From: Xanthomonas maliensis
GTDB taxonomy: Bacteria > Pseudomonadota > Gammaproteobacteria > Xanthomonadales > Xanthomonadaceae
Direction of reading: 5' to 3'
Assembly (NCBI RefSeq): GCF_009192945.1
Contig: NZ_NSET01000055.1
Span: 1 to 64,000 of the forward strand
DNA: 64,000 bases
The notes under the pieces: generated by a model
What the model saw: the letters and a program-made list of their open reading frames with translations, nothing else
Database searches by the model: none
What the model was told of the DNA's origin: nothing
Part shown: positions 1 through 64,000 of the stretch, one piece after another
How the letters are laid out: each line of letters opens with the position of its first letter
Numbering within the stretch: position 1 is the stretch's first letter
Position numbers and translations under genes: made by a program

Positions 1-426
1 CGGAAGCCTCATGTACCACGCGTACACTGCGGTTCCTGCGCGCCGTCCACGCCCACCTGGCGGCTGCTCGCTACGTTTTGTTGGCCGCTCTAAATTCAGC
101 GCGTGATCGACCGGTGCGCCGCGCAAGGCGGCGTACTGGTGCGCAGGTGGGCGAACGGCCGTGGATCGGGCGCGCGGATGGCGTCATGCGATCGCTGTCT
201 CGACGTCGTTGCAGGCGTCATCGCATCGATGCCGGTGTGCGGCACACGAGCCACCAGCTGCGGTGCCGCAGCAGGTGCCGCTGCAACGATGAGTTCGCTT
301 GCGCGGCGCATTGCGTCGTTGCGGTCGCCTGTCCGTGCGCGGGCGTACTGCCGTATTGCGCTGCGGCATGGCAAAATGCCGGCTCTCTCTTCCCCCAGTT
401 CCCTGCAGGATCGCAAGGACGTTTGC
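1..426. other. window start, no supported gene
   Basis: No reading frame here is convincing. Plus-strand frames stay open from the window edge to about 93 or 106 but have no start inside the window, so the 3' end of a gene or a repeat fragment lying mostly outside cannot be excluded. The rest is GC-rich sequence whose overlapping open frames on both strands look like base-composition artefacts. The last part should hold the promoter of the gene starting at 427. Confidence 0.3.
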
Positions 427-885
427 ATGCGCACGCTGTATCCCTCCTTGTTGTTGGGGCTCGCCCTGATCAGCAGCACTGCCTGGTGCGCCGCACGGCA
501 GGCCATGCCTGCGCCGCCGTCCGCGCCGGCGGCAGCAGCCACCGATGTCGCCGCCAGCGACGCTGCGATCGTGCTGCCGGGCGTGCTCAAGCCCGGCATG
601 GGATATCGCCCATTTGCGCAGACCTTGCTGGACCAGGGCTGGCAGGTCGTCGACCCGATCGCCGCCGACAGCTGCATGGCGGCAGGCGATTGCGAAATCG
701 AGTTTCTTCCGCCCACGCCGGGGCCGCGTCTGCGTGTGCAGATCGGGTCGCAGGCTGGTGCGGCAGTGGTGCAGGGGTGGCGTGCGCGGCAGGTGCAGGC
801 CGATCGCCTCGGTGGCAGCACGGCGTCCAATGCCACAAGCACGTCGACATCGACGCCGGTGACCACGGCCCAGCAATCGCGCTGA
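427..885 (+). CDS. small secreted hypothetical protein
   Basis: I do not recognise this 152-residue protein. It starts MRTLYPSLLLGLALISST, a clear Sec signal peptide with likely cleavage after Ala-Trp-Cys-Ala near residue 22. An Ala/Pro-rich linker follows, then a compact region with DQGWQVVDPIAADSC (two Cys about 7 residues apart) and a Ser/Thr-rich tail (SNATSTSTSTPVTT). The in-frame ATG at 427 was chosen over longer upstream frames because only this start exposes the signal peptide. It is probably periplasmic or secreted. It stands alone, 112 bp before the PAS-AraC regulator on the same strand. Confidence 0.6.
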   Translation: MRTLYPSLLLGLALISSTAWCAARQAMPAPPSAPAAAATDVAASDAAIVLPGVLKPGMGYRPFAQTLLDQGWQVVDPIAADSCMAAGDCEIEFLPPTPGPRLRVQIGSQAGAAVVQGWRARQVQADRLGGSTASNATSTSTSTPVTTAQQSR

Positions 886-997
886 TTCCGGCACTGGCCG
901 CTGCAACGGCGGCTATCATGCGTGGCAGTGCGTCGTTGCGGTCGATCTGCCGCAGCGGCGCCGATGCATCTTTCCTCGTCCGAGCCCTGCGTCCCGC

Positions 998-1753
998 ATG
1001 AAGTACGTCGATCCCGCCGATCTGGAAGCCTTGTTCGACGCGGTGCCGGACGTGTTGTTCTTCGTCAAGGACCGGCAGGGCCGCTACACCCACGTCAACC
1101 AGACCATGCTGCGGCGCTTGGGCCTGAAGTCGCGCAAGGAGCTGATCGGCAAGCGCGTGGCCGAGGTCTACCCCAGCGGTCTGGGCGCCAACTATGCCAA
1201 CCAGGACGAGCAGGTGTTGGCCGGCGAGGTCATCGACAACCTGCTGGAACTGCATCTGTTCGCCAATCGCGAACCGGGCTGGTGCCTGACCTGCAAACGG
1301 CCGTTACGGGTGGATGGCCAGGTCCAGGGCATCATCGGCATCTCGCGCGATCTTGGGCCGCAGGATGGCCAGGAATCGCAGTACGAAAAGCTGCGCTTGG
1401 CGCTGGCCTATCTCAACGCCAACTATGCGCAGAACGTCCGCATGCAGGCACTGGTCGATATCACCGGTTTCTCGATGTCCAAGCTGCAGCGCTCGTTTCG
1501 CAAGGTCTTCCAGCTCACGCCGCAGCAGGTCTTGGCCAAGTTGCGCCTACAGATGGCGATGCATCTATTGCACAGCGACAAGAGCGTGACCGAGATCGGA
1601 CATGCGTGCGGCTTCAGCGACCAGAGCGCGTTCACCCGGCAATTCAAGAGCGTCACCGGCATGACGCCGCGCGACTACCGGCAACTGGCCAGGAATGGCG
1701 GGGTGCCCAGGGAAGTGGCGCTGGAAGCGGTGGTTGGCCGGATCGAGTCGTAG
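998..1753 (+). CDS. PAS domain / AraC-type transcriptional regulator
   Basis: A 251-residue regulator with two modules. Residues about 5-120 form a PAS sensor (VPDVLFFVKDRQGRYTHVN, then a PAC-like strand ending GIIGISRDL). Residues about 130-235 are an AraC/XylS double helix-turn-helix: FSMSKLQRSFRKVFQLTP is the first recognition region and GFSDQSAFTRQFKSVTGMTP the signature of the second. The PAS presumably binds a small ligand or cofactor and controls DNA binding, but no ligand can be read from the sequence. Most AraC proteins carry a cupin-like sensor, so the PAS fusion is less usual. It converges on katE; a perfect hairpin at 1865-1893 separates them. Targets are unknown. Confidence 0.85.
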   Translation: MKYVDPADLEALFDAVPDVLFFVKDRQGRYTHVNQTMLRRLGLKSRKELIGKRVAEVYPSGLGANYANQDEQVLAGEVIDNLLELHLFANREPGWCLTCKRPLRVDGQVQGIIGISRDLGPQDGQESQYEKLRLALAYLNANYAQNVRMQALVDITGFSMSKLQRSFRKVFQLTPQQVLAKLRLQMAMHLLHSDKSVTEIGHACGFSDQSAFTRQFKSVTGMTPRDYRQLARNGGVPREVALEAVVGRIES

Positions 1754-1864
1754 CCGTCGGCGACGGCCGTGTTTCGCTGCGGTGGCGGTTCAACTGCAAG
1801 ACGCTCGCAGCGACCGTCTGGAGCACGTTGGCGCGCAGCGCACGGAATACGATCTGTCCACGCT

Positions 1865-1893
1865 CCGGCGCGACCCCGCTCGGGTCGCGCCGG
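1865..1893. terminator. hairpin between convergent genes
   Basis: A perfect 12-bp inverted repeat (CCGGCGCGACCC / GGGTCGCGCCGG) with a 5-nt loop lies between the stop codons of the PAS-AraC gene and katE. There is no T-tract on either side, so intrinsic termination is plausible but not certain. Confidence 0.45.
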
Positions 1894-1906
1894 TCGCATG
1901 TCCCAC

Positions 1907-4012
1907 TCAGGCCAGCATGCGGACCTTGGGCTCGCGCGCCCACTGCCGGGTCTTGGCCGCGGCGATGAAGGCCTTGCTGTCGGTCGCTGGCACGATGCCG
2001 GCATCCTTGCCCACATTGCCGGCCTTCAGCAGCAATTGCGCGCCCTCGTCGAAGGCAATCGCCTTCAGATGCGCCCACGCATTGCTGACGAAATCCAGCG
2101 CGGCCGATTCGCGCGTCAGTTGCTTGGCCGCCTCCGAAGACAACAGCACCGCCACCGCATCGAACACGATCGACGGTGTGCCCGCCAGTTGACCGTCGGC
2201 TGCCAGCAACTTGCCGTCGCTGAGCGTGGCGCCGCCCAGCTTGGGCGCGACGATCTTCACCGTGGCCCCGGCCGCTTCGGCAGCCTTGCGGATAGTCTTG
2301 ATCGCGGCAGCATCGGAGCCATCGTGAATCAGGATGCCGACCACACGGCCCTGCAAGGTGTCCTTCATCTTGCCGATCAGCTGGATGGCCGGCGACGGTG
2401 GCATGTCGATCGGCGCAACGGCCGCCGGTGGCGCTGGCGGCAGCGTGCGCATGCCCATGCCATCGGCCACGCGCTGGGCCAGCTGCGGATCGATGTGGCG
2501 CAGATGGCCCACGATGGCTTCGCGGACGTGCGCGGTGTCCACCTTGGAGAGTTCGAACACCAGCGCCGAGGCCAGATGCGCCTGCTCGGGCGGCGTCTGG
2601 CTACGGTAGAACAGACGGGCCTGGCTGTAGTGGTCGGCAAAGCTCTCGGCGCGCACGCGCCCCTTGCTCCCGTTCTCGGCCGGGGTGGCGTGGCTGGGGA
2701 AGCCGCGCAGCGCTTCGCGCGGTGCATCGGCCTGCAGCGAGCTGGGTTCGTAGGCGACACGTCCCTTGGGGCGCCCCATCTGCATATGGCCGTCGCGTTG
2801 GTTGTTGGCGAACGGACACTTCGGCGCGTTGACCGGGATCTGGTGGAAGTTGGGCCCACCGAGCCGGCTCAGTTGCGTGTCCAGGTAAGAGAACAGCCGG
2901 CCCTGCAGCAGTGGATCGTTGCTGAAGTCGATGCCCGGCACGATGTTCGCCGGGCAGTAGGCGACCTGTTCGGTCTCGGCAAAGAAGTTGTCCGGCCAGC
3001 GATCCAGTACCATGCGGCCGACGATCTGCAACGGCACCAGCTCCTCGGGAATGATCTTGGTCGCGTCCAGGTGATCGAACGGGAACGCCTCGGCCTCGGC
3101 TTCGGTGAACAGTTGGACGCCCAACTCCCACTCGGGGAAGTCGCCCTTCTGGATGGCCTCGAACAGATCGCGGCGCTGGAAATCCGGATCGGCGCCAGCC
3201 AGCTTCACCGCTTCGTCCCAGATGGTGGATTGCAGGCCCAGCTTTGGGCGCCAATGGAACTTGACGAAGGTGCTTTCGCCCTTGTCGTTGAGCAGGCGGA
3301 AGCTATGGATGCCGAAACCTTCGATCATCCGCAGCGAGCGTGGAATGGTGCGGTCGCTCATCGCCCACATCACCATGTGCATCGATTCGGGCGTCAGCGA
3401 AATGAAGTCCCAGAACGTGTCGTGCGCGCTGGCGGCCTGCGGGAAGCCGCGGTCCGGTTCCATCTTCACGGCATGGATCAGGTCGGGGAACTTGATCGCA
3501 TCCTGGATGAAGAACACCGGGATGTTGTTGCCGACCAAATCCCAGTTGCCTTCCTTGGTGTAGAACTTGACCGCGAAGCCGCGCACGTCGCGCGGCGTGT
3601 CCACCGAGCCGGCGCCGCCGGCGACGGTGGAAAAGCGGGTGAAGACCGGGGTCTTCTCGCCGACTTCGGTGAGCAGTTTGGCCGTGGTGTACTGCGCCAA
3701 GGATTTGGTCAGCTCGAAATAGCCATGCGCCGCACTGCCGCGCGCATGCACGATGCGCTCGGGAATGCGCTCGTGGTCGAAATGGGTGATCTTCTCGCGC
3801 AGGATGAAATCTTCCAGCAGGGTCGGTCCGCGCGGGGTGGCACGTAGCGAATTCTGGTTGTCGCCGATCGGGATGCCCTGATTGGTGGTCAATGCCGGGT
3901 GCGTGCCGCCTGCCTTCTGGTGCAGTTCGTCGCCTGTGCCGCGCGCATCAGGCGCGCTCGCGGAACGGTCGACGGAGACGGCGGATGCAGGTTTGCCGGA
4001 AGACTTGGCCAT
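1907..4012 (-). CDS. katE: large-subunit catalase (HPII/KatE type)
   Basis: Monofunctional haem catalase that dismutates hydrogen peroxide to water and oxygen. The 701-residue length fits the large-subunit clade. Residues about 40-540 are the catalase core: distal His89 in [15 protein letters not shown], the [16 protein letters not shown] block, the [10 protein letters not shown] segment with the distal Asn, and the proximal haem ligand region [18 protein letters not shown]. The C-terminal part (about 560-701, from [17 protein letters not shown]) is the class-I glutamine-amidotransferase/DJ-1-like domain typical of HPII. The ATG at 4012 was chosen because GGAG sits 7 nt upstream; a longer reading is open but lacks support. 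It lies 217 bp downstream of the aldo/keto reductase on the same strand, with room for its own promoter. Confidence 0.97.
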
Positions 4013-4229
4013 GGGGACTCCACGTTGGCGGGCTGAGATGCGGGCGATCTGCTCGAGCCTGGGAGCATTGCCGTTAACTGGATGTGTCAGCATGCGAAGC
4101 GCATGCTCACATGTCGGTGCGCACTATCGCCAAAGCGTGTGCAAGCACACATCCTGCAATGCAGATGCAGTCGCCAAACGCGTGCGATGCGGCAGTTCTA
4201 CCAGCGGCTGGCGCAACGCGCGCACGGGG

Positions 4230-5084
4230 TTAGAGCAGGTCCAGCGGCTGCTTGCGCGTGGGTGCTGGGAACGCACGGTCCAGCTCGGCGAGATCCCGCG
4301 CGTCCAATTGCAAGCCGCATGCGTCTGCATTGGCGCGTACATGCGCCGGGGTTCCCGATTCCGGGATGGCGATCACTTCGCCGCTGCGAATAGCCCAGGC
4401 CAATGCCACCGCGGTGGCGGCGACGCCGTGGCGTGCGCCGATGGCGTGCAGCACCGGATGATCGAGCAGGGCGCGGCTGCCCAGCGGCGAATACGCCATC
4501 ACCGTGACCGCATGTTCGGCGCACCACGGCAGCAGAGCGTATTCGATGCCACGGCTGCCGGCGTGATACAGCACCTGATTGACCAGGCAATGCGAGCCGC
4601 CGTCGATCGCCCATAAGTCTTCCATGTCGTCGACATCGAAATTGGACACGCCCCAGTCGCGGATCTTGCCGGCCTCGCGCAAGGCTTCGAACGCATCCAC
4701 CACTTCGGCAAGATCGCTGCCACCGCGCCAGTGCAGCAGATACAGGTCCAATGTCGCCACGCCGAGCCGTTGTAGGCTGGCGTCGCAGGCGCGTGCGATG
4801 CCGCGCGCGCTGGCATTGCTGGGCAGCACCTTGGATACCAGGTAGGGCTGCGCTGTCCCGGCGATCGCCTGCGCGATCAAGCGTTCCGAGCGGCCATCGC
4901 CATACATCTCGGCGGTGTCGATCAGTCGCAGACCCAGCGCCTGGCCGGTCTGCAGCGCTTCGATTTCCTGCGCTGCCGGGTGGCGCTGCTGGCCCAGATT
5001 CCAGGAGCCCATGCCCAGTGCCGGTACCTGTTGGCCGTTGCGTAAATGCACCTGTGGACAAACGGCGGCGGCGGGAGTGGACAT
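4230..5084 (-). CDS. aldo/keto reductase
   Basis: NADPH-dependent aldo/keto reductase of 284 residues with a TIM-barrel fold. The catalytic tetrad is visible: Asp56 and Tyr61 (LIDTAEMYGDGRSE), Lys85 (YLVSKVLPSNA) and His118 (LDLYLLHWRG). The segments WGVSNFDVDDM and VMAYSPLGSRAL fit the family, as does the C-terminal AIPESGTPAHVRANADA cofactor-binding stretch. GAGGAG lies 6 nt before the ATG and supports this start. The physiological substrate cannot be deduced. Upstream on the same strand is a truncated MlrC-like gene, downstream is katE; an oxidative or carbonyl-stress role would be a guess from context only. Confidence 0.92.
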   Translation of the reverse strand: MSTPAAAVCPQVHLRNGQQVPALGMGSWNLGQQRHPAAQEIEALQTGQALGLRLIDTAEMYGDGRSERLIAQAIAGTAQPYLVSKVLPSNASARGIARACDASLQRLGVATLDLYLLHWRGGSDLAEVVDAFEALREAGKIRDWGVSNFDVDDMEDLWAIDGGSHCLVNQVLYHAGSRGIEYALLPWCAEHAVTVMAYSPLGSRALLDHPVLHAIGARHGVAATAVALAWAIRSGEVIAIPESGTPAHVRANADACGLQLDARDLAELDRAFPAPTRKQPLDLL

Positions 5085-5359
5085 GGACAGCTCCTCGGTG
5101 TTGATTGCGTGGGCGATGTCGGTCGCGGTGCCGGCGGATGCGCCGACCGTGGCGTTACCGTGATGTGTGCTCGACGGAACGCACAGCGGTGCTCGGCAGC
5201 GACGTCCGGCACCATGCCGATACTGCCGGGCCACACTGTCAACGGTGTGTCGCCATACACGCCAGGCCGTCCGAAGAAGCCGCGGCCTTGCTGCATCGTT
5301 TGGCCAGCGCATGCGCCATTGCATGCACGCATGCACCACTGCGCGCAGGCAGGTAGCCG

Positions 5360-6235
5360 TCAGTTGGGCGCGATCGTGGGTTCGGCAAGCTGGTGCGGAT
5401 TCTCGGCGCGGGGCCAGATCGGACGCGTCAGCTTGCGATACCGGGTGTGGCGCGGATCGGAAGGATAGGGGGCACCGGCATTGATATAGATCACGTCGGC
5501 GGCCATCGGCGCGAACGCCGCGTGGAAGTGATTGGTCGACTTGACCAGCAGCAGCGACTTGCCGGCAATGTCCACGCCTTGGTTGGAGAAGGCGTCCGGC
5601 GAATAGGTCTGGGCGCGGTGCGAGCTCAGCACCACATCGATCTGGGTGCCGCACACGCGCACGGTGGCCGAGCTGCCCAACGGCACGCGGCTGTCGCCGA
5701 AGCTCTGCCAGGCGTCGTCGGACAGCGCCAGGACCTGCACGTCCGCATCGATGGGTGCACCAGCGGTGGGGCCGCATTTGCCGCCAAACCGCAGCGCCAA
5801 CTGCGCGCCGACGCCGGCGGCGTGGCAGAACGAGACTGCGACCGGGTCCCACAGCGGAGCCAGCGCCAGGTTGTCGATGCCGCGTTCGATCATGCGGTGC
5901 AGGATCAAGGTCCCGTCTCCGGCCACTCCGCCGCCCGGGTTGTCCCACACGTCGGCGACCACCACCGGTCGGTCCGGTGCAGCGGCCACCGCTTGCAGTG
6001 CCAGGTCCAGGCCGGCGTCGATGCCGTATTGACGCATCATGGTGCGGCCACGCAGCGCGTACAGTCCCCGTCCCAATGTTTGCGCCAGTTGCTGTCCCTG
6101 TGCCTGCGCGTCGTCGGTGACGACCAATAGTTGCGTGCCCATGTCGGGAACGTCGCCAGCCATGAAGCCGTGGATCACCGAGATCGACAGGATGCGGTCG
6201 TGGCCCTGCAATTGCTTGATGTATCCCAGGCGCAA
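5360..6235 (-). pseudogene. MlrC-like M81 metallopeptidase, 5'-truncated
   Basis: The 291-residue frame matches the C-terminal half of the MlrC (microcystinase C / M81) family: ISVIHGFMAGDVPDMGTQLL, then VVVADVWDNPGGGVAGDGT and the MlrC C-terminal domain ending near SLLLVKSTNHFHAAFAP. Family members are usually close to 490-500 residues and begin with a roughly 200-residue domain that is absent here. The frame begins directly at the A/T-tract of the gcvP terminator and its only start there is a TTG inside that tract, so the 5' end looks deleted. No ribosome binding site is evident. The remaining frame is intact and has coding character, so the loss may be recent or a shortened protein may still be made. 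Confidence 0.75.
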
Positions 6236-6267
6236 AAAAACCCAGCCGCGGGTTGCGCGGCTGGGTT
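6234..6267 (-). terminator. rho-independent terminator of gcvP
   Basis: On the minus strand, CCCAGCCGCG pairs with CGCGGCTGGG around a 5-nt loop and is followed by seven T residues, about 25 nt after the gcvP stop codon. It is a strong intrinsic terminator. The truncated MlrC-like frame starts inside its T-tract. Confidence 0.9.
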
Positions 6268-6292
6268 CGAGAGCGACCAGCGATGACGGCAG

Positions 6293-9196
<2,904 letters not shown>

Positions 9197-9300
9197 GGCG
9201 GGCATCCGGAGCAGAGGGCATGCGAAAGGTCGGAAGCACCACGACCGGTATGACGCGCATGCGCGCGCCACGACCTGCCGCAGCGGCGGTCTTCCTCGCG

Positions 9301-9482
9301 CCCCTCTGTCCTTTTGCCTGAGAGTTTAGGAACGCGGCATGGCACCTGGCCTGCCTGCATTCCGTGCCCCTTCGGCGCCGGCCGCGGCCGGTCTCTCCAG
9401 AGTTGTGTTGAAGATGGTATCGGGCCTGAGCGATTACGGGCTGTTGCGCCTTCGGCAGCGGCAGTGCCGCTTCTCCCACCGT
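9301..9482 (-). promoter_or_regulatory. tandem glycine riboswitch
   Basis: Read on the minus strand, two glycine-aptamer cores follow each other. Aptamer 1 (about 9482-9423) contains GGGAGAAGCGG, GCCGAAGGCGCAACAGCCC and AATCGCTCAGGC. A short linker follows. Aptamer 2 (about 9402-9301) contains CTCTGGAGAGACCGG, GCCGAAGGGGC and the hallmark ACTCTCAGGCAAAAGGACAG. This arrangement matches the cooperative two-aptamer class upstream of gcv genes. The expression platform would be the 105 nt before gcvP. Its switching mode cannot be read with confidence. Confidence 0.93.
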
Positions 9483-9487
9483 GTTGC

Positions 9488-9504
9488 CTGGCTAGTATAG
9501 CCAG
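9488..9504 (-). promoter_or_regulatory. gcvP promoter -10 inside a palindrome
   Basis: The minus strand carries TATACT (9499-9494), a near-consensus -10 box placed so that transcription would begin just before the riboswitch. It sits inside a palindrome, CTGGCTA-gta-TAGCCAG, which could be a repressor site or chance. The -35 region (TTCGCC, 18-nt spacing) is weak. Confidence 0.5.
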
Positions 9505-9662
9505 CGCCCGGCCGCTTGGCGAAACGCTGCGCGGCGCCATGAACCGCCAGAGACCGGGCGAGGCGCCTCGTCCGGTCTCCGGGTCCTAAGGGGGCGCTGT
9601 CCCCCCGCTACCGGGTGGTCCGGCAACGGCAGCGCCCGCTCGCTCCTGCAAGCGCAGGCGGT

Positions 9663-9851
9663 TCAGTGGTGTCCGCCGTTGGACGGCGGCGGTGGCGGGT
9701 TGTGGCGGTCGTTCGCGCCCGGCGGGGGATAGTCCCCACCGCCGACATGCTTCCACAGACGCTGGTCCAGGGGCTCCAGCCGGCCCTTGGCCCCGGCGGG
9801 CCGCTGCAGCGATTGCGCGCCATAGGTTGGCGATTTCTTCGACAGGTTCAT
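9663..9851 (-). CDS. raxX: RaxX, precursor of a tyrosine-sulfated PSY-mimic peptide
   Basis: A 62-residue precursor recognised by its core WKHVGGGDYPPPGANDRHNP (residues 33-52). RaxX of X. oryzae pv. oryzae has HVGGGDYPPPGANPKHDPPPR, in which Tyr41 is sulfated by RaxST; Tyr is also residue 41 here. The N-terminal part (MNLSKKSPTYGAQSLQRPAG...) is the leader, and the glycines at 37-39 provide the double-glycine type site expected for the C39 peptidase of RaxB. Pro44 is kept, but residue 48 is Asp rather than Pro. The C-terminus is proline-rich, then SNGGHH. The ATG at 9851 follows GAGAGGA. It is divergent from raxST across 423 bp. The mature peptide mimics plant PSY hormones and activates rice XA21. 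Confidence 0.93.
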   Translation of the reverse strand: MNLSKKSPTYGAQSLQRPAGAKGRLEPLDQRLWKHVGGGDYPPPGANDRHNPPPPPSNGGHH

Positions 9852-10274
9852 GTTGACGTCCTCTCAGGTTGTGCCCTTCGTACGCAGCGTCACGCCGCCC
9901 GAAGGGACGACTGCGTGACCGCCTCGGCCATCTGCCCGGTGGCCGGTGAGACGACAGTGGTCGCTGGACCGCAGAGCCGGGCACAGGACCATGCGATCCA
10001 GCGTGCGCGGGTGCCGTTGCGACCCAGGGCCGGCGCACGATGGTGTGTGCGCGGTAGCGAACGTCGCATCCGCCAGGTCCATGCCGGTACGCGGCGATGT
10101 GATGCCGGTCACCGCAAGCGCTCCCGACCGCCCAGGCGGATCGCTGGCATTCGCATAGCGCAGCGCCTTTGCGCAGCGTGTCTGCATGTGCCGTGGCGCA
10201 CGATGCAGGCTTGGCTGGCGATGCGTCTCGCCGGCATGCCGCCGCCGACCGACATCGGACAGGGGAGGCGCGCG
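9852..10274. promoter_or_regulatory. divergent raxX / raxSTAB intergenic region
   Basis: A 423-bp gap separates the starts of raxX (minus) and raxST (plus) and must hold both promoters. Open frames run through it, partly in frame with raxST, but without conserved content or a ribosome binding site. I see no clear sigma-70 boxes. The inverted pair CCCTTCGT / GAAGGGAC near 9879-9906 could be part of a control site. Confidence 0.45.
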
Positions 10275-11078
10275 GTGAACTACCATTTCATTTCCGGGCT
10301 GCCGCGGGCGGGCTCGTCCTTGCTGGCCGCGTTGCTGCGACAGAACCCGCACGTGCACGCCGATGTCACCTCGCCGGTCGCGCGACTGTACGCGGCGATG
10401 CTGATGGGCATGAGCGAGGAACATCCCTCCAACGTGCAGATCGACGACGCACAGCGGGTGCGGCTGCTGCGTTCGGTATTCGACGCCTATTACCAGGATC
10501 GCCAGGGGCTGGGCACGGTGTTCGACACCAACCGCGCCTGGTGCAGCCGCCTGACGGGTCTGGCGACGCTGTTTCCGCACAGCCGCGTCATCTGTTGCGT
10601 CCGCGATGTCGGCTGGGTCGTCGATAGCTTCGAGCGCCTGGCGCAGACCCAGCCACTGCGCTTGTCGGCGTTGTTCGGCTACGACCCGGAAGACTCGGTC
10701 TCGCTGCGCGCGGACCTGCTGACCGCACCGCGCGGCGTGGTGGGCTATGCGCTGGATGGGCTGCGCCAGGCGTTCTACGGCGAACATGCCGATCGCCTGC
10801 TGCTGTTGCGCTACGACACGCTGGCGCAGCGGCCGGCGCAGGCGATGGAGCAGATCTACGCCTTCCTGCAACTGCCGGCGTTCGCGCACGACTATGCCGA
10901 TGTCCAGGCCGAGGCCGAACGCTTCGATGCCGCGCTGCAGATGCCGGGCCTGCATCGCGTCCGTCGCGGGGTGCAGTACGTCCCCCGGCGCAGCGTATTG
11001 CCGCCGGCGCTGTTCGAACGCTTGCAGGAGCTGGCCTTCTGGGAACGCGGGCCCTCGCAGGGAGCCCTGCTGGTATGA
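10275..11078 (+). CDS. raxST: RaxST tyrosine sulfotransferase
   Basis: PAPS-dependent sulfotransferase that sulfates Tyr41 of RaxX in the cytoplasm before export. The 267-residue protein starts VNYHFISGLPRAGSSLLAAL, where GLPRAGSSLL (residues 8-17) is the 5'-phosphosulfate-binding loop. VICCVRDVGWVVDSFERL near residue 100 is the 3'-phosphate-binding region. The sequence closely follows known RaxST throughout. The GTG at 10275 is supported by AGGGGAGG 6 nt upstream and by the family N-terminus; the longer open frame upstream is not conserved sequence. It leads raxST-raxA-raxB, with the raxA start 100 bp after its stop. Confidence 0.95.
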   Translation: MNYHFISGLPRAGSSLLAALLRQNPHVHADVTSPVARLYAAMLMGMSEEHPSNVQIDDAQRVRLLRSVFDAYYQDRQGLGTVFDTNRAWCSRLTGLATLFPHSRVICCVRDVGWVVDSFERLAQTQPLRLSALFGYDPEDSVSLRADLLTAPRGVVGYALDGLRQAFYGEHADRLLLLRYDTLAQRPAQAMEQIYAFLQLPAFAHDYADVQAEAERFDAALQMPGLHRVRRGVQYVPRRSVLPPALFERLQELAFWERGPSQGALLV

Positions 11079-11178
11079 GCAGGCGCGTGGCGTGGCAGCG
11101 CACGGCGGCGCGGCAGCGGCGGCACCGAGCAGGCGGGCAGCATGGGCGGCAGGGGCGGGCGTCGGTGGCCGCTGGCGG

Positions 11179-12417
11179 ATGACGACCCTGTTCCGACGCG
11201 AGGCGATGGACTACCGGCAGCGCAGTCGGCTCGGGCCGGTGGTGCTGCGCCAGCATGGCGCGCTGCGTTGGTGCGTCGGCCTGCTGATGGCGACCGTGAT
11301 CCTGCTGCTGGTCGGATTCTTCCGCCTGGGCTTCGCCCGTAGCGAGACCTTGTATGGCACGCTCGTGCCGGCGGGCGGACTGATCGCCGTCACCACACCG
11401 CAGTCGGGCGTGGTGGTGCAGGTCGGCGCCGTGCAGGGCCAGCGCGTCGCTGCGGGCCAGCTGCTGTTCGTGTTGTCGGCCGAGCATCGCGACGATCGCG
11501 GGCGGCCGACCCAGCGCGCTGCTGCGGTGCTGGCCGAACAGCAGCGCCTGGCCGTCGAGGCGATGGCGCAGCTGCGTGACCAGGGGCGCGTGCAGCAGCA
11601 GGCGGCTGCGCGGGCGCTGGCCGGCCTGCGCGATCGCCTGCAGCAGATCGACGCTGAGCTGGACTTGCTGCGCCATCGGCAGCAGCTGACCCAATCGATC
11701 GAGCAGCGTTACCGCACCGCGCTGACGCGCGGCCTGGTCAGTCAGCAATTCGTCGACGAGAAGCAGGCCGACGTGCTTGACCAGCGCGCGCATACCCTGG
11801 AGCTGCAGCGCGAGCGCATGGCCTTGGCCGATGCGCTTGCGCAGGCCCAGGCCGAAGTGCAGCAATTACCGTCGAGCTTGCGCCAACAATTGGCGGTGGC
11901 CGGTGCCGGCTTGCAGGAGGATCGGCGTGCGGCGATCGAGCAGGCGGCCGCGTCGCGTTGGGAAGTGCGCGCGCCGCGTGCCGGGCGGGTGGCGCTGCGA
12001 CCGCTGCAGATCGGCCAGGCGGTCGCGCAGGGGCAACGCCTGGCCGATCTGCTGCCGACGTCGATGGCGACCGAGGTCGTGTTGTATGCGCCCTCCCGGG
12101 CCGCCGGGCTGATTGGGCCCGGGATGCCGGTGCAACTGCGCTTCGATGCCTTGCCCTACCAGCACTACGGTCAGTTTGCCGGGCGGGTGGTCGAGATCGC
12201 CGCCGCGCCCGAGCCGCCGCGTGTCGATTCCACGTCGGGGAGCGAACCGTTGTACCGCGTGCGGGTGCGCCTGGCCGGGGATGCCGCGCTGCGTGCAGGA
12301 CGCACCGCGGTCCTGCGGCCAGGCATGCGCGTGCAGGGCTCGCTGCCATTGGAATGGCGACGTTTCTCGCAGTGGGCGTTCGAGCCGCTGTCCAGTTTGC
12401 ACGGCACGCTGCGATGA
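11179..12417 (+). CDS. raxA: RaxA, membrane-fusion protein of the RaxX exporter
   Basis: HlyD-type periplasmic adaptor linking the inner-membrane transporter RaxB to a TolC-family outer-membrane channel, which is not encoded here. Of 412 residues, about 26-50 form a single transmembrane anchor (RWCVGLLMATVILLLVGFF). Next come the first half of a lipoyl/barrel-sandwich domain (SGVVVQVGAVQGQRVAAGQL), a long Gln/Leu/Arg-rich coiled-coil hairpin (about 120-260), the second lipoyl half (VRAPRAGRVALRP), and beta-barrel segments to the C-terminus. The ATG at 11179 is the first ATG in frame; its ribosome binding site is weak. The stop overlaps the raxB start (ATGA), suggesting coupled translation. 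Confidence 0.93.
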   Translation: MTTLFRREAMDYRQRSRLGPVVLRQHGALRWCVGLLMATVILLLVGFFRLGFARSETLYGTLVPAGGLIAVTTPQSGVVVQVGAVQGQRVAAGQLLFVLSAEHRDDRGRPTQRAAAVLAEQQRLAVEAMAQLRDQGRVQQQAAARALAGLRDRLQQIDAELDLLRHRQQLTQSIEQRYRTALTRGLVSQQFVDEKQADVLDQRAHTLELQRERMALADALAQAQAEVQQLPSSLRQQLAVAGAGLQEDRRAAIEQAAASRWEVRAPRAGRVALRPLQIGQAVAQGQRLADLLPTSMATEVVLYAPSRAAGLIGPGMPVQLRFDALPYQHYGQFAGRVVEIAAAPEPPRVDSTSGSEPLYRVRVRLAGDAALRAGRTAVLRPGMRVQGSLPLEWRRFSQWAFEPLSSLHGTLR

Positions 12418-14570
12418 GCCGCTGGTGGGCGCAGTTGCGCCGAGCGTCCGGCGTGCGTGCGTTGCCGATGATCCTGCAGGGGCAAGTCGGCGAATGCGGA
12501 TTGGCGGCCATGGCCATGATCGCCCACTATCACGGTTGCCACATCGGCCTGGCCGAACTGCGCCGCCGGTTCCTGCTGTCGCGGCAGGGCACCAACCTGG
12601 CCAATCTGGTCGCGATCGCGCAGGCGCTCGGTCTGCAGGCGCGCGCGTTGCGGCTGGAAATGGAAGCGCTGCCGGAGTTGCAGCTGCCCTGCATCGTGCA
12701 TTGGGATCTCAATCATTTCGTCGTGCTCAAGCGGGTGGGCGCCCGTCGTCTGCAGATCCACGATCCGGCCAGCGGGCCACGGAGCCTGACGCCGGGCGAA
12801 TTCGCTCGCCATTTCTCCGGGATCGCGCTGGAACTCAGCCCGGCCGCGGACTTCCGTCCGCACGCTGCGGCGCCGGCAGTGGCGTTGTCCTCGTTGATCG
12901 GTCGCGTCCACGGACTTGGACGGGCGGTGTGGCAGGTGCTTGCGTTGGCATTCGCGCTCGAGGTGCTCAGCCTGGGGATGCCGTTCCAACTGCAGTGGAT
13001 CGTCGATCAGGCGCTGCCGTCGGCCGACATCGGGTTGATCCATGTCCTTGGCGCCGGGTTCCTGTTGCTGGTGGTCCTGCAATCCTGCATCGCCCTGCTG
13101 CGCGGATGGCTGATCGCCAGCGTGTCGGCCCAGCTCGGCTTTCAATGGATGGGACAGGTGTTCGCGCACCTGCTCGCGCTGCCGTTGGCGTATTTCGAGA
13201 AGCGTCACCTCGGCGGCATCCAGTCGCGCTTCGCCTCGATCGCGCAGGTGCAACGCACCTTGACCACCGGATTCACCCAGACCCTGGTCGATGGCGTGCT
13301 GGTGATCGGCACCCTCGGCCTGATGCTGGTCTACAGCGTCGGCCTCAGCGCGATTACGCTGGTGGCGGTCGCGCTGTATGCGGCGACACGGTGGCTGTGG
13401 CTGCGGCGGATGCGCGAAGCCGCCGCCGAGCAGTTGTTGTGGGATGCGCGCCAGCACACCCACCTGCTGGAGAGCGTGCGTGGCATCCAAGGCGTGCGGC
13501 TGTTCGGTCGCCAGCAGGTGCGGCGCATGGACTGGACCCATCTGCTGGCCGAACAGACCAATGCACAACTGCGCCTGGCGCAGGGCGAGGTCTGGCAGTC
13601 GTCACTCAAGCGCCTGCTGTTCGGATGCGAGCGGGTGCTGGTGATCTGGCTCGCCGCGTTCGCGATCCTGCGCGCAGAGCTTTCGCTGGGCATGCTGCTG
13701 GCCTTCATGGCCTATCGCGAGCAGTTCGCCATGCGCTTGTCCGAGCTGATCGATCGGCTGGTGGAGTTCCGCCTGTTGCGCGTCCATCTGGAGCGGGTGG
13801 CCGATATCGTCCACCAGCCGCGCGAGGAGGCCGATCAGCGCATCGATGCACCGGTCTGGAATGACACCACCATCGAACTGTGCGGCATCGGCTTCCGCTA
13901 CGCCGACGATACCCCAGCGGTGCTCGAAGACGTCAGTGTGCGCATCGCCAGCGGGGAATGCGTGGCCATCACCGGCGCGTCCGGGTGCGGCAAAACCACC
14001 TTGGTCAAGGTGATCCTCGGGCTGCTGAAACCCAGCGCCGGGCACGTGAAGATCGGCGGGCGCCCGCTGAGCGAGGCGGCGTTGACGCACTATCGCGCCA
14101 TCGTCGGCACGGTGATGCAGGACGATCTGCTGTTCACCGGATCGGTCAGCGAAAACATCAGTTTCTTCGACCCGGAGCCGGATCAGGCGCAGATCGAACG
14201 TTGCGCGCGCATCGCCGGCGTGCACCAGGAGGTGGAGCAGATGCCGCTGGGCTACGCCTCGTTGTTGAGCGAGGCGGGCACCGGGTTGTCGGGCGGGCAG
14301 CGGCAGCGCGTCCTGCTGGCGCGCGCGCTGTACAGGTCGCCGCGCATCCTGGTGCTGGACGAGGCCACCAGCCATCTGGACGTCATGAATGAGCAGCGCG
14401 TCAATCGCGCCATCCAGGCCATGCAGGTCACCCGGATCATCGTGGCGCATCGGCGCGAAACCGTGGCCATGGCCGCGCGCGTCATCACCCTGGAACGGGG
14501 ACGGGTGGTGAGCGATCAGCCGATCGCCGATTGGCAGCGGCTGCAGGAGCGCTCCGCTGCAGCCGACTGA
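12414..14570 (+). CDS. raxB: RaxB, peptidase-containing ABC transporter
   Basis: Bacteriocin-type ABC exporter of 718 residues that should cut the RaxX leader at its glycine site and export the mature sulfated peptide. The N-terminal C39 peptidase domain (about 18-140) has the catalytic Cys28 in QGQVGECGLAAMAM, the His in DLNHFVVLKR and the Asp in IHDPASG. A six-helix transmembrane domain follows (about 165-440). The nucleotide-binding domain has Walker A GASGCGKTT, the signature LSGGQRQR and Walker B ILVLDEATSHLD. All catalytic motifs are intact. The start overlaps the raxA stop by 4 nt. Confidence 0.95.
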   Translation: MSRWWAQLRRASGVRALPMILQGQVGECGLAAMAMIAHYHGCHIGLAELRRRFLLSRQGTNLANLVAIAQALGLQARALRLEMEALPELQLPCIVHWDLNHFVVLKRVGARRLQIHDPASGPRSLTPGEFARHFSGIALELSPAADFRPHAAAPAVALSSLIGRVHGLGRAVWQVLALAFALEVLSLGMPFQLQWIVDQALPSADIGLIHVLGAGFLLLVVLQSCIALLRGWLIASVSAQLGFQWMGQVFAHLLALPLAYFEKRHLGGIQSRFASIAQVQRTLTTGFTQTLVDGVLVIGTLGLMLVYSVGLSAITLVAVALYAATRWLWLRRMREAAAEQLLWDARQHTHLLESVRGIQGVRLFGRQQVRRMDWTHLLAEQTNAQLRLAQGEVWQSSLKRLLFGCERVLVIWLAAFAILRAELSLGMLLAFMAYREQFAMRLSELIDRLVEFRLLRVHLERVADIVHQPREEADQRIDAPVWNDTTIELCGIGFRYADDTPAVLEDVSVRIASGECVAITGASGCGKTTLVKVILGLLKPSAGHVKIGGRPLSEAALTHYRAIVGTVMQDDLLFTGSVSENISFFDPEPDQAQIERCARIAGVHQEVEQMPLGYASLLSEAGTGLSGGQRQRVLLARALYRSPRILVLDEATSHLDVMNEQRVNRAIQAMQVTRIIVAHRRETVAMAARVITLERGRVVSDQPIADWQRLQERSAAAD

Positions 14571-14849
14571 TCGCTGGCGTTGGTCCACTGGCGCCGAGCA
14601 CGGCCGGCGCCGTCATTGCCGGATGCGCAGCCGCTCGGCTGGGCAGGATGACCATGCCGTGCTAGGACGAAGCGGGCGCGACGGCGATTGCGTGTCCGCG
14701 TGCCGCGCATGCGCTCCATCGCTGGGCGCATGCGGTGGCAGTTGGCGTAAAGTGTCGGCTTCTTTGCCCCCGTGCCTGCCGCTGCGGTCGTTGGCCTGAG
14801 CGCCGCTGCCGGTGCCAGCGCGTGGGGAGTCCTCCGGATACCGTTGCGC

Positions 14850-16103
14850 ATGACTTCTGCTGTTCCCTCCACCCGTCGCATGGCGCTGCTGCTGGCAGGC
14901 CTGTCGATGTTCGGTCCCTTCTCGATCGACACCATCTTCCCGGCGTTCTCACAGCTGAGTCGTCGGTTGGCGGTGGACGAAGTGGCGATCCAGCAGACCA
15001 TCAGCGTCTACCTGCTCGCCTATGGGCTGATGAGCCTGGCGCACGGGCCGCTATCGGATGCCTGGGGCCGCAAGCGGGTGATCCTGGGCGGGCTGTTGCT
15101 GTTCGTTGCCGGCTCGATTGGCTGCGCGCTGTCGCGCGATCTGCCCACGCTACTGGCCTTTCGCGCGCTGCAGGGCTTGTCGGCCGGGGTCGGGATGATC
15201 GTCGGCCGCGCGGTGATCCGCGACCTGTTCCAGGGCCACGATGCGCAGCGGCTGATGAGCCAGGTGTCGATGATCTTCGGCATCGCCCCGGCCATCGCGC
15301 CGATCATCGGCGGTTGGCTGTTGCTCACCGGTGCTGGCTGGCCGCTGATCTTCTGGTTCCTGACCGGCTTTGCCGTCGTGCTGACGCTGACCACGTTGAT
15401 CTGGCTGCCGGAAACCCACCCGCCGCAGGCGCGCACGGCGCTGCGCCCAGGCCGGCTGTTGCGCGACTACGTGCGGATCGGCTTCAACCCGCGCTTCCAG
15501 CGGCTGGCCGCCGCCGGCGCCTTCAACTTCGCCGGGATCTTCCTCTACATCGCCTCGGCGCCGGTGCTGATCATGGGGCATCTAAAGCTGGGCGAGGGCG
15601 ATTTCGCCTGGTTGTTCGTGCCCACCATCGGCGGCATGACCCTGGGCTCGTTCCTGTCCGGCCGCATGGCCGGGCGCATCGAGCCGGTGCGGCAGATCCG
15701 CATCGGCTTCATCTGCTGCGGGGTGGCCGCAGTGGTCAATCTGGCCTATACGTTCGTGGTGACGCAGATCGCGTTGCCGTGGGCAGTGTTGCCGATCTTC
15801 CTGGCCGGGCTGGGGATGGCATTGATCTTCCCGATCCTGGCGCTGGCGGTGCTGGACATGTACCCGCAGCAGCGGGGTCTGGCGTCGTCGCTGCAGGCGT
15901 TCACGCAGTTGATGACCAATACGCTGGTGGCCGGGGTGCTGTCGCCGCTGCTCAGCACCGACCCCCACCATCTGGCGCTCGGGATGGCCGGTTTTTTTCT
16001 GTTGGGATGGCTATTCTGGCGGTGGGAGCGCCGCAGCGGCCGCCGCCTGCGACGGCAGCAGGCGGCCGAGGCGATGCCGGTCGAGCCGGCCGCCCATCTT
16101 TGA
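14850..16103 (+). CDS. mfsX: MFS drug-efflux transporter (Bcr/CflA type)
   Basis: A 417-residue major-facilitator protein with about 12 membrane helices. The helix 2-3 loop motif GPLSDAWGRKRVIL and the antiporter-like stretch RALQGLSAGVGMIVGRAVIRD place it with the Bcr/CflA drug:H+ antiporters. In published Xanthomonas maps an MFS gene called mfsX borders raxSTAB on this side. It is considered a flanking gene rather than part of the RaxX pathway. The ATG at 14850 precedes a short polar N-terminus and helix 1; another ATG at 14880 is equally possible, as neither has a strong ribosome binding site. The substrate is unknown. Confidence 0.9.
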   Translation: MTSAVPSTRRMALLLAGLSMFGPFSIDTIFPAFSQLSRRLAVDEVAIQQTISVYLLAYGLMSLAHGPLSDAWGRKRVILGGLLLFVAGSIGCALSRDLPTLLAFRALQGLSAGVGMIVGRAVIRDLFQGHDAQRLMSQVSMIFGIAPAIAPIIGGWLLLTGAGWPLIFWFLTGFAVVLTLTTLIWLPETHPPQARTALRPGRLLRDYVRIGFNPRFQRLAAAGAFNFAGIFLYIASAPVLIMGHLKLGEGDFAWLFVPTIGGMTLGSFLSGRMAGRIEPVRQIRIGFICCGVAAVVNLAYTFVVTQIALPWAVLPIFLAGLGMALIFPILALAVLDMYPQQRGLASSLQAFTQLMTNTLVAGVLSPLLSTDPHHLALGMAGFFLLGWLFWRWERRSGRRLRRQQAAEAMPVEPAAHL

Positions 16104-16120
16104 CCTTATCTGGAGCCTGC

Positions 16121-16522
16121 ATGTCCATCGATTCCAAGTTGCGCCGTGATGCCCGCAAGCGGACCGCCGAGCGCGAGCGCAATCAGGCTACCGCACAGGC
16201 CGTGCCGGCCTCGCCGATCGAACCGCATGCGGAATTGCGCGACCAGCAGCGCACGCTGCTGGCCGGTATCGTGCGCCGCGATGGCGAATGGGTGCTGGGC
16301 ATGGACGGCCGCATCGCCGGCGAAAGCACCAGCGCGGCGCAGGTGCTGGCGCTGATCATGCGCGCGGCCGAGCTGCACGAGCGGCAGGGCACGCCGGTGC
16401 GGCTGACCTACTCGGACGCGCTCAAGGACGCCGCCCATGCCGAAGCGCGCGCCGACGGCATGGAGTTCGAGCAGTTCAAGACCCGGTTGAGCGAGCGCAT
16501 CCAGGGCGCCAAGCCCAACTGA
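16121..16522 (+). CDS. conserved hypothetical cytoplasmic protein
   Basis: I do not recognise a family for this 133-residue protein. The first 35 residues are highly charged (SKLRRDARKRTAERERNQ), then a mixed alpha/beta stretch includes LLAGIVRRDGEWVLGMDGRI and VLALIMRAAELHERQ. There is no signal peptide or membrane segment. GGAG 7 nt before the ATG supports the start. It follows the MFS gene by 17 bp and may be cotranscribed. Its stop converges with the M2 peptidase 29 bp away. The basic N-terminus could contact nucleic acid, but that is a guess. Confidence 0.75.
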   Translation: MSIDSKLRRDARKRTAERERNQATAQAVPASPIEPHAELRDQQRTLLAGIVRRDGEWVLGMDGRIAGESTSAAQVLALIMRAAELHERQGTPVRLTYSDALKDAAHAEARADGMEFEQFKTRLSERIQGAKPN

Positions 16523-16551
16523 CGTGGCGCGCTGCCAACCCCGGGGGCGCG

Positions 16552-18579
16552 TCAGTGGGGTGACGGCGAGGGCGACATTGCCGGGGCGGTCGCTGTCGCG
16601 GTGGCGGGTGCGTCGGTTTGCCAGCCGCACATCCGCCCGTGGTTCTGTTCGACCAGCCAGGCATTGATCGGCGCGAAGTATTCCAGCATCGGGCCGGCAT
16701 CCAGGCGATCGCTGCCGGTCAGCTCCTTCAGCGTGGTCTGCCAGGGCTGGCTGGCGCCCCGTTGCAGCATCGACCAGAACTTCTGCCCGGCCTCCTTGTT
16801 GTCGTAGAAGCTGCAGGCATACAGCGGCCCCTGGTGGCCGGCCGCTGCGCACAGGCCCTTGTAGAACTGGAATTGCAGGATGTGTGCCAGGAAGTAGCGC
16901 GTGTAGGGCGTGTTGCCCGGCACGTGGTACTTGGCGCCGGGGTCGAAGAAGCTCTCGTCGCGCGGCTGCACCGGCGCCACGCCCTGGTAGCGCGCCTTCA
17001 ACTCCCACCAGGCCTGGTTGTAGCGCTCCGGCGGGATCGAGCCGTCGAACACCCCCCAGCGCCAACGGTCGATCATCAGGCCGAACGGCAGGAACGCGAT
17101 CTTGCTCAAGGCCATGCGCATCTGCGCATCGATCAAGGCCTCACGGCCGGCCTGCTGTTCGCCGACCATGCCGATCGACTGCAGATATGCCGGCGTCATC
17201 GCCAAGACGATGGTGTCGCCGATCGCTTCGTGGAAGCCGTCGTTGGCACCGCCCTGGAACAGCGGCGGCAACGGGTTGTAGGCCAGGTCGTAATAGACAT
17301 GGCCGAGCTCGTGGTAGATGGTGGTGAAGTCTTCCTCGGTCGGCTTGATGCACATCTTGGTACGCACGTCCGGGCCGATGCCGCGGCTCGCATCCCCGCC
17401 CAGGTTCATGTCCCAGGCGCTGGCATGACAGACCACGTCGCGGTCCAGCGGCTTGATGAACTGCGAGCGCTGCCAATAGCTGTCCGGCAGCTTGGGCATC
17501 CCCAGCGAGGTGTAGAAGTCCTGCGCCCGCTCGGTCATCTGCCGGGCCGTGCGCAGCTGCGCCTCGCGCTCGGCCAGGAAGCGCGCCTCGGCGCCGCCAG
17601 CGCCGCCATTTGCGCGTGCCAGCGCCGCGCTCAGGTTGCCCTGGTACTGCTTTTCCAGCGCAGCGGTGATGTCCAGATCGCCAGCGCGCGGGTAGGGCTC
17701 CAGCAGATCCCACAGATTGCTCCAGTCCTGCTGCCACATATTGCCCATCAGGTGGGCCGGCAGCAGGCCGCCGGGCAATTCGCCCTTGTCCTGGCCGTAC
17801 TGGGCGTCCAGCTTGCCGCGCGCATAGCACTGCAGCTGCGTGTACAGCGGTTTGACCTGCTCCCACAGCCGGTCGGTTTCGCTGGCCAGTTGCGCTGGCG
17901 GCATGTCGTAGCCGCTGCGCCACATCGCGCCGACGTCGGCAAATCCCAGTCCGCGCGCGCCTTCGTTGGCCAGTTCGACGAAGCGTTGGTAGTCCTTGCG
18001 CATCGGTTGCGCGGTGGCGTGCCAGCCTTGCCAGGCATCCAGTTGCGCGGCGTAGTCGCGGCTGCTGGCCAGCACCTGCTCCAGCTCGCCAAGCTGGCGG
18101 CATTGCCGCTGTTCGCCCTCGCCAACGCAATAACGGCCAGCGCCGTAGTCGCCCTCCATCTTGGCGGCGATGCGGGTCAGCTCGGCCAGCTTGGCCGGGT
18201 CGCGCGGTGCCGGCAGCGCGCTCATCAGTTTCAACAACTGCAGCGCGCGCGCGGTATCGGCCGACATCGGCGTGCCGGTGTACTGTTTGGCCTGGGCGAT
18301 CCAGCCGTCGAGCTGGGCCAGGGCCCGCTCGTTGGCCTTGGCCGCCAGCAACTGCGAGTCGTCGCCGATATAGGTGGACGACAGCCATTGCGCGGCGGTG
18401 GTTTCCGGGTACTGCGCCTTGTACTCGGCGCTGATGCGCGCAACGAACTGGTCGGCGCTTTCGCGCGGGGCCGGCCGCTCGGCGGCAGGCTTGGCGGGCG
18501 GCGCCGCATCCCGGCGGCAGGCCGACAGCGACAGCGTCCCGGCGACGGCAACCGCCAGCAACAACAGACGAAGAGGCAC
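16552..18579 (-). CDS. M2-family peptidyl-dipeptidase (ACE-like) lipoprotein
   Basis: Zinc dipeptidyl carboxypeptidase related to angiotensin-converting enzyme, 675 residues. The N-terminus has a lipoprotein signal (LLLAVAVAGTLSLSAC), so it is probably anchored in the outer membrane facing the periplasm. The zinc site is HELGH at residues 423-427, with the downstream Glu ligand in ANDGFHEAIGDT. Further M2 blocks are VCHASAWDMNL, RTKMCIKPTEEDF and KYHVPGNTPYTRYFLAHILQFQFY. A GTG start is preferred because AAGGA lies 7 nt upstream and it exposes the complete signal. It reads in the same direction as eptA, 107 bp downstream of it. Confidence 0.95.
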   Translation of the reverse strand: MPLRLLLLAVAVAGTLSLSACRRDAAPPAKPAAERPAPRESADQFVARISAEYKAQYPETTAAQWLSSTYIGDDSQLLAAKANERALAQLDGWIAQAKQYTGTPMSADTARALQLLKLMSALPAPRDPAKLAELTRIAAKMEGDYGAGRYCVGEGEQRQCRQLGELEQVLASSRDYAAQLDAWQGWHATAQPMRKDYQRFVELANEGARGLGFADVGAMWRSGYDMPPAQLASETDRLWEQVKPLYTQLQCYARGKLDAQYGQDKGELPGGLLPAHLMGNMWQQDWSNLWDLLEPYPRAGDLDITAALEKQYQGNLSAALARANGGAGGAEARFLAEREAQLRTARQMTERAQDFYTSLGMPKLPDSYWQRSQFIKPLDRDVVCHASAWDMNLGGDASRGIGPDVRTKMCIKPTEEDFTTIYHELGHVYYDLAYNPLPPLFQGGANDGFHEAIGDTIVLAMTPAYLQSIGMVGEQQAGREALIDAQMRMALSKIAFLPFGLMIDRWRWGVFDGSIPPERYNQAWWELKARYQGVAPVQPRDESFFDPGAKYHVPGNTPYTRYFLAHILQFQFYKGLCAAAGHQGPLYACSFYDNKEAGQKFWSMLQRGASQPWQTTLKELTGSDRLDAGPMLEYFAPINAWLVEQNHGRMCGWQTDAPATATATAPAMSPSPSPH

Positions 18580-18686
18580 GGGTGGTCCTTGCGGTGAACT
18601 CCGGCGAAGGCTAGAGCGCGCCGGGATTCAGGGCAAGCGCCGCCGCGCAGGGCGCGGCCGCGGAAGCCTGGGCGTCTACTGCCGCG

Positions 18687-20342
18687 TCAGCGGGCGCACT
18701 GCGCGAACAGATCGCGCTCGCGGGCATACACGCTGGTCTTCACCTGCATCAGGCCGAGCACCGAGGGGAACAGCGCATCCTGGTCGGTGTATTGGCCGGC
18801 ACGATGGCGCAGGCAGGCCTCGTCGATGCCGCGGTCCTGCGCGAACTGCGGCGAGAACCACATCACCATCGGTACGTGGGTCTGCTCCTTCGGCGCGATG
18901 GCGTAGGGCACGCCATGCAGGTACAAGCCCTTCTCGCCCAGCGACTCGCCGTGGTCGGACAGGTAGATCATCGCGGTGTCGTAGTCCTGCAGGCCACGCA
19001 AGGTGTGGATGGCCTGATTGAGGAAGTGATCGGTGTAGGTGATCGAGTTGTCGTAGGCGTTGACGATGTCCTGGCGGCTGCAACTGCCCAGGTCGGCGGT
19101 CTTGCAGACCGGCTGGAAGCGTTCGAACTGCGCCGGGTAGCGCTGGAAGTAGCTCGGCCCATGGCTGCCCAGCTGGTGCAGCACCACGACCCGATCGCCG
19201 GGTTTGGCGCGGACCTGCGCGGCCAGGTCGCTGAGCAGGATTTCGTCCATGCAGCGGCCGTCGGCGCACAGGCCAGGGGTGGTGGCATCGTCCAGCTGCT
19301 GCAGCGTCAAGCCTTCGCAGACCCCCTTGCAGCCGGACTGGTTATCGCGCCACAGGGTCGAGATGCCCGCATGTTCCAGCACATGCAGCAGCGACTGGTG
19401 GCCGCGGATCATGTCTTCGTTGTAGTCGCGGCGGCCATACGGCGAGAACATGCAGGGCACCGACACTTCGGTACTGGTGCCGCAGGAATGCATGTCGGGG
19501 AAATTGATCACGCCAGCCTGCGCCAGCTCCGGCGTGGTCTGGCGCGCATAACCGTTCAAGCCCCAGTTCTGCGCGCGTGCGGTCTCGCCGAGCACGATCA
19601 GTAGCAGCCGCGGACGGCTGCCGGTGGCCCGCGGCGTGGCCATCGCGTCGTGCTCGATCGGCTGCTTGGGTGCGCGCTTGATCGGCGAGTCGGACTTGAA
19701 GTTCTGCCGCAGCGCGACGATGTAGTTGATCGGCGTGGCCAGGTAGCGGATTTCGCGGTGGTTGCGCATCAACGCAGAAATGTCCTGGAACGACAGCATG
19801 GTGCCGGCCGCGCCCACCACCGCCACTGCCAGCAGGAAACCGCCACGCAGCAGCAGCGCCTTGCCCACGCTGCGTTGACGCAAGCGGACGCGCCACAGCA
19901 ACGTGGCCGGGATCAGGAAGTAGCCCAGCATCGGCAGGATCAGGCCCGGCGTGAGCAGTTCGCGCGATTCCTTGTGATCGGTATGCAGCACATTGCGCAG
20001 CATGTCCGCATCCAGATACACGTTGTAGCTGTCCATGTAGTGCGCGGCCAGCGCGGTGGTGAACAGCAACAGGGTCAGCAGCGGCTTGGCGTTCCAGCGC
20101 CACACCAGCAAGCCAAGCAGCAGGGCATGCACCGACACCAGCAAGGCCATCAACGAAATGGCAAACCCAATGCTGCCGGGATGTGTGGCCATGGCGGTGC
20201 GCCAGAACAGCTGATTGCACGCCAGGGCGAAAAACAGGCTCGCCAGCAGGACCAGCAGGTCGGTCGACACGGTCGGCCGCATGCTCCAAGTCAGCCCGCG
20301 CGCGGCGTCGCGCCCGCGCGGTTCCGGTATCCAGGTGCTCAT
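18687..20342 (-). CDS. eptA: lipid A phosphoethanolamine transferase
   Basis: EptA/MCR-family enzyme of 551 residues that moves phosphoethanolamine from phosphatidylethanolamine to lipid A phosphates at the outer face of the inner membrane. Residues about 25-190 carry five membrane helices, and the rest is the periplasmic sulfatase-fold domain. Visible motifs are GETARAQNWGLNGY (metal ligand Glu), SCGTSTEVSVPCMFSPYGR with the catalytic Thr near residue 284, and SDHGESLGEKGLYLHG with metal-binding Asp/His. Several Cys can form the usual disulfides. The start overlaps the PAP2 stop (ATGA), indicating coupling. The neighbouring ArnT-like gene and two-component system suggest control of envelope charge and peptide resistance. 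Confidence 0.95.
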   Translation of the reverse strand: MSTWIPEPRGRDAARGLTWSMRPTVSTDLLVLLASLFFALACNQLFWRTAMATHPGSIGFAISLMALLVSVHALLLGLLVWRWNAKPLLTLLLFTTALAAHYMDSYNVYLDADMLRNVLHTDHKESRELLTPGLILPMLGYFLIPATLLWRVRLRQRSVGKALLLRGGFLLAVAVVGAAGTMLSFQDISALMRNHREIRYLATPINYIVALRQNFKSDSPIKRAPKQPIEHDAMATPRATGSRPRLLLIVLGETARAQNWGLNGYARQTTPELAQAGVINFPDMHSCGTSTEVSVPCMFSPYGRRDYNEDMIRGHQSLLHVLEHAGISTLWRDNQSGCKGVCEGLTLQQLDDATTPGLCADGRCMDEILLSDLAAQVRAKPGDRVVVLHQLGSHGPSYFQRYPAQFERFQPVCKTADLGSCSRQDIVNAYDNSITYTDHFLNQAIHTLRGLQDYDTAMIYLSDHGESLGEKGLYLHGVPYAIAPKEQTHVPMVMWFSPQFAQDRGIDEACLRHRAGQYTDQDALFPSVLGLMQVKTSVYARERDLFAQCAR

Positions 20343-21103
20343 GCTGCATCCCCCGAGAGCAACATCGAATCGTCAGCGCGACCTTGCCGCGCCAGCATCA
20401 CGGCGTACAACGCAAGCGCGGTCAGCCAACACACGGCCAGCGACCACAGATCGTGTGACAGAAAATGCGCGCCGCGCAGTTGTTGTGCAATACCAAAAAT
20501 GAGACCTGCTGCCAAACCTACGAACAAACCTGCAAAACGCCATGCAGGACGGAGTGCCAGCGCAAAGAAATACAGCGCGACCCACGCATAGCCGGCGCTG
20601 GCATGCCCGGCCGGAAAGCAGCCGGAGGCGGCCAGGCCATGGCGCGATTCGAACAACCCGATCATTGCCCGGGTGCCGCCGTAGCGGCTCAGATCCCAGG
20701 GGCAATCCATCCCCGTCCACGACTTGAGCAGCGAGACCAGCGACGTCGAGACCGCGATCGCGCTGACCAGATAGGTCGCCGGCCAGCGCAGCGCCCGCAG
20801 GCCTGGCTTGCACCAAGCGACGATGGCCAGCACCAGCACACTGATCGCGGCGCCGGTGCTCAGCCACTTGCCGACGTGATGGATCACGCCGCTGGTGAAC
20901 CAATAGTCCTTCAGCAACCAGTGCCCGCCCTCCAACCGATACAGGCTGTCGGCAATCCACTGGTCGCCGCCGGCACCCATCAGCAGCCCGCTGAGCAGCA
21001 GCACGCAGAGCAGCGGCCACCATAGATGGCGGGCCAGGAAGCGTGGTTGCGTCACAGTGGCAATGCGCTCCTGCGCAGGAGCGAATACGGGAAACGTACT
21101 CAT
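20339..21103 (-). CDS. PAP2-family membrane phosphatase
   Basis: About 254 residues with six predicted helices. The PAP2 signature is visible in order: KSWTGMDCPWDLSRYGG (divergent first motif), PAGHASAGYAWVAL (PSGH-like, catalytic His) and RGAHFLSHDLWSLA (SRxxxxxHxxxD-like). Such proteins act on lipid phosphates at the periplasmic face; with a phosphoethanolamine transferase next door, lipid A or undecaprenyl phosphate is a reasonable substrate (inference). The start is uncertain: ATGs at 21103 and 21136 are both in frame and neither has a good ribosome binding site. The stop overlaps the eptA start. Confidence 0.88.
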   Translation of the reverse strand: MSTFPVFAPAQERIATVTQPRFLARHLWWPLLCVLLLSGLLMGAGGDQWIADSLYRLEGGHWLLKDYWFTSGVIHHVGKWLSTGAAISVLVLAIVAWCKPGLRALRWPATYLVSAIAVSTSLVSLLKSWTGMDCPWDLSRYGGTRAMIGLFESRHGLAASGCFPAGHASAGYAWVALYFFALALRPAWRFAGLFVGLAAGLIFGIAQQLRGAHFLSHDLWSLAVCWLTALALYAVMLARQGRADDSMLLSGDAA

Positions 21104-21204
21104 TGATTGGGTCAAGACCGTCGGTATGGCCGGCATCTTCAAAAGCGCGATGTCGGAAAGCGGTCGGACCTGGGTTGCTCAGCCGTTAATGCGATACGGG
21201 GCGT

Positions 21205-22938
21205 TCAGTCTGCCTCGCTCTCGCCGCTGCTGCTGTCGGGGTCCGACGCGGTGGCGATGCAACCGGCGTGCCAGGCCGTGCCGGGCAGCAGCTGCCACTG
21301 ATTGCGGTTGGATTCGCCGATATCGATCCGTTGCGCCGGGTCGATGCAGGCCGGCACCGCCTGTTTGAGCACGAACAGCCAGCGCCTGTCCGGCGCCTGC
21401 GCCAGCCAGGGGCCGGCTTTGGCCCATTGTTCCGGCCAACTGGCCTTGAAGCCGAAGTCGGTCACCGGGCGATCGGCCTGCAGCAGGTTCTGTTCGCGCC
21501 AGGCCAGCATGCCCAGCTCCGCGTCCGGGCCGATCCGCTGCCCCACACGCTGCATCAGCCGCGACGACGAACTATAAGGGTCCAGCGCCGGCATCATTCT
21601 CAGGCCGTACACCGCCCACAACGCGGCGGTCACCACCACCACCGCGGTGCCGCTGCGCTTGCCGCGCGACCACAGCAGCGCCGCCAGGCCGACCACGCCC
21701 AGGCCGATCAACCAGCCGCCCACCGCCTGCAGCGAGGCCAGCTCCATTCCGCGTTTGACTGCCACGTTTTGCGCCCATTGCAGATGCAGCGCGATGCCGC
21801 CGCCCAGCAGCAGCCCGGCCAGTGCCAGCAGGGCGACATAGCCGGTCAGCAGCACCTGCACGCCCCGGCGGCGCAGCAACCCCGCCAACAGCGGCGCGGC
21901 GGCCATGCACAGCGCCGGCAGCATCGGGAAGATGTAGACCTCGCGCTTGCCCGGGCTGGCGCTGAAGAACAGCAGCACCAGCAGGCTCCAGCTCAGCAAC
22001 AAGACATAGCGTGGGTCGCCGCGCCGTAACCGCCGCCACCAGGCCGGCAGCAGCCAGGGAAACAGGAGGCAGCCTGGCAGCCACAAGGTGGCCATCACCT
22101 GCAGGTAGTACCAGAACGGTTTGACGTGATGCCAGGCATGCGCATAGCGCGTGCCGGTCTGCTTGAACAACAGCTCGTGCGCGTAGGCGTGCAGCTGCGG
22201 ATCGTCGTTGTGCAACAGCGCGATGCCCAGCGGCGCCAGCCACACCGCGGTACCGGCCACGAACGCCGGCAGCACCAACAGCCAGCTGCGCCCGGCCCGG
22301 GCGCGTGCCGGCAGCACGCTCCAGTGCCGGCGCGGCAGCGCCATCCACGGCAGCAACAGCAGCAGCGGCAAGAATCCGACACCCTTGGTGACCGTGCCCA
22401 CGCCGGCCGCAAACAGTCCCAGCGTCCAGGCGCGCCAGTCCGGGCCGCGCAGCAGGTGGCGCAGCATCCCCCACAGCGACAGCGTGGTCAGCGCCACCAG
22501 CACCATGTCGATCTGCGCGCGCTTGGCCATCAGGCCGAATTGCAGCACTGCGAACAGCGCCAACACCGCAGTGCTGGCCACGCGCCGATTCCACAGCCGC
22601 CGGGTCAGGTCCCAGGTCAGCCACAGCGTGGCCAGCGCGGCCAGCAGCGAGGGCAACAGGAAGGCGACCGTCCAATGCGGTACGAGCTCGTAGGTCGCTG
22701 CCTGCAACCACATGAACACCGGCGGCTTTTCCGCGTAGAGCTCGCTTCCGCGGTGCGGCAGCAGCCAGTGGCCGGTATCGACCATGGTGCGCGCCGCCAG
22801 CACGAAGCGCGGCTCGTCGGGAGGATTGGGCTGGCGCAGGCCCAGTCCGGCCAGCAGGCTGAGGACGATGAGCAACAATGCGACGCGCAGCGCGGTGGTG
22901 CGCGATAGGCTGGAAACGCTGGCAGGCGACACACGCAC
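21205..22938 (-). CDS. ArnT-like lipid-linked glycosyltransferase (GT-C/PMT superfamily)
   Basis: Integral membrane glycosyltransferase of about 577 residues with roughly 12 helices. Near the N-terminus PNPPDEPRFVLAARTMVDTG holds the acidic PMT/ArnT catalytic motif, and HRGSELYAEKPPVFMWLQA matches the first periplasmic loop of ArnT relatives. ArnT adds aminoarabinose to lipid A from an undecaprenyl carrier; the sugar here cannot be told from sequence. The hydrophilic C-terminal domain (DPYSSSSRLMQRVGQR...) fits. The start is uncertain: GTG at 22938 or 22932 precedes the first helix, while the longer upstream frame would run into the divergent promoter. It precedes the PAP2 gene and is divergent from the response regulator. 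Confidence 0.87.
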   Translation of the reverse strand: MRVSPASVSSLSRTTALRVALLLIVLSLLAGLGLRQPNPPDEPRFVLAARTMVDTGHWLLPHRGSELYAEKPPVFMWLQAATYELVPHWTVAFLLPSLLAALATLWLTWDLTRRLWNRRVASTAVLALFAVLQFGLMAKRAQIDMVLVALTTLSLWGMLRHLLRGPDWRAWTLGLFAAGVGTVTKGVGFLPLLLLLPWMALPRRHWSVLPARARAGRSWLLVLPAFVAGTAVWLAPLGIALLHNDDPQLHAYAHELLFKQTGTRYAHAWHHVKPFWYYLQVMATLWLPGCLLFPWLLPAWWRRLRRGDPRYVLLLSWSLLVLLFFSASPGKREVYIFPMLPALCMAAAPLLAGLLRRRGVQVLLTGYVALLALAGLLLGGGIALHLQWAQNVAVKRGMELASLQAVGGWLIGLGVVGLAALLWSRGKRSGTAVVVVTAALWAVYGLRMMPALDPYSSSSRLMQRVGQRIGPDAELGMLAWREQNLLQADRPVTDFGFKASWPEQWAKAGPWLAQAPDRRWLFVLKQAVPACIDPAQRIDIGESNRNQWQLLPGTAWHAGCIATASDPDSSSGESEAD

Positions 22939-23092
22939 GACCGCATTAAAAAGGTCCGCACGATAACTGGCAAGCGGGTCGGAAAGTTGTCGGATGCCGG
23001 CCACCCGGGCGAGGTGGCAGGGACGACCACGGTCGGCGGCCTCGGGTAGGATGCGCACACCGTCCCTGTCGGGCCGCTCTGGAACCCCGCGC

Positions 23093-23788
23093 ATGCGGCT
23101 GCTGGTCATCGAAGACAATCGCAACATGGTCGCCAATCTCTTCGACTACTTCGAAGCGCGCGGCCATACGCTCGATGCCGCACCCGATGGCGTCACCGGC
23201 CTGCATCTGGCCACCACCCAGCACTACGATGTCTTGGTGCTGGACTGGATGATGCCGCGCATGGACGGCCCGGAAGTGTTGCGGCGGCTGCGCGAGGAAC
23301 ACCACAGCGAGCTGCCGGTGATCATGCTCACTGCCCGCGACGAACTGCCGGACAAGATCGCCGGCTTCCGCGCCGGTGCCGACGACTACCTGACCAAGCC
23401 GTTCGCACTGCCCGAATTGGAGGTTCGCCTGGAGGCTCTGCTGGCGCGCGCGCAAGGGCGCCGGCGCGGCAAGCTGTTGCAGGTGGCCGATCTGCGCCTG
23501 GACCTGGCGACGCTGGCGGCCACCCGTGGCGGCCAGCCGCTGCATCTGTACCCGGCCTGCCGCAAGCTGCTGGAACTGCTGATGCAGGCCAGCCCGGCAG
23601 CCGTCAGTCGCCAGCGCCTGGAACACGCGTTGTGGGGCGACGACCCGCCGGACGGCGACATGTTGCGCTCGCATATCTACGAACTGCGCCGCAGCGTCGA
23701 TGGCCCGTTCGCACACAAACTGATCCATACGCTGCCGCGGCTGGGCTATCGCCTGGCCCCGGTCGCCGACGAGTCGTCCGATGGCTAG
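23093..23788 (+). CDS. OmpR-family response regulator
   Basis: A 231-residue regulator. Residues 1-118 form a receiver domain with phospho-acceptor Asp51 (VLVLDWMMPRMDG), the acidic pair Glu7/Asp8 and the conserved Lys in DDYLTKPFALPEL. A winged-helix DNA-binding domain follows (ALWGDDPPDGDMLRSHIYELRRSVDG ... LPRLGYRLAP). Its last 8 bases overlap the kinase gene, so the two are co-translated. It is divergent from the ArnT-like / PAP2 / eptA series, the obvious candidate regulon. In sequence style it resembles the ColR/RaxR class of Xanthomonas regulators, but I cannot assign orthology from this window alone. Confidence 0.93.
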   Translation: MRLLVIEDNRNMVANLFDYFEARGHTLDAAPDGVTGLHLATTQHYDVLVLDWMMPRMDGPEVLRRLREEHHSELPVIMLTARDELPDKIAGFRAGADDYLTKPFALPELEVRLEALLARAQGRRRGKLLQVADLRLDLATLAATRGGQPLHLYPACRKLLELLMQASPAAVSRQRLEHALWGDDPPDGDMLRSHIYELRRSVDGPFAHKLIHTLPRLGYRLAPVADESSDG

Positions 23789-25082
23789 CCGGCGGCCATT
23801 GGGGCGGCGCGTGCTGGTCTGGCTGCTCGGCTACAGTTTTTTGATGGTGCTGGCGGTGTTCAGCACTGCGCAGTACCTGCACGAGCGCGCCGAGCACGGC
23901 GTGTGGCGCGCGCTGCTCAACTCGGAGCTGGACAGCATCCTGGAGCGCAGCGCGCGGGATCCGGCCTATCACTGGCAGGACTCGGACACCTTGCGGCTGT
24001 ATCGCCTCGCGGGCGGTGCCGAGGTGCCGGCGCAATTGCGGACCCTGCATCCGGGCCTGCATGACGGGGTGGAGCTCCAGGGCCGACAGAACGCAGTGGT
24101 TGTGCGCGATACGCCGCACGCCGGGCGGCTGGTGCTGGCGCTGGACATCACCGACTTCGAGGCGCTGGAGCACTTCCTGAATCGCTGGATGCTGGTGGCC
24201 GGCGTCGCGCTGATCGTCATCACCGTGTTGATGGGCACCTTTGCCATGGACCGGCTGGTGCGCCCGCTGGCCGAGTTGGCGCGCGACATCGGTGCCTTGC
24301 GTCCGGGGCGCCGCGACCAGCGCGTGGCGGTCGGCCGGCAGGGCAGCGCAGAGTTGTACGTCATCGCCGATGCGCTCAACGACTATCTGGAGCGCAATGG
24401 CCAGTTCGTCGAGCGCGAACGCGCCTTTATCGACAGCGCCAGCCACGAGCTGCGCACCCCGATCGCGGTGATCGGCAACGCGGCCGAATTGGCGCTGGAG
24501 CAGCCGGATACGCCGGACCTCGTCCGTCACCAACTACAACGCGTCGCGCAGACCAGTGCCGCGGTGGAGCAGTTGATCGGGCTGTTGCTGGTCCTGGCCA
24601 AGGATCCGGCGCGGCTGGCGCGCAGCAGCCAGGCGGTGGCATTGGAGCAGTTGTTGCCGGAGATCGTCGCCGATCACGCGCATCTGTGCGCCGACAAGGA
24701 TCTGCGGGTGGAGATGCAGGCGCTGCAGCCCTGCACCTTGCTGGCGCCGTTGGCGATCGTGCAGACCGCGATCGGTAACCTGTTGCGCAATGCGATCGAA
24801 CATAGCGACCGCGGTGTGGTCAGCATCACCCTGCCGGCACCGGGGGTGGTGCGCATCGCCGATCCCGGCCATGGCATGAGCCCGGAGGAAATCAGTGCCA
24901 TCTACGCGCGCATGGCGCGTCGCAAGGCGCGGCAGGGCGACGGCATCGGGCTGGAACTGATCGGCCGGCTGTGCGAGCACCTGGGCTGGCATTTGCAATT
25001 GGATGGCAGGGAGGGGCAGGGTACGGTGGCCATGCTGGATCTGTCCGCGTCGATTCAGCTGCCGGCGCCTGTGCCCGCCTGA
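23781..25082 (+). CDS. sensor histidine kinase
   Basis: Inner-membrane sensor kinase of 433 residues. Membrane helices lie at about 12-30 and 139-158 and enclose a periplasmic sensor of about 110 residues. A HAMP-like linker precedes the H-box SASHELRTPIAVI with His222. The N-box is QTAIGNLLRNAIEHSDRG; the G1 box is reduced to RIADPGHGMS, followed by GDGIGLELIGRLCEHLG. It is translated with the response regulator (8-bp overlap). The small periplasmic domain suggests a signal at the membrane such as cationic peptides, metals or envelope damage, by analogy with regulators of lipid A modification genes. Confidence 0.93.
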   Translation: MASRRPLGRRVLVWLLGYSFLMVLAVFSTAQYLHERAEHGVWRALLNSELDSILERSARDPAYHWQDSDTLRLYRLAGGAEVPAQLRTLHPGLHDGVELQGRQNAVVVRDTPHAGRLVLALDITDFEALEHFLNRWMLVAGVALIVITVLMGTFAMDRLVRPLAELARDIGALRPGRRDQRVAVGRQGSAELYVIADALNDYLERNGQFVERERAFIDSASHELRTPIAVIGNAAELALEQPDTPDLVRHQLQRVAQTSAAVEQLIGLLLVLAKDPARLARSSQAVALEQLLPEIVADHAHLCADKDLRVEMQALQPCTLLAPLAIVQTAIGNLLRNAIEHSDRGVVSITLPAPGVVRIADPGHGMSPEEISAIYARMARRKARQGDGIGLELIGRLCEHLGWHLQLDGREGQGTVAMLDLSASIQLPAPVPA

Positions 25083-25141
25083 AGCTGGCATTCGCAGCGC
25101 GGGACGGTTCGGTCAGCATGGGCGCGCCGCGCAGGGGCGCC

Positions 25142-25636
25142 TCACCGAGGCAGCAGACCGCGCTCCTGCAGCCAGCGACGGGCATCCTCGGCGTCCTGCT
25201 CGAACCAGGCACGGGTGGAGCCCAATCGATAGGTATAGCCCCAGGCGTCCATGTCGGCCATCAGCCGCGCGCTGCCGACGCCGGGCAGGCGCTCGGCGAG
25301 CAGGATCTGCAGATAGCAGGTCGCGTCTTCTTCCTCGACCGAATCGGTGGCATCGGTATGTACTGCCGCACGCCGTTCGGCCGGCAATACGATCAGATGA
25401 CCGGCTTCGTGCAGCAGTGAGTGCACCGGGGTGTCGTCGCGCACATAGACATCGCAGCCGATGATGCCGGCCTCCGGTTCGCCCCAGAAGCTGCCCGGGA
25501 TGGCGGCGTCGTCCGCGACCCGGTGCAGGCGCAGGCCGTAGCCGGCGAGCAAGGCCGCGGGAGCGTCCAGGCCGATGTCGCCAATCCGCAGCACGCGGTC
25601 GGCGGGATCTTCGAGAGAAGCAGGGGAGCTGTTCAC
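25142..25636 (-). CDS. hypothetical protein with HExxH motif
   Basis: A 164-residue protein without signal peptide or membrane segment. VHSLLHEAGHLIVLP near residues 71-85 contains HEAGH, the gluzincin-type zinc motif, and a possible third ligand is the acidic run SVEEEDATCYLQ about 20 residues later, as in small predicted metallopeptidases. I do not know a named family for it. It is probably a cytoplasmic zinc-dependent hydrolase, but activity is unproven. The GTG start at 25636 has no strong ribosome binding site. It lies downstream of minE on the same strand, 71 bp after that gene's stop. Confidence 0.75.
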   Translation of the reverse strand: MNSSPASLEDPADRVLRIGDIGLDAPAALLAGYGLRLHRVADDAAIPGSFWGEPEAGIIGCDVYVRDDTPVHSLLHEAGHLIVLPAERRAAVHTDATDSVEEEDATCYLQILLAERLPGVGSARLMADMDAWGYTYRLGSTRAWFEQDAEDARRWLQERGLLPR

Positions 25637-25707
25637 GCGGTGGGGTCGCAGGTGTCAGCAGTAGGACAAGCGTCGGCGGCAACGTGCGGACACGCTGCCG
25701 CCGCGGT

Positions 25708-25965
25708 TTACTTGTCGCTGTCCTCGGGCAAGGCCACGGAGATGTCGAGCACGTCGTGTTCGCCATCCTTGACCAGGTCCACGCGGACGGCATCGGCATC
25801 GATGTTGACGTACTTCTTGATCACTTCCAGCAGTTCGCGTTGCAGCAGCGGCAGGTAGTCCGGCCCGCCGCGGTGGTTGCGCTCCTGCGCGATGATGATT
25901 TGCAGGCGGTTCTTGGCCGTCTCGGCGGTGTTCTTCTTGCTCTTCAAGAAATCGAGCAGGCCCAT
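25708..25965 (-). CDS. minE: MinE, topological specificity factor of division-site selection
   Basis: 85 residues, the normal length. MinE stimulates the MinD ATPase and drives pole-to-pole Min oscillation, which keeps MinC inhibition away from midcell. The N-terminal [21 protein letters not shown] is the membrane-targeting and anti-MinCD segment. The C-terminal part ([21 protein letters not shown]) is the topological specificity domain. It starts 3 bp after the minD stop as the last of minCDE. Confidence 0.98.
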
Positions 25966-25967
25966 GC

Positions 25968-26777
25968 TTACCCTCCGAACAGCTTGCTGAAGAAGCCTTT
26001 CTTCTCCACGGATGTGAATCGCATCGGGCGCTCTTCGCCCAGGATGCGGGCGACCGCGTCTTCATAGGCCTGGCCAGCCGGGGATTCAGTGTCCAGGATC
26101 ACCGGCTCGCCCTTGTTGGAGGCATTGAGCACATCGCCGGATTCGGGAATCACGCCGATGGCCTTCAGTCCCAGCACTTCTTCCACGTCGGTGATGCTGA
26201 GCATCTCGCCGCCTTCCACCCGGCCCGGGCTGTAGCGGGTCAGCAGCAGGAAGGCCGGCACGTTCTGGCCGTTCTCGGCCTTGCGGGTCTTGGAATCGAG
26301 CAGGCCGATGATGCGGTCGGAGTCGCGCACCGAGGACACTTCCGGGTTCACCACGACCACCGCGCGGTCGGCGAAATACATCGCCAGGAACGCACCCTTC
26401 TCGATACCGGCCGGCGAATCGCAGACGATGTAGTCGAAGCCGTCGGCGGCCAGGTCCTTGAGCACCTTCTCCACGCCGTCCTGGGTCAGTGCATCCTTGT
26501 CGCGGGTCTGCGAGGCGGCCAGCACGTACAGGTTCTCGAAGCGCTTGTCCTTGATCAGCGCCTGCTTGAGCGTGGCTTCGCCGTGCACGACATTGACGAA
26601 GTCGTACACCACGCGGCGCTCGCAGCCCATGATCAGGTCCAGGTTGCGCAGGCCGACGTCGAAGTCGATGACGGCAACCTTCTTGCCGCGTCGTGCCAGT
26701 CCGCAGGCCAGGCTCGCGCTGGTGGTGGTCTTGCCGACGCCGCCCTTGCCAGAGGTGACTACGATGATTTCAGCCAA
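25968..26777 (-). CDS. minD: MinD, septum-site-determining ATPase
   Basis: Membrane-associated Walker ATPase of 269 residues that recruits MinC to the membrane. The deviant Walker A box is [16 protein letters not shown] at residues about 9-24, Walker B is [12 protein letters not shown], and the C-terminus ends in the amphipathic targeting helix [11 protein letters not shown]. The start is a TTG at 26777: it gives the family-typical [13 protein letters not shown] and has GGAGAG 5 nt upstream. It lies 35 bp after the minC stop. Confidence 0.97.
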
Positions 26778-26812
26778 AGGATCTCTCCGAATATTTCTGT
26801 GGTTGAGCTGCG

Positions 26813-27562
26813 TCAATCAAGCGCAGCGATCTTGATCTGATCCTGCTCCAGCCAGACCTGGACGGCCTTGCCACGCAGGTCCATGGGAACATCGTCCAGC
26901 ACCTTGTAGTGGCCGGCGATGGCGACCAGTTCGGCGTGGAAGTCGCGGCAGAAGATGCGCGCATCGGGATTGCCCTGCGCACCGGCCAAGGCGCGGCCAC
27001 GCAGGGTACCGTAGATATGGATGCTGCCGTCGGCGATTACCTCGGCACCGGCGCCGACCGTATTGAGGACGGTCAGGTCGCAATGTTCGGCGTACACCTG
27101 CTGGCCCGAGCGCACCGCATTGCGCTGCATGCGGCCGGGCGAGGGCCGGGCGGCCGGGGCTGGCGGTTCGGCCCGCGCGGGCGGTGGCGGCGGTGGCGGT
27201 GGACTGGTCGCCGCGCTCGTCTCGTACTGGGCACGGAACTTGGCCAGCAGCGGCAGCCCGAGCTGTTGAGAGAGCAGGTCGATCTCGCTGGTGCCATAGG
27301 CCAGCGCCACCGGCAGGACGCCGGCACCACGCAAGCCATCCAGCAAGGCCTGCGCGGTGGCCGCGTCAGGCGTTTGCGAAAGCCCACCGAAGTCCAGGAT
27401 CACCGCGGCACGGCCGAACAGCTTGGGCGCGCGGCTCACCCGCTCCTGCATCTCGCGGACCAGCCGCGGCACGTCCAGCGTGCGGATGCGCAGGTTGGCG
27501 ATGCCGACCTGGCCGATCTTCAGCTCGCCGGCCTGTTCGAAATCCAGATTTACGCTCGCCAC
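26813..27562 (-). CDS. minC: MinC, septum formation inhibitor
   Basis: Inhibitor of FtsZ assembly, 249 residues. The N-terminal domain (1-115) includes LDVPRLVREMQERV and AAVILDFGGLSQ. A flexible linker of eight consecutive prolines plus Ala/Pro sequence (about 119-145) joins it to the beta-helical MinD-binding domain (about 147-249: VYAEHCDLTVLNTVGAGAEV, GSIHIYGTLRGRALAGA). GTG is the start. The upstream acetyltransferase gene ends 3 bp before it, so the four genes probably share a transcript. Confidence 0.97.
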   Translation of the reverse strand: MASVNLDFEQAGELKIGQVGIANLRIRTLDVPRLVREMQERVSRAPKLFGRAAVILDFGGLSQTPDAATAQALLDGLRGAGVLPVALAYGTSEIDLLSQQLGLPLLAKFRAQYETSAATSPPPPPPPPARAEPPAPAARPSPGRMQRNAVRSGQQVYAEHCDLTVLNTVGAGAEVIADGSIHIYGTLRGRALAGAQGNPDARIFCRDFHAELVAIAGHYKVLDDVPMDLRGKAVQVWLEQDQIKIAALD

Positions 27563-27565
27563 GCC

Positions 27566-28162
27566 TCAGGTCCCCGTCGAACGGTTGTCGGCCACCAACG
27601 CGCGCGGGCGGCCCACCCAGGGCAGTTCTTCGGGCAGCTTGCCACCGTAGGTCTCCTTGACCCAGGGATAGCTGCACATGTCCTTCATCAGCATGCTGGC
27701 GCGCACATCCACGTCCGGCATGGTGTTCTGGCCGACTTCGCGAAAGCCGAAGCTACCGTGGAACAGCAGGGCGGCATCGGCGCCATGATCCAGGAAGACT
27801 TCGCAGGCCAGCTGCGGGTAGCGCAGCTCGGTATAGCTCTGGACGTCGGCATAGAACGCCCGTCCGACACCGCCGCCGCGCCGGCGGCTGGCCACGACGA
27901 TGCGGTCGATATAGAAGAATTCCGGGTGGCGGTCGCGGAACCAGGCGAAATTGCTGCTGTCGTGAGCGCTGCCGCTACCGAAGCCGACCAGGAAGCCAGC
28001 CAGGTTGCCGTCGCGCTCGGCGACGCGGAAGTATTCGGCCTGTGCGTAGAAGCGATGGAGCTTGGTTGAATCCAGCGGCAGGATCGCCAGTCCGGCATTG
28101 TTGTTCAGGGCCAGGACGGAATCGAGCTCGTGCTCGCGCACGTCGCGGATGACGATCGACAT
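27566..28162 (-). CDS. GNAT-family N-acetyltransferase
   Basis: A 198-residue protein of the GNAT fold. The acetyl-CoA-binding core is RIVVASRRRGGGVGRAFYADV (motif A, residues about 92-112), preceded by ERDGNLAGFLVGFGSG and followed by FHGSFGFREVGQNTM. The substrate may be an amine of a small molecule or protein and cannot be inferred. Its stop lies 3 bp before the minC start, so it is probably the first gene of a GNAT-minC-minD-minE transcript. A link to division is possible but unproven. Confidence 0.88.
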   Translation of the reverse strand: MSIVIRDVREHELDSVLALNNNAGLAILPLDSTKLHRFYAQAEYFRVAERDGNLAGFLVGFGSGSAHDSSNFAWFRDRHPEFFYIDRIVVASRRRGGGVGRAFYADVQSYTELRYPQLACEVFLDHGADAALLFHGSFGFREVGQNTMPDVDVRASMLMKDMCSYPWVKETYGGKLPEELPWVGRPRALVADNRSTGT

Positions 28163-28304
28163 TGGGACTCCGTGGGGTAACGCGGTCGACCCGAAAACCG
28201 GATCTGCGGCAGATTATTGCATGCGTGGCCTGAAGCGGCGACCCGGCCCCATCCATGACTTCCGGGACGAGGGGGCACGCGGGGGGCTGACCTAAGATGC
28301 GTGC

Positions 28305-29498
28305 ATGTTGGGACACCTCAGTCATACGCGCGTGTTGCGCCTCGCCGGCCTGTTCACCTGGGCCATGATCGCCATGCCGCTGGTGTACACCTATTGGGGG
28401 CCGGCCGAGGACGGCGATCACCGCAGTCTGCGCGAGGCGATGGCGATGTCGGCGTTCTTCGTCGGCTTCGGCGCCAGCTACTTCTGGCTGACCCGTGGGC
28501 TGAGCAGCGGTGGCCACGCGCATTGGTACGACCGTTTGATCCTGCTGCTGCTGACGATCTGCGCGTTGGCAGTGAGCTATCTGACCCGGACCGGGCTCGG
28601 CAGCATCCTGATGATGGTGGCCGCCGGCGTCATTCCCTGGCTGCTGCCGCTGCGGGTCGGGGTGGTCTGGCTGGTGCTGAGCCAGCTGGCGGTGTTGCCG
28701 GTCTACTACCTGTTGCTGGGCATCCCGATGTTTGCCGCGGTCATGCAATCGCTGCTGTACGGCGGTTTCTCGATGTTCATCTTCGTGACCAGCCTGGTCG
28801 CACGGCAGCAGGCCGAGGGCCGCGACGAGCAACGCCGGCTCAACGCCGAGTTGCGCGCCACCCGCGCGCTCTTGGCCGAAAGCGCACGCGTCAACGAACG
28901 CACCCGCATCTCGCGCGAGCTGCACGATCTGCTCGGCCATCACCTGACCGCGCTCAGCCTGAACCTGGAAGTGGCTGGGCACATCACCGAAGGGCAGGCG
29001 CAGGAGCATGTGCGCCAGGCGCATACCCTGGCCAAGCTGTTGCTGACCGATGTGCGCGAAGCGGTCAGTCAGTTGCGCGAGAGCGGTGCCATCGACCTGG
29101 AGGCGGCGCTGCGGCCGCTGGTGACGCGGGTGCCCGCACTGGACATTCACCTGGATATCGCCCAGCCGATCACCGTCGACGATCCCGAGCGCGCCCACGT
29201 GCTGCTGCGCTGCACCCAGGAAATCATCACCAATGCCGTCCGCCATGCCGGTGCGCGCAACCTCTGGATCCAGGTCCGCCGCGATGGCGGCAGCGTGTTG
29301 ATCGAGGCCCGCGACGATGGTCAGGGCGCCGACGCGGTGGCGCCCGGCAACGGACTGCGCGGTATGCGCGAGCGGCTCAGCCAATATGGTGGCCAGCTCG
29401 AGATTCAAAGCCGGAGGGGCGAGGGCTTTGGCCTGCGCATTTCCGTTCCAGGCGCGCCGGCACTGATGCCGGTGGCCGTGACCCAAGGAGTGTCCTGA
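28305..29498 (+). CDS. sensor histidine kinase, HisKA_3 (DesK/LiaS-like)
   Basis: A 397-residue membrane kinase. The first 170 residues hold five or six closely spaced helices with very short loops, so the signal is probably sensed in the membrane, as for DesK-type kinases. The dimerisation/phospho-acceptor segment is RISRELHDLLGHHLTALSL with His207. The ATPase part has EIITNAVRHAGARN (N-box), ARDDGQGAD and GNGLRGMRERL. It partners the NarL-type regulator whose start overlaps its stop by 1 nt. It is divergent from the GNAT/min transcript. Confidence 0.94.
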   Translation: MLGHLSHTRVLRLAGLFTWAMIAMPLVYTYWGPAEDGDHRSLREAMAMSAFFVGFGASYFWLTRGLSSGGHAHWYDRLILLLLTICALAVSYLTRTGLGSILMMVAAGVIPWLLPLRVGVVWLVLSQLAVLPVYYLLLGIPMFAAVMQSLLYGGFSMFIFVTSLVARQQAEGRDEQRRLNAELRATRALLAESARVNERTRISRELHDLLGHHLTALSLNLEVAGHITEGQAQEHVRQAHTLAKLLLTDVREAVSQLRESGAIDLEAALRPLVTRVPALDIHLDIAQPITVDDPERAHVLLRCTQEIITNAVRHAGARNLWIQVRRDGGSVLIEARDDGQGADAVAPGNGLRGMRERLSQYGGQLEIQSRRGEGFGLRISVPGAPALMPVAVTQGVS

Positions 29499-30139
29499 TG
29501 ATCCGTGTCTGCCTGGTCGACGACCAAACCCTGGTGCGGCAGGGCATCCGCTCGCTGTTGGCGCTGGACGACGGCATCGAGGTGGTCGCCGAGGCGGCCG
29601 ACGGCCGTCAGGCGGTCGAGCAGATCCCGCAGATCCAGCCGGACGTGGTGCTGATGGACATGCGCATGCCGGTGATGTCCGGGCTGGAGGCGCTGCAGAC
29701 CCTCTCGCGCAACGGCACACTGCCGCCGACCATCATCCTGACCACCTTCGACGACGATCAATTGGTGCTGGCCGGGCTCAAGGCCGGGGCCAAGGGGTAT
29801 CTGCTCAAGGACGTCTCGCTGGAGCAATTGGTCGGCGCCATCCGCACCGTCGCCGATGGCGGCTCGCTGGTGCAACCGGCGGTGACCCAGCGGCTGCTGT
29901 CGGGCCTGGAGCACATGCGCAACGAATTCGTCAGCCTGGACCGGCCCGACCCGTTGACCGATCGCGAGACCGAGATCCTGCGCCTGATGGCCAGCGGTTT
30001 CTCCAACAAGGAGATCGCCAACTCATTGGGCGTGGCCGAGGGCACGATCAAGAACCACGTGTCCAACATTCTGTCCAAGCTCGGCGTGCGCGACCGCACC
30101 CGGGCGGTGCTGAAGGCGTTCGAACTGCAACTCGTCTAG
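29498..30139 (+). CDS. NarL/FixJ-family response regulator
   Basis: A 213-residue regulator: a receiver with phospho-acceptor Asp54 (VVLMDMRMPVMSG) and Lys in KGYLLKDVSLEQL, then a LuxR-type helix-turn-helix (LTDRETEILRLMASGFSNKE, GTIKNHVSNILSKLGVRDR). The ribosome binding site AAGGAG lies within the end of the kinase gene and the start shares one base with its stop. It is the DNA-binding partner of the DesK-like kinase; target genes are unknown. Confidence 0.95.
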   Translation: MIRVCLVDDQTLVRQGIRSLLALDDGIEVVAEAADGRQAVEQIPQIQPDVVLMDMRMPVMSGLEALQTLSRNGTLPPTIILTTFDDDQLVLAGLKAGAKGYLLKDVSLEQLVGAIRTVADGGSLVQPAVTQRLLSGLEHMRNEFVSLDRPDPLTDRETEILRLMASGFSNKEIANSLGVAEGTIKNHVSNILSKLGVRDRTRAVLKAFELQLV

Positions 30140-30613
30140 CGACGGCGAGCAGCGCCGAACGGCGGGGAGGTGGTCCGGCGCGCGGTCGCGCGTTCCGGTC
30201 CGTCAGAGCGTTCGCTGCGGCGGGCATGCGAGCAACGGCCCGCCGCAGGACAGGCCTGAAGCCTTCACGCTGCACTCGGTCGGTGGTCCACCCAGTGATT
30301 GCCCGTCGATGGCAATGATCGAAACGGCGGTCGACCGTGTCTGCTGCCGGACGGGGCCGATGGCACACGCCTGTACGAGGGGCCACGTGCTCACACGCCC
30401 GCACGCGTCCATATGCATGATGAGCCCCGGCCGATCGGTGGAAGCCTTGCCGTCATTGACGTTGCGCACGATCGCGCTAGCGCTGGTGCGGCGCGATGAC
30501 ACCGCAGGACCGCGCTGCCCGTCGCACAACTGAACATCTGTCCCGAAGCCTGCTAGGATGGTGGCTTCGCTTCACTCAACCCGGCCGTGGGATCGGCCCC
30601 GGAGACCTCCTGA
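30140..30613. other. intergenic region, no supported gene
   Basis: This 474-bp stretch lies between the response regulator and the SRPBCC gene. A 108-codon frame on the minus strand (30529-30203) has fair GC3 but no recognisable domain and no good ribosome binding site, so I do not call it. Likely the SRPBCC promoter is in the last 100 bp. No hairpin with a T-tract was seen. Confidence 0.4.
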
Positions 30614-31801
30614 ATGACCCGTATTATCGAGTTCCTGATCGCCTTGGGGATCGTGGCTGGCTTGTTTGTCGTGGTGGGCCTGGTGCTGCCCTCGGAACGG
30701 CAGATGTCCGAGAGTGTCGAGACCAACCGCAGGATGACGATCGTTTACGACACCGTGAACAGCTTCCGTCGTTTCAAGGATTGGAACCCGCTGGTGTTGC
30801 GCGACCCGAAGATCCAGCTGAAGCTGGCCGGCCCGGAAGAGGGCAAGGGTGCACGCGTCGACTACAGCTCCACCGAAGGCTACATTGGCCAGGGCAGCTG
30901 GGAGATCACCAATAGCGTGAAGAACGAGCGCGTGGAGATTGCGATCCAGGATCCCACCAAGGGCTACGACAAGGTCACCCACTTCGTTCTCGCTCCGACC
31001 GGCAAGAACAACCGTAACGTCAAGATCACCCAGGACTACAGCGTCAAGTACGGCTGGAACCTGTTTGGTCGTTACGCCGGCCTCTACGTCAGCCGCCACG
31101 TCGGCGACGACCTGAAGCTGGGTCTGAGCCGCCTGGCCAACACGCTGGCCACGGTGCCGAACTTCGACTACCGCGCCGAGCTCGACGGCAAGCCGGTGCT
31201 GAGCGATCTGAAGATCGTCGACGTGCCCGCCGAGGATCTGCTGGTGGTCACCGCCGGCAACATCGATCGCGACAACGAGACCATCAAGAAGTCCATCAAG
31301 GACAACCAGGAATGGATCAAGCGCGTGATGGATGCCAACGGCCTGGAAACGGCCGGTCCGGTGCGCATCGTCACCACCGACTTCGCGAGCGACAAGTACG
31401 CCTTCGACGTGGTGCAGCCGGTGCGCAAGAAGGCCGGTGGTGCGTCCAAGCCGGCCGATGCCGCCAAGGATGATGCCAAGAAGGACAAGGACGCCGCCGC
31501 TCCCGCCGCTCCCGCCGCACCGGTCGATGCGACTCCTGTGGCCGCTGTGGGCGAGCCGCTGAAGGTCAACATCCCGTCCGATGCGCCGGTCAAGTACGAG
31601 CGTACCCAGCCGCATCGCTCTGCCTTCGCGACCTACGCCGGTCACATGGCGGGCCTGGATGCAGTGCGCAACTCGCTGCGCGCCTGGGCCGCCACCACCG
31701 GCCAGGACGTGACCGACCGTCCGTACGAAGCATGGAAGGGTGGCGTGGACAAGTCCTTCACCCAGGACGGCACCTACGATGTGTACTGGGCGATCAAGTA
31801 A
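30614..31801 (+). CDS. SRPBCC (polyketide cyclase-like) membrane-anchored protein
   Basis: A 395-residue protein. An N-terminal anchor (IIEFLIALGIVAGLFVVVGLVL) is followed by a START/SRPBCC-like domain (about 30-180: ETNRRMTIVYDTVNSFRRFKDWNPLVL ... FGRYAGLYVSRHVGDDLKLGL). A second, effector-binding-like alpha/beta region is interrupted by an Ala/Lys-rich, low-complexity linker near 275-300. Such folds bind hydrophobic ligands, but no ligand can be assigned. GGAG precedes the ATG by about 10 nt. A strong terminator follows the stop. Confidence 0.85.
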   Translation: MTRIIEFLIALGIVAGLFVVVGLVLPSERQMSESVETNRRMTIVYDTVNSFRRFKDWNPLVLRDPKIQLKLAGPEEGKGARVDYSSTEGYIGQGSWEITNSVKNERVEIAIQDPTKGYDKVTHFVLAPTGKNNRNVKITQDYSVKYGWNLFGRYAGLYVSRHVGDDLKLGLSRLANTLATVPNFDYRAELDGKPVLSDLKIVDVPAEDLLVVTAGNIDRDNETIKKSIKDNQEWIKRVMDANGLETAGPVRIVTTDFASDKYAFDVVQPVRKKAGGASKPADAAKDDAKKDKDAAAPAAPAAPVDATPVAAVGEPLKVNIPSDAPVKYERTQPHRSAFATYAGHMAGLDAVRNSLRAWAATTGQDVTDRPYEAWKGGVDKSFTQDGTYDVYWAIK

Positions 31802-31831
31802 CCATCCCAGGATGGCTTGACCCAGACGAAG

Positions 31832-31864
31832 ACGCGCCGCATGTTTGCGGCGCGTTTTTTTTTG
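31832..31864 (+). terminator. rho-independent terminator after the SRPBCC gene
   Basis: A perfect 10-bp stem ACGCGCCGCA / TGCGGCGCGT with a TGTT loop is followed by nine T residues, 30 bp after the stop codon. Confidence 0.95.
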
Positions 31865-31897
31865 CCCTTGCTGTCGTCTCCGCCCGTGGATCCCGCC

Positions 31898-32269
31898 ATG
31901 TCCCTGCTCGATCGTCGCAAGCATCCCCCATCGCTGCTGGCCTGCGTTGGCGCCCTGTTGGCGGCCACCGCCATCGGCTTGTCTGCCTACGCTTCGCATG
32001 GCGTGAGCGATGCCGTGGTGCAGTCGCGGCTGCAACTGGCGGCGTACTACGCCTTTGGCCATGGCGCCGTGCTGGCGGTGCTGGCGCCAGCGCAGACACG
32101 AACCCTGGCCAAGGCCGGCTTGTCGCTGTTGTTGCTGGGGACCGTGCTGTTCGCTGGCAGCCTGGTCGGTGCGGCATTGTTGCAGTGGCCGACCAGCCTG
32201 GCCCCGGTCGGGGGCGTATGCCTCATGCTCGGTTGGCTGGTGCTGGCGATCGCTGCCTTGAGGCGCTGA
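31898..32269 (+). CDS. DUF423 membrane protein
   Basis: Small integral membrane protein of 123 residues with four predicted helices. The family pattern is visible in ACVGALLAATAIGLSAYASHG and LAAYYAFGHGAVLAVLA, then LLLGTVLFAGSLVGAAL. The function of DUF423 proteins is unknown. The ATG at 31898 was chosen because it lies after the terminator of the preceding gene and gives the normal family length; a longer frame would start inside the terminator. The stop is immediately followed by the ATG of the glycosylase gene, so the two are likely co-translated. Confidence 0.88.
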   Translation: MSLLDRRKHPPSLLACVGALLAATAIGLSAYASHGVSDAVVQSRLQLAAYYAFGHGAVLAVLAPAQTRTLAKAGLSLLLLGTVLFAGSLVGAALLQWPTSLAPVGGVCLMLGWLVLAIAALRR

Positions 32270-32941
32270 ATGCCACACCATGCGCGCGGTTTCGATGTCG
32301 CCGGCGCCTACGCCCATCTGGCGCGGCGCGATCGCGCGCTGGCGGTGTGGATGCGGCGTATCGGGCCGCTGGCTGCGCCTGCCGGCTGGCGCAGCAGTTT
32401 CGATCCGGTCGACGCATTGGCGCGCGCGATCCTGTTCCAGCAGTTGAGCGGCAAGGCCGCTGCGACCATCGTCGGACGTGTCGAGGCCGCGATCGGTGCA
32501 CGCCGGCTGCATGCCGACACACTGGGGCGTCTCGACGATGTCGCCCTGCGCGCGTGTGGCGTGTCGGCCAACAAGACGCTGGCGTTGCGCGATCTGACGC
32601 GACGCGAGCTGCAGGGCGAGATCCCGTCGCTGCGCAAACTGGCCTGGATGGATGACGAGGCCATCGTGCAGGCCTTGCTGCCGGTACGCGGCATCGGTCG
32701 CTGGACGGTGGAGATGATGTTGATGTTCCGGCTGGGTCGCCCGGACCTGCTGCCGATCGACGATCTGGGTATCCGCAAGGGCGCCCAGCGCGTGGACGAC
32801 CAGGCGCGCTTGCCGACGCCACTGGAGCTGGCTGCGCGCGGCGAACGCTGGGCGCCTTACCGCAGCTATGCGGCCCTGTATCTGTGGCGGATCGCTGATT
32901 TCGCGGCGGCGGCAGTGCCGACCAATCGCTCGCAGGACTGA
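32270..32941 (+). CDS. DNA-3-methyladenine glycosylase II (AlkA-like)
   Basis: HhH-GPD superfamily base-excision glycosylase of 223 residues. ILFQQLSGKAAATIVGRVEA is the typical N-terminal helix region. The helix-hairpin-helix is LLPVRGIGRWTVEMMLMF, and the catalytic Asp lies in LLPIDDLGIRKGAQ. It lacks the N-terminal sensory/Ada-like domain of E. coli AlkA, as is common for short AlkA-type enzymes. It removes alkylated purines from DNA. The ATG directly follows the DUF423 stop (TGA-ATG). Confidence 0.92.
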   Translation: MPHHARGFDVAGAYAHLARRDRALAVWMRRIGPLAAPAGWRSSFDPVDALARAILFQQLSGKAAATIVGRVEAAIGARRLHADTLGRLDDVALRACGVSANKTLALRDLTRRELQGEIPSLRKLAWMDDEAIVQALLPVRGIGRWTVEMMLMFRLGRPDLLPIDDLGIRKGAQRVDDQARLPTPLELAARGERWAPYRSYAALYLWRIADFAAAAVPTNRSQD

Positions 32942-32975
32942 GCGCTCTGCGCCGTTGCAGGCCCACCGGGCGGTG

Positions 32976-33776
32976 TTACCCGTGCCAACGCCAATGCCAG
33001 GGCTCGTAGACGATGCCGTGCGGATTGTCGCGTGGATAGCTCAAGCGGAAGCCGAAACGGGCGGCGTGAGCACTCAGCCAGACGAATGCCGGCGTCGCCT
33101 CGAACGAGGTTTCGGCAGGTGGCTCGCCGGGTGTGCCGATGTCCAGTGCATCGCCGCTATGGTGCTCGCTGAAGCCCGGTGCGGCGTTGACGGCGAGGAT
33201 CTGTGCCAGCGCGAGGCCGCGGGCGAACTTGCGCTGGAAGATGCCGAGTTGATAGTCGTGGCTGCGATACCCGGAGATCGCTTCCAGCACCACGCCATTG
33301 CCGGCAGCGGCATGGCGTAGCGCGCGCCATGCGCGTGCCGCGCCGGCGCTCAGCCACAGCGGGCGGGCATAACGATCGCGGCCGGCCGCATGCAGCAGGC
33401 TCGGTTCGGCCTGCAATGCCAGCCCGGTCGCGCGTGCATACGCTGCAGCTTCCAGCCCAAGCTCGGCCAACTGCTGTTGCAGTGTGGTCACCGGCAAGGG
33501 CATCGCGGCCGTCATCGCCGCGCGCGGGCTGCCGTGCAGGCGATCGAGACAATCCAGGGCGGCGTCGATGCCGGCTTCGTGCCTCAGGCGCGGCACCAGT
33601 GCGTGCACGCCATGGCGGCTCGCGGTCGCCAGATAGCGACCATCGCGCTTGCGCCGCAGCAGCCAGGTGGCCTGCGCGAGTTGGCGGGCGTCGGCATTGC
33701 TGCGCGCGCGCAGCAATGCGGCCGGCAGCAATTCGATACGGGCGGTGTTGAGCAACAGGGCTGGAACGGAGCGCAT
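32976..33776 (-). CDS. M15B D-alanyl-D-alanine carboxypeptidase (VanY-like)
   Basis: A 266-residue protein. The C-terminal half is an M15/VanY peptidase domain: ISGYRSHDYQLGIFQRKF, the zinc-binding SEHHSGDALDIG and the C-terminal EPWHWRWHG. These enzymes trim D-Ala from peptidoglycan stem peptides. The N-terminal 120 residues are unusual, Ala/Arg/Leu-rich and without a recognised domain, and there is no clear signal peptide, so export is uncertain. It lies 87 bp after the PH-like gene and may be the last member of the SPFH series. Confidence 0.87.
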   Translation of the reverse strand: MRSVPALLLNTARIELLPAALLRARSNADARQLAQATWLLRRKRDGRYLATASRHGVHALVPRLRHEAGIDAALDCLDRLHGSPRAAMTAAMPLPVTTLQQQLAELGLEAAAYARATGLALQAEPSLLHAAGRDRYARPLWLSAGAARAWRALRHAAAGNGVVLEAISGYRSHDYQLGIFQRKFARGLALAQILAVNAAPGFSEHHSGDALDIGTPGEPPAETSFEATPAFVWLSAHAARFGFRLSYPRDNPHGIVYEPWHWRWHG

Positions 33777-33863
33777 CGCGACAGGGTAGGGCCAATGGCG
33801 ATGCGCGGCCAGTCACGCTGTTCGCGGCAGCGGGCCGCGCTCGGTGTCGCCCGTGGGCCAGGC

Positions 33864-34451
33864 TCAATGCCGGTGCTGCACACGGCCAGCGACAGCCGCC
33901 ACCGGCACCTGCAGTGCTGCTGTGGCATGTAGATCCTCCAGCAGCCTTCGCGGTTGTTCGACGCTCAGCAGCAACCAGCGCCCGTCGTGCAGCGGGATGG
34001 CGAGCGCGCGCTCGGCGGTGAGCAGGCAAAACGCCTTGTGGCCGCCACGGGTGCGGAAATAACCAGCATGGAAGCCCGGATAGCCGAAGCCGAACAGTTT
34101 CCGTCCGGGTTTGAACTCGATGCGTTCGCCCAGGTCGATGACACGAGCGCCCTCCAGCCGCATCGCGGCCACCGCGACGCGGCGGCGCAGGAATCCTGCA
34201 CGCACTTCCAGCCGGTCACCGCGCAGCAACACCTGTCGCCGTGCCCACGAGGCGCCGCAGACCACCGCGATCAGCATCAGTAGGCCGATATGGACGCCGC
34301 TGGCGCCGCGATGCGCCGAGTGCAGCGTCATGCCGCCGATGAGCAGAGCGGCAAATAGGAGCGGCAGCCCCAGCCAAAGCAGCAGACCCAGCCCCGTCGG
34401 CGCGACCACCGGATACGCGCGATCGTGCATGGAAGCGGGACGCGCTGTCAT
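33864..34451 (-). CDS. membrane protein with bacterial PH-like domain
   Basis: A 195-residue protein. Two helices at about 18-40 and 50-68 (LGLLLWLGLPLLFAALLIGG; GLLMLIAVVCGASW) are followed by a PH-like beta domain of the type found in small bacterial membrane proteins (RQVLLRGDRLEVRAGFLRRR ... IEFKPGRKLFGFGYPGFHAG). The tail RLLEDLHATAALQVP is amphipathic. Function unknown. The start overlaps the stop of the alpha/beta hydrolase gene (ATGA), which places it in the same transcript. Confidence 0.82.
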   Translation of the reverse strand: MTARPASMHDRAYPVVAPTGLGLLLWLGLPLLFAALLIGGMTLHSAHRGASGVHIGLLMLIAVVCGASWARRQVLLRGDRLEVRAGFLRRRVAVAAMRLEGARVIDLGERIEFKPGRKLFGFGYPGFHAGYFRTRGGHKAFCLLTAERALAIPLHDGRWLLLSVEQPRRLLEDLHATAALQVPVAAVAGRVQHRH

Positions 34452-35770
34452 GGCAATGCTCCGGAGGCGGCGGGCAAGGCACGGATCCATGCGACGACAT
34501 CGGCGATCAGTGCCGCATCGACGTGGCCGGCGTGTGCATAGTCGGCGGGGCCCGGCGGCCCGCTGCCGGCAATACCCAGATGGTTCAGCGCTGGATAGCG
34601 CCGCAGGGTCGCCTTGGGATCCTGCGCCAATGCCTGCTGCCAACGCTGCCAGTCCGGTGCGGTGATCTGAAAATCGCGCTCGCCCTGCAGCCACAGCACC
34701 GGCTGCCCGAGCGCGCGGACGTCGGCGACCGGATCGACCTGTTCGATCGCGCGCCAGTAGCCGGCGGGCACGTCCATGGGCGAATCGCTGCGTGCCACCT
34801 CGCCACTGCCGCGGACCTTGGCGACGCGGCGCTCGATCTCGGCCAGCGCCGCCTGCCGTTGTGGCGACGGCGGATGTTCCTGGCGCAGCAGGTAGCGGTT
34901 CTGCTCGATCAGCAGGTCCAGCAATGGTCGCGCAGGCGCCGCCCACAGCACGATGCCGGCGGTCTTGCCGGAGCGGCGTGCGATGCGGCCGGCAAGCATG
35001 CCGCCCTGGCTGTGACCCATCACCACGATGCGCGCAGGGTCGATGCCGGGCGTGCGCGCCAGCGCCGCCACCGCGGCGACGGCGTCGTCGGTGGTTTCCT
35101 CGTCCATGGTGAACCCCTCGTCGATGCGCCCGGCAAAGCTCTCCGGCAGGGCGAAGGTGCGTTTGTCGTAGCGCAGGACGGCGATGCCCTGTGCGGCCAG
35201 GTCGCGTGCGACGTCGAGAAACGGATGGTTCGGGCCGATCGTCGCGTCGCGGTCCTGCGGGCCCGAGCCATGCACCAGCACCACCGCCGGGAACGGCCCC
35301 TTGCCCGCCGGCAGCGCCAGCGTGCCCGGCAGCGGGCCCACCGCGAACGCCTGTTCGGTAAAGCCGGCATCGGCGGCGGGCGGTGGAGGCGCCGGCGGCG
35401 GTGCGGGGGTGAACAGCAGGCCGGCGATCTTGCCGTCCGCATCGATCGAGACATGCGCCAGCAGCGCGCCGCGCTCGAACTGCAGGCGCTGTTCGATGAC
35501 GCGCAGCCCGTGCTGCTGGCGTTCGCTGGCCGGGCCGCGCTGCTTCAAGGTGCCCAGTTGTGCGGACAGCGTGCGCCAGGCCTCGGCCAGCTTGTCGGGT
35601 GGCACCGCCTTGGCCATCGCCGGGGTGAACTCGGCTTCGACCGCGGCGAGGTCGCCGGCCTGCAGGCGATCCAGCAGCGCGCTGGCGGTCTGTTGCGGCA
35701 CCGCGGCCAGCCCCGCGAGCGGTGTCAGCAGCGCCACCATTGCCGGCGCGAGGCGCCGCTGCGGGCGCAT
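34448..35770 (-). CDS. secreted alpha/beta hydrolase with DUF3887-like N-terminus
   Basis: A 440-residue exported protein. A signal peptide (LAPAMVALLTPLAGLAAVPQ) precedes a DUF3887-like domain (about 28-120: ALLDRLQAGDLAAVEAEFTPAM). A Pro-rich linker follows, then an alpha/beta-hydrolase domain (about 140-440). The nucleophile elbow is GHSQGGMLAGRIA, the oxyanion region VVLVHGSGPQDRDATIG, the acid probably in WLQGERDFQI, and the His in ALNHLGIAG. It probably has esterase or peptidase activity on a small periplasmic substrate. It lies directly after the DUF4177 gene. Confidence 0.88.
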   Translation of the reverse strand: MRPQRRLAPAMVALLTPLAGLAAVPQQTASALLDRLQAGDLAAVEAEFTPAMAKAVPPDKLAEAWRTLSAQLGTLKQRGPASERQQHGLRVIEQRLQFERGALLAHVSIDADGKIAGLLFTPAPPPAPPPPAADAGFTEQAFAVGPLPGTLALPAGKGPFPAVVLVHGSGPQDRDATIGPNHPFLDVARDLAAQGIAVLRYDKRTFALPESFAGRIDEGFTMDEETTDDAVAAVAALARTPGIDPARIVVMGHSQGGMLAGRIARRSGKTAGIVLWAAPARPLLDLLIEQNRYLLRQEHPPSPQRQAALAEIERRVAKVRGSGEVARSDSPMDVPAGYWRAIEQVDPVADVRALGQPVLWLQGERDFQITAPDWQRWQQALAQDPKATLRRYPALNHLGIAGSGPPGPADYAHAGHVDAALIADVVAWIRALPAASGALP

Positions 35771-35771
35771 G

Positions 35772-35948
35772 TCAGACCTCCCGCTTGAACATCAGTAGCG
35801 GTTTGGTGCCCGGCAGTGCGACGACGTTGACCAGCTCCCAGCCGAGCTTGCCGTGCTTGTTCAGATCGGCCTGCAGCTCTTCCACTTTCAGGCCCAGCAT
35901 CAGATTGGTCTTGGCCTCCAGGGTGAGGTATTCCCAGCGCTTGCTCAT
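35772..35948 (-). CDS. DUF4177-like small protein
   Basis: A 58-residue protein with [29 protein letters not shown] and a MFKR end. The pattern (strand, turn, GWELV, strand, FKR) fits the DUF4177 family of tiny cytoplasmic proteins of unknown function. AAGGAG lies 8 nt before the ATG. The start overlaps the stop of the Arc-like gene by ATGA, and the next gene begins 1 bp after its stop. This tight packing supports it being real despite its size. Confidence 0.85.
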
Positions 35949-36124
35949 GGTTCGGGCTCCTTGTCGTCTCGCGGTTTGGGCAACCGCCCAGCCTTGCGCA
36001 GCGCGTCGCGCAGCACGTATTCAATCTGCGCGTTGAGGCTGCGCAGTTCGTCGTCGGCCCAGCGTTGCGCCGCGGCCAGGACCTCGGCGTTGATGCGTAA
36101 CGGATAGGCCTTCTTTTCGCTCAC
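35945..36124 (-). CDS. Arc/ribbon-helix-helix DNA-binding protein
   Basis: A 59-residue protein beginning with GTG ([19 protein letters not shown]). YPLRIN is the expected beta-strand, followed by the two helices of a ribbon-helix-helix repressor ([20 protein letters not shown]). RHH proteins bind DNA as dimers of dimers at short repeats. The upstream membrane-protein stop and this start overlap (GTGA), and its stop overlaps the DUF4177 start. A tandem GATATCA repeat upstream of the first gene of this series is a candidate operator. Confidence 0.87.
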
Positions 36125-36405
36125 CGCTGTCCCCCGCCACGGGCATGCCGGCGCAGATGCAGCACCATCGAGACGATCAGCGCGTTGACGCCGACGATCA
36201 TGCCGACCACCACGGCGATCACGCCCAGGTGGTTGTCGCCGGCCCAGTAGAGGGCGGCGGCACCCAGCAGGATGACCAGGCTGAGCAGCGCCCAGCGCAG
36301 GCCCAGGCCGCGTGCGCGATCGTCGGAATCGGCGCCGATGGAAGCGGCGATCGCCAGCGCCGGCAGGGCCGACAGCGCGACTGCCAGCGGAACCAGGATG
36401 TTCAT
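36121..36405 (-). CDS. small integral membrane protein
   Basis: A 94-residue protein with three predicted helices (about 3-22, 37-55 and 60-82) and a basic C-terminus ([12 protein letters not shown]). I do not recognise a family. It starts 10 bp after the stop of the SPFH gene, and its stop overlaps the start of the Arc-like gene, so it is part of one transcript. Its position suggests it could be a membrane partner of the SPFH protein; this is inference. Confidence 0.8.
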
Positions 36406-36415
36406 GCGGCCGGCC

Positions 36416-37282
36416 TCAGTACAGCGATCCGGTGTTGACGACCGGCTGTGTGCCGCGGTCCGAGCACAACACGGTCAGCAGGTTGCTGACCATGTGCGCT
36501 TTGCGTTCCTCGTCCAGCGCGACCACGCCGCTCTTGTGCAGTTCGGCCAGCGCCATTTCCACCATGCCCACCGCGCCAGCGACAATACGGGTGCGGGCGG
36601 CGATCACCGCGTTGGCCTGCTGGCGTTGCAACATGGCCTGGGCGATCTCCGGGGCGTAGGCCAGATGGCTGATGCGCGCCTCGATCACGTCCACGCCGGC
36701 CTGGGTCAGACGTTCGTCCAGGTGCCGCTTGAGCTGCTCGCTGACCTCGGCCGGGTGGCTGCGCAGGGAGATCTGCTCGGGTTCGTGCTGGTCGTAGGGG
36801 TAGCTGGTCGCCATCGCGCGTAGCGCGGCCTCGGACTGGATATGCACGAAGCTCTCGTAGTCGTCGACGTTGTAGACCGCCTCGGAGGCGTCCAGCACCT
36901 GCCAGACGATGACGGCGGCGATTTCGATCGGGCTGCCATCCAGTTCGTTGACCTTGAGCCGGCCGCTCTCGAAGTTGCGCACGCGCTGGCTGACCTTGCG
37001 CTTGGCCAGGAACGGGTTGTTCCAGCGCATGCCAGGGTCCTTGACGGTGCCGACGTACTTGCCGAACAGGCTCAGCACCGCCGCCTGATTCGGCTCCAGC
37101 GTGTACAGGCCGACCAGGATGAAGATGTTGACGGCAGCCAGCAGGATGGCGGGAAGCATCGCCAGCGGGGGCAGGCGGTCCATGCCCGCAGCAATCATCG
37201 CCGCGGCGCACAGCAGCAGCACGACGACACTGACGGCGATCACCGGAATGCCGGAGAGCGAACCGAGCGACTTCTCTTTCAT
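36416..37282 (-). CDS. SPFH/Band 7 domain protein
   Basis: A 288-residue stomatin/flotillin-like protein. Two N-terminal helices ([20 protein letters not shown] and [20 protein letters not shown]) anchor an SPFH domain: [40 protein letters not shown], then [21 protein letters not shown] and a helical part [24 protein letters not shown]. Such proteins oligomerise in membrane microdomains and often regulate membrane proteases. It is first of the series running through the membrane protein, RHH, DUF4177, hydrolase and PH-like genes. The ATG at 37282 lies 29 bp downstream of a GATATCA repeat. Confidence 0.93.
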
Positions 37283-37311
37283 GGCGGAGCGTCCTTGGGG
37301 TTTGAGAAAAA

Positions 37312-37329
37312 GATATCAGATTGATATCA
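37312..37329 (-). promoter_or_regulatory. GATATCA tandem repeat, candidate operator of the SPFH series
   Basis: GATATCA occurs twice with 11-bp periodicity (37312-37318 and 37323-37329) in an otherwise GC-rich region, 30 bp before the SPFH start. Each copy contains the palindrome GATATC. One-turn spacing is what RHH repressors such as Arc or MetJ use. That the co-encoded Arc-like protein binds here is a hypothesis. Confidence 0.5.
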
Positions 37330-37510
37330 GGTGTGCATGCCGTCCGTCGGCCGGACTGCCGTGATCGGCTGTGCCAGCCGGTGCGTCCGTGCTCCCTGAG
37401 CCAGGCCAGCCAGCGGCAGCCGCGCCGCTGCAGCTGCCAACTAGCGCGCTGGCGCGGCCTGATCGGTCCTAGCCGGTAGAATCGGGATCCCTTTCGCTGC
37501 TGGAATCGCC

Positions 37511-38713
37511 ATGACCACGCTCGGTACGCCGCTGTCTTCCTCCGCCACGCGTGTGCTGCTGCTGGGCTCGGGGGAACTGGGCAAGGAAGTGGCGATCGAA
37601 TTGCAGCGGTTCGGGGTGGAGGTGATCGCCGCCGATCGGTATGCCGATGCGCCGGCGATGCAGGTCGCCCATCGTTCGCACGTGCTCAACATGCTCGACG
37701 CCGAGGCGCTGCGCGCGTTGATCGCGCACGAACGTCCGCACCTGATCGTGCCGGAGATCGAGGCGATCCATACCGAGACGCTGGTCGCGCTGGAGCGCGA
37801 GCAGGGCCAGCGGGTCATCCCGACCGCGCGCGCCGCCCGCCTGACCATGGACCGCGAAGGCATCCGCCGCTTGGCAGCCGAGACGTTGGGCCTGCCGACC
37901 TCGCCGTATCGCTTCGTCGATACCGTCGAGGAGTACCGCGCTGCGATCGCTGCGGTCGGGCTGCCGTGCGTGGTCAAGCCGGTGATGTCGTCCTCGGGCA
38001 AGGGCCAGAGCACGGTGCGCAGTGCCGACCAGGTCGAGGCCGCGTGGGCGTATGCACAAACCGGCGGGCGTGCCGGTGCCGGCCGTTGCATCGTCGAGGG
38101 CTTCATCGACTTCGATTACGAGATCACCTTGCTGACGGTGCGGCATGCCGGCGGCACCGCGTTCTGCGCTCCGATCGGCCACTGGCAGAAGGACGGCGAC
38201 TATCGCGAGAGCTGGCAGCCGCAGCCGATGTCCGATGCCGCGTTGCAGCGTGCGCAGGCGATTGCCCTGGCCATCACCGACGATCTCGGTGGCTGGGGCT
38301 TGTTCGGCGTGGAGTTGTTCGTCAAGGGCGACGAGGTGTGGTTCAGCGAGGTCTCGCCGCGCCCGCACGACACCGGCCTGGTCACCCTGGTCTCGCAGGA
38401 GTTGAGCGAATTCGCGCTGCATGCGCGTGCCATTCTCGGCTTGCCGGTGGGAGCCGACGCCGGCGGAACGATTCGCCACAGCGGCGCGTCGGCATCGTGC
38501 GCGCTGTTGGCGCATGGCAGCGGCGTGCCGGTGTTCGACAACGTCGCCGACGCGCTGCGCGACCCGGATACCGCTCTGCGGCTGTTCGGCAAGCCGCGTG
38601 TGGAAGGCCAGCGGCGCGTCGGCGTCACCCTGGCACGGGCGCAGGACGTGGAGACCGCACGCGCGAAGGCACGCGCAGCGGCGGAGGCGTTACAGATACG
38701 CCTGGAGCCATGA
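37511..38713 (+). CDS. purT: formate-dependent phosphoribosylglycinamide formyltransferase
   Basis: PurT (GAR transformylase 2), 400 residues, makes FGAR from GAR, formate and ATP in purine synthesis. It is an ATP-grasp enzyme. The N-terminal fold has [20 protein letters not shown]. The ATP-grasp loop is [14 protein letters not shown], and metal/ATP ligands lie in [24 protein letters not shown]. Length and all blocks match the family. It is divergent from the SPFH series and converges with the nuclease-family lipoprotein gene. Confidence 0.97.
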
Positions 38714-38779
38714 ACGCTGCGCAGTGATGCGCGGGCGCGCGGTGCCGCCGCTGGATTCAACCGATCGGTGCAGCCACGC

Positions 38780-39991
38780 TTAGCGCAGGTCCAACCACAC
38801 GGCATGGTGATCGCTGCCATCGGCGATCGCCGCATCCGGGCTGTCGTCGGCCGGCCAGAAGATGCCGCTGCCGACCAGGGTGAACTGCCGCGAAGGCAGC
38901 ACATAGTCCAACCGCATCGTGCCCGCCTGCGGGCCGAAGTCGCCGGTCACCTGCTGTGGATCGCCCATGTGCACCACGCCCTTGGCGGCGTATTCGGCGG
39001 TCTTCTGCGGTCCGCCAGCACTGCGCGGCGGCGGATAGCGCAGCACCCGTGGGTGATCGATCAGGGCGCGGATCGCTGCATGGCGGCCGTCGCCATCGAC
39101 CGGATCGTTATTGAGATCGCCAAGGATCACGAAGCGCGCGTCGGCCGGCAGTCCGCCGCAACGGCCCTGGTCGTCGCAGAGCCATTGCGCGTTGGCAGCA
39201 TTGTCCAGATACGCGCGCCAGAGCTGCAGTTCGTCATGGTTACGCGCGGCGTTGCGCTTCTCGGCACCGTCGAAGACCGGAGGGGTGGGGTGGGAGACCA
39301 GTGCATGCACCACGCCCAGCGGCGTGCGCACCGGGACGTCCCAATGCGACTTCGACGACAGCCGCAACTGCGCCCATACCGCATCGCTGTAGAACGAGCG
39401 GCCGCTGGCCGGATCCACCGGCCGCAGCGCGCCGGGCAGGGTGCTCCATTTCAGCAACTGGAAACTGCGCACCGCCTGCGCGTCGATCGGATAGCGCGAG
39501 AGCAGCAACATGCCGTATTGACCGGGATGCAAGCCGTAACCCCAGGCATCATTGCCGCGGTTGCGACCTTCGCCGCCGACGCTGCCGTTGCCGTCCAGGT
39601 CCAAGCCGCTCGGCACGCCGGTGTTGACCGCTGCCAGATAGCGGTAGGGATAGCGCAACGCGGCGCCACCGCCTGCCTGGGCGATTTCCAGATAGCGCTG
39701 CTGGAACAGGTCGGCCGCGCGATGTTGCGGGTCGAAATCGAACTCGTTGAGCAGGACCACATCCGGGCGCACCCGTTGCAGCACCGCGGCAATCTTGCGC
39801 GCATGCGCACTATCGCCTTCGAGCTCACGTACCAGGCCGCCGGCCTCGTCGGAGTACAACGAGGTGTTGTAGGTGGCCACGCGCAGCGTGCCCGCTGCCG
39901 GCGTATCGGCGCTGGTTGCCGGCGTGGCGGCGCGATGGGCGCAGGCCGTGCACAGCACACCCAGCGCAAGCAACAAGAGGGGTCTGATCAT
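38780..39991 (-). CDS. endonuclease/exonuclease/phosphatase-family lipoprotein
   Basis: A 403-residue protein starting MIRPLLLLALGVLCTACAHR, a lipoprotein signal with acylated Cys in CTAC. The EEP fold follows: VATYNTSLYSDE, VRPDVVLLNEFDFD, FVILGDLNNDPVDG (catalytic Asp/Asn) and SDHHAVWLDLR (C-terminal Asp-His). These residues support a metal-dependent phosphodiesterase or nuclease acting in the periplasm or outer membrane. A scavenging role is inferred. The ATG at 39991 was chosen because it begins the lipoprotein signal. It lies 47 bp downstream of bpt on the same strand. Confidence 0.92.
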   Translation of the reverse strand: MIRPLLLLALGVLCTACAHRAATPATSADTPAAGTLRVATYNTSLYSDEAGGLVRELEGDSAHARKIAAVLQRVRPDVVLLNEFDFDPQHRAADLFQQRYLEIAQAGGGAALRYPYRYLAAVNTGVPSGLDLDGNGSVGGEGRNRGNDAWGYGLHPGQYGMLLLSRYPIDAQAVRSFQLLKWSTLPGALRPVDPASGRSFYSDAVWAQLRLSSKSHWDVPVRTPLGVVHALVSHPTPPVFDGAEKRNAARNHDELQLWRAYLDNAANAQWLCDDQGRCGGLPADARFVILGDLNNDPVDGDGRHAAIRALIDHPRVLRYPPPRSAGGPQKTAEYAAKGVVHMGDPQQVTGDFGPQAGTMRLDYVLPSRQFTLVGSGIFWPADDSPDAAIADGSDHHAVWLDLR

Positions 39992-40038
39992 CGCGGCATT
40001 CTCGCATGCCAATGTGGCATGCCGAGGTCGGCGGCGAC

Positions 40039-40791
40039 TCAATTGGCGGCAGGCGCGGGCAGGTCACGCCACTGGCGGCCATCGTAGGCTTCCAAGGCGC
40101 TGAAGCGCCGCTTGTAGTGCATCTTGGCGTGCCCGTCGATCCAGTACCCCAGATACAGGTGCGCACGGCGCTCGCGGCGCGCCCACTGGATCTGTTGCAG
40201 GATGGCGAACGTGCCCAGGCTGCGCTGCGCCACTTCCGGTGCGTAGAAGGTGTAGACCGCCGACAAGGCGTGTTCGGTCACGTCGGTCACCGCCACCGCC
40301 AGCAAGCGACCAGGCGCATGATCGACGGCTGGCGCGCGGATCTCCAGGAAGCGGCCATGCGACCAGCCGCCGATCAGAAACTGGTCGAACTCGTTGGCAC
40401 CATGCGTATCCATGCCGCCACCGGGATGGCGTTGACCGAGATAGTGACGATACAGCGCCAGTTGTTCGGCGGTGCGTTCGGCGGCGACGACGCGCACCAC
40501 CAGATCCTGGTTGCGTGCCAGGCAGCGACGTTGGCTGCGATCCGGATGGAAGGCGTCCACTGCGATGCGCACCGGCACACAGGCGCGGCACTGCGCGCAA
40601 TGCGGGCGATAGACCAGATCCCCGGAGCGGCGGAAGCCCCAGGCCAGTGCCTGCGGATAGATCGCGCCCAGACGAGGATCGTGCGGATCGAGCACCAGGT
40701 CGCGCGCCTGCCGGTCGGCCCAATAGCCGCAGGGGTGCTCGCCGGTCTGGAACAGGCGCAGGTCGTCGTGGGCGTCGGCATGGATGGCCAT
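40039..40791 (-). CDS. bpt: aspartate/glutamate leucyltransferase (N-degron pathway)
   Basis: Bpt attaches Leu from leucyl-tRNA to proteins with N-terminal Asp or Glu, marking them for ClpS/ClpAP degradation. The 250-residue protein has the family N-terminus with the Cys set ([30 protein letters not shown]) and the conserved [21 protein letters not shown] and [18 protein letters not shown] blocks. The ATG at 40791 yields the usual length. It is divergent from the EF-hand gene. Confidence 0.95.
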
Positions 40792-40988
40792 GCGTGCAGG
40801 ATAGCGCTTGCGCGTCGCAGCGGCGGCGACTGTCCGCCGAATGAATCGGCACGTGTCCGGCGTCAACGCAGTGGCTGTCCGCCCGTTGATGAGGGTGTTG
40901 GTGACAGCGCTCGGGCGATCCCGGTCTGGCATCTGCGCACGGCGGCCCATGCACGGGCCGTGTGGTTCCCATCTTCCAGGAGTGTCCC

Positions 40989-41579
40989 ATGACGTCCCGC
41001 AAACCGCTTCTCGTACTGGCCATCGTGGCCGCCCTGTCCACCGGCTCGGTGCTGGCTGCGACACCGCAGACGACCGGCGATATGCCGCCGCCCAGCAAGC
41101 TCGACAAGAACGGCGACGGCATGATCGACCGCAGCGAGGCCGCTGCCGATCCGGCCCTGGCCGCGCGCTTCGATGCCTTGGACACCAACAAGGACGGCAA
41201 GCTCTCGCCCGACGAGCGTCCCCATCGCTGGGGTCACGGACGCGGCGGCCCCGACGCCTGGTTCGCCAAGCTCGATGTCAACAAGGACGGTCGCATCAGT
41301 CGCCAGGAGGCCCAGGCCGATCCTGCTTTTGCCAAGCGTTTCGACCGCATGGATCTCAACAAGGACGGCTATGTCGATCGCACCGATCGACAGCTGCGCA
41401 TGCAGCAGCAACGCGACGCCTGGTTCGCCAAGGCCGACACCGACAAGGACGGCAAGTTGAGCAAGGCCGAATTCGACGCGGCCTCGCAGTGGCGCGGCGG
41501 CCATGGCCCGGGTGGCATGCAGGGGCACGGCGACCATGGCAACGGCGCGCCGCCGCCGGCACCTGCGACCAATCGCTGA
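40989..41579 (+). CDS. secreted EF-hand protein with five calcium-binding loops
   Basis: A 196-residue exported protein. A signal peptide ([17 protein letters not shown]) precedes five EF-hand-type loops: [48 protein letters not shown] and [12 protein letters not shown], roughly evenly spaced, most with the expected Asp/Asn ligands and Gly at position 6. A His/Gly-rich tail ([17 protein letters not shown]) may bind other metals. It probably binds or buffers calcium in the periplasm. AGGAG 8 nt before the ATG supports the start. A hairpin follows the stop. Confidence 0.92.
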
Positions 41580-41590
41580 GTGCGCATTGT

Positions 41591-41614
41591 CCAGGCCGGT
41601 CATCGACGGCCTGG
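41591..41614 (+). terminator. putative terminator after the EF-hand gene
   Basis: An 8-bp stem CCAGGCCG / CGGCCTGG with an 8-nt loop follows the stop by 11 bp and is trailed only by ATTTC, so termination strength is doubtful. Confidence 0.4.
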
Positions 41615-41683
41615 ATTTCAGGGGTGCTGCGTCGGTCCAATGCAGCAGGCAACACGTTGTACGTCACAAGGCGCCGATCGACC

Positions 41684-41711
41684 GTGCCCTCCCGCTGTCG
41701 CGGGAGGGCAC
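41684..41711. repeat. 11-bp stem hairpin next to a MITE-like copy
   Basis: Perfect inverted repeat GTGCCCTCCCG / CGGGAGGGCAC with a 6-nt loop. It ends 1 bp before the MITE-like copy and lacks a T-tract. It may be a terminator, an extragenic hairpin or the preferred target of the element. Confidence 0.5.
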
Positions 41712-41712
41712 T

Positions 41713-41874
41713 TAGGGCGCGTCATGCACTTTGAGATGAGAGGCGTTGGCCGCCTGCGGTGCGGAGCGGGTGCTGCCTGGCGCAGGCTTGGCGGGCGCCA
41801 ATGCAAGCCGCATGTATTGTCTCCACGCGCCACAGGACGCGTCGCACTCACCTCAAAGGACACCGCACGCTCTA
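41713..41874 (+). mobile_element. MITE-like element, degenerate internally deleted copy
   Basis: This 162-bp stretch is homologous to the reverse strand of the 60078-60346 element. Shared blocks are ATGCACTTTGAGATGAG at the left, GCGGTGCGGAGCGG, and a right part ACGCGCCACAGGA, then CACTCACCTCAAAG and ending CGCTCTA. About 105 bp of the interior is missing and the left terminus is diverged (TAGGGC for TAGAGC). It begins and ends with TA. It has no coding capacity and lies in an intergenic region. Confidence 0.75.
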
Positions 41875-41902
41875 GGTTTGGCGGCCGAGGGCGATGGTGG
41901 TA

Positions 41903-42394
41903 TCAGTCCTGCTTCCACTTCGTCGGCACTGGATTGGTGACGGTGTTCTTCTCCAGCGTGTAGGTGCCGTTCTGCTGGGCGATCGCCTCGCCGGTATCGA
42001 CGATGGCGTTCTGGATGAACACATTCTCCTTGCCGCCACGCACGAAGGTCAGCTGGTGGAATGCGGTCTTGTTGCCCCAGTCCTCCGACGGGAGCGAGAT
42101 GAACCGGATCGTATAGGTCTCGTCCTCGAACGCGCCCTGCAGCACGTAGACGCCGTAGTGGTTTTCGCCCTGCGAGATGATCTTGTACAGGCCGTTGCTG
42201 AAGTAATAGATCTCCGCATCGGGGAACGGCTTCTTGTCGTACATCTTCCGGTAGTGCAGCACCTGTTTGAAGGTCGGTGCTCCAAAGCTGACCGCCAGGG
42301 TCTTGCCGTCGGGGGAACTGGTCAGCCCCTCCGCGCCGGCGCTCATGCTGACCATCATCAGCAGACTGGTGACGATGCTTGCTCTCACTCCCAT
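41903..42394 (-). CDS. secreted hypothetical protein
   Basis: A 163-residue protein with a signal peptide (ASIVTSLLMMVSMSAGAEG). The mature part is unusually Lys/Phe/Tyr-rich for this genome (APTFKQVLHYRKMYDKKPFP, FSNGLYKIISQGENHYGVYV). I recognise no family. The composition suggests a beta-rich periplasmic or secreted protein. It stands alone: its stop lies 28 bp from a MITE-like copy, and 252 bp without a clear gene lie upstream of its start. Confidence 0.7.
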   Translation of the reverse strand: MGVRASIVTSLLMMVSMSAGAEGLTSSPDGKTLAVSFGAPTFKQVLHYRKMYDKKPFPDAEIYYFSNGLYKIISQGENHYGVYVLQGAFEDETYTIRFISLPSEDWGNKTAFHQLTFVRGGKENVFIQNAIVDTGEAIAQQNGTYTLEKNTVTNPVPTKWKQD

Positions 42395-42646
42395 GCTCCC
42401 GAACTGGTGGACTCCGGGTGCTTATAGCATCGGCGCTCGTGCCCGATGTCGGTTGTCATCGGATGCGGGCGCATCGCTTCGGACTGCGCAATAGCCTGCG
42501 CCGTGCGCGATCATCGATGGCCGCCGTTGCGACGACCGTGTGCGCGAGAGTCGGGCGGCATCGCGCATGGCGCGTCGCCGTTGCGTGGCCTGCCGACGAT
42601 CGACGCTGCGCACCGGGTGGGAGTACGGGCCGCTGGTGATGTGGAT

Positions 42647-43165
42647 TCAGCGCGTGGGCTGGATCCGCACGCGCAGTTCCTCGTCCTGATCGGCGGGTGG
42701 CTGTTGTGCTGGGGGAGGTCGCTGCGGCTGGGCGGTTGGTGCGACCTGCGGCGTGGCGGCGGGCGCCGACGCGCCGCGATGGCGCAGGACCACCACCATC
42801 GCCACGCCGGCGATCACCACCAGCAAGGCCAGGCGAATGCGCCAGGCCCAGCTGCGCGCGCTGGTGCTCGAGCCGGTCTCGCCGTCGCGGAAGGTGTATT
42901 CGGCATGCGGCAGGTCGCGACGTGTTGTGTCGAGCAAGCGTGCCTCGCGCAGCAATTCGCGTGCTTTCGGCTGATCGTTGGCATGCACGATCCACACGGT
43001 GGGATGGGCTTGCCCATTGCCCTGGTCGAGATAGCTGAACTGACCGCTGCGTTTGCTCTGGTAGGAGCGGCCATTGCTCATTCGCACTTCGATGCCGGCA
43101 TCGCGCAACAGCTCGGCGACGCCTTCGGCGGTTTCGATGCGCTGGCTGCTGAAGATCTTGCGCAT
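42647..43165 (-). CDS. DUF2007-like signal-transducing protein with C-terminal anchor
   Basis: A 172-residue protein. Residues 1-75 resemble DUF2007 / PII-like small sensors (MRKIFSSQRIETAEGVAELL, GIEVRMSNGRSYQ, PTVWIVHANDQPKARELL). A membrane helix (RLALLVVIAGVAMVVVL) near 108-126 and a Pro/Gln-rich tail follow. Function unknown. The start lies 3 bp after the tesB stop, so the two are likely cotranscribed. Confidence 0.8.
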   Translation of the reverse strand: MRKIFSSQRIETAEGVAELLRDAGIEVRMSNGRSYQSKRSGQFSYLDQGNGQAHPTVWIVHANDQPKARELLREARLLDTTRRDLPHAEYTFRDGETGSSTSARSWAWRIRLALLVVIAGVAMVVVLRHRGASAPAATPQVAPTAQPQRPPPAQQPPADQDEELRVRIQPTR

Positions 43166-43168
43166 GGT

Positions 43169-44074
43169 TCAGTCCTTGGCCGGGACGGCGCTGGCGCTGC
43201 CGTCGTGCACGACCCGGATCAAGCCTTCCTGGGTGGTGCTGGCGACCAGCACACCGTCGCGGGTGAAGAATTGTCCACGCGCCAATCCGCGCGAGCCCTG
43301 CGCGGTCGGACTGTCGAGCGAATACAGCAACCAGTCGTCGGTGCGGAACGGACGATGGAACCACAACGCATGATCCAGCGACGCCATCTGCACGTTCGGC
43401 GTGTAGTAACTGATGCCATGCGGAAAGGTGGAGGTACCGAGCAACTGGAAGTCCGAAGCGTAGGCCAGCAATGCCTGGTGCAGGCCGACGTCGTCGCCGA
43501 TCGGGTCGTTCAACCGTAGCCACATCTGCTGGAATGGCGGGCGCTTGGGGGGATCGAGTTCGTCGCGTGGGAACACGTGGCGAAATTCGAACGGGCCGCC
43601 GCGCGAGAGCCAGCGCTGCACCTTCGCCGGCAAGGTGGCCAGGACTTCCGGCGCCAACGGCGCGGTCGGTGCGATGTCTTCCGGCGGCGGCACGACCGGC
43701 ATCGCCGACTGGTGCTGGGCGCCGTCCTCGTGCTGCTGGAAGGACGCCGCACAGAAGAAGATCACCTTGCCGTGCTGGATCGCGGTGATGCGACGCACCG
43801 AAAAGCTGCCGCCATCGCGCGTGCGATCCACGTCGTAGACGATCGGGTGCTCGATGTCGCCGGCACGCAGGAAGTAGGCGTGCAACGAATGCGCCTGGCG
43901 GCCGTTGGTCACCGTCGCCTGCGCGGCGGCGAGCGCCTGGCCGAGCACTTGTCCGCCGAACACGTACTTGGTGCCGATATCGCGGCTCTGCCCGCGGAAC
44001 AGGTTGTCTTCCAGCCGCTCCAGCGAGAGCAGGCTGATCAGTTCGGAGACCACGGGTGCGGCGGAGGCGGACAA
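43169..44074 (-). CDS. tesB: acyl-CoA thioesterase II
   Basis: TesB-type double hot-dog thioesterase of 301 residues that hydrolyses medium and long-chain acyl-CoA. Family blocks are FRGQSRDIGTKYVFGGQVLGQ, SLHAYFLRAGD, YDVDRTRDGGSFSVRRI in the first half and the catalytic-half segments ASLDHALWFHRPFRTDDWLL and SRGLARGQFFTRDG. The start is taken as TTG at 44074, which gives the complete N-terminus; no ATG is available nearby. It lies 63 bp downstream of an enoyl-CoA hydratase/isomerase gene on the same strand, which suggests a fatty-acyl theme. Confidence 0.93.
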   Translation of the reverse strand: MSASAAPVVSELISLLSLERLEDNLFRGQSRDIGTKYVFGGQVLGQALAAAQATVTNGRQAHSLHAYFLRAGDIEHPIVYDVDRTRDGGSFSVRRITAIQHGKVIFFCAASFQQHEDGAQHQSAMPVVPPPEDIAPTAPLAPEVLATLPAKVQRWLSRGGPFEFRHVFPRDELDPPKRPPFQQMWLRLNDPIGDDVGLHQALLAYASDFQLLGTSTFPHGISYYTPNVQMASLDHALWFHRPFRTDDWLLYSLDSPTAQGSRGLARGQFFTRDGVLVASTTQEGLIRVVHDGSASAVPAKD

Positions 44075-44137
44075 GGGACAGCCCTACAGATGCGACAGAC
44101 GGCGATTATAGCGGGCCATCGGTCGCTGCCAGCGGCC

Positions 44138-44908
44138 TCAAGCCTTCTGTAGCCGTGCCACCAGCGCCCGCAAGGCGGCCTGCGCGTCTGCTGCGTACCA
44201 TCCGTCGACGAAGCGATCCAGTGCGATCAGTTCGGCGGTCAGCGCGGCACGCAGGTCGGCACGGGCGACCTCGCGGGTGGCCAGCATCGGTTGGCGCGGC
44301 AGTTGCTGCAGTTCCTGCAGCCAGGCGACCGCGCGTGCGGTCACCAGGTCGCCGTCGACCAATTCGTCGACCAGTCCCAGCTTGACCGCCTGTTCGGCCG
44401 GGACCATCGCGCCCGCCACCAGCAGGCGCTCGGCCTGGTGCGCACCGACCACGCGTCGCAGCAGGCGCTGCACGCCCTCCGGCACCGCCAGCCCGACTTG
44501 TACTTCGTTCAGGCCGATCGCGTAGGGACGGGTGGCATCGGCGCTGCGCGCCATCACCCGGTAGTCGCAGCACAATGCCAGTACGCAGCCACCGGCCGGT
44601 GCATGGCCTCCGATCGCCGCCACCACCGGCACAGGGCTGTTGGCCAGCGTTTGCGCCGCCTGGAAGAAGGCGGTCCAACTGGCCAGCAGGGCGACGCGAT
44701 CGTTGCCGTGCGACAGCAGGTGCGGCACGTCCATGCCGCCGGAGAAGATCCGCTCACTGCCCGAGAGCACGATGCCGTCGGTCTCATCGGCAGCCTGCTG
44801 TACCGCAGCGGTCAGTGCCTGGCAGAGCGCGGTATCGAGCGCGTTGACCGGCGGGCGTGCCAGGCGGATTTCGCGGACGCGGCCATGGTCTAAGATCTGG
44901 ATGCTCAT
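44138..44908 (-). CDS. enoyl-CoA hydratase/isomerase family protein
   Basis: Crotonase-fold protein of 256 residues. The oxyanion-hole segments are GSERIFSGGMDVPHLL and AAIGGHAPAGGCVLALCCDYRVMA, and the active-site loop follows in GLNEVQVGLAVPEG. The two Glu of classical hydratases are not both obvious, so isomerase or another crotonase activity is possible. It precedes tesB on the same strand. The start lies 23 bp from the divergent copper-chaperone gene, so the promoters overlap. Confidence 0.9.
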   Translation of the reverse strand: MSIQILDHGRVREIRLARPPVNALDTALCQALTAAVQQAADETDGIVLSGSERIFSGGMDVPHLLSHGNDRVALLASWTAFFQAAQTLANSPVPVVAAIGGHAPAGGCVLALCCDYRVMARSADATRPYAIGLNEVQVGLAVPEGVQRLLRRVVGAHQAERLLVAGAMVPAEQAVKLGLVDELVDGDLVTARAVAWLQELQQLPRQPMLATREVARADLRAALTAELIALDRFVDGWYAADAQAALRALVARLQKA

Positions 44909-44931
44909 TCGGGGCTCCTGGAGATCGGATC

Positions 44932-45390
44932 ATGATAGACGGCAGTCAAAGCCGGCGACGTATCGGCGCCATCGCGTTGCTGGGTGCGGTGGCATGGTTG
45001 GTCAGTGCGGGCGCGGCGGCGGCCTGCCTGCCCGAGTTCAAGGATGGCTGGATTCGCCTGCCGGCACCGGGCGGCATGGGAATGGCGGCAGGATTCGGCA
45101 GTTTCCACAATGGCTGCAAGCAGCCTGTGCGGGTGACCTCGGTCAGCAGCAGCGCGTTCGCCGATGTGTCGTTGCACGAGACCACGCTGGTCGATGGCGT
45201 CAGCCGCATGCGCGCAGTGCCGGCGCTGGTGCTGCCGCCCGGTGGCGCGGTGACGCTGGCGCCGGGCGGTCTGCACCTGATGCTGATGGATCCGGGCAAG
45301 CCGGTGCAGGCCGGTCAGAGCGTGCCGGTGCGCTTTGTGCTGGACGATGGCCAGAAGATCCAGGGCGCCTTGCAGGTGCGCACGCCCTAA
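44932..45390 (+). CDS. PCuAC-family periplasmic copper chaperone
   Basis: A 152-residue exported protein: signal peptide (AIALLGAVAWLVSAGAAAA), then the PCuAC domain. The copper motif H-x(9)-M ... H-x-M is visible in LHETTLVDGVSRMRAV and APGGLHLMLMD. Such proteins deliver Cu(I) to cytochrome oxidase or buffer periplasmic copper. GGAG 9 nt before the ATG supports the start. No other copper genes are adjacent. Confidence 0.9.
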   Translation: MIDGSQSRRRIGAIALLGAVAWLVSAGAAAACLPEFKDGWIRLPAPGGMGMAAGFGSFHNGCKQPVRVTSVSSSAFADVSLHETTLVDGVSRMRAVPALVLPPGGAVTLAPGGLHLMLMDPGKPVQAGQSVPVRFVLDDGQKIQGALQVRTP

Positions 45391-45492
45391 GCGCTGCGCA
45401 GGCCCGCCGGCCGTTGATCGGCGCGCCGTATCGCTCGCCTGATCGTTGGCGTCGGTTGCACGCATGACGCAGATCGCACTGCAGAAACGACA

Positions 45493-45518
45493 ACGGCGGC
45501 ATCCGTGGATGCCGCCGT
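45493..45518 (-). terminator. hairpin after the thioesterase gene
   Basis: A perfect 12-bp inverted repeat (ACGGCGGCATCC / GGATGCCGCCGT) with a 2-nt loop. On the minus strand it is followed by TGTCGTTT, a weak T-rich tail, so it probably terminates the uvrA-thioesterase transcript. Confidence 0.6.
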
Positions 45519-45539
45519 GCCGATGTTGCCGCCCCTGCG

Positions 45540-45940
45540 TCAGCCGCAGGCGCTGCGGACCGCGTCTGGCAGCGGCGCGCTCTTGCCGGTCTGGGTGTCG
45601 ATCCACACCACCACCACGTTACCGTCCGAATACAGCACCTCGGCGCGTTGCTGGTCGACGATGCGATGGCCGATGGTGACGCTGCTGGTGCCCAGGCGTT
45701 CGACGAACAGCTCTACCACGATGTCGTTGGGCCACACCAATGGCTGCTTGTAGTTGACGTTGGCCGCCGCCACCACCGGCGCGATGCGATCGGTCATCGC
45801 GACCCCGTCCACGCCCAGCATCCAGCGCACACGCGCTTCCTCCAGGTAGGAGATGTACTTGGCGTTGTTGACATGGCCCATGCTGTCCATGTCGCGCCAG
45901 CGCACACTGATCGGAATGCGGGCCAGGGTCTTGTGTTCGC

Positions 45941-45944
<4 letters not shown>
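45540..45944 (-). CDS. YbgC/4-hydroxybenzoyl-CoA thioesterase-like protein
   Basis: Single hot-dog-fold thioesterase of 134 residues. The catalytic segment is [25 protein letters not shown] with the conserved Asp and His-Val-Asn-Asn pattern. Then come [19 protein letters not shown] and [11 protein letters not shown]. It acts on an acyl-CoA or acyl carrier substrate that cannot be specified. The start overlaps the uvrA stop (ATGA), so it is co-translated with uvrA. Confidence 0.93.
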
Positions 45945-48910
<2,966 letters not shown>

Positions 48911-49204
48911 GGGGGATCCGATGTCGGGCCGGCGAACCGGCGTGGTGCGAGCGTGCTCAGCAGGGATTGGGTGGCAATCGACCAGCCTACCCGCCGACCT
49001 AGGTGAGGGCAATTGCCGCAAACACCAGGCTGGCGGGGCGGTGGTGGTGGCTGGATGATCCGTTCCATCGGCGGGATGGGCGGCACGGACGGCAGACGGG
49101 CTTGCGACTTGACCGCAAACCCGCTAGGGGGCTATGATTCCGCTCCTGTCTGCCCGGGTCGGGCATGGCAGGCGACCATAATAACTACAGAGGAACACCT
49201 GGTC

Positions 49205-49525
49205 ATGTACGCAGTTCTGGTAACCGGCGGTAAGCAATACCGCGTCGCGCAGGGCGAAACGCTCCGCGTTGAAAAGCTCGAGGCCGAAGCTGGCAACGAG
49301 ATCACGTTCGACACCGTCCTGATGCTGGGCGACAGCGATGGCATCAAGGTGGGCGACGCGCTCAAGGGCGCCACCGTCACCGCCAAGGTCGTGGCCCACG
49401 GCCGCGCCGACAAGGTGCGCATCATCAAGTTCCGTCGCCGCAAGCACCACATGAAGCGTCAGGGACACCGTCAGCATTACACCGAAATCGAGATCACCGG
49501 CATTGCCGGTGGCGACAAGAAGTAA
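49205..49525 (+). CDS. rplU: 50S ribosomal protein L21
   Basis: 106 residues, full length. It starts [20 protein letters not shown] and contains the basic [20 protein letters not shown] segment that contacts 23S rRNA. It leads rplU-rpmA, which ends at a terminator before obgE. GAGGA precedes the ATG by 10 nt. Confidence 0.98.
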
Positions 49526-49537
49526 GGAGAAGCAGTC

Positions 49538-49798
49538 ATGGCACACAAAAAAGGCGTAGGTTCCTCGCGCAACGGCCGCGACTCCAACCCGAAGTACCTG
49601 GGCGTGAAGATGTTCGGCGGCCAGGCCATCGAGGCTGGCAACATCATCGTCCGTCAGCGTGGCACCCAGTTCCATCCGGGCGCCGGCGTTGGCCTGGGTC
49701 GCGACCACACGCTGTTCGCGCTGGTCGATGGCAAGGTGGAGTTCTCCACCAAGGGCCCGAAGAAGCGTCGCACCGTCAGCGTGGTCGCTGAGGCGTAA
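49538..49798 (+). CDS. rpmA: 50S ribosomal protein L27
   Basis: 86 residues, beginning [20 protein letters not shown], the flexible N-terminus that reaches the peptidyl-transferase centre, and containing [21 protein letters not shown] lies 10 nt upstream. It follows rplU by 12 bp. Confidence 0.98.
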
Positions 49799-49855
49799 TC
49801 GCCCGCGCCCTGCAGGACTCCGTCAGGCGCATTGCCCGGCGGATGCGACGGAAAG

Positions 49856-49876
49856 CCCCGCTTCGGCGGGGTTTTT
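49856..49876 (+). terminator. rho-independent terminator after rpmA
   Basis: CCCCGC-TTCG-GCGGGG tetraloop hairpin followed by five T residues, 57 bp after rpmA. Confidence 0.93.
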
Positions 49877-49883
49877 CGTTTGA

Positions 49884-51089
<1,206 letters not shown>

Positions 51090-51107
51090 GCGGGTGGCTG
51101 GGCACGC

Positions 51108-51134
51108 AAAAAACCCGGCCAAGGCCGGGTTTTT
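51108..51134. terminator. bidirectional terminator between obgE and rpsT
   Basis: CCCGGCC-AA-GGCCGGG is flanked by six A on the left and five T on the right, so it can end both obgE (plus) and rpsT (minus) transcripts. Confidence 0.93.
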
Positions 51135-51180
51135 CTGTGCCGCTGCGCGCCAGGCGCGCAACGATGCCGGCGCTGAGCGC

Positions 51181-51453
51181 TTAGGCGGCGGCCTTGATGG
51201 CCTTGATGCGCGCAGTCAGGCGGCTCTTGTGGCGAGCAGCCTTGTTCTTGTGGATCAGGCCACGGGCGCTGAAACGGTCGAGGATCGGCTGGGCGACGGC
51301 GAAAGCGGCTTCGGCGCCGGCAGCATCGTTGGCGTCAAGGGCCTTGATCACCTTCTTGACGGCGGTGCGCAGCATCGAACGCTGACCGGTGTTGCGCTCG
51401 TTGCGCACGACGGTCTGCTTGGCGCGCTTCTTGGCGGACTTGATATTGGCCAC
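51181..51453 (-). CDS. rpsT: 30S ribosomal protein S20
   Basis: 90 residues. It begins (V)[20 protein letters not shown], the typical basic S20 N-terminus, and is Ala/Lys-rich throughout with [18 protein letters not shown]. The start is GTG at 51453, giving the conserved beginning, with AGGA 10 nt upstream. It is divergent from murJ. Confidence 0.97.
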
Positions 51454-51554
51454 GGTGGTGGTTTCCTGAAGAATCGGTGTAGTGGAAAAAGCAAGCGCGA
51501 AAGTATGATGGAACCAGATATGTACGTCAAGTCAGTTGTCAAGAGGGGTTATCA

Positions 51555-53162
51555 GTGAGCGCTCCTCGCATGTTGAGGGGGCTGCTCTCGTTCAGCAGCA
51601 TGACCATGGTCTCGCGGGTGCTGGGCTTGGTGCGCGATCAGGCCATCTCCACCACGTTCGGGGCCAATGCCGTCACCGATGCGTTCTGGGTAGCGTTCCG
51701 CATCCCCAATTTCCTGCGCCGATTGTTCGCCGAAGGCTCCTTCGCCACCGCGTTCGTGCCGGTGTTCACCGAGGTCAAGGAGACCCGTCCGCACGCCGAC
51801 CTGCGCGAGTTGATGGCGCGCGTGTCCGGCACCCTCGGCGGCATGTTGTTGCTGGTGACCGCCTTGGGCTTGATCTTCGCCCCGCAGCTGGCCTCGGTGT
51901 TCTCTGATGGTGCAGCGACCGACCCAGCGAAGTATGGCTTGCTGATGGATCTGCTGCGGCTGACCTTTCCGTTCCTGCTGTTCGTTTCGCTGACTGCGCT
52001 GGCCGGCGGGGCGCTCAACAGTTTTCAGCGCTTCGCCATCCCGGCGCTGACGCCGGTGATCCTCAACCTGTGCATGATCGCCGGCGCGCTGTGGTTGGCG
52101 CCACGGCTGGAGGTGCCGATTCTGGCGCTGGGCTGGGCAGTGTTGGTCGCCGGCGCGTTGCAGTTGCTGTTCCAATTGCCGGCGCTGAAGGGCATCGACC
52201 TGCTGACCCTGCCGCGCTGGGGCTGGCATCACCCGGATGTGCGCAAGGTGCTGACCTTGATGATCCCGACCTTGTTCGGCTCGTCGATCGCGCAGATCAA
52301 TCTGATGCTGGACACGGTCATCGCCGCGCGCCTGAGCGACGGCTCGCAATCGTGGCTGTCGCTGGCCGATCGTTTTCTGGAATTGCCGTTGGGCGTGTTC
52401 GGGGTGGCGCTGGGCACCGTGATTCTGCCGGCGCTGGCGCGCCATCACGTCAAGACCGACCGCGCTGCGTTCTCCGGGGCGCTGGATTGGGGTTTCCGCA
52501 CCACCTTGCTGATCGCGATGCCGGCGATGCTGGGCCTGTTGTTGTTGGCCGAGCCGCTGGTGGCCACCTTGTTCCAGTACCGCCAGTTCACTGCCTTCGA
52601 TACCCGCATGACGGCGCTGTCGGTGTATGGCCTGAGCTTCGGCCTGCCGGCTTACGCCATGCTCAAGGTGCTCCTGCCGGCGTTCTACGCGCGTCAGGAC
52701 ACCCGCACGCCGGTGCGCGCCGGCGTGGCGGCATTGGTCGCCAACATGGTGTTCAACTTCGCCTTCCTGGCGGTGCTCTACCACCTGATGGTGCCGGCGG
52801 AGTTGCGCGCGCAGGGTGTGATGGCAGCCGTGGGCAAGCAGCCGGGTCTGCATCTGGCGCTGGGCCTGGCCAGTGCGCTGTCCAGCTACCTCAATCTCGG
52901 CCTGCTGTGGTACTGGCTGGGCAAGTCCGGGGTCTATCAGCGGCGTCCCGGGTGGGCGGGCTACGCGCTGCGACTGTTCTTAGCCTCTCTGGCGATGGTC
53001 TGCGTGCTGCTGGGGCTGCTGTGGTGGCTGCCGTCCTTCACCGCGATGGACAAGTGGCAGCGGATCGGCTGGCTGGCGGTGCTGGTCGGTAGCGGTGGTC
53101 TGACCTATCTGGTAGCGCAGCTGGCGCTTGGATTGCGGCCGCGGCACCTGCGCGAGCATTAG
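51555..53162 (+). CDS. murJ: lipid II flippase MurJ (MviN)
   Basis: Peptidoglycan precursor flippase of the MOP superfamily, 535 residues, about 14 helices. The N-terminal blocks FSSMTMVSRVLGLVRDQAIS, DAFWVAFRIPNFLRRLFAEGSF and AFVPVFTE are diagnostic. Later blocks are RFLELPLGVFGVALGTVILP and VKVLLPAFYARQDTRTPV-like sequence. The start is GTG at 51555, with AGAGGGG about 6 nt upstream. It is divergent from rpsT and 147 bp upstream of ribF. Confidence 0.97.
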   Translation: MSAPRMLRGLLSFSSMTMVSRVLGLVRDQAISTTFGANAVTDAFWVAFRIPNFLRRLFAEGSFATAFVPVFTEVKETRPHADLRELMARVSGTLGGMLLLVTALGLIFAPQLASVFSDGAATDPAKYGLLMDLLRLTFPFLLFVSLTALAGGALNSFQRFAIPALTPVILNLCMIAGALWLAPRLEVPILALGWAVLVAGALQLLFQLPALKGIDLLTLPRWGWHHPDVRKVLTLMIPTLFGSSIAQINLMLDTVIAARLSDGSQSWLSLADRFLELPLGVFGVALGTVILPALARHHVKTDRAAFSGALDWGFRTTLLIAMPAMLGLLLLAEPLVATLFQYRQFTAFDTRMTALSVYGLSFGLPAYAMLKVLLPAFYARQDTRTPVRAGVAALVANMVFNFAFLAVLYHLMVPAELRAQGVMAAVGKQPGLHLALGLASALSSYLNLGLLWYWLGKSGVYQRRPGWAGYALRLFLASLAMVCVLLGLLWWLPSFTAMDKWQRIGWLAVLVGSGGLTYLVAQLALGLRPRHLREH

Positions 53163-53184
53163 TCGTGGTCGCTGCCTCGCACCA

Positions 53185-53207
53185 ACGCCGGCATCTGTGG
53201 CCGGCGT
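53185..53207 (+). terminator. weak hairpin after murJ
   Basis: ACGCCGGC / GCCGGCGT stem (8 bp) with a 7-nt loop, 22 bp after the murJ stop; no T-tract. Confidence 0.35.
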
Positions 53208-53247
53208 CGCTTGGCCGGCGGCGGGCTCGTGGCTTGACAGCCCCGGC

Positions 53248-53253
53248 TATACT
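53248..53253 (+). promoter_or_regulatory. candidate -10 box upstream of ribF
   Basis: TATACT lies 57 bp before the ribF ATG. A TTGACA is only 8 bp upstream, too close for a standard pair; the hexamer at 17-bp spacing is poor. Likely the promoter of ribF-ileS-lspA-ispH. Confidence 0.4.
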
Positions 53254-53309
53254 CGGGGGTTACGCATCAATGAGGGTGGCCGCGGGCCGGTGTCGCTTTG
53301 GAACGAGCA

Positions 53310-54371
53310 ATGAGCAGGCTGTTTAGAGACGTCGACGGTGAGGTGCTGTGTCCGCGCGGAAGCGTGGTTTGCATCGGTGCCTTCGACGGCCTGCACCTGG
53401 GCCACCGCGCGCTGGTGCAGCACGCGGTGGCACGCGCACGCGCGCTGGATGTGCCGGCGGTGGCGATCAGTTTCGAGCCCTTGCCGCGCGAGTTTTTCGC
53501 CCCATCCGCACCGCCGCCGCGGTTGACCCTGGCGCGCAGCAAGGTCGAGGGCCTGTACCGCTTCGGCGTCGACAGCGTCGGCATGATCCGCTTCGATCGC
53601 CGGTTGGCCTCGCTCAGTGCCGAGGACTTCGTCCGCCTGGCCTTGGTCGGTCGCCTGGCCGCGCGCGAGGTCTGGATCGGACCGGAGTTCCGCTTCGGCC
53701 ATCGCCGGGCGGGCGATGTCGCCTTGTTGCGTGCGTTGGGAGCCCAGCACGGCTTCGTCGCTGACGAGATTGCACCGGTGCACCTGCATGGCGAGCGGAT
53801 TTCCGCCACCCGCATCCGCGAATCGCTGGTGGCTGGCCGCTTCGCGCATGCCGCCGAGCTGTTGGGGCGGCCGTATGCCATCGGTGGACGGGTGGTGCGC
53901 GGCCAGCAACTGGGTCGCACGCTGGGCTATCCGACCGCCAATCTGCGGTTCCCGCGCACACCGGCGCTGTCCGGCATCTATGCGACGCGGGTGCACGGCG
54001 TTGCCGACCAGCCTTGGCCGTCGGTCTCCAGCTTCGGGACCCGGCCGACCGTGGCCGGTGTGGAGCCCTTGCTGGAAGCGCACTTGTTCGATTTTCAGGG
54101 CGATCTCTACGGTCGCCACATCGAAGTGGAATTCGTCGCCAAGCTGCGCGACGAGGAAAAATTCGATGGCCTGGACGCGCTGACCGCGCAGATGCATCGC
54201 GACGCCGCACAGGCACGCGCGCTGCTCGGCGGACGCGCCGCTGCGACCGCTCGCCAGGTCAGCCATTCTTTGCACGCGCCCGCGTCTTCGACGGGCGGTG
54301 AAGGCGCGACTCCCGCGCAAGCGTCCGCACCCTGGGGTGCTGGCGTTTCAACGACAGCAGCGCAACGGTAG
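53310..54371 (+). CDS. ribF: bifunctional riboflavin kinase / FAD synthetase
   Basis: Makes FMN and FAD from riboflavin. The 353-residue protein has the nucleotidyltransferase domain (IGAFDGLHLGHRALVQHA with the HxGH motif; FEPLPREFFAP; the ISATRIRESL segment), then the riboflavin kinase domain (GRPYAIGGRVVRGQQLGRTLGYPTANL; DLYGRHIEVEFVAKLRDEEKF). A C-terminal tail of about 45 residues, rich in Ala/Ser/Thr/Gly, extends beyond the usual end. The ATG at 53310 has GGAAC about 8 nt upstream. It ends 6 bp before ileS, the usual coupling. Confidence 0.96.
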   Translation: MSRLFRDVDGEVLCPRGSVVCIGAFDGLHLGHRALVQHAVARARALDVPAVAISFEPLPREFFAPSAPPPRLTLARSKVEGLYRFGVDSVGMIRFDRRLASLSAEDFVRLALVGRLAAREVWIGPEFRFGHRRAGDVALLRALGAQHGFVADEIAPVHLHGERISATRIRESLVAGRFAHAAELLGRPYAIGGRVVRGQQLGRTLGYPTANLRFPRTPALSGIYATRVHGVADQPWPSVSSFGTRPTVAGVEPLLEAHLFDFQGDLYGRHIEVEFVAKLRDEEKFDGLDALTAQMHRDAAQARALLGGRAAATARQVSHSLHAPASSTGGEGATPAQASAPWGAGVSTTAAQR

Positions 54372-54377
54372 ATCCCC

Positions 54378-57212
54378 GTGACCCAAGATTACAAAGCCAC
54401 CCTCCATCTACCCGCAACGGAATTCCCGATGCGCGGCGACCTGCCCAAGCGCGAGCCGGCGATGCTCGAGCGCTGGGAGCGCGAGGGCCTGTACGCGCAA
54501 CTGCGCGCACAGGCGGCCGGGCGTCCGTTGTTCGTGCTGCATGACGGCCCGCCGTACGCCAATGGCCAGATCCATCTCGGCCATGCGGTCAACAAGATCC
54601 TCAAGGACATCATCGTCAAGTCGCGCTATCTGGCTGGCTTCGATGCGCCTTACATCCCAGGCTGGGACTGCCACGGTCTGCCGATCGAGATCGCGGTCGA
54701 AAAGCAGTGGGGCAAGGTCGGCACCAAGCTGGACGCGGTGGCGTTCCGGCAGAAGTGCCGCGAATACGCCGAAGAGCAGATCGATCTGCAGCGCCGCGAT
54801 TTCAAGCGGCTGGGCGTCATCGGCGATTGGGACAACCCATACAAGACCTTGAGCTTCGAGTTCGAGGCCAACGAGATCCGTGCGCTGGCCAAGGTCGTGG
54901 CCAATGGTCACCTGGTGCGCGGTGCCAAGCCGGTGTACTGGTGCTTCGATTGCGGTTCGGCGCTGGCCGAAGCGGAAATCGAATACCACGACAAGACCTC
55001 GCCGGCGATCGATGTGGCCTACGCTGCGCGCGACAGCCGCCAACTGGCGTCCGCCTTTGGCGTGGCGCTGCCGGACGGTGTCGAGGTGGCGGTGCCGATC
55101 TGGACCACCACGCCATGGACACTGCCGGCTTCGCTGGCGGTGTCGCTGGGTGCGGAAATCGACTACGTGCTGGCCGAAGGGCCGGTGCATGAAGGCCGGC
55201 CGCGCTGGCTGGTGCTGGCATCCACCCTGGCCGAGCGCACGTTGGCCCGTTACGGCGTGAACACGCTGGTGGTGCACGGCCACGCGACCGGCGCTGCGCT
55301 GGAAAACCTGTTGCTGGCGCACCCGTTCTATCCCGAGCGCGACATCCCGCTGCTCAATGGCGAACACGTGTCCGATGCCGAAGGTACCGGTGCGGTGCAT
55401 ACCGCGCCTGGTCACGGCCAGGAAGACTATGCGGTCAGCCTGAAGTACGGCGTGGTCGAGCGCTACACCGCGGCCCAGCTCAATCCGGTCGACGGCGCTG
55501 GTCTGTATCTGCCGTCCACGCCGCCGGCCGGTGAGCTGGTGTTGGCCGGGCAGCACATCTGGAAGGCGCAGCACGCCATCATCGAATTGCTGCGCACCGA
55601 GGGGGCGCTGTTGGCGGCGGTGGACATCCAGCACAGCTATCCGCACTGCTGGCGGCACAAGAAGACCCCGCTGGTGTTCCGCGCCACGCCGCAATGGTTC
55701 ATCTCGATGGAAAAGGCGCATCTGCGCCGCGACGCCTTGCAGGCGATCGAGACGGTGGGCTGGTTCCCCGGCTGGGGCAAGGCGCGCATCGCCGGCATGG
55801 TCGAGGGCCGGCCGGACTGGACGATCTCGCGCCAGCGCACCTGGGGCGTGCCGATCGCGCTGTTCATCCATCGCGAGACCGGGGAGCCGCATCCGCGCAG
55901 CGTGGAGCTGCTGCGACAGGCGGCCGATCGCGTGCAGGCCGGCGGCATCGATGCCTGGTATGCGCTGGATCCGGCCGAACTGCTGGGCGCCGACGCGACG
56001 CAGTACGAGAAGGTCACCGACACGCTCGATGTGTGGTTCGATTCCGGCGTCACCCACGAGGGCGTGCTGCTGGCGCGCGGCCTGGGCAAGCCGGCCGACC
56101 TGTACCTGGAAGGCTCCGATCAGCACCGTGGCTGGTTCCAGTCCTCGCTGCTCAGCGGCGTGGCCATCGACAAGGCGGCGCCCTACAAGCAGTGCCTCAC
56201 CCATGGCTTCACCGTGGACGAGCACGGCCGCAAGATGTCCAAGTCGCTGGGCAATGGCATCGAGCCGCAGGACATCATGAAGACCCTGGGCGCAGACATC
56301 CTGCGCCTGTGGATCGCCTCGGCCGACTACAGCAACGAGATGTCGTTGTCGCAGGAGATCCTCAAGCGCAATGCCGATGCCTACCGGCGTCTGCGCAACA
56401 CCGCGCGCTTCCTGCTGGGCAACCTGGACGGCTTCGATCCGGCGCAGCACCTGCGTCCGCTCGAAGACATGGTGGTGCTGGATCGCTGGATCGTGCATCG
56501 CGCCTTCGAACTGCAGGAAAAGATCAAGGCGGCCTACGACAGCTACAACATGGCCGAGATCGTTCAGCTGCTGCTGAACTTCTGCAGCGTCGATCTGGGC
56601 TCGCTGTACCTGGACGTGACCAAGGACCGGCTGTACACGATGCCGACCGATTCGCACGGCCGGCGCTCGGCGCAGAGCGCCATGTACCGCATCGCCGAGG
56701 CGTTCACCCGCTGGATCGCGCCGATCCTCAGCTTCACCGCCGACGAGCTGTGGGGCTATCTGCCGGGTGAGCGTGCCGGCAACGTGCTGTTCACCACCTG
56801 GTACGACGGTCTGGCGCCGATGCCGGCCGAGGCGCCGCTGAGCGCGTCCGAGGTCGATCAACTGCTGGCGCTGCGCGAGCAAGTGGCCAAGGTACTCGAA
56901 CCGATGCGCGCCAACGGCGCCATCGGCGCGGCGCTGGAGGCGGAGATCACCGTGGCCGCCAGCCAGGCACAGGCCGAGCGCTGGCAACCGCTGGCCGACG
57001 AGCTGCGCTTCCTGTTCATCAGCGGCGACGTGCAGGTGCGGGCAGCGACGACCGATGAGGTGTTCGTCAGCGCGCAGCCGACCAACAAGCCCAAGTGCGT
57101 GCGCTGCTGGCACCACCAGGCCAGCGTCGGCAGCGATCCGCGCCATCCGGAGCTGTGCAGCCGCTGCGTCAGCAACATCGAAGGCCCAGGCGAGGTGCGG
57201 CGCTGGTTCTGA
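54378..57212 (+). CDS. ileS: isoleucyl-tRNA synthetase
   Basis: Class I synthetase charging tRNA-Ile, 944 residues. HIGH motif in [16 protein letters not shown] near residue 60. The CP1 editing domain has [12 protein letters not shown] and [21 protein letters not shown] is in [11 protein letters not shown] near residue 617, the anticodon-binding domain follows, and the C-terminal zinc-binding cysteines are CVRCW ... CSRC. The start is GTG at 54378. Located between ribF and lspA as in most proteobacteria. Confidence 0.98.
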
Positions 57213-57435
57213 CCGGTCGCAGCCCTGACGTGCCGACAACGCCGGGCAGGGGGGGCGTGGCAGCGGATGGCCCTGCTGCTGCGGTCACTGCCCATCGGCT
57301 GGCTGAAGCGCAGCGCACGCCGGGTCGCCGCGCCGGCTGGCAGGCCGGACCCGGCGTGCGATGCTCCCGTTCCTCTCTCCATCCCTGGCATCGTGCTCCG
57401 CGCGGCACGATGCCCTCCACCTGCGACCTGTCGAC

Positions 57436-57939
57436 ATGAGTCAACGCACCACCCCCTCCGCCCTGATCTGGCTGCTGCTGTCGGCCGCGGTGATCGGCCT
57501 GGACCAATGGAGCAAGGCCTGGGTACTGTCCAGCCTGCCCGAGTACACGCCGGTGCCGGTGATCGATGGCTTCTGGAACTGGTTCCGGACCTATAACACC
57601 GGTGCCGCCTTCAGCTTCCTGAGCGATGCCGGTGGCTGGCAGCTGTGGTTCTTCGTGGTGCTGGCCCTGGGCATCAGCGGGCTGCTGACGTTCTGGCTGG
57701 CGCGCACCGGGCGCGGCGAGTGGCGCAGCGCACTGCCGTACGCACTGGTGATCGGCGGGGCGATCGGCAATGTGATCGACCGGCTGATGCACGGCCACGT
57801 GGTCGATTTCATCCAGTGGTATGTCGGCCAGCATGTCTGGCCGGCCTTCAATTTGGCCGACTCGGCGATCGTCGGTGGCGCCATCGGCATCGCCGTGTTC
57901 GGCCTGTTCGACGGCAAGCGCCGTGCAAAAGCGGGATAA
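57436..57939 (+). CDS. lspA: lipoprotein signal peptidase II
   Basis: Inner-membrane aspartic peptidase that cleaves prolipoproteins, 167 residues with four helices. LDQWSKAWV and [10 protein letters not shown] are the conserved early blocks. The catalytic Asp pair is in [14 protein letters not shown] and [11 protein letters not shown]. The ATG at 57436 was chosen because it gives the normal length. It follows ileS after 223 bp and precedes ispH by 58 bp. Confidence 0.97.
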
Positions 57940-57997
57940 TCCCATGCCACTGTCTTCATTGACGCATCCGGCCACCGCTGGCTGGAGGATCTGATCT

Positions 57998-58948
57998 ATG
58001 GATGTTCTGCTCGCCAATCCCCGTGGTTTCTGCGCTGGCGTCGACCGCGCCATCGAGATCGTCAAGCGCGCCATCGAAACGCTTGGCGCGCCGATCTATG
58101 TGCGTCATGAGGTGGTGCACAACCGCTTCGTGGTCGACGACCTCAAGCAGCGTGGCGCGATCTTCGTCGAGGAACTGGACGAGGTGCCGGACAGCGCCAC
58201 GGTGATCTTCAGCGCCCATGGCGTGTCACAGGCGGTGCGCCATGAGGCCGAGCGCCGCGGGCTGAAGGTGTTCGACGCCACCTGTCCGCTGGTCACCAAG
58301 GTGCATTTCGAAGTCGCCCGGCACTGCCGCGCCGGCCGCGACGTGGTGCTGATCGGGCACGCCGGCCACCCGGAGGTCGAGGGCACGATGGGGCAGTGGA
58401 ACCGCGAGCGCGGGGTTGGGCAGATCTATCTGGTCGAGGACATCGAGCAGGTGGCCACGCTGCAGATCCGGCAGCCGGAGAACCTGGCCTACACCACCCA
58501 GACCACGCTGTCGGTCGACGACACCCTGGGCATCATCGAAGCCTTGCGCGCCCGCTATCCGGCGATGCAGGGGCCCAAGAACGACGACATCTGCTATGCC
58601 ACCCAGAACCGCCAGGATGCGGTACGCGACCTGGCCCGCCAGTGCGATCTGGTGCTGGTGGTCGGCTCGCCCAACAGCTCCAATTCCAACCGGCTCAGCG
58701 AGCTGGCCAAGCGCGACGGAGTGGAGTCCTACCTGATCGATAACGCCAGCGAGATCGATCCGGCGTGGGTCGCCGGCAAGCAACGTATCGGCCTGACCGC
58801 CGGCGCTTCGGCGCCGCAGGTGCTGGTCGACGGAGTCATCGCCCGCCTGCGTGAGCTGGGAGCCGATGGCGTCTCCGAGCTGTCGGGCGAGCCCGAATCG
58901 ATGGTGTTCGCGCTGCCCAAGGAACTGCGTCTGCGCCTGGTCAGTTGA
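57998..58948 (+). CDS. ispH: 4-hydroxy-3-methylbut-2-enyl diphosphate reductase
   Basis: Last enzyme of the MEP isoprenoid pathway, 316 residues, a [4Fe-4S] protein. The three cluster cysteines are in [12 protein letters not shown] (Cys12), [11 protein letters not shown] (near 96) and [11 protein letters not shown] (near 197). [13 protein letters not shown] and [14 protein letters not shown] are conserved substrate-binding blocks. GGAGG lies 10 nt before the ATG. It is last in the ribF-ileS-lspA-ispH series. Confidence 0.98.
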
Positions 58949-59050
58949 TCGCTGCGCGCGGAGGTGTGGTGCCCATCTGTGGCGCCGCGCGGCCGCCGCC
59001 AGCAAGTACCGGCCGCCAGCGCGCAGCGGTTGCGCCGCGTCGGCACCGAC

Positions 59051-59780
59051 TCAACGATGCTGGATCCCGCGCTGCCGGCCCTGTGCATCGAACACGATAC
59101 GCAGCGTGTCGCGGTCGCCTTCCACATCGTCCGGCAGCCAGCGCAGATGTGAGCCGCGGCCCGATCAACAGGTAGACATGGTCCACCTGCGGCGGATTGG
59201 CCAGCAGCGCGGCGCGCTGCTGTTGCAGCGCCGTCGCGACGCGGTAGAAACCTTCGAAATCGATCCGCTCCACTGCCGCGTTGTTCGCGGCCGGGGTATC
59301 GCGTGGCAGCAGTCGGCGCGGGTTCGATGCCGGTCCCTTTTCCACACGCCGTTCTTGAAGGTGTATTCGTCCACCGCCTCGGGCCGCTCCGGGTCGAGCA
59401 GTTCGAGCTTGATGCGGCCGTCGTCGTAGGCGTGAATGGCGTGGAAGACGCGCACGTCGCGGCCTGCCAGGCTGGGGAGCGCCAACAGCGCCAACAGCGC
59501 TGCCAACAGCCGTTCGCGGTCGAACAGCAGGTTGTCGGGCTGCGGGCCGGTGTCAGGATCGGGCAACGACGCAGCCGCGTCGGGCGTGGCATCGTGAGGC
59601 GCGCGATAAAGCTGCGGCGATCGCGCAGGTTGTGCGGCACTTGCTGTGCCGACGGTGGCGGGCGTCCGGCGGGGCGCTGCCAGGGTCTCGTCAACGGTGC
59701 GCCAGGCTGCGCCCCCGATCGCCGCCGGCCAGGATCAGCACCACGCATGCGAATGCCAGCGGGCTGGAGGGCGCCTTCAT
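59051..59780 (-). pseudogene. frameshifted secreted hypothetical protein
   Basis: A coherent minus-strand coding path can be followed only by changing frame at least three times. It starts MKAPSSPLAFACVVLILAGG (signal-like), shifts near 59700 into a Pro/Ala-rich part ending SLPDPDTGPQPDNLL, then RVFHAIHAYDDGRIKLELLD and VDEYTFKNGVW. It shifts at the AAAA run near 59340 into VERIDFEGFYRVATALQQQR and VDHVYLLIGPRL, and near 59160 into LRWLPDDVEGDRDTLRIVFD before a stop at 59051. The pieces join into one protein of about 240 residues. No family is recognised. Its start overlaps the stop of the next decayed gene (ATGA), so the pair was once an operon. Confidence 0.75.
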
Positions 59781-60998
59781 GCGTCCTCCAGCCGGATGTG
59801 GGCAGCGTCCTGCGGATCGTAGAGTCGCGGGACGCGTTCACGCGGCAGGCTCGCCAGTTCGATCAGCGGCACGAAGCACCGCACGCTGGCCTCGTGCGTG
59901 ACGCCCTGTGCATCCTCGAATGCCAGCTGGAACGCGACCTGCGGCTGTTCGTTGAGATAATTCCCGGTCTGGCGCACGTCCAGGATGCGGGCAACGGTCC
60001 GGATCCCCCGGTACTTCACGGCCTCGCTCTTGGCATCCATCCGCAGTGCGCGCGCCAGCAGGCGCAGGCCCAGCAGATAGAGCGTGTTATGTACTTTGAG
60101 GTGAGTGCGAAGCATCCTGTGGCGCGTCGAGACAAGGCGTGCGCTGCGGCCCAGGCTGGCCGCCTGGGCAAGGCGCGCAACGCGGTATCGGCGCGCCACA
60201 GGAGGCTTCCCACAGGGTTGGCCGTCAGCGGCACGGAGCGGGCGCCGCGCGGCTTGCCTTGGCGCCACCAAGCCGGCGCCGCGCAGCATCCGCTCCGCAC
60301 CGCTGACAGCCAACGCATCTCATCTCAAAGTGCATAACATGCTCTAGGCGCACAGGATCAATGGGCACACCAGTAGTGGGTGGCCAAGCGACAGGAAGGT
60401 CCAGCCCAGTCCCTGGCTTTGCACGCGCCAGGCCGCGATGTAGGCCACCCCGACCAGGGCCAGCAGCAGCGCGCCGAGGCTGCCTCGCAGCCAGAGCGCG
60501 CGGCGGTTCCATTCTGGCTGCGCGCCCTCCATCACCACATGGGGAGGCGCGCCAGGCGCGGTACTCACTTTGACGCGATGGTGCTTGCCGACCTCGAACC
60601 GCCACTGCTCCGGGGCGGTCCACCAGAAGCAGCGTGTCGCTGATGCGCGTGCCGGACAGAGTGTCGAATCCCAGGACGACCCGCCATTGCGTCAGGCCCT
60701 TCACCTGGACGCCGGTCGGCTATGCCTGCTCGACTTCGGCGTCGCGGTTCGCGCCGCTGGCGAGGACGCCTTGCACGTGCTGTAGCGGGCAGCGGTCGCA
60801 GCGACAACTTGTCCAAATACGCGTAGAGCAGCCACAGCCACAGGCCCAGCGAGCCTGCCAGCAGGGCCAGTGCCCGCCCACCACGGCGCGCTACGGTCGC
60901 CGGGTGTGACGGGCCAGGCAGTGGCGAAGTAGAGCAAGCAGGGAAGGGGGACGGCGAAGCCCAGCAGGCCCGTCCCAGCACCACAGGAGCTTGTTCAT
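59777..60998 (-). pseudogene. membrane protein gene split by a MITE-like element and frameshifts
   Basis: The path begins MNKLLWCW at 60998, then TGLLGFAVPLPCLLYFATAW in another frame, LALLAGSLGLWLWLLYAYLD in a third, an in-frame TAG at 60722-60720, then VKGLTQWRVVLGFDTLSGTR. A one-base shift near 60625 leads to EQWRFEVGKHHRVKVSTAPG and a helix (GSLGALLLALVGVAYIAA). After PLLVCPLILCA the MITE-like element (60346-60078) interrupts it. The frame resumes with LLGLRLLARALRMDAKSEAV and ends VPRLYDPQDAAHIRLEDA. Removing the element and one TA restores ...ILCAYLLGLRL. The original was a roughly 330-residue membrane protein of unknown function. Confidence 0.8.
60078..60346 (-). mobile_element. 269-bp MITE-like element with 28-bp terminal inverted repeats
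   Basis: Both ends are near-perfect 28-bp inverted repeats (60078-60105 and 60319-60346) beginning TAGAGCRTGTTATGYACTTT. The outermost TA at each end is the target duplication: joining the flanks with a single TA gives ...CTGTGCGCC-TA-TCTGCTGG and restores the reading frame. The interior contains two long imperfect hairpins, one with arms around GTCAGCGG / CCGCTGAC, the other with arms CTCCTGTGGCGCG / CGCGCCACAGGA. There is no transposase. TA duplication suggests mobilisation by an IS630/Tc1-mariner type transposase encoded elsewhere. A degenerate copy lies at 41713-41874. Confidence 0.85.
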
Positions 60999-61074
60999 CG
61001 GCATGTCCGGAACGCAAAGGGCGCGCATGCTACGGCACGCCGTGCCGCCAAGATGTGCCGACCGGGGCCGGCGA

Positions 61075-61103
61075 TTGACCGGCCCGGGGCACGCTCCTAC
61101 AAT
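61075..61103 (+). promoter_or_regulatory. sigma-70 promoter of tRNA-Thr
   Basis: TTGACC, exactly 17 bp, then TACAAT; the -10 box ends 9 bp before the first tRNA base. It is the best promoter in the window. Confidence 0.85.
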
Positions 61104-61112
61104 TGGCGGCTC

Positions 61113-61188
61113 GCCGGAATAGCTCAGTTGGTAGAGCGGCGCATTCGTAATGCGTAGGTCGCAGGTTCGATTCCTGTTTCCGGCACCA
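61113..61188 (+). tRNA. tRNA-Thr (anticodon CGT)
   Basis: 76-nt cloverleaf with encoded CCA. The acceptor GCCGGAA pairs with TTCCGGC. The D-arm is GCTC...GAGC, the anticodon stem GCGCA/TGCGT holds loop TTCGTAA with anticodon CGT (reads ACG, threonine), and the T-arm has GGTTCGATTCC. It sits between the decayed gene pair and the cyo operon. tRNA 3' ends are frequent integration sites, but no duplicated 3' end was seen here. Confidence 0.97.
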
Positions 61189-61511
61189 CGTTTCATCCAG
61201 GGTCGGCCAGTGGTCGATCCTGTCGCATTCAGGGCGTTCGCCCAGACTCCCGTCGATTCCATGCCTGCCGCGGCGAATGCGGCTGCAGCGCGTTGCGCGC
61301 GCGCGACGCTGCGACAACATGTCGCACGAAAATGCGCGCATTTGTTGCGATGGATCATTGCCAACTGCTTTCGTGCAGGTGCAGCAAAGTCTAAAATTAG
61401 GAAGCTAACCCGTGCCCGCGATCCGGGCGATCCAACCGCCAGAGGGCGGTCGGCCGCTCCCGGTGGAAGGCGAGACACGAGGCTGGCGTTCCTTCGCACT
61501 TGGATCGACCG
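61189..61511 (+). promoter_or_regulatory. cyo operon upstream region
   Basis: These 323 bp between tRNA-Thr and cyoA contain no gene. An AT-rich patch with TAAAAT (61392-61397) stands out from the GC-rich context and is a plausible -10 box; the matching -35 is weak. A small inverted pair CGCCAGAGGGCG near 61428-61440 follows. Redox control of cyo would be expected, but no specific operator is recognised. Confidence 0.4.
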
Positions 61512-62459
61512 ATGATTCCGTTGAAACATCTCGGGCGTGTACTTCGTCCAGGCCTGATGTTGCCGTTCCTGCTGCTGGCAGGTTGCAACTCGGCCATTCT
61601 CAATCCGAAAGGCCAGATCGGCCATGACGAGAAGCAGCTGCTGATCACCTCGGTGGTGCTGATGCTGATCGTGGTCATCCCGGTGATCGTGATGGCGATT
61701 GCCTTCGCCTGGAAGTACCGCGCCTCCAACACCAAGGCCCGCTACGAGCCGGATTGGTCGCATTCCACCGCCATCGAAGTGGTGGTGTGGTCGATCCCGT
61801 GCGTGATCATCCTGGTGCTGGCCGTGCTGACCTGGCGCTCGTCGCATGCGCTGGACCCGTACCGGCCGCTGGATTCGGACGTCAAGCCGATCACCATCGA
61901 AGCAGTGTCGCTGGACTGGAAGTGGATGTTCATCTATCCGGACCAGGGCATCGCCACGGTCAACGAGATCGCTTTCCCGGTGCATACGCCGCTGAACTTC
62001 AAGATCACCTCCGACTCGGTGATGAATTCGTTCTTCATCCCGCACCTGGGCACCATGATCTACGCCATGGCAGGCATGGAAACCAAGCTGCACCTGATGG
62101 CCGACGAGCAGGGTGATTACTTCGGTCTGTCCACCAACTACAGCGGACATGGCTTCTCGAAGATGGGCTTTGTGGCGCATGCCACCGACCAGGCCGGCTT
62201 CGATGCCTGGGTGGCCAAGGTCAAGGCCTCGCCGAAGGCGCTCAACGCTGCCGAATACCAGGTGCTCGCCGCCAATCGCAACGACAAGGAACCCTATCCG
62301 GTCACCTACTACGCGTCGGTGCAGGAGGGCATGTTCCGCTCGCTGATCGATAAATACATGAATGGTCCCGGCCACCACGGCGGCCACGGCGAAGGCCATG
62401 GCGACCATCAGGCATCGGCCGCAGAGCCGGTTGCCATGTGCACCTCTGGAGACAAGTGA
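61512..62459 (+). CDS. cyoA: cytochrome bo3 ubiquinol oxidase subunit II
   Basis: Subunit II of the quinol-oxidising terminal oxidase, 315 residues. A lipoprotein signal ([13 protein letters not shown], Cys25) is followed by two membrane helices (about 45-67 and 88-108). Then comes the periplasmic cupredoxin-like domain ([37 protein letters not shown]) without the CuA ligands of cytochrome c oxidases, hence quinol type. The C-terminus is His-rich ([16 protein letters not shown]), which may bind metal. The ATG at 61512 was chosen as it begins the lipoprotein signal. The stop overlaps the cyoB start by one base. Confidence 0.95.
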
Positions 62460-64000
62460 TGTTAGGCAAACTTACGATCGAGGCGGTTCCGTACCACGAG
62501 CCGATCATCATGGTCGCGCTCGGTGGTGCCGGCCTGCTCGGCCTGCTCATCGCGGGCGCCGTCACCAAGTACAAGCTGTGGGGCTATCTCTGGAAAGAGT
62601 GGTTCACCTCGGTCGACCACAAGCGCATCGGTGTGATGTACATCGTCGTGGCGCTGGTCATGCTGCTGCGCGGCTTTGCCGATGCGGCGATGATGCGTAC
62701 CCAGCAGGCGCTGGCCGGCGGCGGTGGCGAGGGCGTGCTGCCTCCGCACCACTACGACCAGATCTTTACCGCGCATGGCGTGATCATGATTTTCTTCATG
62801 GCCATGCCGTTCATGACCGGCCTGTTGAACCTGATCGTGCCGCTGCAGATCGGCGCGCGCGACGTCGCCTTCCCGTTTTTGAACTCGCTGAGCTTCTGGC
62901 TGTTCGTGGGTGGTGCGGCCCTGATCAACATCTCGCTGGGCGTGGGTGAATTCGCGCAGACCGGCTGGCTGGCGTATCCGCCGTTGTCCGGGCTGCAATA
63001 CAGTCCAGGCGTCGGTGTGGACTACTACATCTGGGCATTGCAGATCTCCGGACTAGGCACATTGCTGACCGGTGTGAACTTCTTCGTGACGATCATGCGG
63101 ATGCGCGCGCCGGGCATGACCCTGATGCGCATGCCGATCTTCACCTGGACCGCGCTGATCACCAACATCCTGATCATCGCCGCGTTCCCGATCCTGACCG
63201 TGGCGCTGGCGTTGCTGGGTGCCGACCGTTACCTGGGCACGCACTTCTTCACCAACGACGGTGGCGGCAACGCCATGATGTACGTCAACCTGATCTGGAT
63301 CTGGGGCCACCCGGAGGTCTACATCCTGATCCTGCCGGCGTTCGGCATCTTCTCCGAGTTGATTGCGACCTACAGCCGCAAGCGCCTGTTCGGCTACACC
63401 TCGATGGTGTATGCGACCTCGTGCATCGGCGTGCTGTCGTTCGTGGTGTGGCTGCACCACTTCTTCACCATGGGCTCGGGTGCCAACGTCAATGCCTTCT
63501 TCGGCATCACGACGATGATCATCTCGATCCCTACCGGCGTGAAGATCTTCAACTGGCTGTTCACCATGTTCCGCGGTCGCGTGCACATGACCTCGCCGGT
63601 GCTGTGGACGATCGGTTTCATCATCACCTTCACCATCGGCGGCATGACCGGCGTGATGCTGGCGATCCCGGCGGTGGACTTCGTGCTGCACAACAGCCTG
63701 TTCCTGATCGCGCACTTCCATAACGTGATCATCGGCGGCGTGGTGTTCGGCTACCTGGCCGGCCTGACCTACTGGTTCCCGAAGGCGTTCGGCTTCAAGC
63801 TCAACGAAAAGCTGGGCAAGGCCTCGTTCTGGTGCTGGATCATCGGCTTCTTCGTTGCGTTCATGCCGCTGTACGTGCTCGGCTTCATGGGCATGACCCG
63901 TCGCATGAACACCTACAACCACCCGGAGTGGGCACCGTGGTTGTACGTCGCTGCGGCGGGTGCGGCGATCATCGGCCTGGGCATCTTCCTCAACCTGGTG
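62459..64000 (+). CDS. cyoB: cytochrome bo3 ubiquinol oxidase subunit I (partial, runs off the window)
   Basis: Haem-copper oxidase subunit I that reduces oxygen to water and pumps protons. The first 514 codons are present and the 3' end is beyond the window. It starts [18 protein letters not shown]. Visible are the haem-ligand region [19 protein letters not shown], the CuB/Tyr helix [35 protein letters not shown] and the later His ligands [20 protein letters not shown]. All are intact. It is translated with cyoA through a TGATG overlap; cyoC and cyoD should follow outside. Confidence 0.97.

Follow-up and report, generated by a model that had tools for sequence, protein, structure and literature searches.

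Does the rax locus of Xanthomonas maliensis encode a complete system for a sulfated mimic of plant PSY peptides, would its product be recognised by rice XA21, and how did the locus come to lie where it does? The question arose from a preliminary description of a 64,000-nucleotide stretch of X. maliensis DNA (contig NZ_NSET01000055.1, hereafter the window), which reported a complete raxX-raxST-raxA-raxB cluster. All parts of that report concerning the genes themselves, namely their coordinates, open frames, domains and catalytic residues, were verified.

A complete raxX-raxSTAB cluster between two core genes

The four-gene set shows a match far beyond chance, and every frame is open. raxX (9663..9851, minus strand) codes for a 62-aa RaxX precursor (NCBIfam NF038382, RaxX_RiPP) and is transcribed divergently from raxST-raxA-raxB. 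On the plus strand, raxST (10275..11078) begins with a GTG start and codes for a tyrosylprotein sulfotransferase of 267 aa (Sulfotransfer_3, 62.5 bits), raxA (11179..12417) for an HlyD-type periplasmic adaptor of 412 aa (HlyD_3, 68.9 bits), and raxB (12414..14570) for a C39-peptidase ABC exporter of 718 aa with the domains Peptidase_C39, ABC_membrane and ABC_tran. The raxA and raxB frames overlap by the sequence ATGA. raxX and raxST are separated by a divergent control region of 423 bp (9852..10274); the control region of X. oryzae pv. oryzae is given as 431 bp (PMC8872720).

The cluster had been placed between gcvP and an MFS gene, and both flanking core genes were identified as such. On one side lies gcvP (6293..9196, minus strand), whose product is 96% identical to the X. 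euvesicatoria protein, with a glycine riboswitch upstream of it (9296..9410, minus strand; RF00504, 65 bits). On the other side lies an MFS efflux gene of the Bcr/CflA subfamily, 'mfsX' (14850..16103, plus strand), which scored 224.6 bits with TIGR00710 against a cut-off of 200.9.

This is an already published system (Liu et al. 2019, PMC6637879), and the X. maliensis genome's own copy is probably in print as well. X. maliensis is one of the six rax lineages treated by Liu et al., and the raxX-raxSTAB locus of strain M97, compared here by its description in that paper, has the same genes, the same site and the same relation of rax to the rest of the genome; the locus in the window is probably that locus, possibly with no difference at all. 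Likeness to X. oryzae pv. oryzae PXO99A, also compared by published description (PMC6637879, PMC8872720), extends to the architecture, Tyr41 and Pro-44 of RaxX, R11, H50, S118 and R129 of RaxST, and the divergent control region.

The sulfotransferase and exporter retain their key residues

Counted from the GTG start, RaxST contains R11, H50, S118 and R129, the residues named by Liu et al. (PMC6637879), among which R11 and S118 belong to the PAPS motifs; the published numbering matches exactly when counting begins at this GTG. In a search of solved structures with the RaxST profile, the six best matches were all chains of the tyrosylprotein sulfotransferases TPST1 and TPST2 (E from 3.9e-5 to 0.022), spanning residues 3-118. 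RaxB has Q22 and the triad C28, H101 and D117 of the C39 site, together with Walker A, LSGGQ, Walker B and H-loop motifs. Its residues 19-700 align with PCAT1 (4ry2, E = 3.7e-89), a different peptide exporter, and the Cys, His and Asp residues are retained in the alignment. The earlier assignment of a sulfotransferase, an HlyD-type adaptor and a C39-peptidase exporter with catalytic residues thus stands for the three domain architectures and for every RaxST and RaxB residue checked.

RaxST is 267 aa long in 7 of 7 relatives compared, and the lengths of RaxST, RaxA and RaxB all equal those in X. euvesicatoria, X. prunicola, X. axonopodis and X. vasicola. Compared with X. euvesicatoria ATCC 11633, RaxST is 98% and RaxX 88% identical, and the ratio dN/dS is 0.09 for raxST, 0.13 for raxA and 0.07 for raxB. 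For raxX the ratio is 0.37, a value drawn from 21 changes only, in which replacements (11.5) outnumber silent changes (9.5). Since most of this divergence presumably predates transfer of the cluster (see below), the low ratios speak for an intact arrival more than for present use.

Synthesis of the peptide would also call on genes elsewhere in the genome (5.2 Mb in 141 contigs), and the search proposed earlier for a TolC-family partner and for PAPS synthesis found both: one APS kinase match above cut-off, and 11 TolC-family matches, one of which lies above cut-off at 427 bits. These two genes, the intact frames and the low dN/dS of raxST, raxA and raxB are in keeping with the suggestion of a strain probably able to produce the peptide.

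Conserved PIP-like motifs in the control region

We scanned the control region for PIP boxes with spacers of 14-16 nucleotides and up to one mismatch to the consensus. Two PIP-box-like motifs were found, each with one mismatch: TTCGC-N15-TGCGC directed towards raxST (10150..10174, plus strand) and TTCGC-N15-ATCGT directed towards raxX (10037..10061, minus strand). The chance expectation is 0.126 matches per region (500 mononucleotide shuffles). In an alignment of 8 sequences (the window and seven relatives, L031-L037), all 8 have both motifs at corresponding positions, the raxX-side equivalents having one mismatch. In X. oryzae, both promoters are described as HrpX-activated, with PIP boxes ahead of both start sites (PMC8872720), and hrpG and hrpX have been reported in X. 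maliensis (PMC4468381).

The host genome carries three T6SS TssK genes and no HrcV gene above cut-off, the sole match to the HrcV model being FlhA (832 bits); judged through HrcV, it therefore probably lacks an Hrp T3SS. Published accounts single out X. maliensis as the one species that possesses all three T6SS clusters (PMC9048695), and state that it has no Hrp T3SS and a highly fragmented assembly (PMC4468381). The three TssK genes, the lack of an HrcV match above cut-off and the X. euvesicatoria-like rax genes fit these and other published traits of X. maliensis.

We considered whether the cluster might be intact in sequence yet silent or non-functional, a recently imported passenger. The regional identities and segmentation that point to import of the tract would suit this explanation, as would the probable lack of an Hrp T3SS and the report of X. 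oryzae field isolates that have lost raxST and/or raxA function (PMC6637879). However, it has to contend with four open frames that retain their key residues, with changes in raxST, raxA and raxB that are mostly silent, with the PIP-like motifs kept in the control region, and with PAPS and TolC-type genes in the genome. We thus hold it to be unlikely.

The RaxX peptide is predicted to escape XA21

RaxX scored 114.2 bits with NF038382 (E = 2.5e-33, cut-off 40), the match covering residues 1-59. As stated in the preliminary description, the precursor has 62 residues with Tyr at position 41: it reads GGG at residues 37-39, then D40 and Y41, followed by PPPGAN, D48, R49 and H50. X. oryzae RaxX has a double-glycine leader and a mature form that begins at residue 40 (PMC6637879; PMC8872720). 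By homology to it, residues 1-39 are the predicted leader, Tyr41 the expected sulfation site, and residues 40-62 (DYPPPGAND..., 9666..9734, minus strand) the predicted mature core.

According to Liu et al., XA21 recognition requires both Pro-44 and Pro-48, and only the group A allele activates XA21 (PMC6637879). In the window, Pro-44 is present and residue 48 is Asp, whereas PXO99A has Pro-48 (PMC6637879); RaxX of X. euvesicatoria ATCC 11633 differs again, with Thr at 48, a shorter tail and a total of 59 aa. The raxX allele of X. maliensis M97 was among those tested by Liu et al., and it did not activate XA21 (PMC6637879). The locus had been read as encoding the RaxX pathway together with recognition by rice XA21. 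The pathway identity holds; recognition is a trait of the allele common in X. oryzae pv. oryzae, and the D48 peptide encoded here probably does not trigger XA21. As residue 48 is Asp and Pro-48 is needed for XA21, mimicry of PSY hormones appears to be the better reading of this RaxX.

We also considered that RaxX might serve another purpose in X. maliensis, for instance signalling between bacteria. Liu et al. describe X. maliensis as causing no disease on rice and leave the selective function of RaxX in Xanthomonas unsettled, and the legend to their Fig. 5, on root growth, does not list M97 among its strains, so that hormone activity of the allele in the window is putative (PMC6637879). Against such a role, the core retains DYPPPGAN, H50 and P52 intact, and all seven RaxX variants that Liu et al. 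tested promoted root growth (PMC6637879). We give this alternative little credence and retain PSY mimicry.

Sulfation, cleavage, export and imitation of PSY are established for X. oryzae (PMC8872720), and homology to that system suggests how the X. maliensis locus would operate. HrpX would switch on the divergent promoters through the PIP boxes, and RaxST would use PAPS to sulfate Tyr41 of the precursor. RaxB, acting with RaxA and a TolC-type channel, would then cleave after the double-glycine leader and export a product of roughly 23 residues whose sequence begins DYPPPGAND; this peptide would imitate a plant PSY hormone and, with Asp at position 48, should not trigger XA21.

Patchy distribution of the cluster

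The cluster was said to be patchily distributed in Xanthomonas, and a genus-wide scan agrees: a RaxST profile matched 8 of 35 genomes of the window's genus, and 2 of 20 genomes of a neighbouring genus (g7). The carriers identified by name are X. euvesicatoria, X. prunicola, X. axonopodis, X. vasicola, X. dyei, X. cucurbitae and X. phaseoli. Three of these, X. prunicola, X. dyei and X. cucurbitae, fall outside the six lineages that Liu et al. describe. A literature search for raxX in X. dyei or X. prunicola returned nothing, and one for raxX and cucurbitae gave matches. The X. dyei and X. cucurbitae peptides score above 100 bits with the NCBI RaxX model; since that model already covers them, their carriage is hardly a discovery.

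Searching 395 genomes at the family level for RaxX gave matches at E ≤ 0.01 in 43 genomes, at 46 places. Among the 30 of these 46 places for which a locus was examined, L001-L009 have RaxX beside RaxST; the 21 loci L010-L030 (E ≥ 0.00125) have no RaxST match and were rejected as chance. One g7 genome, which we guess to be X. translucens, has a complete cluster (RaxST 78%, RaxA 64%, RaxB 75%). The second g7 RaxST (G111) is divergent, at 50% identity, and no raxX, raxA or raxB match lies in the 17 kb covered at its locus, in agreement with the lone raxST homologues described by Liu et al. (PMC6637879).

At the order level, the RaxX model matched 3 of 398 genomes, all in the window's genus. At the phylum level it matched 2 of 398, one being the genome of the window and the other a match below cut-off (23.5 bits), which lies in a frame with a stop and was read as chance. 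No RaxX match was found on plasmids, and RaxST matches occur there in 15 records, each below 60% identity.

The tract was probably imported from another Xanthomonas

The window's raxSTAB genes are 96.2% identical to those of X. prunicola, 95.8% to those of X. euvesicatoria and of X. phaseoli and 95.2% to those of X. axonopodis; identity falls to 92.8% with X. vasicola, 83.8% with X. dyei and 79.4% with X. cucurbitae. The left flank is 82.5-84.8% identical to the seven named relatives and 87.8% to the g7 genome, the latter over about half of the stretch, and the right flank, to which the sequences of six named relatives and of the g7 genome extend, is 85.4-87.3% identical to theirs. Compared with X. 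euvesicatoria, raxSTAB at 95.8% thus exceeds the flanks (83.5% and 86.6%) by about 12 and 9 points, and the main X. euvesicatoria matches in the 10-kb stretch at 24-34 kb of the window are at 79-88%.

To place the edges of the high-identity tract, we used a two-state segmentation with identities preset at 0.96 and 0.85, relative by relative. Together with the regional identities, it delimits an inferred recombined tract of about 9 kb (6430..15717) that takes in gcvP and rax and reaches into the MFS gene. The right edge falls at 14,466 against X. vasicola, 14,555 against X. prunicola, and 14,896-14,897 against X. euvesicatoria and X. phaseoli; against X. axonopodis it lies inside the MFS gene, at 15,717. 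The left edge varies from 6430 to 7040, and five relatives put it at about 6,430-6,660, close to the gcvP 3' end; it is soft because gcvP is conserved throughout, and a brief stretch of high identity is seen at this place against X. dyei and X. cucurbitae as well. Low-identity segments occur inside the tract as well, and no single relative is uniformly close. At sites where X. axonopodis differs from six other relatives, the window agrees with X. axonopodis at 39 of 53 between 14,800 and 15,700, compared with 3 of 46 in 9,100-14,800 and 0 of 5 in 15,700-16,600. The MFS part and the rax part thus differ in their best match.

Another Xanthomonas was therefore probably the source of the cluster, and homologous recombination, the donor belonging to the X. 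axonopodis/X. euvesicatoria complex, seems to account best for the mosaic identity pattern. General recombination in or beyond the flanking core genes is the route of movement that Liu et al. proposed for the cluster, and they described X. maliensis rax as most like that of X. euvesicatoria and pathovars manihotis and phaseoli, with the genome more distant (PMC6637879).

Vertical inheritance, with high identity due only to strong conservation of rax, is very improbable: rax does exceed both flanks between X. euvesicatoria and X. prunicola (95.4% versus 87.6% left and 93.4% right) and the left flank between X. euvesicatoria and X. vasicola (92.0% versus 87.8% and 93.2%), but the excess in X. 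maliensis is larger than in those pairs, rax does not rise above the flanks between X. euvesicatoria and X. dyei (83.2% versus 83.6% and 89.7%), X. cucurbitae (79.3% versus 85.7% and 90.0%) or the g7 genome (77.4% versus 86.3% and 86.4%), and up to 15,717 the window's MFS gene matches X. axonopodis alone.

Just beyond the left edge lies a gene remnant (5360-6235, minus strand); of an M81/MlrC peptidase it encodes no more than the C-terminal portion. It was found in 1 of 35 genomes of the genus, that of X. maliensis itself, and in none of the 34 others, and had no match in the rax loci of eight relatives. Import of the tract may have cut this M81 peptidase gene.

A predicted XA21-evading PSY mimic in a species lacking a T3SS

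Taken together, we put at roughly 93% the probability that X. maliensis carries an intact raxX-raxSTAB cluster, imported by recombination, that by homology to X. oryzae would export a sulfated PSY mimic of about 23 residues without triggering XA21. The original observation and identification are correct, with one correction, concerning XA21, and little in them is new. The cluster itself is well known; what is added here are the transfer joints, the PIP-like motifs, the M81 remnant and further carriers. The joints, of which the left one lies near the 3' end of gcvP and the right one at the MFS gene or within it, support the recombination proposal of Liu et al.

A more specific account is possible, though we hold it only tentatively and find it, as a whole, somewhat doubtful: a rice-associated, T3SS-less and apparently non-pathogenic Xanthomonas may have imported the entire gcvP-rax-mfsX block, with the X. 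axonopodis complex as donor, by recombination through joints in or beside both core genes, truncating a resident M81 gene, and may have kept an HrpX-controlled PSY mimic that is invisible to XA21. If this were true, RaxX would serve plant colonisation without disease. An intact PSY mimic, predicted to evade XA21, in a species that lacks a T3SS would offer a handy setting in which to study the roles of RaxX beyond disease.

Sequences at the two ends of the probable imported tract

In the Bcr/CflA-type MFS gene (14850-16103) that borders the rax cluster, the first two thirds (14850-15717) match X. axonopodis DSM 3585 at up to 97% per 300 bp, whereas this stretch reaches only 81-89% with the other relatives compared. 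Judging from these match levels, the X. axonopodis-like portion is a putative second donor signal inside the imported tract. At the left edge of the tract, adjoining the 3′ end of gcvP, lies a remnant of an M81/MlrC metallopeptidase gene (5360-6235, minus strand; MlrC_C domain, 173 bits) that codes for the C-terminal part of the protein only. Among the 35 Xanthomonas genomes scanned, this remnant was present in a single one, the genome of the window itself, and no counterpart was found in the loci of the eight relatives compared. The Xanthomonas sRNA sX9 (11-86, plus strand, 93 bits) is located at the very start of the window.

Occurrence and variation of the cluster in other genomes

A lone RaxST relative sharing 50% identity is encoded by genome G111 of a neighbouring genus (L047/L052), and the surrounding 17 kb gave no match to raxX, raxA or raxB. 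In the assembly of X. phaseoli ATCC 49119 (locus L037/L006), the reading frames of both raxX and raxST are broken; since this genome is 90% complete, an assembly error is possible. The X. cucurbitae locus (L036) contains raxST, raxA and raxB genes of normal length with open frames, together with a variant raxX, which is encoded by the minus strand and lies upstream of position 9001 of that locus. The variant peptide contains HVGGGDAPHGGDYPPMEYNKPPRNP: additional residues separate GGG from DYPP, two possible Gly-Gly sites are present and the core differs from ANxxHDP. X. prunicola (L032) and X. dyei (L035) also carry the rax cluster; together with X. cucurbitae they are carriers additional to the six lineages named in the available portion of Liu et al. 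2019 (PMC6637879).
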